Origin: Candidatus Poribacteria bacterium
Lineage (GTDB): Bacteria; Poribacteria; WGA-4E; UBA9662
DNA: 46,679 nucleotides
Direction: 5' to 3'
NCBI GenBank assembly: GCA_002709695.1
Contig: PAQF01000053.1
Location: forward strand, 1 to 46,679
The translations under genes and the position numbers were made by a program. The notes below the pieces were generated by a model. It saw only the letters and a program-made list of their open reading frames with translations. It had not been told where the DNA came from and searched no databases. Each line of letters begins with the position of its first letter. Positions within the stretch are counted from its first letter, which is position 1. This document shows, piece after piece, positions 1-46,679 of the stretch.

Positions 1-456
1 CGTTGCCCCACCCGAAGACTCAATATCCGCAAACGTCAGCCAAACACAAGCCGCCTTCCCTTCGTTTTCCAGAAAAGGTACGCGTGATAATCCATCAGTA
101 TGACCTCGCCAGTTTCCATCTTTTACACACCCAGACACTTTCCCTGAAAAAGTAACGACAGGAAGGGGTTCTGCAGTAAGACGAAATGGACCATCAATCA
201 TGTGAGATACGACTTCCAATAATTTCGGATGTGTGGCAAAGCGAGCGATTTCAGGAATACTATGGTCGGGCGTCTTGAGTTGCCGTCGGGTTCCCCAGAT
301 ACCAGCATAAGACTCTGGAGATTCAGGTTGAATCTTATCAAGCAGAATGGCCGCACCTTCTTTTGCCTCTTCGATGGTAAGAACATTCTCAACGATTGTG
401 TAACCTTGATCAATAAATTGTTGGCGATAATCCTTAATTTTTTTTTGCTTTGACAT
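1..456 (-). CDS. Phytanoyl-CoA dioxygenase (PhyH) family protein, 3' part cut off by window start
   Basis: This reading frame is open from an ATG at 454-456 to the window edge and gives the first 152 residues. The N-terminus contains the typical PhyH opening (GYTIVENVLTIEEA, about residues 18-31). An HTD triad (His119, Asp121) matches the HxD iron-binding motif of Fe(II)/2-oxoglutarate oxygenases, and it is followed by a VWLTFADIE strand ending in SGGAT as in family members. The distal His and the Arg that binds 2-oxoglutarate would lie outside the window. No strong ribosome binding site precedes the ATG. The substrate is unknown: bacterial PhyH paralogues hydroxylate very diverse small molecules. 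It is one of five PhyH proteins here. Confidence 0.85.
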   Translation of the reverse strand, partial: MSKQKKIKDYRQQFIDQGYTIVENVLTIEEAKEGAAILLDKIQPESPESYAGIWGTRRQLKTPDHSIPEIARFATHPKLLEVVSHMIDGPFRLTAEPLPVVTFSGKVSGCVKDGNWRGHTDGLSRVPFLENEGKAACVWLTFADIESSGGAT

Positions 457-621
457 ATCACTTTTTCTATTTAAATTCAAACTATACCAAAAGATTATAA
501 ATAGACCTTTTCATAAATTTTATTAAAGCAAACCTAAAAAAGAGAAAAGCCCCAAATGATTAGTTTAAGTTATGTTCAATTCCGATAGGAACGATTTCAA
601 TTGGCCAATTAGGCCCAGAGC

Positions 622-1779
622 TCAGTTAATTTGAATCCGGCGAATCACCTGCCCATTACTTTCCCAATAAGTACGTTTACCAGTAATAGCAGGGGCATCC
701 ATCGTTGGCTGGATATTCCCGTGGACATCGATCGCACGGGAAACAACTGTATGCTCACCAACGACGGGTGTATCCCAATCGTAGTGCCAAATTTTCCATG
801 CGTGTTCGGCTTCTTGTGTAAGATCAAAAGTCGCCTTGAGCCAAGGCCCGTTGTCGATACTAACTTCGACCAATTTGATAGGCCGTCCCCAAGCAGCACC
901 GTAAATTCGGTATTTGTCGCCCACACGAGTGACCTTGGCAGCTAAGGATTTGATTTGTGTGCGTCCAACAGACGTCTCCATCCAAACCGATTTTCCACCC
1001 CTCTTTTCTTCGCGGATCGTCACGTAATCCCTAGCCATGAAACGACCCATATAACGCGTATCACGAACCTCAATGCGTTTCAGCCACTTTACGTTAGCAA
1101 TACCATACCAACCCGGGACAATTAACCGCACAGGGAAACCATTACCTTTGGGCAATGGCGCGCCATTCATTTCATAGCAAAGGAGATTTTCAGGTCGCAT
1201 GGCATCAGCAATAGACAAACTGCGAGCGAAATTCTGTCGCATTTTGATTTCCCTGACTTCCTCTTCCCCTTCATCACTACCGAAGAAAACCACTTCGATA
1301 CCATCCTCCAGTATACCGACCTCCTTCAAAACGGGGGCTAGCGCCGTCCCCGACCACTTTGCTGTTCCAATGGCACCAGTGAATGTAGGAAAGCCATGAT
1401 TCCCTGAACATTCCAAAGTGGAAATAACACTCTGCTTTGGCCGTTTTTTTATATCACTTAATGTCAGAGTCAAAGGGGATTCAACCATGCCGACAATTTC
1501 CAGTTTCCAGTCGGCAACACTTACCTCAGGCATATTATAGTGGGACACACTAAAAAACTTATCGTTAGGCGTTATCCAAGAATCAAGATAGTTCCAATCC
1601 AACAAATTGGCTTGGGAAGATGGAGGGTTTGGCGGTTGATCGAGGAATGGTACCAACACCTCCCCTATCCGACTAGGAAAAGCATGGGACAATAAAGGTG
1701 ATTTTAGCAACGCCCAACCAACAAGACCAGTAGAAGCCTGCATTAATAATTCCCTACGCGTCATCTGAGAAGATTTCAT
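622..1779 (-). CDS. Sulfite oxidase-like molybdopterin oxidoreductase, Tat-exported
   Basis: A 385-residue protein with a Tat-like N-terminus (TRRELL at residues 7-12, then a hydrophobic stretch), so it is probably folded with cofactor in the cytoplasm and exported. The motif STLECSGNHG places Cys124 as the expected molybdenum ligand of the sulfite oxidase/SoxC/YedY superfamily. The middle part, with GNGFPVRLIVPGWYG and VKWLKRIEV, is the oxidoreductase molybdopterin-binding domain. The C-terminal ~110 residues look like the Mo-co dimerization (Ig-like) domain. Length and domain order fit the sulfite oxidase group rather than the shorter MsrP. No cytochrome partner lies next to it, so electron acceptor and substrate are unknown. 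Confidence 0.88.
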   Translation of the reverse strand: MKSSQMTRRELLMQASTGLVGWALLKSPLLSHAFPSRIGEVLVPFLDQPPNPPSSQANLLDWNYLDSWITPNDKFFSVSHYNMPEVSVADWKLEIVGMVESPLTLTLSDIKKRPKQSVISTLECSGNHGFPTFTGAIGTAKWSGTALAPVLKEVGILEDGIEVVFFGSDEGEEEVREIKMRQNFARSLSIADAMRPENLLCYEMNGAPLPKGNGFPVRLIVPGWYGIANVKWLKRIEVRDTRYMGRFMARDYVTIREEKRGGKSVWMETSVGRTQIKSLAAKVTRVGDKYRIYGAAWGRPIKLVEVSIDNGPWLKATFDLTQEAEHAWKIWHYDWDTPVVGEHTVVSRAIDVHGNIQPTMDAPAITGKRTYWESNGQVIRRIQIN

Positions 1780-1891
1780 CGATAAACTCCTGTTAAATTC
1801 TACCTATTGAGCATGTTCGGCCAGTGACTTCCTGAATTCGGCCGTCTAAACGATGGTAACGTTCGTTCCTTTAGTCAACATGGGTCGAACT

Positions 1892-2755
1892 CTAGTGGAT
1901 TTCTATCCCAGCTTCCACACAAATACGCTGGACGTTGGCCGCAGCATGAGGATATTGGTCGTTACCCAAGTGTTCCAACAACATATAACCGTTCGGGTAA
2001 AGATCATGCCATCGCTGAAGAGCAGTAACCATGTCCAATTCCCCCTCACCAGGAACCTCTTCGTCTATATGTAAAACCAAACCAGATTTAACACAGATAT
2101 CTTTGCAGTGAGCTACAAAAGAAATTGGGCCCATGTAATCAAAAATGTGGTTAAGGCGCTCCGTACTATTGTATACCTGAGACATTGACTGGAAATGGTT
2201 AACATAGTCCATGACAACACCCATTCGATCTGAGCCCACTGCGTCGATGACCTCCTTATTAGTTTCGGGTGAATCCATGATGGTAAGGGCATGGGTTTCT
2301 ATAACCACAGTAACACCCTCTAACTCAGCTTTGGCTGCAACCTGTTTCAGGGTCTTGATCAACCGCGCTTTGGACTCGGGCAACAGATTTTCCTTACAGG
2401 GACTATAGGATCCCGCAGGGTTAAGGCTACCAGTACGAATCAAACAAGTATGGGCATTGAGTTCCCGAGCGACCTCAATGCCGCATCCAATTTTACGAAT
2501 AACATGGGCACAGACCTCAATATCGTAATCAAAAAGGCATTCACCGAAGGCAATACCAAATTGAGGAAGATCCATACCAGCTTGAGCAAAGACAGTTCGG
2601 ACCTTTTCGCATTCTGACATTTGAACATCAAAGAGTTGCTCACCAACACCATGGAATGCGGCTCCGGTCAGCCCCAAGGCGCTAATTGCTTGTAGATGTT
2701 GAAGGGTAATAGTCTGAAAATCTTGCGGAACCATACCGCAGACACCAAGTCGCAT
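1892..2755 (-). CDS. Sugar phosphate isomerase/epimerase (xylose isomerase-like TIM barrel)
   Basis: About 287 residues of the AP-endonuclease-2/xylose-isomerase-like TIM barrel family. Likely metal ligands are visible in order along the barrel: Glu in VVIETHA, Asp in VVMDYVNH, His in FVAHCKD and Glu in YMLLEHLG. These enzymes isomerize or epimerize sugars and inositols, or act as dehydratases. The start is taken at the ATG at 2753-2755, which lies 4 nt after a perfect AGGAGG. A GTG immediately upstream is also in frame but sits too close to that site. Neighbouring dehydrogenases on the same strand suggest sugar or polyol catabolism; the exact substrate cannot be read. Confidence 0.85.
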   Translation of the reverse strand: MRLGVCGMVPQDFQTITLQHLQAISALGLTGAAFHGVGEQLFDVQMSECEKVRTVFAQAGMDLPQFGIAFGECLFDYDIEVCAHVIRKIGCGIEVARELNAHTCLIRTGSLNPAGSYSPCKENLLPESKARLIKTLKQVAAKAELEGVTVVIETHALTIMDSPETNKEVIDAVGSDRMGVVMDYVNHFQSMSQVYNSTERLNHIFDYMGPISFVAHCKDICVKSGLVLHIDEEVPGEGELDMVTALQRWHDLYPNGYMLLEHLGNDQYPHAAANVQRICVEAGIEIH

Positions 2756-3036
2756 CACACCTCCTCTTTAACTGTAAAATATAAAGTTTCTTCAGTACTA
2801 AAAATCCTACTGTCTAATACATAGTGATTACTTAGTTTTGCTCACGAATTCGGCATGATCATTGTAAACCAGAAACCTTCTATACTAACTATCCAAGATA
2901 AGTAACTAAACAAAAGATTCAACGATACTTACTCGATCATCGTCTAAGCATGATTTCAAACGCTTTTGCCAATGTAAGCAATTCTTGAAATAACTGGGGA
3001 AAAAATCACGTCGCAAGTCGCAATTGGCAACAACGC

Positions 3037-3822
3037 TTACCGCTCCCCAGTTTTCAATCTGTCCCAATCTCCCAAACTAATCACCAGTTGATTCGCGGCT
3101 ATAATTGCCCCTTCATCGCTGACCAACTCCGTCAGAAAAGCAGCCGACGCATCAGGACTGGCGCATTCAGCACGTATCTTGGCCTCAGCCTCTTGCCGCG
3201 ACTCTCCGTGTTGATCAGCTGAATCACCTGCAGCCTTAATCTTCATATGGGTGGCCATATTAGCCGGCAAAGCAACATGAATACGGATATTCAGCGGTTG
3301 GAGTTGGGACTCAACGCAAAGCGCAATTCCTCGAACCCCTCCCTTACTGGCCGCATAGGCAACTGAGGAAGAGCCTCCGAAAATCCCAGCTCCTGACGCA
3401 AGAAGAACTAACACACCACCTCCATTTTTTGCCATTAAAGGCACAGCATGCTTAACACAAAAGAAACTTCCCGATAAATTGACCTCGATAACCTCCGCCC
3501 ATGACTTGGAGCTAAACTGGTCTACCCTTTGACCCGCGTTCAATAAAATACCAGCACAATTAATCAAAATATCTAGCTGTCCGAAGAGCTTCTCGGTCTG
3601 TTCGATCAAACATGCCACCTGATCTTCTTGTGCGAGATTCACAGCTACGGCACAGGCCCTTCCTCCATTACTCGTTATGATCTCGGCAGTATTTTCAGCA
3701 CCATCCAAGTTCACATCAGCAACAATCACCTTCGCCCCAATATCAGCACATTGTATAGCTGTAGCATGCCCTAACCCCTCAGCACCACCAGTTACCACTA
3801 TTACTTTATCTTTGAGCGACAT
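3037..3822 (-). CDS. Short-chain dehydrogenase/reductase (SDR)
   Basis: A classical SDR of about 261 residues. The N-terminal TGGAEGLG is the TGxxxGxG dinucleotide-binding motif, INCAG corresponds to NNAG, and YAASK is the YxxxK catalytic pair with upstream Ser residues in LASGAG. The start is set at the ATG at 3820-3822 because GGAGG lies 8 nt upstream; an in-frame ATG seven codons earlier has no such site. It probably oxidizes or reduces a sugar, polyol or hydroxy acid with NAD(P). It lies on the same strand as the sugar isomerase and the zinc dehydrogenase, but gaps of roughly 280 and 480 bp make a single operon doubtful. Confidence 0.9.
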   Translation of the reverse strand: MSLKDKVIVVTGGAEGLGHATAIQCADIGAKVIVADVNLDGAENTAEIITSNGGRACAVAVNLAQEDQVACLIEQTEKLFGQLDILINCAGILLNAGQRVDQFSSKSWAEVIEVNLSGSFFCVKHAVPLMAKNGGGVLVLLASGAGIFGGSSSVAYAASKGGVRGIALCVESQLQPLNIRIHVALPANMATHMKIKAAGDSADQHGESRQEAEAKIRAECASPDASAAFLTELVSDEGAIIAANQLVISLGDWDRLKTGER

Positions 3823-4301
3823 ACGGTATTCCTCCCAAGCCAAATCCCATCTAATAAATCAATTGCCATATACGGAGTGATCTTTTCCTTCAAGACCCAC
3901 TTGAACCCAAAAACTGAGTATGACAAATATGTTTCCCACTGTCAAGCCACAGCAAAAACACAATGTGATTTTATTTGCCTGAAACAACCATTAGCAACAA
4001 TCAAATAGTTCTATTCCAGAACCTGAGAGACATTAAATCAATATAGAGATAAGGTATATTCTAGCATGACAAACCGTCATTTTATTACAGTATCTCTTGA
4101 GCTAAATCTTCCAGCCGATGAAAATTTAGAATTGAAGGAGAAGCAAAAGATTGAGAAAACTTAGGTTCAAAGGGCTAAAACTAACAAAGCTATCATATCA
4201 GTTTGAAAATCTGAGTTTTTTCAGGCTAAAGACTAACGCTATTTTAACCTAAACTAATTTACATAGGTAGATCATATGAGAATATATACTCCTAATTACC
4301 T
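3823..4301. other. Intergenic stretch, mostly featureless
   Basis: An AT-rich gap of about 480 bp between two minus-strand genes. Apart from a possible 32-codon plus-strand ORF at 4066-4164 and a small TGAC/GTCA inverted repeat overlapping its start, I see no RNA gene, convincing terminator or mobile-element end. It presumably holds the promoter of the SDR gene. Confidence 0.5.
4066..4164 (+). CDS. Possible 32-residue small ORF
   Basis: An ATG-to-TAG frame of 32 codons starting MTNRHFITVSLELN, with a charged Lys/Glu-rich end. A weak AAGG lies about 12 nt upstream. The composition looks protein-like, but the ORF is short, unrecognised and in an AT-rich gap, so it may be chance or the front of a lost gene. 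Confidence 0.2.
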   Translation: MTNRHFITVSLELNLPADENLELKEKQKIEKT

Positions 4302-5339
4302 CTAGGCATTAGGATGAATAATAACCTTATTGCGCCTAGTTGAAGCCATGACATCTAAAGCTTGATTAATTTCAGATAGGGGAAACCTATGAGAGATCAC
4401 CTGTTTGGGGTCTACAAGATCTCGTTGCATCAACCGGATAGCCTGTTGCATAGCCAGCGGATTGGTCCCAAAGCTGGCGTCCATTCGAGCTTCAAGAAAG
4501 TGTATCAGCCCACCGTCTAAGCTAAATTCCTCTGGTGTAGTAATACCAAATACGTTCCAGCGCGTACCTCGACGGAGCAGACTCACCATCAACTTTACTG
4601 CTTCGATAGGACCAGCAGCTTCAATCACTAAATCAGGCCCATCCGGCATGATGTCATATATAACCCGCTTTGAATCCACTTGTTTAGGATTAACAGTGTG
4701 AGTTGCCCCTAACCGTTTAGCTGTTTCCAACGAGTAATCACTCAAATCTACTGCGACCAAACGACCAGCTCCAGCGGCTTTTGCTACCATTAAACAGTAA
4801 ACCCCAATACTTCCCGTACCAATAACAACAACATCATCTCCCACCCTCATTTCAGATTGGTGTATAATTCCTTTCCATGCGCCACTGACAGGCTCCGTTT
4901 GACAAGCAGCATCAAAATCAATCGACGTTGGTTTGTGGTATACAGTATTTGCACCCGTTAGCATATACTGCGAAAAACTGCCCGGGCGCACATCATCCGG
5001 CCCATCTCCACCCGTAGTATACGACTCCTGACAATAGTGAGTCATTCCCATACGACAATATTGGCAGAGTCCACAGTATCCGCTCGGTTGGATGATCACG
5101 TCATCACCCTCTTTAACATGAGTAACGTGATCCCCTATGGCTGCTACAATCCCAGCAGGTTCATGGCCAGGTATCAGGGGGAAATCCACATTACGACGGA
5201 TCCCCCGTATAGCCTTAAAGTCGGTAGCACAAAACCCACAGGATTGAATCTGTATTAGAACTTCACCTGCCCCTGGGTCTGGAATCGGAATATCTTCCAG
5301 CAAAAGGTTATTGTAGTCACGTAATACTGCTGCTAACAC
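4302..5339 (-). CDS. Zinc-dependent alcohol/polyol dehydrogenase (MDR family)
   Basis: A 345-residue medium-chain dehydrogenase. Catalytic zinc ligands are visible as Cys37 (CGFCATD) and His59-Glu60 (PGHEPAG). The four structural-zinc cysteines are Cys89, Cys92, Cys95 and Cys103. The Rossmann motif VVIGTGSIGVY is at about residues 172-182, with an acidic residue (VAVDLS) consistent with NAD preference. It resembles sorbitol/threonine dehydrogenase-type enzymes that oxidize a secondary alcohol. Substrate is not determinable from sequence. The neighbouring SDR and isomerase suggest a sugar or polyol pathway. Confidence 0.9.
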   Translation of the reverse strand: MLAAVLRDYNNLLLEDIPIPDPGAGEVLIQIQSCGFCATDFKAIRGIRRNVDFPLIPGHEPAGIVAAIGDHVTHVKEGDDVIIQPSGYCGLCQYCRMGMTHYCQESYTTGGDGPDDVRPGSFSQYMLTGANTVYHKPTSIDFDAACQTEPVSGAWKGIIHQSEMRVGDDVVVIGTGSIGVYCLMVAKAAGAGRLVAVDLSDYSLETAKRLGATHTVNPKQVDSKRVIYDIMPDGPDLVIEAAGPIEAVKLMVSLLRRGTRWNVFGITTPEEFSLDGGLIHFLEARMDASFGTNPLAMQQAIRLMQRDLVDPKQVISHRFPLSEINQALDVMASTRRNKVIIHPNA

Positions 5340-5666
5340 GTCTTATTCCAGATCAAATGGTTAACAAACCAAAATATATGTGCCATAAACTATATACGGG
5401 AACGGTAAATTCACCCATCATATACCACCAATATCTTCTGCGTCAAATGATTTCCATCTGCACCCGTTCGATTTCCAAAAGAGCCTTAAAGCAACTTCTC
5501 CCAAATAATGGTAAAAACACAACCTCCCCAAGAATTCACAGTTAAATTTTCGCCACTAAAACCGGACACATACTTAGGAAATAATTAAAGATTGTGTTTT
5601 TTTAAAATCAACTATAATATAATACTATATACGATATTCGTTTAAAACGATAAAGGGAAGATTTAA
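5340..5666. other. Intergenic stretch between divergent genes
   Basis: About 327 bp between divergently transcribed genes. The half next to the plus-strand gene is very AT-rich and holds the candidate promoter listed separately. I find no coding signal or RNA gene. Confidence 0.5.
5592..5623 (+). promoter_or_regulatory. Candidate promoter for the secreted-protein/phosphodiesterase cluster
   Basis: TTGTGT at 5592-5597 is followed by overlapping TATAAT boxes at 5613-5618 and 5618-5623, giving spacers of 15 or 20 bp. Both spacings are off the ideal 17. The location about 45 bp upstream of the first gene of the cluster supports a promoter role, but AT-richness makes chance boxes common. Confidence 0.3.
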
Positions 5667-6314
5667 ATGAGGCTAAGAACATTAATAATTAGCACCACGA
5701 TTTGTTTGTTTCTTTTGATTAGTATCTCGAGTTTTGCTTGGGATCGTGCCATCGAAGCAGAAAAAGCAGGAAGAATAGAAGATCCAATGATTATTGCTGA
5801 TGATGCTAAGGCCTCTGATGGTAAATTCATCTGGATGGAAGGAAAACCTGCCACTGGTGGTGGAGGTAAAGGCTGGGCTGAATGGACCATTCAGATTCCT
5901 AAAGCAGGAACCTATGCTTTATGGGGAAGAGTGCTCGCTTGGGATGGCAATAGCGACTCCTTCTGGGTAACTTGGCAACCAGTTGATCCAAATGAAGATG
6001 CACAAGCCACACAGAATAAACAATTTCGGTGGGGAGTAGAGAGTGGACCTGAATGGCACTGGGACCGTATAAATCATTGGTTAGACGAAGGTACATTCGA
6101 TCGTAAATGGAAATTTAACCAAGCAGGGAAAACAACCTTGCGGATCGCGGTACGGGAAGACGCCACTATGTTGGATGTCATATTCATTACGGACAATTTA
6201 TCCGAAGAAGAAGCCGAAGCCAAGCCACGCACCCCTAACGCAAGCGATGCTGATGTTCCTGTTGAAGTAAAAGGGAAATTAACATCGACTTGGGCGCAGA
6301 TAAAAAACCGATAG
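5667..6314 (+). CDS. Secreted protein, beta-sandwich/carbohydrate-binding-like, tandem paralogue 1
   Basis: A 215-residue protein with a clear signal peptide (MRLRTLIIS, then a hydrophobic run to about residue 23). The mature part has a GGGGKGWAEW turn, a strand pair IPKAGTYALWGRVLAWD and an aromatic-rich core, including SDSFWVTWQP and WHWDRINHW. The pattern 'ligand sheath, P..G.Y.LW.RV, D.N.DSFWV' resembles CBM6/35/36-type galactose-binding folds, so extracellular glycan binding is plausible but inferred. A GGGAAG site precedes the ATG. The next gene is a close paralogue, and a phosphodiesterase and a PhyH-HEAT protein follow on the same strand. Confidence 0.8.
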   Translation: MRLRTLIISTTICLFLLISISSFAWDRAIEAEKAGRIEDPMIIADDAKASDGKFIWMEGKPATGGGGKGWAEWTIQIPKAGTYALWGRVLAWDGNSDSFWVTWQPVDPNEDAQATQNKQFRWGVESGPEWHWDRINHWLDEGTFDRKWKFNQAGKTTLRIAVREDATMLDVIFITDNLSEEEAEAKPRTPNASDADVPVEVKGKLTSTWAQIKNR

Positions 6315-6394
6315 CATACCACCTTCTTGTTCGTATACCGTTAATTGGACGAAATTAATCACACTAAATTTAGAATACAGAGGGGAGAAAAACA

Positions 6395-7069
6395 GTGAAA
6401 AATCTGATTGTTTTTGCCTTAATTATTAGCCTTTCGTCTTTCATATCCGTCAATGGAAAGGATATCGAAATCGCTTTGGAAGCGGAACTAGCACAAAAGA
6501 TAAAAGAACCTATGATAGTTGATGATGACGACGTGGGGAAGAATGCGTCCAACGGTAAGTTTATTTGGATGGAAGGAAAACCTAAAGAAGGTGGTGGTGG
6601 CAAAGGTTGGGCTGAGTTCATCATCAATTTACCTGAATCAGGAAAGTATGCCCTCTGGGGGCACGTTACTGCCTGGGACGGTAACAGCGATTCTTTCTGG
6701 GTAACTTGGCAACCGGCTGATCCAAATGAAGATGCACAAGCCACGCAGAACAAACAATTCCGTTGGGGCGTAGCTGGTGGACCTGTATGGCATTGGGATC
6801 GCATTAACCATTGGCTGGATGCAGGAACATTTGACCGTGAATGGAAATTCAAGGAAAAAGGAGAAACCGTTCTACGGATTGCGGTCCGGGAAGATGCTAC
6901 CATGTTGGATGCAATTTTTGTAACTTCTAACGTGAAGGCTAAAGCTCCAGGAGAAGCTAACGTGCGATTGCCAACTAAAAAGGACATCAAAATTCAAGTT
7001 GAAGGACTTGCGGTAAATCAAAAAGGGAAAATCACCACCACCTGGGCAAAGATTAAATCTTTGCCATAG
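6395..7069 (+). CDS. Secreted protein, beta-sandwich/carbohydrate-binding-like, tandem paralogue 2
   Basis: A 224-residue paralogue of the preceding gene. It starts at GTG (6395), with GAGGGGAG a few bases upstream and no better ATG. It has a signal peptide ending near residue 21. The core region containing KFIWMEGKP, SDSFWVTWQP, DPNEDAQATQNKQFRWGV, HWDRINHWLD and IAVREDATMLD is almost unchanged between the two copies, whereas the N- and C-terminal segments differ. This points to a recent tandem duplication, or to gene conversion of the core. The C-terminus keeps a short K/R-rich TTWAKIKS-type ending also seen in copy 1. Role inferred as extracellular carbohydrate or surface binding. Confidence 0.8.
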   Translation: MKNLIVFALIISLSSFISVNGKDIEIALEAELAQKIKEPMIVDDDDVGKNASNGKFIWMEGKPKEGGGGKGWAEFIINLPESGKYALWGHVTAWDGNSDSFWVTWQPADPNEDAQATQNKQFRWGVAGGPVWHWDRINHWLDAGTFDREWKFKEKGETVLRIAVREDATMLDAIFVTSNVKAKAPGEANVRLPTKKDIKIQVEGLAVNQKGKITTTWAKIKSLP

Positions 7070-7084
7070 CAAAGGCATTCTAAT

Positions 7085-7135
7085 ATAATATTGCTATCAA
7101 TCTTTTTGTCCCACTAAGGAGGATAGCAATATTAT
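7085..7135 (+). promoter_or_regulatory. 14-bp perfect inverted repeat enclosing the ribosome binding site and start codon
   Basis: The arms 7085-7098 (ATAATATTGCTATC) and 7122-7135 are exact reverse complements. The 23-nt loop carries most of the AAGGAGG site (7116-7122), and the 3' arm ends inside the ATG (7134-7136) of the phosphodiesterase. In mRNA this would pair the first two bases of the start codon while leaving the ribosome binding site mostly in the loop. No U-run follows, so it is not a terminator. A translational control hairpin is the most direct reading; a dyad DNA operator is an alternative. Confidence 0.6.
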
Positions 7136-7940
7136 GTCAATAAAACCAGAACGGGTTTTTGTGATTGGTATTGACGGTGCTATGGGAAGCGCAATACGTG
7201 ATGGCAAAACCCCTAATATCGATGCCCTAGTAGCCGATGGCACAGTTAGCTATTCAGCCCAAGCAGTTTTACCCTCTGCCAGCTATCAGAATTGGGGAGC
7301 TCTCCTACACGGAGTAGGGTCAGAAAAACATGGGATTAACGGCGAAAACCCGATTTCCGAAGACGTTTCATGGCCCTCCTATCTCAAGGTTTTACAAAAA
7401 ACATATCCCCATATGACATGTGCTTTGTTCAGTTGCTGGAATCCAATTAACCTGCATATAATTGAGCAATCGATAGAAGCACACCGCGTTTCATTACCAG
7501 ACCCCGAACTTGCGGTTTCTGCAGCAGAATATATCCAACAACATGTTCCTGATCTCTTTTTTATGCAATTCGATTTGGTCGATGCTGCGGGCCATGCACA
7601 TGGATACGGTTCAGAAAAATATTTCGAGCAAATTGAGATCAATGATTCCGAAATTGGTCAGATTATTGATGCAATCAAGGACACTGGCGTTTACGAAGAC
7701 AGTCTGATTATGGTTATCTCCGATCATGGTGGAATTGGCACTGGGCACGGTGGTGATGAACCAGAATGCTTGGACATCTTTTGGAGCGCTCGTGGACCTG
7801 GGATTGCCCAAGGAGTTGAACTCGGCAGTCAAATCTCGATTAAAGATACACCCGCAATTATCCTCCATAGTTTTGGAGTTCCAATACCAGAGGGATATGA
7901 TAGCGTCATTACCAGAGAAATTTTCGCCAAAGAACTCTAA
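7134..7940 (+). CDS. Alkaline phosphatase superfamily type I phosphodiesterase/nucleotide pyrophosphatase
   Basis: A 268-residue cytoplasmic member (no signal peptide) of the alkaline phosphatase fold. Metal-site motifs appear in the family order: GIDG with Asp14, a VLPSASYQNW nucleophile region (Ser48 or Ser50), EKHGI, FDLVDAAGHAHGYG (Asp and His ligands), SDHGG and GTGHGG. These enzymes cleave phosphodiesters or phosphomonoesters of nucleotides, lipids or sugars. The AAGGAGG site lies 11 nt from the ATG, within the loop of a hairpin. A terminator-like hairpin follows the gene. The position just after two secreted binding proteins suggests a shared substrate, but this is an inference. Confidence 0.87.
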   Translation: MSIKPERVFVIGIDGAMGSAIRDGKTPNIDALVADGTVSYSAQAVLPSASYQNWGALLHGVGSEKHGINGENPISEDVSWPSYLKVLQKTYPHMTCALFSCWNPINLHIIEQSIEAHRVSLPDPELAVSAAEYIQQHVPDLFFMQFDLVDAAGHAHGYGSEKYFEQIEINDSEIGQIIDAIKDTGVYEDSLIMVISDHGGIGTGHGGDEPECLDIFWSARGPGIAQGVELGSQISIKDTPAIILHSFGVPIPEGYDSVITREIFAKEL

Positions 7941-7958
7941 TTGAAAAATGGAAAATAG

Positions 7959-7995
7959 GACCAGAATCTCACGTGTTCCGGTCTCTTTAGTTTTT
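7959..7995 (+). terminator. Probable intrinsic terminator after the phosphodiesterase
   Basis: GACC-A-GAA pairs with TTC-C-GGTC around a 9-nt loop, with one mismatch, and is followed by a T-rich tail (TCTTTAGTTTTT). It lies 18 bp after the stop codon and upstream of the PhyH-HEAT gene. Confidence 0.5.
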
Positions 7996-8034
7996 ATATT
8001 TTCTTTGATCTAATTAATAAAAGCAGGAGTGAAA

Positions 8035-9399
8035 ATGAAATCAAAAGAACCGATATTACTTACTGACGAGCAAATGCAGAATTTCATTGTCAACGGCTAC
8101 GTCGTTTTCAAAACGGACCTGCCAAAAACTTTCCATCAGGAGATCTTTGAGAAAACCGAACAAGTTTTTGAAGAAGAAGGCAATCCTGGCAATAATCTTT
8201 TACCTCGTCTGCCAGAGATTCAAGAGATTTTTGATCATCCTCGCGTTGAGGGTGCATTAACCAGTATTATGGGCAAGAATTACCTGATGCACGCACATCG
8301 TCATTGTCATTATAATCCACCGAAAAGTGGTGGACAAGGAATGCATAAAGACAGTTGGGCAAAATTCCATCATCACACGAGATGGGCAATGGTCTTATAC
8401 TATCCACAGGACACTCCACCCGAAATTGGTCCCACCGCAGTGGTTCCAGGTAGCCAATACTATAATACCAAAGCCGCCGATGGCAGCGAAGTTCAACTGC
8501 ATGGAGAAGCTGGTACTATCACTATTGTTCACTACGATCTCTGGCATCGAGCCACACCAAATTTGACTGACGATAAAAAGCGTTTCATGATGAAATTTCT
8601 CTTTACACGTATGGAAGAGCCAGAAGAACCGAGTTGGGAGAACAAAACGGACCAGTGGTTATCTGACAAAGATAATCCTGATTACCCCATGTGGCACGAA
8701 ATATGGAACTGGCATCGCGGAGAACCAAAACCAATAACAACGACCCATCAGCAACCCATTGGAAAGCTTATTGAAGACCTCCAAAATGAAGATGAATCTA
8801 CCTGTCTCAGGTCAGCTTACGCGCTCGGTGCACATGGTCAATCGGCGATCCCACATTTGCTTGATACCCTGAAAAATGAGTCAAAAACTGTACGTCAGAA
8901 TGTCACTTATGCGCTCAGTTCAATGAATAAAACCGCTGTTCCAGAACTAATTGAAGCAACTAAAAACACAAACGCAAACGTGCGTGCCGGGGTAGCAGAC
9001 GCCCTCGGTGATATTAGCCTGAAAGCACAAGATGCAACTTCAGTACTAATTGATACCGCAACGGATTCCGATACAATTGTTCGTCAATTATCAACTGATG
9101 CATTGGGACTGGTTAGTCAAAAATCTTCTGCAGCCGTTCCTGTACTAATCGACAATCTAAAGGATTCGGATGACTGGGTTCGCCGAAATGCCTCACTTGC
9201 TTTGGCTCGACTTGGCCCACATGCAAAAGAAGCAGTTCCTAATTTGAAATTAGCGCTAAAAGATGAAAATCGCTATGTTTGTGCTAATTCTTTGGAAGCA
9301 ATGAAGCGAATCAATACCCCCAAGGCGGAAACCGCATTGCTCGACTTTCTAATGGCTTCACGCTGGTGTCCAATTACGACAAAAAAAAGCACGTTTTAA
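8035..9399 (+). CDS. PhyH dioxygenase fused to C-terminal HEAT repeats
   Basis: A 454-residue two-domain protein. Residues about 10-210 are a PhyH-type Fe(II)/2-oxoglutarate oxygenase: His104-Asp106 (MHKDSW), the distal His171 (DLWHRATPN) and Arg183 are all present, so it should be catalytically competent. Residues about 245-440 consist of HEAT/PBS-type repeats (motifs such as LRSAYALGAHG, VRAGVADALGDI, VRRNASLALARLG). The start is the ATG at 8035, 5 nt after AGCAGGAG; an in-frame GTG at 8029 overlaps that site. There is no signal peptide. HEAT repeats usually bind proteins, so the oxygenase may act on a protein-bound substrate, which is inference. Confidence 0.88.
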   Translation: MKSKEPILLTDEQMQNFIVNGYVVFKTDLPKTFHQEIFEKTEQVFEEEGNPGNNLLPRLPEIQEIFDHPRVEGALTSIMGKNYLMHAHRHCHYNPPKSGGQGMHKDSWAKFHHHTRWAMVLYYPQDTPPEIGPTAVVPGSQYYNTKAADGSEVQLHGEAGTITIVHYDLWHRATPNLTDDKKRFMMKFLFTRMEEPEEPSWENKTDQWLSDKDNPDYPMWHEIWNWHRGEPKPITTTHQQPIGKLIEDLQNEDESTCLRSAYALGAHGQSAIPHLLDTLKNESKTVRQNVTYALSSMNKTAVPELIEATKNTNANVRAGVADALGDISLKAQDATSVLIDTATDSDTIVRQLSTDALGLVSQKSSAAVPVLIDNLKDSDDWVRRNASLALARLGPHAKEAVPNLKLALKDENRYVCANSLEAMKRINTPKAETALLDFLMASRWCPITTKKSTF

Positions 9400-9431
9400 A
9401 AACAGACAAAATAAATGTAGCAAAGTTCCAA

Positions 9432-9466
9432 TTCCCCTCTTTTAGATCAATCAAAAAAAGAGGGAA
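9432..9466 (+). terminator. Weak terminator-like inverted repeat
   Basis: TTCCCCTCTTTT pairs with AAAAGAGGGAA with one bulged base and a loop of about 9 nt, roughly 35 bp after the PhyH-HEAT stop codon. There is no T-run after the stem, so termination is uncertain. Confidence 0.3.
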
Positions 9467-9560
9467 ACAGAAATCGAGTAAACGAAGATCTCTTTTCTAT
9501 AGAAATAATCAGGTAACACCTACCAAGTTGCTGGTGTCCTATTTATGTTTCCGCAGAAGG

Positions 9561-9635
9561 ACGAGTCGTTCTCCTTAGATTCGAACGCCTTCAACCACAA
9601 GCCTAAATCTCCCGTTTTACTAAGCTAATTCGGAC
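9561..9635 (-). pseudogene. Degenerate tRNA-like sequence
   Basis: Read on the minus strand, the segment starts GTCCGAATTAGCTTAGT and later has GGTTGAAGGCGTTCGAATC. This matches the acceptor 5' strand, D-arm and T-loop signature of bacterial tRNAs at about the right spacing (75 nt). However, the D-loop GG is missing, the T-stem and acceptor do not pair, and the anticodon stem is poor. It looks like a decayed tRNA or a tRNA-derived fragment, not a working gene. Confidence 0.3.
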
Positions 9636-9762
9636 CTGAATTCATTCCCAATTCATGAGTTTGTAATGATAATTGAAAAAACAACTTGCTAGAAGTGTAT
9701 AAATTAATTGAATTCAACCTATGTTATTGTAGGATTTTTATCTTAGGTAGAAAGGTTCAAGT

Positions 9763-10806
9763 TTGAAATTCAAAAGACTGTTTGGTATCGCGATCATCGT
9801 CATAACAACATATTTTGTTACAGATCAAGTTAATGGACAATCTGTAGGCAAAGGGAAAATCGTGTTCACTACTCGAAAACCATTTCGCAATCTCAATGGT
9901 TTTCGGATTACCACTGAAACACGTCGAGGCAAAAGCCGAAAGAGTCTCCTGAATTGGTGGCAATTTTATGCTTACAATATCTGCTCTATCAACCCTGATG
10001 GTACAGATTTGAAACAACTAACGGATAATGATACTAGCCGCAAACCGCGTTGGTCTCCCAACGGAAATTGGATTGCATACATCTCTGGTTTGGATTTAAA
10101 AGAATCTCTGGTCGTAATGAAACCAGATGGCACAACCCATAAAGAATTGCTAAAGCGGCAGTACCGAATAATCGACTTTTGGTGGTCACCCGATAGCCAG
10201 AAAATCCTAGTTGCTGTGGAAATAGACAGATCAGTTGATCCAATAGAGAATGTTGTCGTTACGCTTGAAGGAGATAAGAAAGGTAGAAGACGAATGCCAA
10301 GATGGACTGAAGGATGGTATCATTGGAATCCAAAATCTGAAGTGGTTAACCCAAAACGAAAGCTTATTGAAGCGCTTCCTAAAGAAGTTCGTTGGCCCGA
10401 ATGGTCACCAGATGGACATTGGATTTCATTTGTAACTGACAACCTGCTCATGGTCGCTGAAGTGGAGACAACAAGTGCCACAGGTCGATGGTTTCAACAA
10501 CGTTCTGAACCTACTTGCCAAGATATTGAGGAATGGTCGCCATCTGGAAATCGAATTCTCTTTTACACTAACGGGGAAATATGTGTTGCTTCCATTAACC
10601 AAGGGAAAATTGTGGAGGTTGTCAACCTAAGTATGATGCCGGGTTGGGATGCTACATGGAGCCCTGAAGGAAAAAGAGTAGCATTCATATCGCGCGATCA
10701 AAAACAGCGCCGCGTAAACCAAATATTTATTATGGATGCTTTTACAGGCCAAGTTAATCAAATTACCTTCACAAACTATGACCATTTTGATCCTCACTGG
10801 AAATAA
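9763..10806 (+). CDS. Secreted TolB-like WD40/PD40 beta-propeller protein
   Basis: A 347-residue protein read from a TTG codon with AAAGG upstream; no ATG fits. A signal peptide covers about the first 25 residues (ending near VNGQS). The mature protein consists of PD40-type repeats, each with a W-S-P-x-G/S-x-x-I signature: RWSPNGNWIAYIS, WWSPDSQKILV, EWSPDGHWISF, EWSPSGNRILF and TWSPEGKRVAF. It ends FDPHWK, which would close the propeller. These repeats are shared with the TolB propeller and with DPP4-type peptidase propellers, but no peptidase domain follows. It is likely a periplasmic binding or scaffold protein with unknown partner. Confidence 0.85.
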   Translation: MKFKRLFGIAIIVITTYFVTDQVNGQSVGKGKIVFTTRKPFRNLNGFRITTETRRGKSRKSLLNWWQFYAYNICSINPDGTDLKQLTDNDTSRKPRWSPNGNWIAYISGLDLKESLVVMKPDGTTHKELLKRQYRIIDFWWSPDSQKILVAVEIDRSVDPIENVVVTLEGDKKGRRRMPRWTEGWYHWNPKSEVVNPKRKLIEALPKEVRWPEWSPDGHWISFVTDNLLMVAEVETTSATGRWFQQRSEPTCQDIEEWSPSGNRILFYTNGEICVASINQGKIVEVVNLSMMPGWDATWSPEGKRVAFISRDQKQRRVNQIFIMDAFTGQVNQITFTNYDHFDPHWK

Positions 10807-10890
10807 TATGGCTTTACAGCGAGAAAAACGATTAGGTACCTAACCACGATGGAACCAGATAAGAATTAGCATTTATTAATAGGAGTTTTT

Positions 10891-11736
10891 ATGCCGAGGG
10901 ACATTGCACAACATCTGGAAACATTTAAGCACAATGGATTAACCATCTTCGAAAATCAACTCGATGTGACTGTACTCGACCAATGGCAATCCATTTTCAA
11001 AAAAGAGTTAGATCAAAACAAGAATAATCCCCCAAAGGGCAATCGTCATGATACTTACCAGTTAATCGAAAAATATCCAAATTTTGGCCTCTCTTTTGCA
11101 TCCAATACAAATGTATTGGACTTTCTCGAACTCCTGATAGGACCATTCGTTAGCTTGGAAGCTATGGCTTTCGCTGCTACCTATCCAAGCACACAAGAAG
11201 AAGCTATTAAAAGTATCGGGTGGCATCGAGACATGTGGGCTTCCATAGGTAGAACCAACGACTATCTACCACCCAACGCTATCAATGTATTAAACTATTT
11301 CCCTGACATTAATCCCGACATTGGAGCTTTTCGTTTCATTCCAGGGTCACATCGAAAATCTATTTTTGTCGACGCTGAAATGAAACGTCAACCCCATCCT
11401 GAAGAACAATTGATCTATCCAAAGTCCGGCGACACGCTATTTGTCCACAGCGGGCTTCTTCATTCTGGAACGGGTAATCATAGTAGCGAAATTCGTTATT
11501 TTGTCTCTCGGTTTTACGCCAAATGCTGGTATCCTCGACGGGAACAGACAGATATTCCAGCTATTCAATCCTTCATTGACGAAGCTGAATTAAAACGAGA
11601 TCGTCGGTTGATGCGTTTGTTTGGGAAAGACGATCTCTTATTGTCACGTGCGGGGCGCAGTGGGACCCAACCTGAAGAGGAAATATGGAAAAAATGGATT
11701 GCAGAAGATCGACAATACAAATTAGCTATAGATTAG
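10891..11736 (+). CDS. Phytanoyl-CoA dioxygenase (PhyH) family protein
   Basis: A 281-residue single-domain Fe(II)/2-oxoglutarate oxygenase. The facial triad is His112-Asp114 (GWHRDMW) and His191 (LLHSGTGN), with Arg202 (EIRYF) as the likely 2-oxoglutarate anchor. FRFIPGSH is the conserved strand before the distal half. The ATG at 10891 has an AGGAG site. There is no signal peptide, so the protein is cytoplasmic. An Arg/Lys-rich helical tail follows the barrel. The substrate is not predictable. It follows the TolB-like propeller by 84 bp on the same strand, but the two need not be linked in function. Confidence 0.88.
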   Translation: MPRDIAQHLETFKHNGLTIFENQLDVTVLDQWQSIFKKELDQNKNNPPKGNRHDTYQLIEKYPNFGLSFASNTNVLDFLELLIGPFVSLEAMAFAATYPSTQEEAIKSIGWHRDMWASIGRTNDYLPPNAINVLNYFPDINPDIGAFRFIPGSHRKSIFVDAEMKRQPHPEEQLIYPKSGDTLFVHSGLLHSGTGNHSSEIRYFVSRFYAKCWYPRREQTDIPAIQSFIDEAELKRDRRLMRLFGKDDLLLSRAGRSGTQPEEEIWKKWIAEDRQYKLAID

Positions 11737-11929
11737 AATAAGACATCTAAAACCGAAACTGAATTTACGCACATACCCTATACTACGAAACAAACCCACA
11801 ACTCTTCAATACCAAGATCCAAGTTTGGAAACCATCAAACTCCTCCTAACAGAACCATCCAAATAATCCTTTTATTTCAAGGTCTGAGACAAACGAATAG
11901 ATCTTGCTAAATAAAATCCTATGGCTCAC

Positions 11930-12922
11930 TTATTCAAGATTGCTCTGAAAAAGGCTGGCATTCTTTGGTTTTTGCAGCAAAAATCGACGATAACGATCGT
12001 CTCCTTCTAAGAAAACCTTCAACCAAGAAATGGCCAGACGACCAACTTCGCCATTTCCACCTAAGGGACTATTCGCTACCCGATGCCTGCCCTTTGCTAC
12101 TTCAAATATCAGCTTGGGTGTCGATGCTGGAGTATTTTGATAATGAATGACTCCATGGTAAGAAGAAGGTGCTAACCAGTCATTTTGACCACACAAAATC
12201 AGCAATGGTACTGGATGATTAAATTGAGCATTTGGTTTCCAAGGACAAAGAGCAATCACTGCTCGTAAGGTCGGATCTTCTACTGCCGCCAACTGCGCGC
12301 CACCTCCTCCCATAGACCAACCACTAACCCCCACTCGATCTAGAGCCAACCGACCTTCTAATGGTGATCCGGATCGAGTATGTTCAGCGCGCAAAGATAC
12401 AAGTGCATCTAATAGCGCTGTAGCCCTGTTTGCTGGCTGCTCTAAAGGATGATTAGTCCCAATGGTCATGGTAACAATTCCATGCGAAGCATAGAAGGGA
12501 CCCCAGTCTTGAATCGAACTTTCCGAACTGATGAAACCCGGCACAATAACAATACTTGCCCATGGCGGCATAGCCCCAGCAGGGTAATAGAGGGAGGCAC
12601 TACCATACTCAGGGCCATTACGCAATCCACCCTCTTGACTGATAACCTTGACCACGAAGGGACCAGCTTGACTGGTTGACTCTAGTGTTGGCTCAGAACC
12701 ACGAATTATATTCTGCTGCTCGCCTCGTAGAGTGCTGGTTAGAATACCCTCACTATCAGCTAGAGGAGACTCACAACCATTAACAAATAACATAAGTATG
12801 ACTAACCGATACAATCCTAAACTGTTAAATATAGACTGCTCACTAAAAAAAATGGAGAAAACACGTTTTAAACTACCTCCCTTAATTAGGTGGACTTCTC
12901 TGGCATCTACCAGTTTACACAT
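11930..12922 (-). CDS. Putative lipoprotein of the PET-hydrolase/cutinase (dienelactone-hydrolase-like) family
   Basis: An alpha/beta hydrolase that follows the layout of bacterial cutinases and Ideonella PETase along its length. The oxyanion strand IVPGF (Phe130) matches PETase IVPGY, and SSIQDWGPFYASHG matches SSIKWWGPRLASHG. The nucleophile elbow GWSMGGGG carries Ser203; CPW carries Trp228 (PETase Trp185). CGQNDWLAP carries Asp248, and KGRHRVAN carries His280. The cysteines of the PETase-specific disulfide are absent at the equivalent positions, and Arg281 replaces PETase Ser238. A lipobox-like VNGC (Cys50) follows a hydrophobic run, so it is probably membrane-anchored. The true start is uncertain: the ATG used has no ribosome binding site, while a TTG at about codon 37 would give a neat lipoprotein signal. 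Confidence 0.85.
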   Translation of the reverse strand: MCKLVDAREVHLIKGGSLKRVFSIFFSEQSIFNSLGLYRLVILMLFVNGCESPLADSEGILTSTLRGEQQNIIRGSEPTLESTSQAGPFVVKVISQEGGLRNGPEYGSASLYYPAGAMPPWASIVIVPGFISSESSIQDWGPFYASHGIVTMTIGTNHPLEQPANRATALLDALVSLRAEHTRSGSPLEGRLALDRVGVSGWSMGGGGAQLAAVEDPTLRAVIALCPWKPNAQFNHPVPLLILCGQNDWLAPSSYHGVIHYQNTPASTPKLIFEVAKGRHRVANSPLGGNGEVGRLAISWLKVFLEGDDRYRRFLLQKPKNASLFQSNLE

Positions 12923-12986
12923 TGCTTGTGTCCCTACATATTCATATTTTAGTTATTAGGACAAAAAATATTGTGACTTGTTGTCT

Positions 12987-13006
12987 TGTTTTCTAGCAAG
13001 AAAACA
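12987..13006. promoter_or_regulatory. Perfect palindrome upstream of the PETase-like gene
   Basis: TGTTTTCT and AGAAAACA are exact reverse complements separated by 4 bp, 65-84 bp upstream of the annotated hydrolase start. No T-run follows on either strand. The size and symmetry fit a dimeric repressor or activator site; no regulator gene is adjacent. Confidence 0.35.
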
Positions 13007-13267
13007 GATCGTATTGTAAATTCTGAAAGCCTGCAACTAGCATTATCGTAACATAAACTCCTACCTAAAGAAATACACCTACAAAACAAATAAAACGATC
13101 ATATCCCTATCAATAACTTTAGATGTAACTTAAAACTCCTCTTCAGGAGAACTCTAGATCCTAGGCTATGAAAGAAATCCCAAGATGTTTTTTGAAATGA
13201 CTGAGGCTGGCGTTAACAGAGCTGTACCAGATTGGGCTAATAGCTGGTTCTTAGCTAAATCGGCTGC

Positions 13268-13641
13268 TTAGCAGAAAAATAAACGTCCTCTATGCTTAAA
13301 CGCAACGATTCGACACTCTGAATGTTGCTCATGGTAAACTGCAGTTTGTTTTGTTCCGAACCAATCCAATGTAGCTCCCCTATTGACTTCATCTTTGAAT
13401 ACACCAGTGACCTCGGATATTATCGGGGGGCCATCGATGTTAACGCTAGCTGATCCGCTAGAATTCCAACCTGTTTCGTAGACGTATATGGTGAAAGGAC
13501 TTGGTGATGTATTTCCAACATCTTGGACATTCCCTCCACCCCAGATCCCCAACTTTCATTAACCTGTATACTGGGTCCAGTTCCTGCCGTCTGATAGGTA
13601 CCATACAGCTCATTTTTGCTAGCGCCACTTGCCCGGGACAC
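13268..13641 (-). pseudogene. Frame-broken remnant of an unknown protein
   Basis: One frame reads ASKNELYGTYQTAGTGPSI and on to VNESWG, then the coherent reading moves to another frame as GIWGGGNVQDVGNT followed by about 80 Gly/Ser/aromatic-rich residues ending in GRLFFC. The join is near 13545-13555, in a G-rich run. Neither part is recognised. A stop codon lies just upstream of the GTG at 13639-13641, so the original N-terminus is lost or was short. This may be a decayed exported protein, but non-coding is possible. Confidence 0.3.
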
Positions 13642-13865
13642 AAAACTAAATTAGTCTCAGAGAGAATTTTTGAAATGGGAACGTTTCAGAATAAGTTTAC
13701 CTAGTCTCAGTCTAGTTACTACTCATTTTCCATACCTCTGAGCTCTAGTTAGCACAACCAGCCAGAAAGGTTCCCAATTTACTCTGGCGGGTACAGGTGT
13801 TATAGTGTTAACTGTGAGTTTAGATTTCTCATCGATTTATTGTTTATTTATCAGAAAGTAATCTT

Positions 13866-16514
13866 ATGACTTGGTCAATTCCTATTTCCTTAACAAAATT
13901 TTGTCAAAAAACCTTGCCTTTATTGAGCCACCAGGTAAAAGAAGACCGATTAATGAAAACATTAGCCACGATCATCGAAACCGATCAGTGGAATTCTTTT
14001 GATCACTTCCATGACACTACAAAGACATTGGTTCGTTATTACCAAGACGCTGACGCCGATGTTGAAGTCACTTCCTTACCCACTGGAGGGGAAATAGGCT
14101 CGGGTCGCTGGATTATTCACCACGCAGCTAACGTTAAAAAGGCAACGGTCGATATCATCGCTCCAGTGGACCAACAGTTGCTAGATTACCACGAAAATCC
14201 ATGGCACCTTATTCAGTGGAGTGGTTCCACACCTACTGAAGGCATAGAGAGTCAGATAGTCACAATAAATTCACGGAAAGAACTCGACCGCATCCCTGCC
14301 AAAGCATTGGCAGGCAAGATGATCCTGACAGACCTCAACCCTCGCTACCATCTACAAAAATTGATCAACACAGGTGCTGTTGGTGTCATAACCGATCGAC
14401 TAATCCCTAACTTACCTGATGCCGTTGGCTGGACTAAATTCGGTTGGGGTGGCATTCCTATTGGGGTAACAAACGATCGACAAGATTTTTTAGGGTTAGT
14501 AATTTCAAAGACACAAGGTATTAAATTGCGTCAATTGCTTCAGAAATACGGTAAAGTAATGGTACGTGCTCAAATCGATATTGATCGATACGATGGTTCA
14601 CACGATGTAGTTAGCGGAATCATCCGTGGTGCTGACGATCCGCAAGATGAACTTTGGGTTTTGGCTCATAGCGCAGAACCCGGAGCACATGACAATGCTT
14701 CAGGAGTAACTTTGTGTGTTGAAGCGGCCCGAATAATAGCAGAATTGATCGCTCAAAAGCGACTGACACGCCCCAAACGGAGCATCCGATTTCTTAACGC
14801 TTATGAATGCTATGGTTTCTTTAAATACCTTGAAGAAGCCAGACGTTTTCAGACACCACTGGCTGGTGTAGTCGTAGATACTATCGGATCAAAATCTGAG
14901 GTCTGTAACAGCAGGTTGGAATGGCATGCTACGATTCCAATGTCAGCTGGTTTCGTTGACCGGGTAGGTGAAGCCATCATTAATGCAACCCTTGCCCTAA
15001 GCAACCCAGGATACCAACTTCATTTGGAACCGTTTGTTTCAACATTGGACACACTCATTGGCGACCCCAAGTATGGATTCCCTGCACCTTGGCTAACTAC
15101 CCATCACCAAGCGAAAAACGTAGGATTTGATGCATACCATTCCTCAGCTGATACCATCAACTTAATTGACCCAAAAGGATTAGCGACCTGCGTAACCGCT
15201 ATAGCAGGATATCTTTGTTATTTAGCTGATGCAGGCAGTCAGGAAGTGATTGAGTTGACTACATCAGAAACCGATTGGACAATTAACCAACTACGGAAAT
15301 TACCTGCAAAATCAGCAGCCAAAGCAAATTATATTCGCCATGGTCACCAAGAAACGGTTAATCGCCTGAAACGTTGGATGTGGGGAGGAAATCAGAAAGC
15401 GATTCTTGAGCACTTGGATAATTGCCAACTTCAAGTACAAGCAACGACCTCAGGTATGACATCTCGACCTGTTTTCAGAAAGGGACAAACTCAGGTAAAA
15501 GACATTGATGGTCAAATCTATCCGCACCGAACAGTACCGCTCGCACCAGATTGGGGAAATAATACCAGTTCAGAAATACGATTAAAGATGGAGAAGTCTC
15601 GTCTTAAACCTTGGGCACTATTCTGGGCGGATAGCAACAGATCCTTAAAAGAAATTTCTGATATGCTTTCAATTGAATACAGTGAAAAAGTTTCTTTGAA
15701 ACGAGTGACAAGTTTCTTTGAAGCTCACCAAGAACTCGGATACGTCAAATTAATTAAAGCCAAAGACAGAATCTCAAAATCACAGTTGGTTGCCGACTTG
15801 CATCGACTCGGCTTAGAATCCGGCATGGATCTGATAGTCCACAGTGCATTATCTAAGATCGGCTATCCTATCGGTGGTGCAAATACAGTTGTTGAAGCTT
15901 TGCTGGAAGTGATCGGTAATAGAGGAACTTTAATGATGCCATCATTTAATCATCGGAGTGCCAAAGTATTTAATCCGATGACTACCCCAACCATTAACGG
16001 TGCTATTCCTGACACAATGTGGCGAAGGTCAGAAGCGGTGCGCAGCCTTCATCCAACCCATGCCATAGCTACCATTGGTCCTAAAGCAACAGAATATTGC
16101 GAGGGTCACCTTGAAAACGGTGTCTGGACCGCAAACAGTCCAATCAGCAGGCTCATACACAATAATGGCTACATATTGGTTTTGGGTGTTACACATGAAT
16201 TCAGTACCGCCTATCATGTGGCGGAAGTGTCAATGCCGTGCGATTGTATTGACCCTTTTGGCAATATCGACCGCATAGTAACACAGGATGGAGCAGTAAC
16301 AGAAGTTAGGGGATTGGCTTTTCGCACCGGAGTCTGTCCTATTCCACCAGCTGAACTTGATACGACTCTTTACAACCTTGGCCTACAACAACAAGGTAAA
16401 GTAGGAAAGGCTGACTCAGCCCTCGTTAAAGCTTTTGACCTTTGGAAAATCCGGCGCCAACACTTGAAAGAAGCGTGTTCAAATTGTACTATCAAGCCTA
16501 GCATTCGCAAATGA
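13866..16514 (+). CDS. Fusion of M28-type aminopeptidase-like domain with AAC(3)-type N-acetyltransferase
   Basis: An 882-residue multidomain protein. Residues about 30-250 are a lead-in with a PA-like insert. Residues about 255-455 form an M28-like zinc peptidase fold, with candidate ligands His268 (LAHSAEPGAHDNASG), Asp276, Glu314 (NAYEC), Asp338 (VVVDTIG) and His425 (DAYHSSADT). Residues about 575-635 look like a winged-helix or linker. Residues about 640-860 match the antibiotic (aminoglycoside 3-N) acetyltransferase family: IVHSALSKIG, GTLMMPSFN, SEAVRSLHPTHAIATIG and LGVTHEFSTAYHVAE. There is no signal peptide. AAC(3) homologues also acetylate non-antibiotic amines, so resistance should not be assumed. 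Met30 is an alternative start. Confidence 0.85.
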   Translation: MTWSIPISLTKFCQKTLPLLSHQVKEDRLMKTLATIIETDQWNSFDHFHDTTKTLVRYYQDADADVEVTSLPTGGEIGSGRWIIHHAANVKKATVDIIAPVDQQLLDYHENPWHLIQWSGSTPTEGIESQIVTINSRKELDRIPAKALAGKMILTDLNPRYHLQKLINTGAVGVITDRLIPNLPDAVGWTKFGWGGIPIGVTNDRQDFLGLVISKTQGIKLRQLLQKYGKVMVRAQIDIDRYDGSHDVVSGIIRGADDPQDELWVLAHSAEPGAHDNASGVTLCVEAARIIAELIAQKRLTRPKRSIRFLNAYECYGFFKYLEEARRFQTPLAGVVVDTIGSKSEVCNSRLEWHATIPMSAGFVDRVGEAIINATLALSNPGYQLHLEPFVSTLDTLIGDPKYGFPAPWLTTHHQAKNVGFDAYHSSADTINLIDPKGLATCVTAIAGYLCYLADAGSQEVIELTTSETDWTINQLRKLPAKSAAKANYIRHGHQETVNRLKRWMWGGNQKAILEHLDNCQLQVQATTSGMTSRPVFRKGQTQVKDIDGQIYPHRTVPLAPDWGNNTSSEIRLKMEKSRLKPWALFWADSNRSLKEISDMLSIEYSEKVSLKRVTSFFEAHQELGYVKLIKAKDRISKSQLVADLHRLGLESGMDLIVHSALSKIGYPIGGANTVVEALLEVIGNRGTLMMPSFNHRSAKVFNPMTTPTINGAIPDTMWRRSEAVRSLHPTHAIATIGPKATEYCEGHLENGVWTANSPISRLIHNNGYILVLGVTHEFSTAYHVAEVSMPCDCIDPFGNIDRIVTQDGAVTEVRGLAFRTGVCPIPPAELDTTLYNLGLQQQGKVGKADSALVKAFDLWKIRRQHLKEACSNCTIKPSIRK

Positions 16515-16541
16515 AAAATTTCTGTCTAGTTTAGCACAGGT

Positions 16542-17621
16542 TTAATCTTTCAATTCATTACAGTAGGAACAGATTCTAACCATTGGTTGGCTACTTAAGA
16601 CCTCCGACTTTGAAAGAATATAGTCTTCCTTACCAGTAACACAATTCGGATTCTTACATTGTTGTAAATCTTCCATGATCTCTTGTTCCGGAGGTTTGGT
16701 CAAAACCAAATGTTCTAACCCTAGTAGGCTGACCATTAATGCCATTCTTACCGGTACCCCATTCGCCGACTGTTCAAAATAGGCTGCTCGTGGATCACCA
16801 TCCAATTCATAGGTTAATTCGTTAACACGTGGTAGTGGATGCATAATCATAGATGACGATTTTGCACTTTCCATGATTGTTGAGTTCAATTGGTAGGCTT
16901 TCTGTGCCGACTGCAGATCAATTCCTGGAGGGAGTCGCTCTGCTTGTAACCGATTAACGTAGATTACGTCGAGATTGCCGATGACATCAGAAATTCGATC
17001 TGCTTTTGTAGGCTCAACACCATAAAGATGTTTCAATTTGGTGATCACCCATTCTGGCATTTGAAACCCAGAAGGAGCAATATGAACCAATTGTCCTCCA
17101 AATCTAGCAACTCCAATAGCCAGAGAATGCGCAGCACGACTATATCGCAGATCACCACAGATACCAATCGTTTTTTTCTGGATATTCCCTTGTCGTTTTA
17201 TCATCGTATAGAGATCAATCAGCCCTTGGGTAGGATGGCTATGTCCACCATCACCACAGTTTATAACTGGCACTTGTGCATATTCTGCCATCACACGTGC
17301 TGAACCAGCCCAATTGTGCCGAACAGTAATTAAATCAGCATAATTAGCAACCATGCGAGCCGTGTCCGCAATGGTCTCGCCTTTGGCAATTGAGGAAGAG
17401 GTCGGATCAGTAAAACCCAATGCACGGCCATCAAGACGGCTAATCGCGCTTTCGAAGGACAGTCGGGTTCGTGTGCTGGGTTCGAAAAATAGAGTGGCTA
17501 AAATTTTCCCTTTACAGAAACCCGCCCAAGTAGCAGGTTGCTCTTTCATCTGGTCAGCCAATCGAAAAATTTGTTCAATCTCAAAATTTGATAGATCATC
17601 AAGTGTAATAAAATCCCTCAT
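16542..17621 (-). CDS. pyrB: Aspartate carbamoyltransferase with C-terminal PyrI-type zinc domain
   Basis: The catalytic part (residues 1-305) carries the carbamoyl-phosphate loop FFEPSTRTRLSFE (46-58), GDGGHSHPTQGLIDLYT and HPLPRVNEL. It catalyses carbamoyl phosphate plus aspartate to carbamoyl aspartate in pyrimidine synthesis. The protein is about 50 residues longer than a normal PyrB. The extra tail has Cys322, Cys327, Cys351 and Cys354, the same spacing (x4, x23, x2) and the same CxNxxC/CxYC look as the zinc domain of E. coli PyrI (Cys109, 114, 138, 141). The allosteric nucleotide-binding half of PyrI is missing. The gene overlaps the end of pyrD by 4 bp, so the two are cotranscribed. 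Confidence 0.95.
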   Translation of the reverse strand: MRDFITLDDLSNFEIEQIFRLADQMKEQPATWAGFCKGKILATLFFEPSTRTRLSFESAISRLDGRALGFTDPTSSSIAKGETIADTARMVANYADLITVRHNWAGSARVMAEYAQVPVINCGDGGHSHPTQGLIDLYTMIKRQGNIQKKTIGICGDLRYSRAAHSLAIGVARFGGQLVHIAPSGFQMPEWVITKLKHLYGVEPTKADRISDVIGNLDVIYVNRLQAERLPPGIDLQSAQKAYQLNSTIMESAKSSSMIMHPLPRVNELTYELDGDPRAAYFEQSANGVPVRMALMVSLLGLEHLVLTKPPEQEIMEDLQQCKNPNCVTGKEDYILSKSEVLSSQPMVRICSYCNELKD

Positions 17622-18547
17622 GCCACAACCTCCAAACTACCAACCAGTTTTTGAAGTGAACCTATCTGGTGCTGATTCAAATATTCCCGAATCCCAGACA
17701 CAATATCAATTGAGACACTGGGATTGACGAAATTGGCTGTACCAACCGCAACAGCTGACGCCCCTGCCAAAAAAAATTCGATGGCATCCTCCGCTTTCAT
17801 AATACCACCCATGCCGATGATCGGAATTTTTACCGTATTGTAAACTTGCCATACCACTCTCAAAGCTACCGGCTTAATCGCTGGACCAGATAGTCCCGCG
17901 ACTACATTTGCAATCAGTGGTTTCCGAGTCTTAATGTCAATCCCCATACCAAGTAATGTATTAATAGCCGAGAGTCCATCCGCACCTGCGTCCTCCGCAG
18001 CCACCGCTATCTTAGTAACATCAGTTACATTAGGCGATAACTTTACCAATAATGGAAGATCAGTCTTTTCACGAACACGCTGGACAAGTTGATATGTCAG
18101 GTTGGGATCAACGCCAAAACTCATTCCTCCACAATTCAGATTCGGACAGGAAATGTTAAGCTCAATAGACGCTATATGTCCTGCCTGGGACAATTTCTCA
18201 ACGACTTCAACATACTCTTCTTCTGTCTTGCCACAGACATTGACAATTACAGGAACATCAAATGAACTGAGGTAAGGCAACTTTTCATTGATAAAACGTT
18301 CCACACCGACATTCTGCAACCCAATCGAATTCAGCATTCCCTGAGGCGTTTCTGCAATACGCGGCATTTCATTACCCGTCCATGGGACATTGGTAATACC
18401 CTTGACCACGATAGCTCCAAGTTGATTTAAATCAACAAAATCAGTATATTCACTCCCATATCCAAACGTCCCCGAGGCCGTCATAATCGGTGTCTTCATC
18501 TTTATACCATTAATATTAACAGCTACGGAGATATCGTTTTCTGCCAC
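17618..18547 (-). CDS. pyrD: Dihydroorotate dehydrogenase, class 1 (PyrD 1B-like)
   Basis: A 309-residue FMN TIM-barrel protein. It shows ASGTFGYG near the N-terminus, the lid motif NSIGLQN, the active-site cysteine in ELNISCPN (the Cys base typical of class 1 enzymes), LVKLSPN, and the FMN phosphate site in IGMGGI. It oxidizes dihydroorotate to orotate. Type 1B enzymes normally work with PyrK, which is not in this window. The GTG start has AAGGTG 7 nt upstream. It overlaps pyrB by 4 bp, and the upstream LamG-HEAT gene lies close by on the same strand. Confidence 0.95.
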   Translation of the reverse strand: MAENDISVAVNINGIKMKTPIMTASGTFGYGSEYTDFVDLNQLGAIVVKGITNVPWTGNEMPRIAETPQGMLNSIGLQNVGVERFINEKLPYLSSFDVPVIVNVCGKTEEEYVEVVEKLSQAGHIASIELNISCPNLNCGGMSFGVDPNLTYQLVQRVREKTDLPLLVKLSPNVTDVTKIAVAAEDAGADGLSAINTLLGMGIDIKTRKPLIANVVAGLSGPAIKPVALRVVWQVYNTVKIPIIGMGGIMKAEDAIEFFLAGASAVAVGTANFVNPSVSIDIVSGIREYLNQHQIGSLQKLVGSLEVVA

Positions 18548-18646
18548 TGTAAGTCACCTTTTAAGTTCGTTTTTTAATACTCAGCCGAGCTAGCGTTCCT
18601 GATGCGTTTCAAAGCTGATGCCGCATAGACACGAACAATCGGCTCT

Positions 18647-20428
18647 TCATCCAATAGAGTTTTTTTTGAGGTTGTCAACAGCATCCTTAGCTCCAAGTTT
18701 TCCAAGCGCTTCCACAGCGCCTATCCTAACACGACTATCACGATCTTTGAATAATTTAATTAGGTCACGAACCGAGGATTGAGCGTCAATATCGCCTAAA
18801 ATGGCCGCAGCCTGATACCGAACTTCGTTATCTTGGTCTTCTAGCTTGCCTATCAAATCCGGGATAATCGAATCGATTTCTTCTTTAAATCCGCCTAATG
18901 CCTGCACTGCATTCTTTCGAACATACGGACTTTCGTCAGTCAGTAGATGTCTCAGACTTGAAATTGCGGAAACAGCATGAACCTGACCTAGTGCGAGCGT
19001 TGCATTGCCGCGTACAGATCCATTCGGGTCTTGTAACAAATTAACCAACACGGAAACCACATCAACAGTAGCATTGCCAATTTCACCTATAGCCTCAATT
19101 GCCTCTGCACGAACCAACCAATCTGAATGCTGTACTAACTCGATTAGTACCGGAACTGCAGAACCTGCATCCTGACCAATACGACTGAGGATCTGAATTG
19201 AGGAAATAGTTACTTGAGTATCTGCTGCGAAACCAATTTCTTGCAAAAGGGAAACAACGAATATAACAGCATCTCCACCAATTCTGACTAGCACATCAAC
19301 TGCAATTTCGGTAACATCCTCTTCTGACGATTGCAAGGCAGGGATTACCTGCGATATGATGTCATCATCCAATAACGATGGCTGAATTTCATAAAGCTTA
19401 GAAGCAATTTGAGTCCGCAAACCTATATCATTAACTTTAAAACTCTCAAGCAAGACAGGAACAACTGCTCTTTTTGTTGAAGGATCAATCTTATACAATG
19501 CTGAAGCGACTTGAAAACGGACATTTGGGTCATCATTCTCCAGTTTTGTCTGTAAAATAGATACAGCAACGGGTGCTTCTAACCCAAGCTGACTGAGATT
19601 TTCAACTACCTCTTCCAGATTCTTAATACCTGTTTTTTCCAATGTACGAACTAAGACGGCTGAAATCGGTTCATTCGAACCAGCAAGAACCAAATCCACT
19701 AAACAAATTTCAGCGCCTTCGTACAACGTACCATGATTCCCATAAATGGAACGATCAATTGGACTCCCATCGTCAAAATTCCAATATCCAACCAATCCAG
19801 CTTCATCACCTTTGAGGCGTTTCTGCACCGACGCTTTTATCTGGCGAGGAGATCGTGTGACACTCCAAAGCCGAACTTCATCAATCATTCCAATCCAGCG
19901 AAAATTCTCATCATTATCCTGAAACCTGCCAATGCTAAGACTATTAGAGGGATCATAATCAATTCCGTCTGATTCAACTACTTGTCCACCTTTTTCCTCT
20001 CCATCAATATAAAGTCGCATTTTCCGACCATCATAAGTTGCAGCAACATGATGCCAGTTTTTGAGTGTTATTGTATCAGGAGCTGTGGGCAAAAAAGCAC
20101 CATAACCACGTGGAACAAATTCAAACATCAATCCACTCTTCCCATCTGACATTAAAGCATATCCACCTTCATCGCTCCCACTACCCCAGACACAAGAAAA
20201 AATCCCGGACCATACAGGTACAGGCTTTTCCTGATAAATCCAAGCTTCTAGTGTAATCTGCTTATCCTTAATCTTAAAGTGATCTTTTTCCTGAAGGTCG
20301 ACATAACCTCCATTGACTAGAAGAGCCTTATTTTTTAAACCAACTGTCGACGGCAAGCTATTTGATATGAGAAATAGTACGACTAGAGACTTTAACGATC
20401 CCAAGAAAGCGACTGAAACTAAACTCAC
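18647..20428 (-). CDS. Secreted LamG (concanavalin-like) plus HEAT-repeat protein, with a frame break near its 3' end
   Basis: The frame encodes 593 residues. A hydrophobic N-terminal signal (about 1-30) is followed by a LamG/concanavalin-like jelly roll at about 35-225 (ITLEAWIY, NWHHVAATYDGRKMRLYIDG, IGMIDEVRLWSVTRS, GYWNFDDG). HEAT repeats run from about 260 to the end (VRAEAIEAIGEIG, VRKNAVQALGGF, VRIGAVEALGKLG). The GTG start overlaps the upstream gene's stop by 4 bp. An A8 run (18660-18667) precedes the stop: with seven As the frame would continue 28 residues through another HEAT helix pair (EEPIVRVYAASALKRI) to a TAA at 18574. So the true product may be longer by slippage, or the last repeat has been lost. 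Confidence 0.88.
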   Translation of the reverse strand: MSLVSVAFLGSLKSLVVLFLISNSLPSTVGLKNKALLVNGGYVDLQEKDHFKIKDKQITLEAWIYQEKPVPVWSGIFSCVWGSGSDEGGYALMSDGKSGLMFEFVPRGYGAFLPTAPDTITLKNWHHVAATYDGRKMRLYIDGEEKGGQVVESDGIDYDPSNSLSIGRFQDNDENFRWIGMIDEVRLWSVTRSPRQIKASVQKRLKGDEAGLVGYWNFDDGSPIDRSIYGNHGTLYEGAEICLVDLVLAGSNEPISAVLVRTLEKTGIKNLEEVVENLSQLGLEAPVAVSILQTKLENDDPNVRFQVASALYKIDPSTKRAVVPVLLESFKVNDIGLRTQIASKLYEIQPSLLDDDIISQVIPALQSSEEDVTEIAVDVLVRIGGDAVIFVVSLLQEIGFAADTQVTISSIQILSRIGQDAGSAVPVLIELVQHSDWLVRAEAIEAIGEIGNATVDVVSVLVNLLQDPNGSVRGNATLALGQVHAVSAISSLRHLLTDESPYVRKNAVQALGGFKEEIDSIIPDLIGKLEDQDNEVRYQAAAILGDIDAQSSVRDLIKLFKDRDSRVRIGAVEALGKLGAKDAVDNLKKNSIG

Positions 20429-21486
20429 TGAACATCAACTCGTGTTTTTAGTTCAATCACTTGCCCAGTACTCGATGATTCAATTCCTGCCAGCATAATC
20501 TCAGTCACATGGCGTGCTGCATAAGCATTTGACAATGGTGGTTGTGTTCCTTCACGAATGTGCCGAGCAAAATGTTCATGCATCCCTCCCGGATTACTGT
20601 CTGCACAATCAATAGCCTTAACGTCAACAGGTGCATGCTCACGTGTATAAGACGTTGGTGTGAACTGGCTCAATGCTGCACCGTCTTTACCAGGGAAGGT
20701 GAACTTCCCTGCTGTACCATGGATGCTACCTTCAGAAGTGCGAGACGGATCGCACCAACTGGTCTCAGCAGTAACAATTCCACCTTCCTCTGTTTCTAAC
20801 ACTAGCGTGGCGACATCTTCAAGATCTGTAGGCTTATCGAAAGTAGAGACAAAACCAGTAAGACGCTTAAACGTACCAAGTATAGCAACGAGATTCGATA
20901 TACCATACACTCCCATGTCAAAAAGCGCCCCAACACTAGCCCGTTTTGAATCGAAAAACCACAGGTCATCAGACTTTTCGCCAAACAAGTCTCGAATTTC
21001 AGCATAATATATCTCAGGTCCACCATGACTAGACCGCCACCTAGCCCCCGAAACCCTACCGATGGCATCCTCAGCAATAAGTTGCCTGGCTTTGTAAACG
21101 GGAGCACCAAAATGAGGCAAACACATAACCGTACGATCACTTTTTTTTACTGCATCTACGAAATTATTTGCCTCAGCCATATCACCACAGAGTGGTTTTT
21201 GCATCAACACATGTTTTCCAGCTTCTATAGCCTTTATTCCCCAAGATACATGGTGTGGGTGTGGCGTCCCAACAATAATTCCTTGGATAGAATCATCTGA
21301 AACAATAGCTTCATAGTCTTGTGTCCAATGCGGAATACCAAACTCCTCTGCCTGTTGTTTTAAACGGTGTTCCTTTCTACCACTAATAACAGTTACTTCA
21401 AAATCATCTCCTCCTGCAATATCAGGTAGATGTAATCGGCGAACAATCCCTCCTGCGCCAATAACGCCAAGTTTAATTTTGCCCAT
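20425..21486 (-). CDS. Gfo/Idh/MocA family NAD(P)-dependent oxidoreductase
   Basis: A 353-residue oxidoreductase with an N-terminal Rossmann fold (GVIGAGGIVRRLHLPDI), the family EKP-like motif as MQKPLC, and a C-terminal alpha/beta dimerization domain with a DMGVYGISNL segment where family members carry the catalytic His region. Members oxidize or reduce sugars, inositols and their derivatives. The start is the ATG at 21484-21486, 8 nt after AAGGAG; an in-frame GTG three codons earlier overlaps that site. It overlaps the start of the LamG-HEAT gene by 4 bp, so the two are probably translated as a unit. Substrate unknown. Confidence 0.9.
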   Translation of the reverse strand: MGKIKLGVIGAGGIVRRLHLPDIAGGDDFEVTVISGRKEHRLKQQAEEFGIPHWTQDYEAIVSDDSIQGIIVGTPHPHHVSWGIKAIEAGKHVLMQKPLCGDMAEANNFVDAVKKSDRTVMCLPHFGAPVYKARQLIAEDAIGRVSGARWRSSHGGPEIYYAEIRDLFGEKSDDLWFFDSKRASVGALFDMGVYGISNLVAILGTFKRLTGFVSTFDKPTDLEDVATLVLETEEGGIVTAETSWCDPSRTSEGSIHGTAGKFTFPGKDGAALSQFTPTSYTREHAPVDVKAIDCADSNPGGMHEHFARHIREGTQPPLSNAYAARHVTEIMLAGIESSSTGQVIELKTRVDVQ

Positions 21487-21882
21487 TTGATTCACTCCTT
21501 ACTTTTATGACTGAAAATTAATTTATCGTGGGATCATGAATTGTCCTGAATACCAGCTCAACAGACACCCCCCACTACGGACGAAAAATCCATGGATCAA
21601 CTCCTGAAAAAAAGCGATGCTGATTGATTAACTCTTAGCCTAATCCTCGGAATCGCGATCAACAATGGAACTCCATTAAGAATAATATCAAAAGGCCCAA
21701 AATAAGCAATATTGAAGTTTACTAAGCTAACCCATTCATCAAGGATGATTTCCATGCTAAAATCTACAGAACTACAGAAATTACTGCAAACTGAATTTAG
21801 ATTAGCATTTATATAAAATCACGTTTATCTTAATTGCTACACAGATACCATAATCTATGTTGAGGTTCGTTGATTTGAAAAC
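21487..21882. other. Intergenic stretch, nothing recognised
   Basis: About 395 bp between two minus-strand genes. It is AT-rich, without a protein-like frame, RNA gene or clear terminator that I can support. It should carry the promoter of the Gfo/Idh/MocA gene. Confidence 0.5.
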
Positions 21883-23175
21883 CTACAGGCTATCTGTCTG
21901 CTTATGTGCAATAGTATTATACTCACCCTCCCTTTGAGGAATAAGTCGACGAAAATCAGCCCCTGAAGGGTTTTGGAAAACTTTTAAGTCAAACTCCGGT
22001 ACCACTGCCAACAAGTGGTCGAAAATATCAGCTTGAATGCCTTCATAATTAGCCCAAATCGTATCTTTACTAAATACATAGACCTCGATTGGCAAACCGT
22101 GCTCAGTTGGAGCTAAATGCCGCACCAGAAAAGTCATCTCCTGATTAATCATCAGATGATGTCTCAAGTAAGCTATGGTATAAGCACGGAACGTGCCTAC
22201 ATTGGTTAACCTTCTTCCATTAACTAAACTGGCATCATCAACTTCATTTTCGTTGTTATAAGTAGAAAGTTCGTCCTTTTTGGCCTGAATATAGTCCGCA
22301 ATATACTGAATTTTGGAGAACCGAGTCAGCATGTCTCCATCACAAAACTTAATAGTTGAAATATCAATGTTAATAGTCCGCTTGATTCGCCGACCACCCG
22401 CTTCTTTCATTCCACGCCAATTCTTGAATGATTCCCCAATTAGCGCATAGGTCGGAATGGTCGTGATAGTTTTATCCCAATTTTGCACTTTGACAGTAGT
22501 CAGCGCAATTTCGATGACATCCCCATCAGCACCGTATTTAGGCATTTCTATCCAATCCCCTTTAGCTACCATTTGGTTAGCAATTAGCTGAATACCTGCA
22601 ACAAAACCAAGGATTGAATCTCGGAAAACCAGCAAGAGCAAAGCACCTAAGGCACTCAGACCACTGAACAAATACAAAGGCGTTTTATTCAGAATTAGCG
22701 AGACAATGAAGATCCCACAGACGAAATAAGCAACGATTTTGACTACCTGTACAGTGGCTTTTAGTGGAATATCCTGCGAGGTCCGAGACGAACTATAAAC
22801 AGTCAAAAACACATCAAGTAACGAACTAAAAACAAGAGTTCCCACCAACGCGATGCAAACCATACTGATGTTTCTGGTCAACTGGATGGCGGTGATATAA
22901 CCACTCAACAGATTAGGCAAAGCAGCGTAGAAAACACAAGCAAAGAAGAAAAGCGCAAGACGTTTCGCGAGCCTACGCTTATTAAAATTCAAATCCTCTT
23001 TAATAATCCAAGCTAGTAGTCGGTCGAACGTAGCATGAACCAATCTTCGGCTACCGGCATACAACACCGGATACAATAGAATTAAGATAACAACACCGAA
23101 AAGCCGTCCGGTCAGTCCCAAATGTGTGCCAACATCAACTGCAAATTTCGGCCAATTTTCAATTAACTTATCCAT
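21883..23175 (-). CDS. MscS-family mechanosensitive ion channel (YbdG-like)
   Basis: A 430-residue membrane protein with about five hydrophobic segments in the first ~195 residues, followed by the MscS pore helix region (SALGALLLLVFRDSILGFVAGIQL). The beta domain (QMVAKGDWIEMPKYGADGDVIEIALTTVKVQNWD) and an alpha/beta C-terminal domain follow. The KNWRGMKEAGGRRIKRTINID segment and the long insertion after it match the YbdG branch rather than small MscS. Its role is release of osmolytes or ions under membrane tension. The upstream neighbour is a dehydrogenase 92 bp away, without an obvious functional link. Confidence 0.9.
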   Translation of the reverse strand: MDKLIENWPKFAVDVGTHLGLTGRLFGVVILILLYPVLYAGSRRLVHATFDRLLAWIIKEDLNFNKRRLAKRLALFFFACVFYAALPNLLSGYITAIQLTRNISMVCIALVGTLVFSSLLDVFLTVYSSSRTSQDIPLKATVQVVKIVAYFVCGIFIVSLILNKTPLYLFSGLSALGALLLLVFRDSILGFVAGIQLIANQMVAKGDWIEMPKYGADGDVIEIALTTVKVQNWDKTITTIPTYALIGESFKNWRGMKEAGGRRIKRTINIDISTIKFCDGDMLTRFSKIQYIADYIQAKKDELSTYNNENEVDDASLVNGRRLTNVGTFRAYTIAYLRHHLMINQEMTFLVRHLAPTEHGLPIEVYVFSKDTIWANYEGIQADIFDHLLAVVPEFDLKVFQNPSGADFRRLIPQREGEYNTIAHKQTDSL

Positions 23176-23267
23176 AAGATTCTACCAGTTGTACGAACAC
23201 CATCAGATAGGTAGTCATGGAACAGATCATTAATCTTCAATATGCTTCTTAATCACAGCAATCCAGA

Positions 23268-24374
23268 TTACTGATCCCAGTCAACAATAACCTTTAGACT
23301 GTCAGAATCAGATGCACGGGTTATAGCTGCATCCAGCTTGGTATGCTGAAAACGCTCTGTATCATTAGTCATCAGCCCGATCTTTGGCAAACGACCTTCT
23401 GTCAAGAACTGATGTGCTAAACGAATACCATGCATACTAGAACCATGTGTAGCTTGATAACATTGCAGGCGGTAGTGAATATCATTGTTAAGATCAACCT
23501 GATGTGGAATTTTTGGCTTACCTGATGCACCTTTAACACCTGCGTGACCATCAAGTACCGTACCATACCCCATCAGATTAGGTGCCAATTCATATGCTTC
23601 TCGACATGGAGCATTAACCATCAGGAAATGAGGTTCATTGAATGGTTGACACGCCTTGAAAACATTATCAACTACCTGTTCATCCCAACGAATCCCGAGT
23701 ACGTTATCATCACCAAAATCTTTCATCACTCGCTCAAGCCGGTCTTTTCCTCGATTAATAACAATGATCTTACGGGCGTTCATCGCTTGTGCGCATTGCA
23801 GAGCGTAGGTGCTCTGTGATCCTGCCCCAATGAGTACCACAATTCGGTTTTCGATACAATTATTGACACGCGTCATGCCTTCGAGACAGCAAGCTAACGG
23901 TTCCAATTGGCAAGCGTAACTTGGATCAAAATCTTTAGGAAACTTAACAATGGGCCCCAGTTTAACAAACCAATCGGGAAGAATAGTATACAAACGTGCA
24001 AAGCCCGGAAACTCATGGCCTGTCGCCTGAGTATTCGGACAGCTAGTCCAGTCTCCAGTACCATTAATTCCACAGTAAATACAGGATAGATCGCCACATG
24101 GAATGTCGCACCCTAATCCAACCAGGTCACCCGAAACATATTCTTCAACCCCGCTACCAACGGCATCGACCACACAACAAGCTTCATGGAATAGAATAGC
24201 AGGCCACTGCTTGATCCGCGGGAGACCCTGCTGATGTATGACAACGTCTGACTGGCAAACCGACGTCTTAAGAGTGCGTAAACGAATTTCACCCGGTCCC
24301 GGCTCAGATATTAATTCGGTGGTAGCGGTGAAATTACCACCAGGTTGATCAAGAAAGTAAGTTAAATTTTTCAT
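23268..24374 (-). CDS. Zinc-type medium-chain dehydrogenase, divergent
   Basis: About 368 residues of the MDR superfamily. N-terminal residues include a catalytic-site Cys-Asp pair (SVCQSDVVIH) and HEACC in place of the usual GHE, and a Cys-rich loop (GCDIPCGDLSCIYCGINGTGDWTSC) corresponds to the structural zinc lobe. The Rossmann part carries VVLIGAGSQSTYALQCA with VINR following, which lacks the usual acidic NAD residue, so NADP may be used. The start is taken at the second ATG (24372-24374), with GGGG 6 nt upstream; an ATG four codons earlier overlaps this site. Substrate unknown, likely a sugar or polyol. Confidence 0.85.
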   Translation of the reverse strand: MKNLTYFLDQPGGNFTATTELISEPGPGEIRLRTLKTSVCQSDVVIHQQGLPRIKQWPAILFHEACCVVDAVGSGVEEYVSGDLVGLGCDIPCGDLSCIYCGINGTGDWTSCPNTQATGHEFPGFARLYTILPDWFVKLGPIVKFPKDFDPSYACQLEPLACCLEGMTRVNNCIENRIVVLIGAGSQSTYALQCAQAMNARKIIVINRGKDRLERVMKDFGDDNVLGIRWDEQVVDNVFKACQPFNEPHFLMVNAPCREAYELAPNLMGYGTVLDGHAGVKGASGKPKIPHQVDLNNDIHYRLQCYQATHGSSMHGIRLAHQFLTEGRLPKIGLMTNDTERFQHTKLDAAITRASDSDSLKVIVDWDQ

Positions 24375-24945
24375 AGTTATCCCCATCAGTATCTATGGCA
24401 GGCTGCGTATAATCCTTATCTCTGAGTTAACAAATGAATCCCATTTTAATTATTTCGAAATTGTATCCAAGACTAAGATATTTCGACATTAGAAAATCAT
24501 GATAATTATAAAGACTAAACCTTTACGTCATTATTCTATCACAAGGAATGTCACGTTTTTCAATGCTATTCAGTTCTGTAACAACTTTTGCTCTATAAAA
24601 ATATAATATTATTTTAGGTTTCCTTCAGATTGGCTTGAAGCACCCCTTTCGTTCTACGACACGTATATCCTTGGCAGAGACAGTACAAGGCTGGTCGACT
24701 AATTCGCTGATGAAGCTCAAATAGGGTATGATGGTAACTATACAGATACTTTGCTACAGGGAAAATTATTAAAAAACATGGTCGATACTGAAAGCCTATG
24801 AGGATTATAGATCAAAAGCTCCTAAACGCAGGAATGATTCAAAATTAAATAAACCCAACTAATTCATCAAAGACAAAAGGCGTTAAGCAATTAGCCCAAA
24901 TGTAGACCTGACTGCTCAAACGCCATAAAGATAACAAACTAAATT
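24375..24945. other. Long intergenic stretch with a coding remnant
   Basis: About 570 bp. Apart from the frame-interrupted protein-like segment at 24619-24801 I see no gene. The rest is AT-rich and should include the promoter of the dehydrogenase. Confidence 0.45.
24619..24801 (+). pseudogene. Fragment of an unknown protein with an in-frame stop
   Basis: One frame reads FPSDWLEAPLSFYDTYILGR, then on to RLVD, a TAA at 24700-24702, and FADEAQIGYDGNYTDTLLQG and on to a TGA at 24799-24801. Both parts have normal protein composition and share the same frame, which suggests a nonsense-mutated 3' fragment of a gene whose front is missing. I do not recognise the family. Confidence 0.35.
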
Positions 24946-25739
24946 TTACTCACCCTTGACAACGTCCCAGAATGTTGTCAATTTATTACTAGCTTCGACA
25001 CTCAACGGAACTATTGGTCCACCAAATTTCATCCTCCCTAATAGTTCTGATTTATCCGGATTAATACCACCCCAGTCGAGAAAGACACCTATTATTACAA
25101 CCTTCTTCGTATCCAGACGTCATTCCAACTTCAAGTCCTTTGGCAACCTTGACCGTAGTTATATATTTGAAAGGCATGGCAACCTCATAAATCATTCCGC
25201 CTTTACCCAAATCAGCATTGGGTTCAACAGCAATTTTCGATTTTGTTACTTCGGGATGTTTACCAAAATTAAGCACTTTATGCTTCTTTGTTCATGAAGG
25301 ACAAATTCGGTTTGCAATCTGGAGCACCTGTTTTCTTATTCTCCCAATCGATATAGAGAAATATACAATCTCCTTTCCAAACGTTACCATCATCAGGCCC
25401 TAGAAAGAATATATCGTCACGTACTGCCGTTGCAAAGTAGAAATTATCATTGTCATAGGCAACTGACCAAGTCATACTTATGTCATCCTTACCATCCCAG
25501 GTTTCCTTGCCTCGCAAAAGCTCTTTTTCTGTATCGAAAGCGATCCAAACAGCTCCTTGCCAATCATCCAAATTACCATCAATTTTCGGAGCCTTTACAA
25601 ACTTTCTGGCAATGGTTTCACCATACTTAAGGCCAAATTCCTTGCCGTTTGCTTTCGGCAAAAAGCCAGCCGCTTGAACTGAGGTAATGAATGCATAAAC
25701 CACACAAAATATAAGTAAACTGCAAACATTGTTTTTCAT
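24946..25739 (-). pseudogene. Frameshifted secreted CBM9-like protein, copy 1
   Basis: The front frame (25278-25739) gives a signal peptide and a sequence with KIDGNLDDWQGAVWIAFDT, YFATAVRDD, WKGDCIFLYIDWEN and CKPNLSF, typical of the family 9 carbohydrate-binding (DOMON-like) fold. It stops at NKEA. The continuation LNFGKHPEVTKSKIAVEPNA followed by GGMIYEVAMPF is in another frame (25061-25273). After GYEEGCNN it shifts again to GVFLDWGGINPDKSELLG, ending in TTFWDVVKGE with TAA at 24946-24948. Two frameshifts are therefore needed to restore the protein. The order is confirmed by homology to copy 2 next door. Confidence 0.75.
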
Positions 25740-25773
25740 TTTATTCCCTTTAAGTTAGCATATTTCCAACCTT

Positions 25774-26562
25774 CTATTCCTGCGTTTTGATATCCCCCCA
25801 TTTTGTTGTTAGCTTGTTCCTGGAATCGACGGCAAGCGGACCTCCAAATGTCAATTTACCTAATAATTCTGCTTTATCCGGATTTGCTCCCTTCCAGCAA
25901 AGGAAGACTCCCTGTTCAGCAGGGTCGTTAAACCCTTCCTCGTATCCGGGAGTAAAACCAACATGATCTCCTCCTTTAATCTTTCTCTTAGTACTATGCT
26001 TAAAAGGCATAGCAACCTCGTAAATCATACCCCCCTTTCCCAGTGCTGGGGTACGCTTAATAGCAATTGGGGAAAGATGAATATCCGGATTTTGGCCAAA
26101 GTCAGTTCTTTATTCTTAATGAGAGAAAAATTGGGTTTGCACTGTGGGGAACCTACTTGGAGATTTTCCCAATCAATATAGAGAAAGATGCAGTCTCCTT
26201 TCCAAGCATTGTCAGTATCAGGACCTGGTGTAAATTTATCGTCACGAACTGCAGCTGCAAAATAGAAATTATCTTTATCCCAAGCTGTTGACCAAGTCAC
26301 ACTGATATCATCTTTTCCTTTCCAGTCAGCATGGCCTCATAAAATGTCTTCTTTAGAATCAAAAGCAATCCAAATAGCATACTTCCAATCATCTAAATTA
26401 CCATCAATTTTGGGAGGACTGGGTAGAATACCAGCAATCGCTTCACCATGTTCAAGATCAAATTCATCACCATTTGCCTCAGGCAGAAAATCGGCCCAAG
26501 CCACCGAAAATGATATCAAAACAACACTAAACAGCAACAAGCCGCAAAAAAATATATCTCAT
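25774..26562 (-). pseudogene. Broken secreted CBM9-like protein, copy 2
   Basis: A tandem paralogue of the preceding pseudogene, 34 bp upstream of it. Three lesions are visible. The ATG at 26560-26562 is out of frame with its signal peptide by one base at a T7 run (26546-26552). A TGA at 26337-26339 interrupts SKEDIL/GHADWKGKDDIS where copy 1 has Arg, as expected for CGA to TGA. A frameshift near 26090 separates NKELT from FGQNPDIHLS. The last frame (MIYEVAMPFKHSTK, on to GVFLCWKGANPDKAELLG and TTKWGDIKTQE) is intact. The original product was probably a secreted carbohydrate-binding protein. Confidence 0.75.
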
Positions 26563-26907
26563 TATAATTAACCACCCTAAAAAAAATAATACCCAAAAAC
26601 CACTTAACATATATTCACTAGAACCACTCATTGATTCTATATCATATTGCAGCGGAAAGCTAGCATTAACAATATAAACTAAGTTATTTAATATTGGAAT
26701 TAGTATCACGACAACACCAAATTTTGAACTCAACAACCAATTGCTTACAACAATATCCCATAAGGCAGGCTATCGAACGTCTACATTGTTTTATTGAAAT
26801 AGATGAAGACCATGCTAAAATAAATTAAAATCTGACAATCAGCGACAAAGGACATTGCCAGATGACAAACATGCTATCCCCTAGCACCCTTAGACAAGGA
26901 GTTACAC
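26563..26907. other. Intergenic stretch between divergent genes
   Basis: About 345 bp, AT-rich. A 69-codon frame with hydrophobic segments overlaps it on the minus strand but runs over the start of the broken CBM9 gene and has no ribosome binding site, so I do not call it. No RNA gene is seen. Confidence 0.4.
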
Positions 26908-27654
26908 TTGGCTTCTTACGCCCCCCTTTCCAATAACCAAGTTTCACATTTTAAGACCTTTGGTTTTCTGATTCTGGAGAACCTACTGGATCAAGCATCA
27001 ATCGATCACTGGCGACAACAAATCTGGCGAGAGTTGGAAACAAGTCTCGAAACACCTGAAACTTGGCCTAAACAGGGAGGATTGGATGGATACCAGTATG
27101 ATCCTCCAGAATCAGCTTTAGTTCATCACCCAGCGCTCACACCTATTATTCAACAACTTGGCGGTGGTGCATTTGTCCCCAGCGGCGGTATCCCCATTAT
27201 ACGGTGGCCAGAACAGGATAAATCTTGGCAGATGCCCCAATCCGGACATATCGACGCCTACGGAGGACGATGGCTTCCATTCATGATCGGTGCAACTACA
27301 TATTTATATGACGTAGAACCAAGCGGTGGCGCATTTATATTCTGGCCCGGCAGCCACCACACGGCACATCGCTATTTCCTAGAAAACTCCACCCATGTGG
27401 ATGGTAGCTTTCTCCGAACAAAGAACTTTTCATGGAATCTTTTCTGCGATAACCCTGAAACTGGTGGCAAAGAGTTTGTGGCTCGTGCAGGTGATGTCGT
27501 GCTGTGGCATTCCTATTTGACACACGACGGATCAATGAACATCAATGATTCCCCCAGAATAGCACTTTTCGCTCGTTGGCATCATCACCGAAGACGCGCT
27601 CCTGCGTTCCGCTATGAGATACCAGAAGACCTCTGGAAATACTGGGTCATATAG
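26908..27654 (+). CDS. Phytanoyl-CoA dioxygenase (PhyH) family protein
   Basis: A 248-residue oxygenase that begins at TTG with AAGGAG 6 nt upstream; no ATG fits. The facial triad is His114-Asp116 (GHIDAYGG) and His206 (YLTHDGSMN), with Arg217 (PRIALFARW) for 2-oxoglutarate. The conserved GGAFIFWPGSH strand lies between them. A short basic stretch (WHHHRRRAPAF) is near the C-terminus. Cytoplasmic, no signal peptide. Sequence is distant from the other PhyH proteins in this window, so it likely has a different substrate. Confidence 0.88.
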   Translation: MASYAPLSNNQVSHFKTFGFLILENLLDQASIDHWRQQIWRELETSLETPETWPKQGGLDGYQYDPPESALVHHPALTPIIQQLGGGAFVPSGGIPIIRWPEQDKSWQMPQSGHIDAYGGRWLPFMIGATTYLYDVEPSGGAFIFWPGSHHTAHRYFLENSTHVDGSFLRTKNFSWNLFCDNPETGGKEFVARAGDVVLWHSYLTHDGSMNINDSPRIALFARWHHHRRRAPAFRYEIPEDLWKYWVI

Positions 27655-27782
27655 GAAAAATTTGCGCTTGAAGTAGGATAATTGTTAAAGTGCCTATCTA
27701 AAGCGCCTCAATTCCAAACCATCTTAAGAAGAATGAAGCAAACAATGGCATTGGCGACAAACACGACCAGCTTTGAGGATGT

Positions 27783-28307
27783 TTACAGCAGGCGGTCTAT
27801 AATCGAATTTCCCTGTGGAGCCTTATCAACCAATCCAGACAAGATATCAATATAAGGGTAATTTTGTTTATTAACGGGTTGGTCAAAGTGCTCAGTAAGA
27901 TTTATTGGTTGGAAAAGATGGTTTAAAGATTGGGTACTCGTATCATCTGAGTTAGGTTGGCTAGCTTCAATTTTTGCCTGAACCATAGTTCCATAAATGG
28001 AAAGTGCTGGCTGTATAATACTATGCCGGTTATGAAACTGATTAGCCAAATCCAAAGCCCGCTTTAAATTATCATTAACTGGCAGGTCCAACGATGGCAA
28101 GAGTGACGTTAGCTGTTTTTGCATGCTGGGTAACCCCGGTAAAAGATAAGAAGCTACTGAATTTTCCTGATCAGCATTAAGGTGAACATCACCATCCACC
28201 ATTTGGTTGTGTTTGGTTTTCTCACTACCAGACTTCATCAATCGGGATTGACTATCAACAAAAAACTTACGAGAAAAGTTTGCTGAAATGCTTGAAATGT
28301 TCATCAT
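27783..28307 (-). CDS. Hypothetical protein
   Basis: About 174 residues starting at tandem ATGs (28302-28307) closely preceded by GAGG; a longer in-frame start 22 codons upstream has no such site. The protein has no signal peptide, a Lys/Ser-rich first third, then predicted helical stretches (LPSMQKQLTSLLPSLDLP, LKRALDLANQFHNR) and an Asn/Gln-rich end. I recognise no family. The next gene, in the opposite direction, is the duplicated dehydratase. It could be lineage-specific. Confidence 0.55.
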   Translation of the reverse strand: MMNISSISANFSRKFFVDSQSRLMKSGSEKTKHNQMVDGDVHLNADQENSVASYLLPGLPSMQKQLTSLLPSLDLPVNDNLKRALDLANQFHNRHSIIQPALSIYGTMVQAKIEASQPNSDDTSTQSLNHLFQPINLTEHFDQPVNKQNYPYIDILSGLVDKAPQGNSIIDRLL

Positions 28308-28400
28308 CCAACCTCTATCAAACCGTACTCTGAGGTGATATACTCTAATATATCGACAGTTATCCAAATACATTGAGAATGTATCGTCTAAATTTTTAGC

Positions 28401-28429
28401 TTATCATCAATATTAGGGTCAGTTATAAT
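28401..28429 (+). promoter_or_regulatory. Candidate promoter of the dehydratase gene
   Basis: TTATCA (28401-28406) and a perfect TATAAT (28424-28429) are separated by 17 bp. The site is about 180 bp upstream of the dehydratase start, in the gap to the divergent hypothetical gene. The -35 box matches 4 of 6 bases. Confidence 0.4.
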
Positions 28430-28610
28430 TAATTATCCGTAGATAGTCAAAATATATTTATCGAAGAACAGAAAAAACAAACGGTTCTTATTAGCCAAGA
28501 TTATGCAACAAGTGGGAAATGAAACCGTCTATACTGGGTAAAGCCAGCGATTTTCTCTCCACCGGCTTTCAATAACACAGATAACAAATCAATGAGGAAA
28601 TAAATATTCC

Positions 28611-31286
28611 ATGGCTCAAAAATACGAATTCAGTGAGATTGGACTACTACCAACATCAAGCGATAACGTCGCAATTGCTACAAAAGTCATTGAAGTTGGA
28701 ACAGAAATTCACTATAACGATCACCCCTTCTCCATTTCACATACTATTCTGGAAGGGCATCGGTTTGCCGTTGACTCGATTCCAATCGGACAATATCTGC
28801 TTTCATGGGGTTTACCGTTTGGAACAGCGATTGAGCCGATTAATCCCGGTGATTACGTATCTAACAAAAAAATGCTGGAGTCGCTTTCAATTCGGAATCT
28901 AGATTTCGAATTACCCGACACTCCAAACTTTAGCAATGATATTCCTCGTTATGAACTCGATCCAGAAAATTTTCAACCTGGCACACAAATTTCAAGATAT
29001 GATACGGAGCACCTATTTGAAGGATATAAACGACCTGGTAACCGAGGCGTTGGCACACGAAACTTCATAGGGATCCTCAGCACAACATCAAAAACTGCCA
29101 GTTTTGCCAAGATCATTGAAGAACGTTTTCTTGGTGTAGCTGATGATCTAGCCCAAGTTGACGGCATCGTCTCTATAACTCATACTGAAGGCGGCGAAGC
29201 GAATACTCCCAATAATCTGGATTTATTGCTCCAAACACTTGCTGGGTTCATGACACACCCGAACATAGGTGCGTGTATTGCTATTGACTATGAAAACGAA
29301 ACAGTAACCAACAAAATGCTCCATGACTATCTGGTCAAAAATAACTATCCTATCGAAGACGTTCTGCATCGATTCTTTTCGATTAAAAGCGGTTTCGATC
29401 AAAGCTTGGACCAAGTAGCAGATATCGTAAAATCTTGGATCGAACCAGTCAACAAGATGGGTCGAACATCCCAACCACTCTCAAACCTAAAGATCGCGCT
29501 TCAGTGTGGAGGATCTGATGCCTTCTCGGGCGTTTCCGGTAATCCATTAGCGGCGTATGTAGCCAAAGAAGTGATACGGCATGGAGGAAGTGCAAACCTA
29601 GCAGAAACAGATGAGCTCATTGGCGCAGAAAGTTACGTTCTACAAAATGTAAGCTCGATTGAGGTAGCGAGAAAATTTCTGTCAACTGTTGAAAGGTTTC
29701 AAGAAAAAGCCAGTTGGCATGGACATACAGCTGAAGGAAACCCATCCGGAGGAAACAATTTCCGTGGACTTTACAATATCGCCATCAAGTCGATAGGTGC
29801 TGCCATGAAACGACATCCTGAGGTTCGTCTTGACCACGTCATTGAGTATGGAGAACCGATGCATGATGCCGGTTATTATTTCATGGATAGCCCAGGAAAT
29901 GATCTTGAAAGTATTGCGGGTCAGGTTGCTGCAGGAAGCAACATTATCTTTTTTGTTACCGGGAACGGTTCAATCACCAACTTCCCATTTGTCCCAACAA
30001 TTAAAATCGTTACCACCACGGATAGATACAATTTGCTCAAAAAAGATATGGATGTTAATGCTGGTGCTTATCAAGACGGTGAATCAATGGAAAAGTTGGG
30101 TGCATCCATGCTCAACCTGACTGTGGAAATAGCCTCTGGAACACCAAGCATTGGAGAGGAAGCAGGACACTCACAAGTATCAATATGGCGTAATTGGCAA
30201 CAAAACGACGCCAGCAATACAGACAAGATCCTAAATGCACCTAAACCCGATGGTCAGTCAATATCAGTTTCTACTTCAAAGAGTTCCAATAGAAATTTCC
30301 TAGCTATTCAAACAGAAAATGGCAACAAAACGGATCAGATTGGTCTTGTTTTGCCCACCAGCCTTTGTTCCGGTCAAATAGCTCAGTTAATTACCAAAGC
30401 ATTGAACCAGAAAAAACTCGGGCGTAGCAGAGGCATTTCACGCTTCGTCGCTCTGGCACATACCGAAGGGTGTGGCGCTTCAGGAGGAAGTTCAGAAAGA
30501 TTGTATGCTCAAACGCTAATTGGGCATTTGGTCCATCCGATAGTCGGTTTAGGTGTTTTACTTGAACATGGGTGTGAAAAAACCCACAACGACTATATTA
30601 AAAATGACCTAGCACAACTTGGAATCAACAGTAAAAAGTACGGTTGGGCTAGCGTTCAGCTCGATGGTGGAATCGATGCTGTAACGCAAAAAATAGAACA
30701 ATGGTTTAATCAATCAGTCACAGATTTGGAAGATCTCACGTATAGCCAGGGATCCCTGCGAGACCTAAATATCGGATTAATGTCAATAGGCAAAATAACC
30801 AGCCGTGTTGCATCCGATTTGGCTGACTTCACCCAAACCATTATTGGCGAAGGTGGTACAATCGTAATCCCTCAAAATGCTTCCCTATTAGAATCTTCCA
30901 ATTACACAACAGAAGTAATTGGTAACCAAGACTGGAAGCCTACTATATCTTACGGAGAAAGCCAAATCGAACCAGGACTACACATTATGGAAACACCAAC
31001 TAGCCATATGATTGAAACAATAACGGGATTGGGCGCAACCGGTGTTGACATAATGGTTGCCCACATAATTGGACACCCAATTCAATCCCATCGAATGATA
31101 CCACTGCTCCAATTTTCAACAGATCCTACTACTCAATCAACCTACAGCTTAGACCTGGACCAAATTGACACCAGCCTCCTTGACCTAGTTCTGGAAGTTG
31201 CTTCACGTCAATACACACCAAAACTATTCGCAAAAGGAAACACGGACTTTCAGTTCACCCGAGGACTTCTGGGGATTTCGCTTTAA
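28611..31286 (+). CDS. Internally duplicated GarD/UxaA-type sugar-acid dehydratase
   Basis: At 891 residues it is far longer than the usual ~500. Residues about 10-95 look like the N-terminal SAF (antifreeze-like) domain. Module 1 (about 138-500) has RPGNRGVGTRN, CGGSDAFSGVSGNP (299-312) and MDSPGNDLESIAGQVAAGSN, as in galactarate/altronate dehydratases. Module 2 (about 575-840) repeats the same order: LPTSLCSGQIA, HTEGCGASGG (617-626), LEHGCEKTHND and METPTSHMIETITGLGATG. Module 1 has HTEGGE in place of HTEGCG; module 2 has lost CGGSD. The activity is presumably dehydration of an aldaric or aldonic acid with an iron-type metal. Its stop overlaps that of the convergent gene. Confidence 0.85.
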   Translation: MAQKYEFSEIGLLPTSSDNVAIATKVIEVGTEIHYNDHPFSISHTILEGHRFAVDSIPIGQYLLSWGLPFGTAIEPINPGDYVSNKKMLESLSIRNLDFELPDTPNFSNDIPRYELDPENFQPGTQISRYDTEHLFEGYKRPGNRGVGTRNFIGILSTTSKTASFAKIIEERFLGVADDLAQVDGIVSITHTEGGEANTPNNLDLLLQTLAGFMTHPNIGACIAIDYENETVTNKMLHDYLVKNNYPIEDVLHRFFSIKSGFDQSLDQVADIVKSWIEPVNKMGRTSQPLSNLKIALQCGGSDAFSGVSGNPLAAYVAKEVIRHGGSANLAETDELIGAESYVLQNVSSIEVARKFLSTVERFQEKASWHGHTAEGNPSGGNNFRGLYNIAIKSIGAAMKRHPEVRLDHVIEYGEPMHDAGYYFMDSPGNDLESIAGQVAAGSNIIFFVTGNGSITNFPFVPTIKIVTTTDRYNLLKKDMDVNAGAYQDGESMEKLGASMLNLTVEIASGTPSIGEEAGHSQVSIWRNWQQNDASNTDKILNAPKPDGQSISVSTSKSSNRNFLAIQTENGNKTDQIGLVLPTSLCSGQIAQLITKALNQKKLGRSRGISRFVALAHTEGCGASGGSSERLYAQTLIGHLVHPIVGLGVLLEHGCEKTHNDYIKNDLAQLGINSKKYGWASVQLDGGIDAVTQKIEQWFNQSVTDLEDLTYSQGSLRDLNIGLMSIGKITSRVASDLADFTQTIIGEGGTIVIPQNASLLESSNYTTEVIGNQDWKPTISYGESQIEPGLHIMETPTSHMIETITGLGATGVDIMVAHIIGHPIQSHRMIPLLQFSTDPTTQSTYSLDLDQIDTSLLDLVLEVASRQYTPKLFAKGNTDFQFTRGLLGISL

Positions 31287-32425
31287 TCAACTTGAGTTGA
31301 CAACCAATTTCCATAATCACGTGGCAATGGTTCTAATTTGCCCAAACCAAATTCAGTACGCCAACGCAACAACGGGTGACCTCGGTCTTTTTGTGGGAGT
31401 AAGACTCGTTTCCCACGAGCTGCTGATTCAAAAACACCCATCATAATTTCAAGTACATGTCGACCTTCATAACCACTACATTCATGTTCATCATCCTCAT
31501 CCAGTGCACGGACATAATCATCAACAAAGCAATAATCACTTGGGTCTGACTGATTATCTGATTTATAGTGATTTGGAACTACAAGATCAAGAGTTTCCCA
31601 TTGTTGAACATTTGGAAAATAGTGCGGTTGTGGAAGCCACCAAGCGTTGTTTCCTTTCCAAAAGAGACGTCCTTCGCTACCATATATCTCCATGACATAA
31701 GCGGAAGTATCCATTTTATCAAACCGGTGTTGAAGTAATGTCGCGGTGACATCATTATCAAATTGAAGTGTAGCAGTGAGATGCTCACATGCAATTGTCC
31801 CCATACCACTTGGCGATGGAACCACATCTTGTGGAGTAATCGGTTGACCTTTCGTTGTAGCCTGAGCAACAACGCTTCGGCAGGAACCACCAAACCTGAG
31901 CATATTGTTAATCATATGCGTTCCAATATTCATTAAACCGTAACCACCATAATAGCCTTTACCACTACCATAGATGTAGCGTATATTACCAATCAATCCC
32001 TGATTGACGGCATGTTGTAGCGTCTGCATGGCGGGACTTACCCGACCCTGATGGTGCACAGCGACTTTGCTGCCTTGGCGTTCCGCTTTCGAGATAATAT
32101 CATCTGCCTGCACCAAGTCAATACACATAGGTTTTTCAACTTCAATATGAACTCTATGCTCCAACACAGCCATACATAAACCATGATGAAATTCCGTTCC
32201 GGTTGGAATAGCAACGATATCAGGTGCCGTTTGATCAATCATCTCATTTAAATTGGTAAAACGTTCAGTAACATCAATCTGCTGGCCTAACGCATCTACA
32301 CGTTCCTCAATCAAATCACATAAACCAACAATTTTAGTACGTGGATGATCATGATATGCTAAAGCAGCTGCTCTTCCTCTCCCTCGGCATCCCAGAATAG
32401 CCACTCTATAAGTATCTCTATCCAT
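31283..32425 (-). CDS. Gfo/Idh/MocA family oxidoreductase
   Basis: A 380-residue protein with an N-terminal Rossmann motif (VAILGCRGRGRAAALAY), the EKP motif (VEVEKPMCIDL-like, here IEVEKPMC) and a C-terminal substrate domain in which GLMNIGTHMINNMLRFGG supplies the catalytic-region His. The GCRGRGR variant is common in Gfo/Idh/MocA members from PVC bacteria and Poribacteria-like genomes, as far as I recall. It is expected to act on a sugar or cyclitol with NAD(P). Convergent to the dehydratase, it shares a TTAA double stop with it. Confidence 0.9.
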   Translation of the reverse strand: MDRDTYRVAILGCRGRGRAAALAYHDHPRTKIVGLCDLIEERVDALGQQIDVTERFTNLNEMIDQTAPDIVAIPTGTEFHHGLCMAVLEHRVHIEVEKPMCIDLVQADDIISKAERQGSKVAVHHQGRVSPAMQTLQHAVNQGLIGNIRYIYGSGKGYYGGYGLMNIGTHMINNMLRFGGSCRSVVAQATTKGQPITPQDVVPSPSGMGTIACEHLTATLQFDNDVTATLLQHRFDKMDTSAYVMEIYGSEGRLFWKGNNAWWLPQPHYFPNVQQWETLDLVVPNHYKSDNQSDPSDYCFVDDYVRALDEDDEHECSGYEGRHVLEIMMGVFESAARGKRVLLPQKDRGHPLLRWRTEFGLGKLEPLPRDYGNWLSTQVD

Positions 32426-32476
32426 TTTTAGCCTGACTCCAAATATTTTTCTGTGTTAAAAATTGATATAACGAAT

Positions 32477-33211
32477 TTAATTCAAATGAACAATTGGGTC
32501 ATAACCTTTATTATAATTTGTCGAATCTGCCGAAATATAGTGACAGATGAAAGTTTTTCGAAATCGTGCGCCTGAACGATTTGGTCTCGAACCATGAATT
32601 AATCGTCCATGAAAGAAGAGGAGATCACCTTTCTCCATTTCAACCAGATGCTCAACATACTGATCAGGCGGTTTCACAGCGGCATCTGTGAAAGACTGAC
32701 TAGTATCCGTTGGACACATTTCCAATATATCCTCAGTATTCGATCCTGGGAACACAATCAAACCTCCATTTTCTTCATCAATATTATCCAAAGCCATCCA
32801 AGCGGCAATACAAGCATTCGGCTCTGTCCTAAGATAATAGTCATCTTGATGAAAGTCTTGCCCACGTGCACCAGGTGGTTTCCAGTAGAACATTGTTTGC
32901 AAACCAATTGCTTCACCATCTAACAAAACCCGAAGGAGCTCAACAATTCGTGGATGTTTAAGAAATCGAAGAGAGAGGTCATCCACACGGTGTGGGTGCA
33001 TCATTCGCGGATAGATTCGAAGCGGATCGCCATCTGACTCCAACTCTGACACACTATGAAAACAACCGGGGATCGATTTTCTCGAGTGTAATGTTACTGA
33101 ACGGTCAATCAACTCATCACACTCAGGCTCTGAAAACAATTTTTTAATTAAAACGTATCCATCATTTTGGTATTGGTGTTTTATATCGGTTGGCATCAGT
33201 CTTGCAGACAT
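32477..33211 (-). CDS. Phytanoyl-CoA dioxygenase (PhyH) family protein
   Basis: A 244-residue oxygenase with the classical PhyH layout: N-terminal NDGYVLIKKLFSEPECDELI, HPRIVELLRVLLDGE, the metal pair His121-Asp123 (DFHQDDYYLRTEP), AAWMALDNIDEENGGLIVFPGS, and the distal His206 in HGRLIHGSRPN with basic residues (RFRKTF) for 2-oxoglutarate. This is the member closest in pattern to true phytanoyl-CoA/ectoine-type hydroxylases in the window. An AGAGGG site precedes the ATG. It is followed on the same strand by an oxidoreductase 51 bp away, so the two may form an operon. Confidence 0.92.
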   Translation of the reverse strand: MSARLMPTDIKHQYQNDGYVLIKKLFSEPECDELIDRSVTLHSRKSIPGCFHSVSELESDGDPLRIYPRMMHPHRVDDLSLRFLKHPRIVELLRVLLDGEAIGLQTMFYWKPPGARGQDFHQDDYYLRTEPNACIAAWMALDNIDEENGGLIVFPGSNTEDILEMCPTDTSQSFTDAAVKPPDQYVEHLVEMEKGDLLFFHGRLIHGSRPNRSGARFRKTFICHYISADSTNYNKGYDPIVHLN

Positions 33212-33300
33212 TATTGAGCCCTCTTTCCTCTACATAATTCGAAGTATAATTTGTAAGACAACAGGCTTTTTGCCTTCAACCAAAAGACAAAACTCAAGTA

Positions 33301-34287
33301 TCAAGGAAATGCATCCTTGACACAACGAAACCCAACATTATTGCTAGTAAATGTTGGTAAAGAGCTATTTCGATAAGAAACTCGAACTCTAAAATGATGA
33401 CTATTCCACGCACCACCTCGCAAAACACGAGGTGTGGTAATAGTCGCGAAATCCCTTACAATATCAACAACTTTTTCCCCGGAAAATGGGTCGCGGATAA
33501 GCCCATTGATATCTCCATTATCTTTACATTCTTGATAGAAATCAGCGTTCCATTCATCTAAACACCACTCAGATACGTTTGCCGCTATACTTTTTAGCCC
33601 ATAACTAGCTAGTTGTTGTCTTAAATCATCACCCTTAAGTGTTTTAGGAACAGGAGCCTCAGATGGAGGAGGCCCTGCAAGTATAGGAGCATAAGCATCA
33701 GAAGATAATGGACCAACATTGTTACTTCCATAATTTGCTAACGTCATATCTATATAATTGCCCCATGGATAGCGCAAGCCAATTTGGCCGCCACGAGCTG
33801 CATATTCCCATTCAGCTTCGGTTGGCAATCTTTTCCCTACCCAAGTAGCATACTGCATAGCATCATACCAACTCACATATACCATAGGATGTTGCTCTGT
33901 TGGAGAATAAGCTTCAATTTCCTTCCAATTGGGCCGAGAAGAAATTGATTGATTGCTATCACTAACCATCAAATCATTACTATACTTCTGTTTCAAAAAT
34001 TCCTTGTATTGGCCAACAGTTACTTCATTAATATCCATGTAGAATGAGTGTAGATAAACTCGATGCACTGGTAGTTCATTTTCATTACCTTCTCTGAAGG
34101 AATCACCCATCTCAAACTCTCCACCCGAAATATACACCATCTTGCTACCATCTTTCCCATGTATGGTGGTTTGGTCATATTTCATACTAGGTTGCTTTAC
34201 CTTCTCATTTTCTTTTTCACTACAGCTAACTATCAATATTAAAAGAAACAATAATCCAAACACAAAAACTCGCGAAATAATCTTCAT
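33301..34287 (-). CDS. Formylglycine-generating-enzyme-like (FGE/SUMF1 fold) lipoprotein
   Basis: The start chosen is the ATG at 34285-34287, which gives a lipoprotein signal ([22 protein letters not shown]) with Cys after IVS. The mature part has the FGE-sulfatase signature [73 protein letters not shown] and GFRCV. The active-site cysteine pair of true formylglycine-generating enzymes is not evident: the segment before GFRC reads [16 protein letters not shown] binding or non-fGly role is therefore likely. The frame stays open another 48 codons upstream, adding a second hydrophobic helix, with AGGAG near 34444, so the start is uncertain. Confidence 0.85.
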
Positions 34288-34546
34288 AATTACAAATAAA
34301 TTCGGGTTCCGAATATAACTTCCGTTATTATTTTTTGAGTGATCAAATACTATTTGTTCACTCAAACAAACTCCGAAAATTATAGCAAAAATAGAAATAC
34401 CAAACAACAATAGTAAAGTCAAATACACCAACTTAGGGTTCTCCTAATTTGCCAACATGAAGATCCACAATAATGTTGAGATCTAACTAAAAGGATGATA
34501 CTCTAGATAATTATTCTAAGAGAAGCAAACCAACAAGGTTGTAAAC

Positions 34547-35365
34547 ATGCCACTCAAGCTTTTAGTTTTTGGAGCCCATCCTGATGATTGCGATATCCAA
34601 ACTGGCGGCCTGGCCGCATTATACAACAAGCATGGTCACCAAGTTAAATTCGTTTCCATGACCAATGGTGATGCTGGGCACCACCAAATGGGTGGTGCAT
34701 CTTTGGCACAACGGCGCAATAGCGAAGCCCAAGCCGCTGCAAATGTCATAGGAATCGAATACCAACTCTTGGATAATGGTGATGGTCGTCTTGAACCAAC
34801 CCTCGAAAACCGATATCAAACAATTGAACTAATCCGTCAATTCAACCCCGATCTAGTTCTGACACATAGGCCCAATGATTATCATCCGGATCATCGTTAT
34901 ACCTCCATAATAGTACAAGACGCCGCCTATATGGTCACAGTTCCTAATATCTGCCCTTTTGTTCGCCATCTAGACCAAAACCCAATAATTATGTACACCT
35001 ATGACCGTTTTTCAAAACCATATCCATTTCAACCTGATGTAGCCGTAAACATTGACAGTGTGATCGAGCAAAAACTCGATATGTTACACTGCCATGAATC
35101 GCAATTTTATGAATGGTTACCCTTCAACGCAGGCAAGCTTGATGAAGTCCCCCCAAATCCAATTGACAGACGTAAATGGCTCGCAGAACAGCGTTTAAGT
35201 CGATTCAAACAAATTGCTGACGAACACCGCGATTTGTTAATCAAACTTTATGGTCAGGACAAAGGCGAAAATATTCAATACGCGGAAGCTTTTGAAACTT
35301 CAGAGTATGGATCGCACTTAACCGAAGAGAAGCGGGAAGAGCTATTCCTCAGTATATCAGCATAA
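34547..35365 (+). CDS. PIG-L/LmbE family N-deacetylase
   Basis: A 272-residue zinc-dependent deacetylase. The first motif AHPDD (residues 10-14) and the downstream HPDHR supply metal and base residues. TNGDAGHHQMGG and RRNSEAQAAANVIG complete the family pattern. Members remove N-acetyl groups from GlcNAc-type sugars, mycothiol/bacillithiol precursors or antibiotics. No signal peptide is present. It is followed by the ASPIC/FG-GAP protein (52 bp) and an aldo/keto reductase (26 bp), which suggests an operon and a sugar-derived substrate. Confidence 0.92.
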   Translation: MPLKLLVFGAHPDDCDIQTGGLAALYNKHGHQVKFVSMTNGDAGHHQMGGASLAQRRNSEAQAAANVIGIEYQLLDNGDGRLEPTLENRYQTIELIRQFNPDLVLTHRPNDYHPDHRYTSIIVQDAAYMVTVPNICPFVRHLDQNPIIMYTYDRFSKPYPFQPDVAVNIDSVIEQKLDMLHCHESQFYEWLPFNAGKLDEVPPNPIDRRKWLAEQRLSRFKQIADEHRDLLIKLYGQDKGENIQYAEAFETSEYGSHLTEEKREELFLSISA

Positions 35366-35416
35366 CTTAAACAAATCTAAAGCAGAGACCAATGCCAAAA
35401 TATTTGGAGACTCATA

Positions 35417-36814
35417 GTGAGAGCTAATGGCACCCATCGTTTAACCTCTCAAATGGCTTTTCGCGAAATTACGCACTTGATTGAAAACAATTTGGAACAA
35501 CTTAACTATGGAGTCGCTATTACAGACGTTGACACAGATGGCGAATTTGAAGCTGTAGTGATGGGATTTGGATACCCAAACATAATCTTAAAACGCGATG
35601 GCGAAAAACTAGTCAATGTAGCTACTGGATTACTTAGTGACGAAGAGATGCACGCGATAGGTGTAGCCAGTGGAGATATCGATGGTGACGGACAAGAAGA
35701 AATCTACTTTCTCAATACGGATACTTTTGGAGGAGAAAAAAAGTTTTTTGACCGATTAATCAGCTTTGAAAATAATAAGTACATTGACCTTTTTGAACTC
35801 AGCATCCATGAAAACACAAGAAATTTTGGCGCGGGCAGATCCGTTGTTTGCATTGATCGTAAAGGAAAAGGACAATATGGCTTTTTCGTTGCCAATTATG
35901 CTTCTCCAATGAAATATTACGAAATGGACAGTAATAACTATCTTCATGACATTGCTCCGGAGCTTGGAATGGATATGGTTACAGGCGGCAGAGGTTTGAT
36001 TGCCTTTCCCATGCACTCAGATAAAACAGACCTTTTTGCAGGCAACGAAATGGGGCCAAATTATCTATTTATTAATCAGGGAAACGGTCGCTTTACCGAG
36101 ATGGCGAAAAATTTTGGTATTCAAGATACCTATGAGGATGTCCGTGGTATTTCCGCTTTGGATGTTAATGGGAATGGCATTTTAGATTTGGTTTATGGCA
36201 ACTGGAACGGTCCACACCGTATGTTCGTAAAAATTAACGACAAATTTGTCAACCAAGCCCCTCCTAATCTAGCGGAACCGTCTGCAATCCGTACAGTTAT
36301 CGCAGCTGACTTAGATAATGATGGAGATGACGAGATATTTTTTAACAATATCAATCAACCCAACCGACTTTTCAAGAGGATTAACGGTGAATGGAGGCGT
36401 GTGGAACTCGGCACAGCAACTGAGTCGAATGGATGCGGTACTGGAGCTGCGGTTTGGGATTATGATAGTGATGGTACTCTTGAGTTACTTGTGTCCCATG
36501 GTGAATTGACGCCACAAACGTTATCACTCTATAAATCTGTCAATGATAATAATTGGGTTCGTATCATGCCACTGACACAATATGGAGCTCCAGCAAGAGG
36601 TGCACTCGTTCGATTAAAGACAAACAACCACGTAAAAATCAAGCATATTGACGCCGGTAGCAGTTATCTAGGACAAATGGAACCCGTAGCACATTTCGGT
36701 TTAGGAAAATTAAGCCAAATTGATGAAATAGAAATTCAATGGCCCAACGGCATGCGAAAAAGCTATCAGAATCCTGAAATTAACACTTTTCATCGGATTG
36801 AATTTCCATTTTAA
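35417..36814 (+). CDS. FG-GAP/VCBS-repeat protein with C-terminal ASPIC/UnbV domain
   Basis: A 465-residue predicted beta-propeller. Repeats contain calcium-loop-like sequences DVDTDGEFE, DIDGDGQEE, DVNGNGILD, DLDNDGDDE and DYDSDGTLE at roughly even intervals. The last ~70 residues form an ASPIC/UnbV domain (GAPARGALVRLK, HIDAGSSYLGQMEP, FGLGKLSQIDEIEIQWPNG). Such CRTAC-like proteins are normally exported, yet no signal peptide is visible at this GTG start, which has GGAGA 7 nt upstream. It could be an unusual cytoplasmic member, or secreted by another route. It sits in a probable operon with the deacetylase and the aldo/keto reductase. Confidence 0.9.
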   Translation: MRANGTHRLTSQMAFREITHLIENNLEQLNYGVAITDVDTDGEFEAVVMGFGYPNIILKRDGEKLVNVATGLLSDEEMHAIGVASGDIDGDGQEEIYFLNTDTFGGEKKFFDRLISFENNKYIDLFELSIHENTRNFGAGRSVVCIDRKGKGQYGFFVANYASPMKYYEMDSNNYLHDIAPELGMDMVTGGRGLIAFPMHSDKTDLFAGNEMGPNYLFINQGNGRFTEMAKNFGIQDTYEDVRGISALDVNGNGILDLVYGNWNGPHRMFVKINDKFVNQAPPNLAEPSAIRTVIAADLDNDGDDEIFFNNINQPNRLFKRINGEWRRVELGTATESNGCGTGAAVWDYDSDGTLELLVSHGELTPQTLSLYKSVNDNNWVRIMPLTQYGAPARGALVRLKTNNHVKIKHIDAGSSYLGQMEPVAHFGLGKLSQIDEIEIQWPNGMRKSYQNPEINTFHRIEFPF

Positions 36815-36839
36815 ACAGTTGAATAAGTGAGAGAAGATC

Positions 36840-38399
36840 ATGTCACAAAAAGGGAATGCTTCCGCAGAAGGAACACTACGCTTTGCTAACCGTATGAAGC
36901 AAGAGTTCTCCACCTATCATCAAACTTCTTATCGTCATCTCAATGGTACGGATCTAACAGTTTCGAAAGTTGGATATGGATCATATCGTGTTGACCAGCA
37001 GGTAGAGGAGCATATCGATTCGCTGGAAGATTCTATACGTTCCGGTTGCAACGTTATAGATACTTCCAGCAATTATACTAATGGTGCAAGTGAGAACTTG
37101 ATTGGAAATGTGCTAACCAAAATGATCAATCAAGGAGAAATTGAACGTGATGAGATCATCCTGATTTCAAAAACTGGCTACATCCAAGGTGATAATCTCA
37201 GTCAAGCTATTAAACGCGAGAAAACAGATCAGCCTTGGCCTGAAATTGTTAAGTATACCGATGGCTGTTGGCATTGTATCCACCCTGACTTCTTGATTGA
37301 TCAATGGGAAAGAAGTGCAAATCGATTACAAGTTGAAACAATAGATGTTTACCTTTTACATAATCCAGAATACTTTTTTTCCGAGGCAAAAAAATCGGGA
37401 GATCCAAAGGCCTTACCACAACTACAAGATGAGTTTTATCAACGACTCTTTCAAGCTTTCGTACAAATGGAGCGTTTTGTTCAAGAAAAAAAGATCTTGT
37501 TCTTTGGCGTTTCTGCTAACACATTTGTCGCGCCCAAAAACGATTTCGAACATGTTTCCTTAAGTCGCGTGCACACTGAAGCTTTGAAAGCTGCCGAAAC
37601 CATCCATGGAAATCCAAACACTAGCCATTTCAAAGTCATCCAACTTCCATACAATTTACTGGAAACTGGAGCTCTTCTGGAAAAAAACAATCAATTTGAA
37701 GACGGAATATTAACCGTTCTTGAAATGGCAACAGCGATAAACATCGGTGTTCTGGTCAATAGACCACTAAATGCTATCACTGGAGATCGGCTATATCGCT
37801 TAGCTAAATACCCCCATGAACCGAAATTTGATTATACGGCTCAAGTTAGAACTAGTATTGAAATACTTAGTGAGCAGGAAGTAGACTTACGAACTCAACT
37901 TAGATCCACAGGAAACCTAAATAAGCTTAATGAGAAAAATCAGGATCCATTTTTTAGCATGGGTGCTCTTTTAGATAATGTCATCGACCAGATAGAAGGC
38001 AGGGATCACTGGTTACAAATAGCACAACGTTACTTGATTCCTCGGGTTAACCACTGGATCAAGGACACTACACAGAAACTATCCGAGGCACAACAGAAGA
38101 AACTAATCGATCAAGTCGACCAATATGCCAAAGACGTTGAAAAGATCCTGTTCAATATCACGTTGAAATTTAATCAAGCTGATTTTCAGCAAACGCGACC
38201 CATTGAAGATCGCTTAAATCTACACCTGTCCGAACATGAAAAAGAGCTGACAATGTCACAAAAAGCACTGAACTTTGTTTCCTCATCACCAAGTGTTTCG
38301 GTCGTACTAAATGGGATGCGGCGCCTTGAGTACGTCGACGACACGATGGGCATTATGAAAGTTCCTGATTTTGGAATATCTGTCCAGGAAATGATATAA
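36840..38399 (+). CDS. Long aldo/keto reductase family protein
   Basis: A 519-residue aldo/keto reductase, where about 300-330 is usual. The catalytic tetrad is present: Asp74 and Tyr79 (NVIDTSSNY), Lys111 (ILISKTGY) and His174 (VYLLHNPEYF). Later blocks GVSANTFVAPKN, VIQLPYNLLE and GVLVNRPLNA fit the barrel. A helical, Glu/Lys/Gln-rich insertion of roughly 110-150 residues (about 335-475) separates the barrel from a closing strand SSSPSVSVVLNGMRRLEYVDD. An AGAGAAG site precedes the ATG. No signal peptide. The likely role is NAD(P)-dependent reduction or oxidation of a sugar, in operon context with the PIG-L and ASPIC genes. Confidence 0.87.
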   Translation: MSQKGNASAEGTLRFANRMKQEFSTYHQTSYRHLNGTDLTVSKVGYGSYRVDQQVEEHIDSLEDSIRSGCNVIDTSSNYTNGASENLIGNVLTKMINQGEIERDEIILISKTGYIQGDNLSQAIKREKTDQPWPEIVKYTDGCWHCIHPDFLIDQWERSANRLQVETIDVYLLHNPEYFFSEAKKSGDPKALPQLQDEFYQRLFQAFVQMERFVQEKKILFFGVSANTFVAPKNDFEHVSLSRVHTEALKAAETIHGNPNTSHFKVIQLPYNLLETGALLEKNNQFEDGILTVLEMATAINIGVLVNRPLNAITGDRLYRLAKYPHEPKFDYTAQVRTSIEILSEQEVDLRTQLRSTGNLNKLNEKNQDPFFSMGALLDNVIDQIEGRDHWLQIAQRYLIPRVNHWIKDTTQKLSEAQQKKLIDQVDQYAKDVEKILFNITLKFNQADFQQTRPIEDRLNLHLSEHEKELTMSQKALNFVSSSPSVSVVLNGMRRLEYVDDTMGIMKVPDFGISVQEMI

Positions 38400-38408
38400 C
38401 TCAATCAA

Positions 38409-40292
38409 TTATTGGACTTTAGCGCCATTAGAAATAGGTTTATCCAAAGTAATAAGCGACAAACTTTTTTTGCTAACTGCAGCCAGTAGCATCCCTTGCG
38501 ATTCCAAACCACGAATTTTCGCAGGTTTCAAATTGGCTACTAAAACCACCTGCTTACCAATTAAATCTGCAGGCTCATAACTCTGGGCAATGCCAGCGAT
38601 AACCTGACGTTGCTCCTGACCTAAATCCACCCTCACTTTCAGTAGTCTATCGGCATCTTTTACGGCTTCTGCTCCAATAATCTGGCAAACACGTAAATCA
38701 GTTTCCTTCACCTTATCAATTGTAATGAGATTACTCTCATCTACTGGCTCTGGGTCTTTTGCTATCTTATTTTTGGGCGAAGCATCTTTCCTCGGAAACA
38801 AAGGACTTGGTTTATGTATCGGGAGACCTGAAGGTAAACCTCCCCATTTATTTATAGAATCGAGATCCTGGGAGGAATCTCCAAGTCCCAGTTGTTGACA
38901 AATTCTAACTGAAATTTCCGGCATAAACGGCAGAAGCAAAACCGATACTATACGTAAGCCTTCCATCGCATTATAGAGAATAGTACCCATTCGTTCGAGA
39001 TCATCCTTGAGGGACCAAACCTCGGTTTGCTGAATATATCGGTTGATACGTCGAATGTATTCAAAGATAGTTTCAAGCACAGTATCAAAAGCGATAGATT
39101 CCATTAAACGATCAACCTGATCAACCAACTGAATGGCCATCTCTTCAATTTCAGCATCAAATTCACCTACCTTCGTTGGTACCGGTAAAGTCTCAAAATT
39201 TTTTCCTAACAAGCCAAGTGTGCGATTCAAGAGATTGCCCAGATCATTTGCCAAATCCGCATTATACCGCGTTTCGAAACGTTCCTGTGTATAATCACCA
39301 TCGCTACCGAAACTGAATTCACGCATGAAGAAATAACGAAACGGATCGAGGCCAAAATCATCAATCAGGCCATCTATATCGATAACATTACCAGTAGTTT
39401 TACTAATTTTTTCTCCATCTTTTGTCATCCAGCCATGAGCAAATATACGCTCAGGAAGAGGGTGCTCAACAGCCATAAGCATAGCTGGCCAGATAACAAC
39501 ATGGAAACGAATAATCTCCTTGGCCATCATATGTACACTTGCTGGCCAAAATTTATGGTATAGATCTCCATGTTGATAGTAATCAAGTGCGGTAATATAA
39601 TTGCACAAAGCTTCGACCCAGACGTAGATGTTCTGACTAGAATCAAATGGCAACGGAATACCCCATTCAACCGATGATCGAGAGATACTGATATCTTTCA
39701 AACCAGCCTTCAACACTCCCATAATTTCATTTCGGCGTGTTTCAGGTTGAATGAACTTGGGATTGGCTTCAATATGTGCAATCAATCGATCTTCATATTT
39801 TGAGAGTGCGAAAAAATAATTGTCTTCCTCCACCAAATCAACCGGCAGTTTATGAATGGGGCAATGATTGTCATCTGCAAGTTCCTTCTCAGTAAAAAAC
39901 CTTTCGCATCTTCGGCAGTAAAAACCTTCATATTTTCCCTTATAGATGTCGCCACTTTGGTATAATCGCGTTAAAAACTTCGACACACCCTTTTTATGAA
40001 GCTCACTCGTCGTCCGAATGAAAAAGTCATGGGAAATATTCAGTTTTTTCCATAAACTTATGAATGTAGGCAAGATCTGATCACAATAATCTTGTGGAGA
40101 AATTCCTTTTTCCTCAGCAACCTTTTGAATATTCTCACCATGTTCATCAACACCTGTCAGGAAAAAAACCTCCTTTCCCTTTAAGCGATTATACCGAGCC
40201 AATACATCACAGGCAATTGTCGTATAAGCGTGACCAATATGAGGTTCGGCATTAGCATAATAAATTGGTGTTGTAATGTAAAATTTTTCCAT
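38409..40292 (-). CDS. metG: Methionyl-tRNA synthetase
   Basis: A 627-residue enzyme starting MEKFYITTPIYYANAEPHIGHAY, the HIGH-box region. The zinc-knuckle segment carries CRRC and CPIH, and the KMSKS loop reads DGEKISKTTGN. The anticodon-binding helical domain is followed by a linker and a C-terminal tRNA-binding (Trbp111/EMAP-like) domain (ETDLRVCQIIGAEAVKDADRLLKVRVDLG). It charges tRNA(Met) with methionine. The ATG at 40290-40292 is chosen because it matches the family N-terminus; a longer in-frame start adds 20 unrelated residues. GAGGAG lies 12 nt upstream. The leader contains a promoter, a Met-rich small ORF and a terminator (see those entries). Confidence 0.96.
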   Translation of the reverse strand: MEKFYITTPIYYANAEPHIGHAYTTIACDVLARYNRLKGKEVFFLTGVDEHGENIQKVAEEKGISPQDYCDQILPTFISLWKKLNISHDFFIRTTSELHKKGVSKFLTRLYQSGDIYKGKYEGFYCRRCERFFTEKELADDNHCPIHKLPVDLVEEDNYFFALSKYEDRLIAHIEANPKFIQPETRRNEIMGVLKAGLKDISISRSSVEWGIPLPFDSSQNIYVWVEALCNYITALDYYQHGDLYHKFWPASVHMMAKEIIRFHVVIWPAMLMAVEHPLPERIFAHGWMTKDGEKISKTTGNVIDIDGLIDDFGLDPFRYFFMREFSFGSDGDYTQERFETRYNADLANDLGNLLNRTLGLLGKNFETLPVPTKVGEFDAEIEEMAIQLVDQVDRLMESIAFDTVLETIFEYIRRINRYIQQTEVWSLKDDLERMGTILYNAMEGLRIVSVLLLPFMPEISVRICQQLGLGDSSQDLDSINKWGGLPSGLPIHKPSPLFPRKDASPKNKIAKDPEPVDESNLITIDKVKETDLRVCQIIGAEAVKDADRLLKVRVDLGQEQRQVIAGIAQSYEPADLIGKQVVLVANLKPAKIRGLESQGMLLAAVSKKSLSLITLDKPISNGAKVQ

Positions 40293-40368
40293 AAACTTGT
40301 ATAACTCCTCACAGAGAAAAGAACAAAGACAGACCAGATATCGAAAGTCCAATTAACGTTTCTTTTAC

Positions 40369-40473
40369 TTATCGATTCCACCTAAATGAGCCAACAAAAA
40401 AGCCCGCCATTGTGGGCCAATGGAGGGCGGCTATCAGCATAAAACCATTTAATATGACCATCATAAAAATCAT
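40369..40473 (-). CDS. Met-rich leader ORF upstream of metG, 34 codons
   Basis: The frame starts MIFMMVILNGFM and ends RWNR with TAA 76 nt before the metG ATG. Five of 34 codons are Met, three of them among the first five. The intrinsic terminator lies entirely inside this frame. No ribosome binding site sits directly before the ATG; the frame stays open further upstream, and a GAAGGAG lies about 60 nt away in a small hairpin. This arrangement fits a leader peptide for attenuation of metG, but a small hydrophobic membrane peptide or chance are alternatives. Confidence 0.35.
   Translation of the reverse strand: MIFMMVILNGFMLIAALHWPTMAGFFVGSFRWNR
40396..40428 (-). terminator. Intrinsic terminator inside the metG leader
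   Basis: On the minus strand GCCC-T-CCATTG pairs with CAATGG-C-GGGC (4 bp, one mismatch, 6 bp) around a 5-nt loop and is followed directly by TTTTTT. It is about 104 nt upstream of the metG start and about 130-155 nt after the predicted transcription start, so it would cut the transcript before metG unless antitermination occurs. Confidence 0.7.
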
Positions 40474-40563
40474 AATAATTGCATTAGCTATTTTACAATT
40501 TAAAGACACTAAACTTGGAGTGGTTAACTCACACTCCTTCTTAACAGCCTGACAACGCGAGCG

Positions 40564-40592
40564 ATTATAACAAACAGTAAAAAGTATGTCAA
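40564..40592 (-). promoter_or_regulatory. Consensus sigma-70 promoter for the metG leader
   Basis: On the minus strand TTGACA (40587-40592) and TATAAT (40564-40569) are both perfect and separated by exactly 17 bp. Transcription would start near 40557 and give a leader of about 265 nt before metG. It also contains the hairpin GGAGTG/CACTCC (40517-40537) over a GAAGGAG sequence. Confidence 0.75.
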
Positions 40593-40879
40593 TACGCGGT
40601 ATTTAGCCAACAAGATAGAATTCAATTCGATCAGTGAACTCCTTTCTTCACTTTAAAACCAACATGTCAAAATAATCAAAGTCAACATGGTAAACTTAAA
40701 ATACAAAGAGATGTAAAAAAACAGTTTCTTGACGATCCTGCATAATACTGCTTAACAGAATTCGGATATTTTGCAGTATATTGTTCCCTCATTAATCGGT
40801 AACTTGACAAAACGATTTTTGTGTCATGAATTCATCAGTTTTACAGTTCTATTTAGTTGTTAATTAAAAGGATCACCAA
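40593..40879. other. Promoter-containing gap between metG leader and the dehydrogenase
   Basis: AT-rich gap between divergent genes. On the plus strand TTGACA occurs at 40804-40809, but no good -10 box stands 17 bp downstream. No gene or structured RNA is recognised here. Confidence 0.35.
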
Positions 40880-41878
40880 ATGAAAATCCCATCTTTGCCT
40901 GAAATTGAAAGGCAATCACTTCAAAAGTGGAACGAGAAGAGAACTGCCGTAGTTTTCACTACCAAGCAGGTATGGAACCTTGTCAAAGATCAACTTGATA
41001 TTTTCCCTAAACAGAAATTTTATGTTACCGAAGCAACTAAACCCGCAATGGACTACTTTGTTAACCAAACTAAAGCCGAAGTAGTGTACGGAATTGGTGG
41101 TGGACTTGCCATTGATACAGCAAAATACGTAGCAGCAAATCTTAACAAACCTCTCTTTGCTATCCCTACGGTTCTTTCAACAGATGCCTTCCTGACAGAC
41201 GCAACTGGAGTTCGAATCAACGGCTGTGTAAGCTATTTAGCTTCGCAATCTCCAGATCTAGTTCTGGTTGACATCGATTTGCTTTGTCATGCCCCAACAG
41301 AAATGAGAACAAATGGTGCTGCAGATGTATTATCAATAGCCACAGGGATGTGGGATTGGCAATATGCACAAAATAAAGGAAAAAATCTTCCTAATCAAAT
41401 GATCGAACCACATGTTGTTGAAATTGGCAATGCAATTTTAGGAACCCTAATTAAGAATGCCAAAGAAATTGGGAACGGAACGGCTAACGGAATGAAAGTT
41501 TTATTCGATCTACTTTGTTTAGAAGTTCAACTCTGTTACCTGTGCGGACACAGTCGACTTGAAGAAGGCAGCGAACATCATTTTGTTTATTCGCTGGAAA
41601 ACTCCCTGACCGAACATATACTTCATGGAGATCTGGTTGGTTTAGGAATTCTACTGATGTCTGTTCTCCAAGGTCAGGAATGGAAACCTTATCGGCAAAC
41701 ATTGAAGCAACTAGGTATCAATTATCAACCAGCAGGTGTGACAGAAGAAATGATAATTGATACATTAATCGGGTTATCTACTTACGTAAAAAAACACCAA
41801 CTGCCACACACCATTGCAACGGATTGCGACATCAATACAGATCTGGCTATAAAAACACTTGAAAAAGTACTTAGTTAA
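40880..41878 (+). CDS. Glycerol-1-phosphate dehydrogenase-like (iron/zinc alcohol dehydrogenase, AraM/EgsA type)
   Basis: A 332-residue member of the dehydroquinate synthase/iron-ADH fold. VVYGIGGGLAIDTAKYVA is the NAD-binding glycine motif, and PTVLSTDAFLTDATG is characteristic of the G1P dehydrogenase branch. Metal ligands are expected at Asp in NGAADVLSIATG, His in EEGSEHHFVYSLE and His in HILHGDLVGLG, all present. G1P dehydrogenase makes sn-glycerol-1-phosphate from dihydroxyacetone phosphate, the archaeal-type lipid backbone; bacterial AraM does this too. AAGGATC precedes the ATG. No geranylgeranyl-glyceryl phosphate synthase is in the window, so the pathway role is open. Confidence 0.82.
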   Translation: MKIPSLPEIERQSLQKWNEKRTAVVFTTKQVWNLVKDQLDIFPKQKFYVTEATKPAMDYFVNQTKAEVVYGIGGGLAIDTAKYVAANLNKPLFAIPTVLSTDAFLTDATGVRINGCVSYLASQSPDLVLVDIDLLCHAPTEMRTNGAADVLSIATGMWDWQYAQNKGKNLPNQMIEPHVVEIGNAILGTLIKNAKEIGNGTANGMKVLFDLLCLEVQLCYLCGHSRLEEGSEHHFVYSLENSLTEHILHGDLVGLGILLMSVLQGQEWKPYRQTLKQLGINYQPAGVTEEMIIDTLIGLSTYVKKHQLPHTIATDCDINTDLAIKTLEKVLS

Positions 41879-42507
41879 TATTTTACAGCAACAGCAAGCC
41901 CATCTCTTAGCGGGATGACCGTTGTAAAGACTTCTTTGGATTCGTAAAGAAGTCGCGTCAACTCCTTGATTCCTAAAGTTGTTTGGCTCTGATCCGTGTC
42001 GCTCATTACTCGTCCTTGCCACAACAAGTTGTCAGTAATAAAAAGGCCTCCGCTCCGCAGGCGCGGTAGAGCTTTATGAAATGCTTCCGGATAGCTGTCT
42101 TTATCAATGTCATTATAGATGATATCGAACTCACCTACGGTTTGGTCAATAATTTCCAGTGCGTTTCCTACCTGATAATCAATTCTATCGGTGATACCTC
42201 CCCGTTGAAAGTAACCTGCCGCACGTTCAGCATTCTCCATCGAGCCATCAGTACAGTTAATCTTTGCCTCTGGATCTTTTAAAGCTTTAGCCATCCAGTA
42301 GGCAGAATAACCAAAACCTGACCCCATTTCAAATATACGCTTAGGACAAGTAAGAAGTACCATTTGATGCAGAAATGAGCCAGAAGTTGGCCCGACAATT
42401 GGGAAGCGATTATCATGAGCATAATTTTCCATTTCAGCCAACACTTCGTCGCGTTTGGGTGTCACTTCGGTCAGATATTGATTGACATCAATAAAAGGCA
42501 GTGCCAT
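41875..42507 (-). CDS. Class I SAM-dependent O-methyltransferase (COMT-like)
   Basis: A 210-residue protein of the methyltransferase family 3 (catechol/caffeoyl-CoA O-methyltransferase type). The SAM motif I is RIFEMGSGFGYSAYWMA, followed by INCTDGSMENAERA. The metal-site region is FDIIYNDIDKDSYPEAFHKALPRLRSGGLFITDNLLWQGRV, giving Asp/Asp/Asn ligands. It transfers a methyl group to a hydroxylated small molecule. GAGGG is close to the ATG. It shares a TTAA double stop with the convergent dehydrogenase and is followed upstream by an ABC ATPase on the same strand with 27 bp between. Confidence 0.9.
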   Translation of the reverse strand: MALPFIDVNQYLTEVTPKRDEVLAEMENYAHDNRFPIVGPTSGSFLHQMVLLTCPKRIFEMGSGFGYSAYWMAKALKDPEAKINCTDGSMENAERAAGYFQRGGITDRIDYQVGNALEIIDQTVGEFDIIYNDIDKDSYPEAFHKALPRLRSGGLFITDNLLWQGRVMSDTDQSQTTLGIKELTRLLYESKEVFTTVIPLRDGLAVAVKY

Positions 42508-42534
42508 AGTCTTCCCTCGTCTGATTTATAATTG

Positions 42535-43233
42535 TTAGTTCAGCCGTCTTTCATAATTAGCGGTTAATTCTTCCAACCCAATCTGTTTTTTTGAACCCAA
42601 GTTCTCGATACTTCCATTGACCAAAAATTGGAAATGTGAGCCAACATGATAACCGAATTCAAGGTTATGTGTCGTCAGAAGAATTCCTTTGTTTCGCTGA
42701 CATTCTAACTCAATACGTTTGATCATCAAGTTAACAGCGGAGGTATCAAGACCAGAAAATGGCTCATCGAGAAATAAAATTGGAGGATCATGTAACAATG
42801 CTTTGGCTATCATGAAACGCTGAATCATACCTCGAGAGAAATTTCTCATTGGCTCCCGCGCAAATTGATTAAGACCAACATCCAACAGGAGATGAGAAAT
42901 TCGCTCCTCCAAATGCCCAACATCATAAAGCTTGCCCAAAAATTTCAGATTTTCGTACGGACTTAAATCAAGGTAAGCCAAGGGCTCATGTACAACCACT
43001 CCAACCAATCTTCGAACAGTGTCGCGATGCTTTTTAACTTCGAGACCGTTAATCCAGATCTCTCCCGATGTTGGAGGCAAGAGTGTGGAAAGAATCTTGA
43101 TCAGAGTCGTTTTCCCAACGCCATTCGCCCCGAAAACTGAGACAACCTGACCAGCAAAGATCGACATATCAACATTATTCAGGATATTTCTGTGACCAAA
43201 TCTTCTTGTGATGCCTTCGGCATTTAGCAACAT
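42535..43233 (-). CDS. ABC transporter ATP-binding protein (CcmA/ABC-2 exporter-like)
   Basis: A 232-residue ATPase. Walker A is GANGVGKTT, the Q-loop region includes VVVHEPLAY, the signature motif is NFSRGMIQRF, Walker B is PILFLDEPFSGLD, and the H-loop is LTTHNLEF. LSRGM-type signatures are typical of ABC-2 family exporters and the heme exporter CcmA. No permease gene is present nearby in this window, so the transported molecule is unknown. It lies about 117 bp after the cytochrome c-LRR gene, which makes a cytochrome-maturation link possible but unproven. Confidence 0.88.
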   Translation of the reverse strand: MLLNAEGITRRFGHRNILNNVDMSIFAGQVVSVFGANGVGKTTLIKILSTLLPPTSGEIWINGLEVKKHRDTVRRLVGVVVHEPLAYLDLSPYENLKFLGKLYDVGHLEERISHLLLDVGLNQFAREPMRNFSRGMIQRFMIAKALLHDPPILFLDEPFSGLDTSAVNLMIKRIELECQRNKGILLTTHNLEFGYHVGSHFQFLVNGSIENLGSKKQIGLEELTANYERRLN

Positions 43234-43350
43234 TCAATTCTCTGAAAAACATCTCCAAGATACGGACCGATGATCAATATATCTGCAAAAATAAAGGCAA
43301 ATAAAATCAAAACTGTTGATAGTACAGTAAGAGAATCAACTAAGAATGCG

Positions 43351-45024
43351 TTAATCAGCTTTCTGTTCAGCGGCACCAGGATTACATTTCAGGCAAACCT
43401 GATTCTGAGCAAAAGCATCAAGACAACATTGATGGTCGCATTTCTTTTCATCTTGGTGAGCCTTATCACAACAACTGTCCTTGTCAAACAAAGAAACAAG
43501 TTTAACATACGCTTCCTGATCAGCTTCTGCTTTTTTCTCAAGGGCCTGACGTTTGTCATCAATCTCCTGATGAAGAACATCAACCGTCTTCAAGTCGTCC
43601 TTTAACACCAGACTAACAATAGCCGAAATAGTAGCTGTTTGCGAAAGTGCCAGGGATTTGCTGACCGGTTCTTCTAACCGCTCTAGAAGTTTCTGCTTAA
43701 GCTCATATTCCCAACCAAAGTTGATCTCCAGTTCAGGCCGAGTAGCTCTTAGTTGTGGAATAGCATCTTCAGTGACTTTCGTTTGCCAAAGATAAACTTT
43801 TCTCAGCTTTTTAAGCTCAGTCAGTTCCTGCAGGCCAGCATCACTGATATTTGTTCCATACAAGTTCAGATATTCCAAGTTAGGTAAAGATTTCAGATGT
43901 GTCAATCCTGCATCACCTATCCCAGTATTCTCAAGATGCAATCTTTTAAGGTTGGTAAATTGTACCAGTAGTTCCAACCCTTCATCACTGACTTTTGTTT
44001 TTGACAGATTTAACCAACTTAGCTGTTCAACAACTGGTGTTAACAGACTTAGATGTTCATCTCCAATCTGATCTGAAACCTGACTGAAGTCCACTTGAAT
44101 AAAGTTCGTATTCTGTGCCAACGGAGCAGCCAGAGCACCTTTGGCCTCCAAGGCAATCATCGCTTGGCCAGACGCAGGTGGAACCTGTACCAGTTCGGCT
44201 TCAGAATCTGTAGTCTCATTTGCTGAACCAATTTCACCGAAATTTGCCCCTTCTTCTATCCACCGACGAATAAGTCCTATCTGTTCTTGTGTTAATGGAT
44301 CACCCGCATCGATCGGAGGCATGATATCCCCATCGTCAGCAGGGAGAGAAACCCGCTTAAACAACTCACTTTCTTCCGGACTACCCGGTACAATTATCGT
44401 ACCATCCGCATTAGCTTCCGAAAGAGCAATCGCGGAATCTAAACCTAGGTCTGCCGCTTTGTCATCCGAGCCATGACATTTAGCACAATTCTTAGCAAAA
44501 ACAGGCAAAATATCATGGTTAAAATCAACTTGACCTTCAATTTTACCAGATGAAGAAGAAACAGCCTCTTGGCCTGCTTCCTGAACTGGCTCTTCTACGT
44601 CCAATTCCTGATCATCTGTGTAAGTCGGCCAATTAGCTCCAGAGTAGATCCAGTGAATAACTTTCAGAATTTCATCTGAAGTCAGCTTCTCCCGATCCTT
44701 GGGTGGCATAGCACTTTCGTGATCCGAAGGTAAAGTCATTCGGTGAACGATGGCACTGGCTACTGCATCCCCTGGGACAATACCTGCTTTTCCACTATTA
44801 CCACCAGCTAATGCACGAGGGCGGTCATCCAATCGAAGGCCACTTTTCTGCCTATCAACGCCATGACAATCATAACATTTTTTGTACAATAAAGATTGAA
44901 TTTCAAAAGCGGCTATGTTCTGGCTCTCACTGTTTTCCTGCGAAATTAGTTGTGGGACACTAAATACAAAGAGAACCATTATAAATAAGACAGTATAAAC
45001 CAGCTTTGGTAGACGAGTATCCAT
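43351..45024 (-). CDS. Di-heme Planctomycete-type cytochrome c with LRR domain and Cys-rich tail
   Basis: A 557-residue protein. An N-terminal membrane/signal segment (about 8-28) is followed by a PSCyt1-type heme site, CYDCH (Cys50, Cys53, His54), with MPPKDRE (Met106). A second heme site is CAKCH (Cys180, Cys183, His184) with IMPPIDAG (Met235). After a linker come leucine-rich repeats (LSWLNLSKTKVSDEGL, LKRLHLENTGIGDAGL, LEYLNLYGTNISDAGL). A coiled-coil-like tail ends in a Cys-rich region, including KDSCCDKAHQDEKKCDHQCC and VCLKC. Likely exported and heme-bearing. It forms a same-strand cluster with DUF1501 (47 bp) and DUF1553. Confidence 0.9.
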   Translation of the reverse strand: MDTRLPKLVYTVLFIMVLFVFSVPQLISQENSESQNIAAFEIQSLLYKKCYDCHGVDRQKSGLRLDDRPRALAGGNSGKAGIVPGDAVASAIVHRMTLPSDHESAMPPKDREKLTSDEILKVIHWIYSGANWPTYTDDQELDVEEPVQEAGQEAVSSSSGKIEGQVDFNHDILPVFAKNCAKCHGSDDKAADLGLDSAIALSEANADGTIIVPGSPEESELFKRVSLPADDGDIMPPIDAGDPLTQEQIGLIRRWIEEGANFGEIGSANETTDSEAELVQVPPASGQAMIALEAKGALAAPLAQNTNFIQVDFSQVSDQIGDEHLSLLTPVVEQLSWLNLSKTKVSDEGLELLVQFTNLKRLHLENTGIGDAGLTHLKSLPNLEYLNLYGTNISDAGLQELTELKKLRKVYLWQTKVTEDAIPQLRATRPELEINFGWEYELKQKLLERLEEPVSKSLALSQTATISAIVSLVLKDDLKTVDVLHQEIDDKRQALEKKAEADQEAYVKLVSLFDKDSCCDKAHQDEKKCDHQCCLDAFAQNQVCLKCNPGAAEQKAD

Positions 45025-45070
45025 TCAGATTTTACCTTTCAAACACCCTTAAAAGTTGTTCTTAATCGAG

Positions 45071-46552
45071 TTAAGCCAGAATTTCCCTGACGACACGTGC
45101 TTCCTCCACACCGGTTAATCTTTGATCTAATCCTTGGAACTTGGCTGTCAGACGCCGGTGATCAACACCTAATTGGTTCAGGATAGTTGCATTGAGATCA
45201 TGTATATGCACAGGATCCCGAGCAATATTGTAACTGAAAGAATCAGTTTCACCATGAACAACGCCACCTTGAACCCCTCCACCTGCCATCCATTTAGTGT
45301 AGCATTTGGGATGATGATCACGCCCATAATTGGTGCGGGACAAACCACCTTGGCAGTAGACAGTGCGACCAAATTCTCCACCCCAGACAACCAATGTGTC
45401 ATCTAGCATCCCACGCTGTTTGAGATCCTGAATCAAAGCTGTTGCTGGCTGGTCAATATCACGACACTGATTAGGCAAGTCTCCAGAAATATTTCCATGC
45501 TGGTCCCAGCCGCGATGAAAAATCTGTGTAAACCGAACACCACGTTCGGCCAAGCGCCTAGACAACAAACAACAATAAGCAAACGTTCCTGGTTTATGAA
45601 CGTCGGGACCATACATATCCAAAATATATTGCGGTTCCGTGGAGATATCAGTCAATTCAGGTACGGAAGTCTGCATACGAAAGGCCATTTCATATTGCGA
45701 GATACGTGCGTGTGTTTCTGGATCCCCAACTTCCTCGTATTGCTTTCGATTTAATTGGTTCAATGTTTTGAGCATTCGTTCTCGAGCCTTAGCACTAACA
45801 CCATCTGGATTAGACAAAAACAATACAGGATCTCCACTACTGCGAAGTAATACCCCTTGATGTTCAGACGGGAGAAAACCCGATCCCCAAAGTCGATTGT
45901 AGAGAGCTTGCGCAGATTTGCGACCTGTCCAAGTGGCGTTCATAACAACAAAAGCAGGTAAATCCTCATTATCGCTGCCTAAACCGTAGCTGAGCCAAGC
46001 ACCCAAACTTGGTTTTCCAGGTAGTTGGTCTCCAGTACAGATGTAAGTGATTGCAGGATCATGATTGATAGCTTCAGTATACACAGTTTTAATGAAAGCA
46101 AGATCCTTGACCATCGTAGCAGTATGAGGTAGCAATTCACTCACCCATGCCCCTTCGCCACCATTATCATACTTTTTAAACTTATAAATTGAAGGTGCAA
46201 TTGGAAAACGCGACTGTCCGGAAGTCATGGTAGTCAATCGTTGTCCCATACGAATGGATTCAGGGAGATCAACATCAAACCAATCAGCCATTTTGGGTTT
46301 GTAATCAAACATGTCCAACTGGGATGGCGCACCAGACATAAACAAATAAATGGCACGTTTGGCTTTAGGCGCAAAGTGTAGTGCCCCCAAGGCGCCATTT
46401 GCAAGCTGAGCTGAATCTTTGCTTTTATTGATTGCTCCGAAACTACGTTCCGGCATCAGTGTTGCCAGAGCTGCTGCACCAAGTCCCGTAGCTGCCTTAC
46501 CAAAAAATTGTCTTCGCGTTTCAGTTTGCAGGTACTCTTTAAGTGGATCCAC
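45071..46552 (-). CDS. DUF1501 (sulfatase-like) Tat-exported protein
   Basis: A 493-residue protein with a Tat signal ([20 protein letters not shown]). It shows DUF1501 hallmarks: [85 protein letters not shown] and [17 protein letters not shown]. The fold is alkaline-phosphatase/sulfatase-like, with residues such as WGGEFGR and HGNISGDLP near the presumed metal site. The GTG start has AAGGAG close upstream. DUF1501 is almost always next to DUF1549/DUF1553 cytochrome proteins, as here, and the pair is proposed to act on complex carbohydrates in Planctomycetes-type bacteria. Confidence 0.93.
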
Positions 46553-46562
46553 TTCTTTCTCC

Positions 46563-46679
46563 TTAGCCTTTAGTTAATACTTCATCAAGGTTCAAAAGCA
46601 AATTGGTCAACATTGTCCAGGCCGCTAACTCCGCCGGTACCAAACCTTCATCCGCTGGTAACTCACCAATCTTAATTAA
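46563..46679 (-). CDS. DUF1553/DUF1549 (PSD1-type) protein, C-terminal end only
   Basis: The last 38 codons of a gene entering from the window end. The sequence ([20 protein letters not shown], then [14 protein letters not shown] and TAA) matches the conserved C-terminus of PSD1/DUF1553 proteins, where AAWTxxANxLLNLDExxTKG is typical. The stop is 10 bp before the DUF1501 GTG, and the DUF1501 ribosome binding site overlaps the stop, so the two are cotranscribed. The N-terminal part with the cytochrome domain is outside the window. Confidence 0.85.

Follow-up and report, generated by a model that had tools for sequence, protein, structure and literature searches.

The 300 nt preceding metG in a 46,679-nt contig of a Candidatus Poribacteria bacterium (the window, by which we mean this whole stretch; its genome is a 5.2-Mb assembly of 87 contigs) probably constitute a classical leader-peptide transcription attenuator or a recently altered descendant of one. 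This reading draws on a promoter, a Met-codon cluster and a terminator that are kept in a congener (MAG UWMA-0119, Candidatus Poribacteria, the sole congener compared), on a copied terminator arm in that congener, on a Met-rich version in a poribacterial genome of another family of the same order (G005), and on an equivalent arrangement, built around Ile codons, before ileS. For the lineage we favor peptide-coupled attenuation of metG, as a fairly likely explanation to which the window itself lends partial support. An earlier note on the window had proposed such control; the comparisons with the congener, G005 and ileS strengthen the proposal, but the window copy has a frame that extends across the terminator, and its antiterminator should, by prediction, fail to compete.

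All parts of the window copy lie on the minus strand. The methionyl-tRNA synthetase gene metG (38409..40292, 627 codons, ATG at 40292, beginning MEKFYITTPIYY) has orthologues in 80 of 85 poribacterial genomes, with protein identity from 91% in the congener down to 43%, and is preceded by a putative ribosome-binding site, GAGGAG (40305..40310). The consensus promoter (40564..40592) consists of a -35 TTGACA at 40592-40587 and a -10 TATAAT at 40569-40564, with a 17-nt spacer and a TG before the -10; this exact TTGACA-17-TATAAT arrangement was present in 1 of 100 shuffles. Early in the leader RNA is a hairpin (40517..40537) formed by GGAGTG (40537-40532) and CACTCC (40522-40517). A candidate leader peptide of 34 codons (40369..40473; MIFMMVILNGFMLIAALHWPTMAGFFVGSFRWNR) begins MIFMM (MIFMMVILNGFM...) in an ATG frame and opens with the Met-codon cluster ATG ATT TTT ATG ATG GT(C) (40457..40473); when the window leader was dinucleotide-shuffled 2000 times, 14 of the shuffles contained three Met within five codons of an ATG frame. 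The frame is also open back to a GTG at 40509, and no Shine-Dalgarno sequence precedes either this GTG or the ATG at 40473. It runs through an intrinsic terminator, GCCC.CCATTG-loop-CAATGG.GGGC followed by T6 (40396..40428), whose stem occupies 40428-40402 and whose T6 occupies 40401-40396, with a predicted energy of -18.1 kcal/mol including flank. The earlier note had described the perfect promoter, the hairpin, the 34-codon MIFMM frame and the T6 terminator inside it; the coordinates bear out each of these, the promoter being the window's sole exact match. Because the whole leader folds no better than its shuffles (z -1.09), the terminator alone stands out as structure.

We then compared the leader with that of the congener. 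The alignment starts shortly before the -35 and extends as far as the T-tract. Identity is highest in the promoter (97%, 28 of 29 bases), followed by the terminator (88%, 29 of 33 bases), the Met cluster (85%) and the early leader (77%), versus 53% in the upstream and 58% in the downstream flank; the stretch from the metG Shine-Dalgarno sequence to the start codon is identical at 15 of 19 positions. Changes within the Met cluster are synonymous (TTT/TTC and GTC/GTT), and the terminator stem is kept in the congener, with C-G becoming U-G in one pair and a changed loop. The congener counterpart of the early hairpin, TGAGTT/AACTTT, keeps five of the six pairs, one with both sides changed, in an alignment of two sequences only. 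The gene upstream of the leader differs between the two genomes, indicating that the promoter-leader-terminator unit travels with metG. In the congener, an extra divergent gene (4678-5691, L052), which by eye resembles a dehydrogenase gene, separates the metG leader from the counterpart of the neighbour gene at window 40880-41878. The leader is common to these two genomes only, too few for a real covariation test.

As judged from sequence and predicted folding, the congener leader has the layout of a classical attenuator. Its frame, MSLELTTFTLAFLICQRVSAIIMIFMMVELNGG (ending MIFMMVELNGG), reaches a stop codon before the terminator, where the copied arm ends; its final codons, AAT GGC GGG (AATGGCGGG), equal the terminator 3' arm, so that they could pair with the 5' arm as a competing antiterminator. 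The predicted energies are -16.8 kcal/mol for the antiterminator versus -14.9 kcal/mol for the terminator, and the antiterminator is predicted to form by default when no ribosome is present (P=0.85). The congener thus combines a frame that ends before the terminator with an antiterminator able to compete, as a leader-peptide attenuator should.

RNA polymerase starting at the consensus promoter would produce a leader carrying the short Met-rich frame and the terminator. In the congener, which shows the canonical form, stalling of a ribosome for Met-tRNA at the ATG cluster would leave AAUGGCGGG unpaired, and the freed arm would pair with the terminator 5' arm, permitting transcription of metG; a ribosome that reached the stop codon would instead cover AAUGGCGGG, and the terminator would form. 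We infer transcription start, translation of the leader frame and the response to methionine, as we do every step past the sequence and its predicted folding. If this scheme holds, the sensed residue, methionine, is also the one that every start codon specifies, so that a shortage would reduce initiation on the leader frame as well, and a default antiterminator such as that predicted in the congener would suit a sensor of this kind. A methionine sensor poses the question of how an attenuator functions when the residue it senses also starts translation of its leader.

The window copy departs from the canonical form. In the alignment with the congener, 18 nt are missing from it after AATGG (40445..40449), itself a remnant or a short antiterminator arm corresponding to AATGGCGGG, and this gap takes away most of the copied arm together with the stop codon. 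The frame ends at 40369, past the T-tract at 40396, and the congener's upstream ATG start is AGG in the window, beside a 1-nt indel. The antiterminator suggested by the earlier note, in which AATGG (40449-40445) pairs with CCATT (40423-40419), is possible over 5 bp but is predicted not to compete (-5.5 kcal/mol versus -18.1 kcal/mol for the terminator; P(arm 2:arm 3)=0.00). The window therefore retains a promoter and an intrinsic terminator before the gene and a short frame with clustered Met codons, but its frame does not stop before the terminator and its antiterminator is not a competitor. With the copied arm reduced to AAUGG and no stop codon before the terminator, control in the window is probably weaker, lost or different, and canonical function of this copy is doubtful. 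This copy may have weakened or decayed, or it may work in another way; a ribosome translating across the terminator could also oppose termination, which would reverse the sign of control. Either the window or the congener may represent the derived state.

These departures raise the possibility, a substantial one though not the reading we favor, that the window leader is a decayed attenuator, now a partial terminator, largely free of regulation, whose only effect is to lower metG transcription. Such decay overlaps with our preferred explanation, since it accepts an attenuator in the lineage and denies function in the window species. The 18-nt gap, the disparity between the predicted energies and the missing congener start codon all speak for it, whereas the promoter, Met cluster and terminator are still 85-97% conserved, and a strong terminator left unrelieved before an essential gene would be costly. 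It is unlikely that the promoter and terminator instead bound a separate gene, for a small RNA or a small membrane protein, with metG transcribed by leakage or from another promoter. The promoter-to-terminator unit is indeed self-contained at about 160 nt, and in the congener a frame of 72 codons (MDKREIYWPN...VELNGG) reads through the promoter without a stop. However, this 72-codon frame has no homologue outside the genus (best outside match E=0.008, with an internal stop), is disrupted in the window by an indel, and has substitutions that are not biased toward third positions (counted by eye in the alignment), and we rejected a small protein gene running through the promoter on the grounds of its missing homologues and its broken window copy. 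Moreover, neither a scan nor the divergent stretch between the terminator and metG shows a conserved promoter there.

Control of the terminator by a non-ribosomal sensor, whether a tRNA-binding leader, a metabolite riboswitch or a protein, seems more improbable still. T-boxes (RF00230) are the typical means of controlling synthetase genes by premature termination in Firmicutes, and the window genome does contain one such tRNA-sensing leader, an Rfam match of 106.6 bits, above the cut-off, before an ilvB-like acetolactate synthase gene (contig C39:52292-52548, minus strand; L133 1501-1757). Nevertheless, across the whole window no Rfam family reached its gathering score, and within 40200-40900 neither a T-box nor a SAM element appeared even at E≤10, consistent with the earlier note, which had seen no T-box or S-box signature. 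At the metG leaders of the window and the congener no T-box, SAM or other convincing match was obtained at E≤10; weak matches in the two genomes, such as PyrR, were far below cut-off. We therefore rejected the T-box and the SAM riboswitches (S-box and others) as identities of the metG leader, for which their covariance models gave no match. There is also no conserved fold besides the terminator and the short hairpin, and a Met cluster in an open frame would be unexpected under such a sensor.

Returning to peptide-coupled attenuation, we compared 70 poribacterial metG upstream regions. Only those of the window, the congener and G005 contain a terminator with a U tail and a predicted energy below -12 kcal/mol; one other region has a GC-rich hairpin that lacks a proper T-tract. 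Met-cluster frames occur in the same three, where the automatic count had scored the congener as terminator-only because its frame, open upstream to a TTG, exceeded the length limit. None of the other 67 regions holds a comparable leader, and most genomes of family f3 have a similar plain metG promoter 64-150 nt upstream of the ATG with no leader. In G005 the promoter lies 282 nt before metG and the frame, MKRFAILSNMGMSMCSS, is followed directly after its stop codon by a copied arm, GTGATAA, whose source is the terminator arm GGTGATAATAGG; the terminator is CCTATTATCACCGCGGTGATAATAGG-T7. The G005 frame thus ends before the terminator, and its antiterminator is predicted to compete (-19.1 kcal/mol versus -18.5 kcal/mol for the terminator), with a Met cluster that arose in 5 of 2000 shuffles. 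Unlike that of the congener, the G005 antiterminator is predicted not to form by default when no ribosome is present (P=0.02). By its features, the G005 leader is a separate version, unrelated to that of the window and congener, and we tentatively suggest that attenuators with Met codons may have arisen at least twice before metG in Poribacteria.

Synthetase genes under leader-peptide attenuators include pheST in gamma-proteobacteria and trpS and leuS in Streptomyces (PMC1262725) and hisS in bacilli (PMC2965389), and such attenuation has been described in Proteobacteria, Actinobacteria and some Firmicutes (PMC2965389). The poribacterial metG leader resembles these in having a leader frame rich in codons for the enzyme's own amino acid and a mutually exclusive antiterminator and terminator (PMC1262725, PMC2965389), and differs in its host phylum, in the methionine it is proposed to sense and, in the window, in a frame that overlaps the terminator and an antiterminator of only 5 bp. 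The earlier note had seen no description of such a system; for synthetase attenuators in general descriptions exist, whereas for the methionine version none turned up: the literature searched, which covered few subscription papers, yielded no leader-peptide attenuator of metG or ileS and no report from Poribacteria.

Compared with the metG leader, the ileS leaders of the phylum make a stronger case and show better conservation. In the window genome, ileS (contig C63, L161) has a TTGACA-17-TAAGAT promoter and a leader frame, MLTITVIISSVLISIIILIDGGQKA, with 8 Ile in 25 residues, and its arms, GATGGTGGGC / GCCCACCATC / AATGGTGGGC-T7, include last frame codons that copy the terminator 3' arm; with an antiterminator predicted at about -22 kcal/mol and a terminator at -21.2 kcal/mol, it presents as a textbook attenuator. 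A short frame with Ile-Ile-Ile precedes ileS in 47 of 68 upstream regions across the phylum (L162-L230 and L161), compared with 63 of 1360 shuffles (4.6%) and 2 of 50 metG regions. In 60 of the 68, a GGTGGG-type arm is matched by a strong complement downstream. The typical peptide ends in RAISIIIAIRRAVVG before its stop codon, with GTGGTGGGCTAA at the end. An uncultured phylum thus appears to use leader-peptide attenuation widely at ileS and, in two unrelated forms, at metG.

The two leaders share a consensus-like promoter, a residue-specific frame and last codons that copy the terminator 3' arm; they differ in sensing Ile rather than Met and in being phylum-wide at ileS but genus-specific at metG. 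We considered whether the metG leader arose by duplication of the ileS leader and a switch from Ile to Met codons, and found the interior similarity unconvincing: whole-leader similarity (z about 5-6) is owed to the promoter and terminator, and the interior score is reached in 104 and 16 of 500 shuffles. Common descent is not supported by these sequence comparisons. A genome-wide search with one pattern matched ileS alone in both congeners, and no comparable promoter-leader-terminator unit precedes the other PF00133 genes (ValRS- and LeuRS-like) or the SerRS, ThrRS and PheRS genes of the window genome; its ProRS, TrpRS and TyrRS genes closely follow other genes. In the ileS leader of the congener (L162) an insertion, which could be real or an assembly error, puts the ATG and the Ile run in different reading frames. 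The IleRS of families f2 and f4 (L222-L227) is approximately 42% identical to that of the window genome, and most of these genes carry the same type of Ile-run leader, reflecting either one old attenuator or an enzyme replaced under a kept leader. Genome G053 has two ileS copies (L164, L230), each with an Ile-run leader frame.
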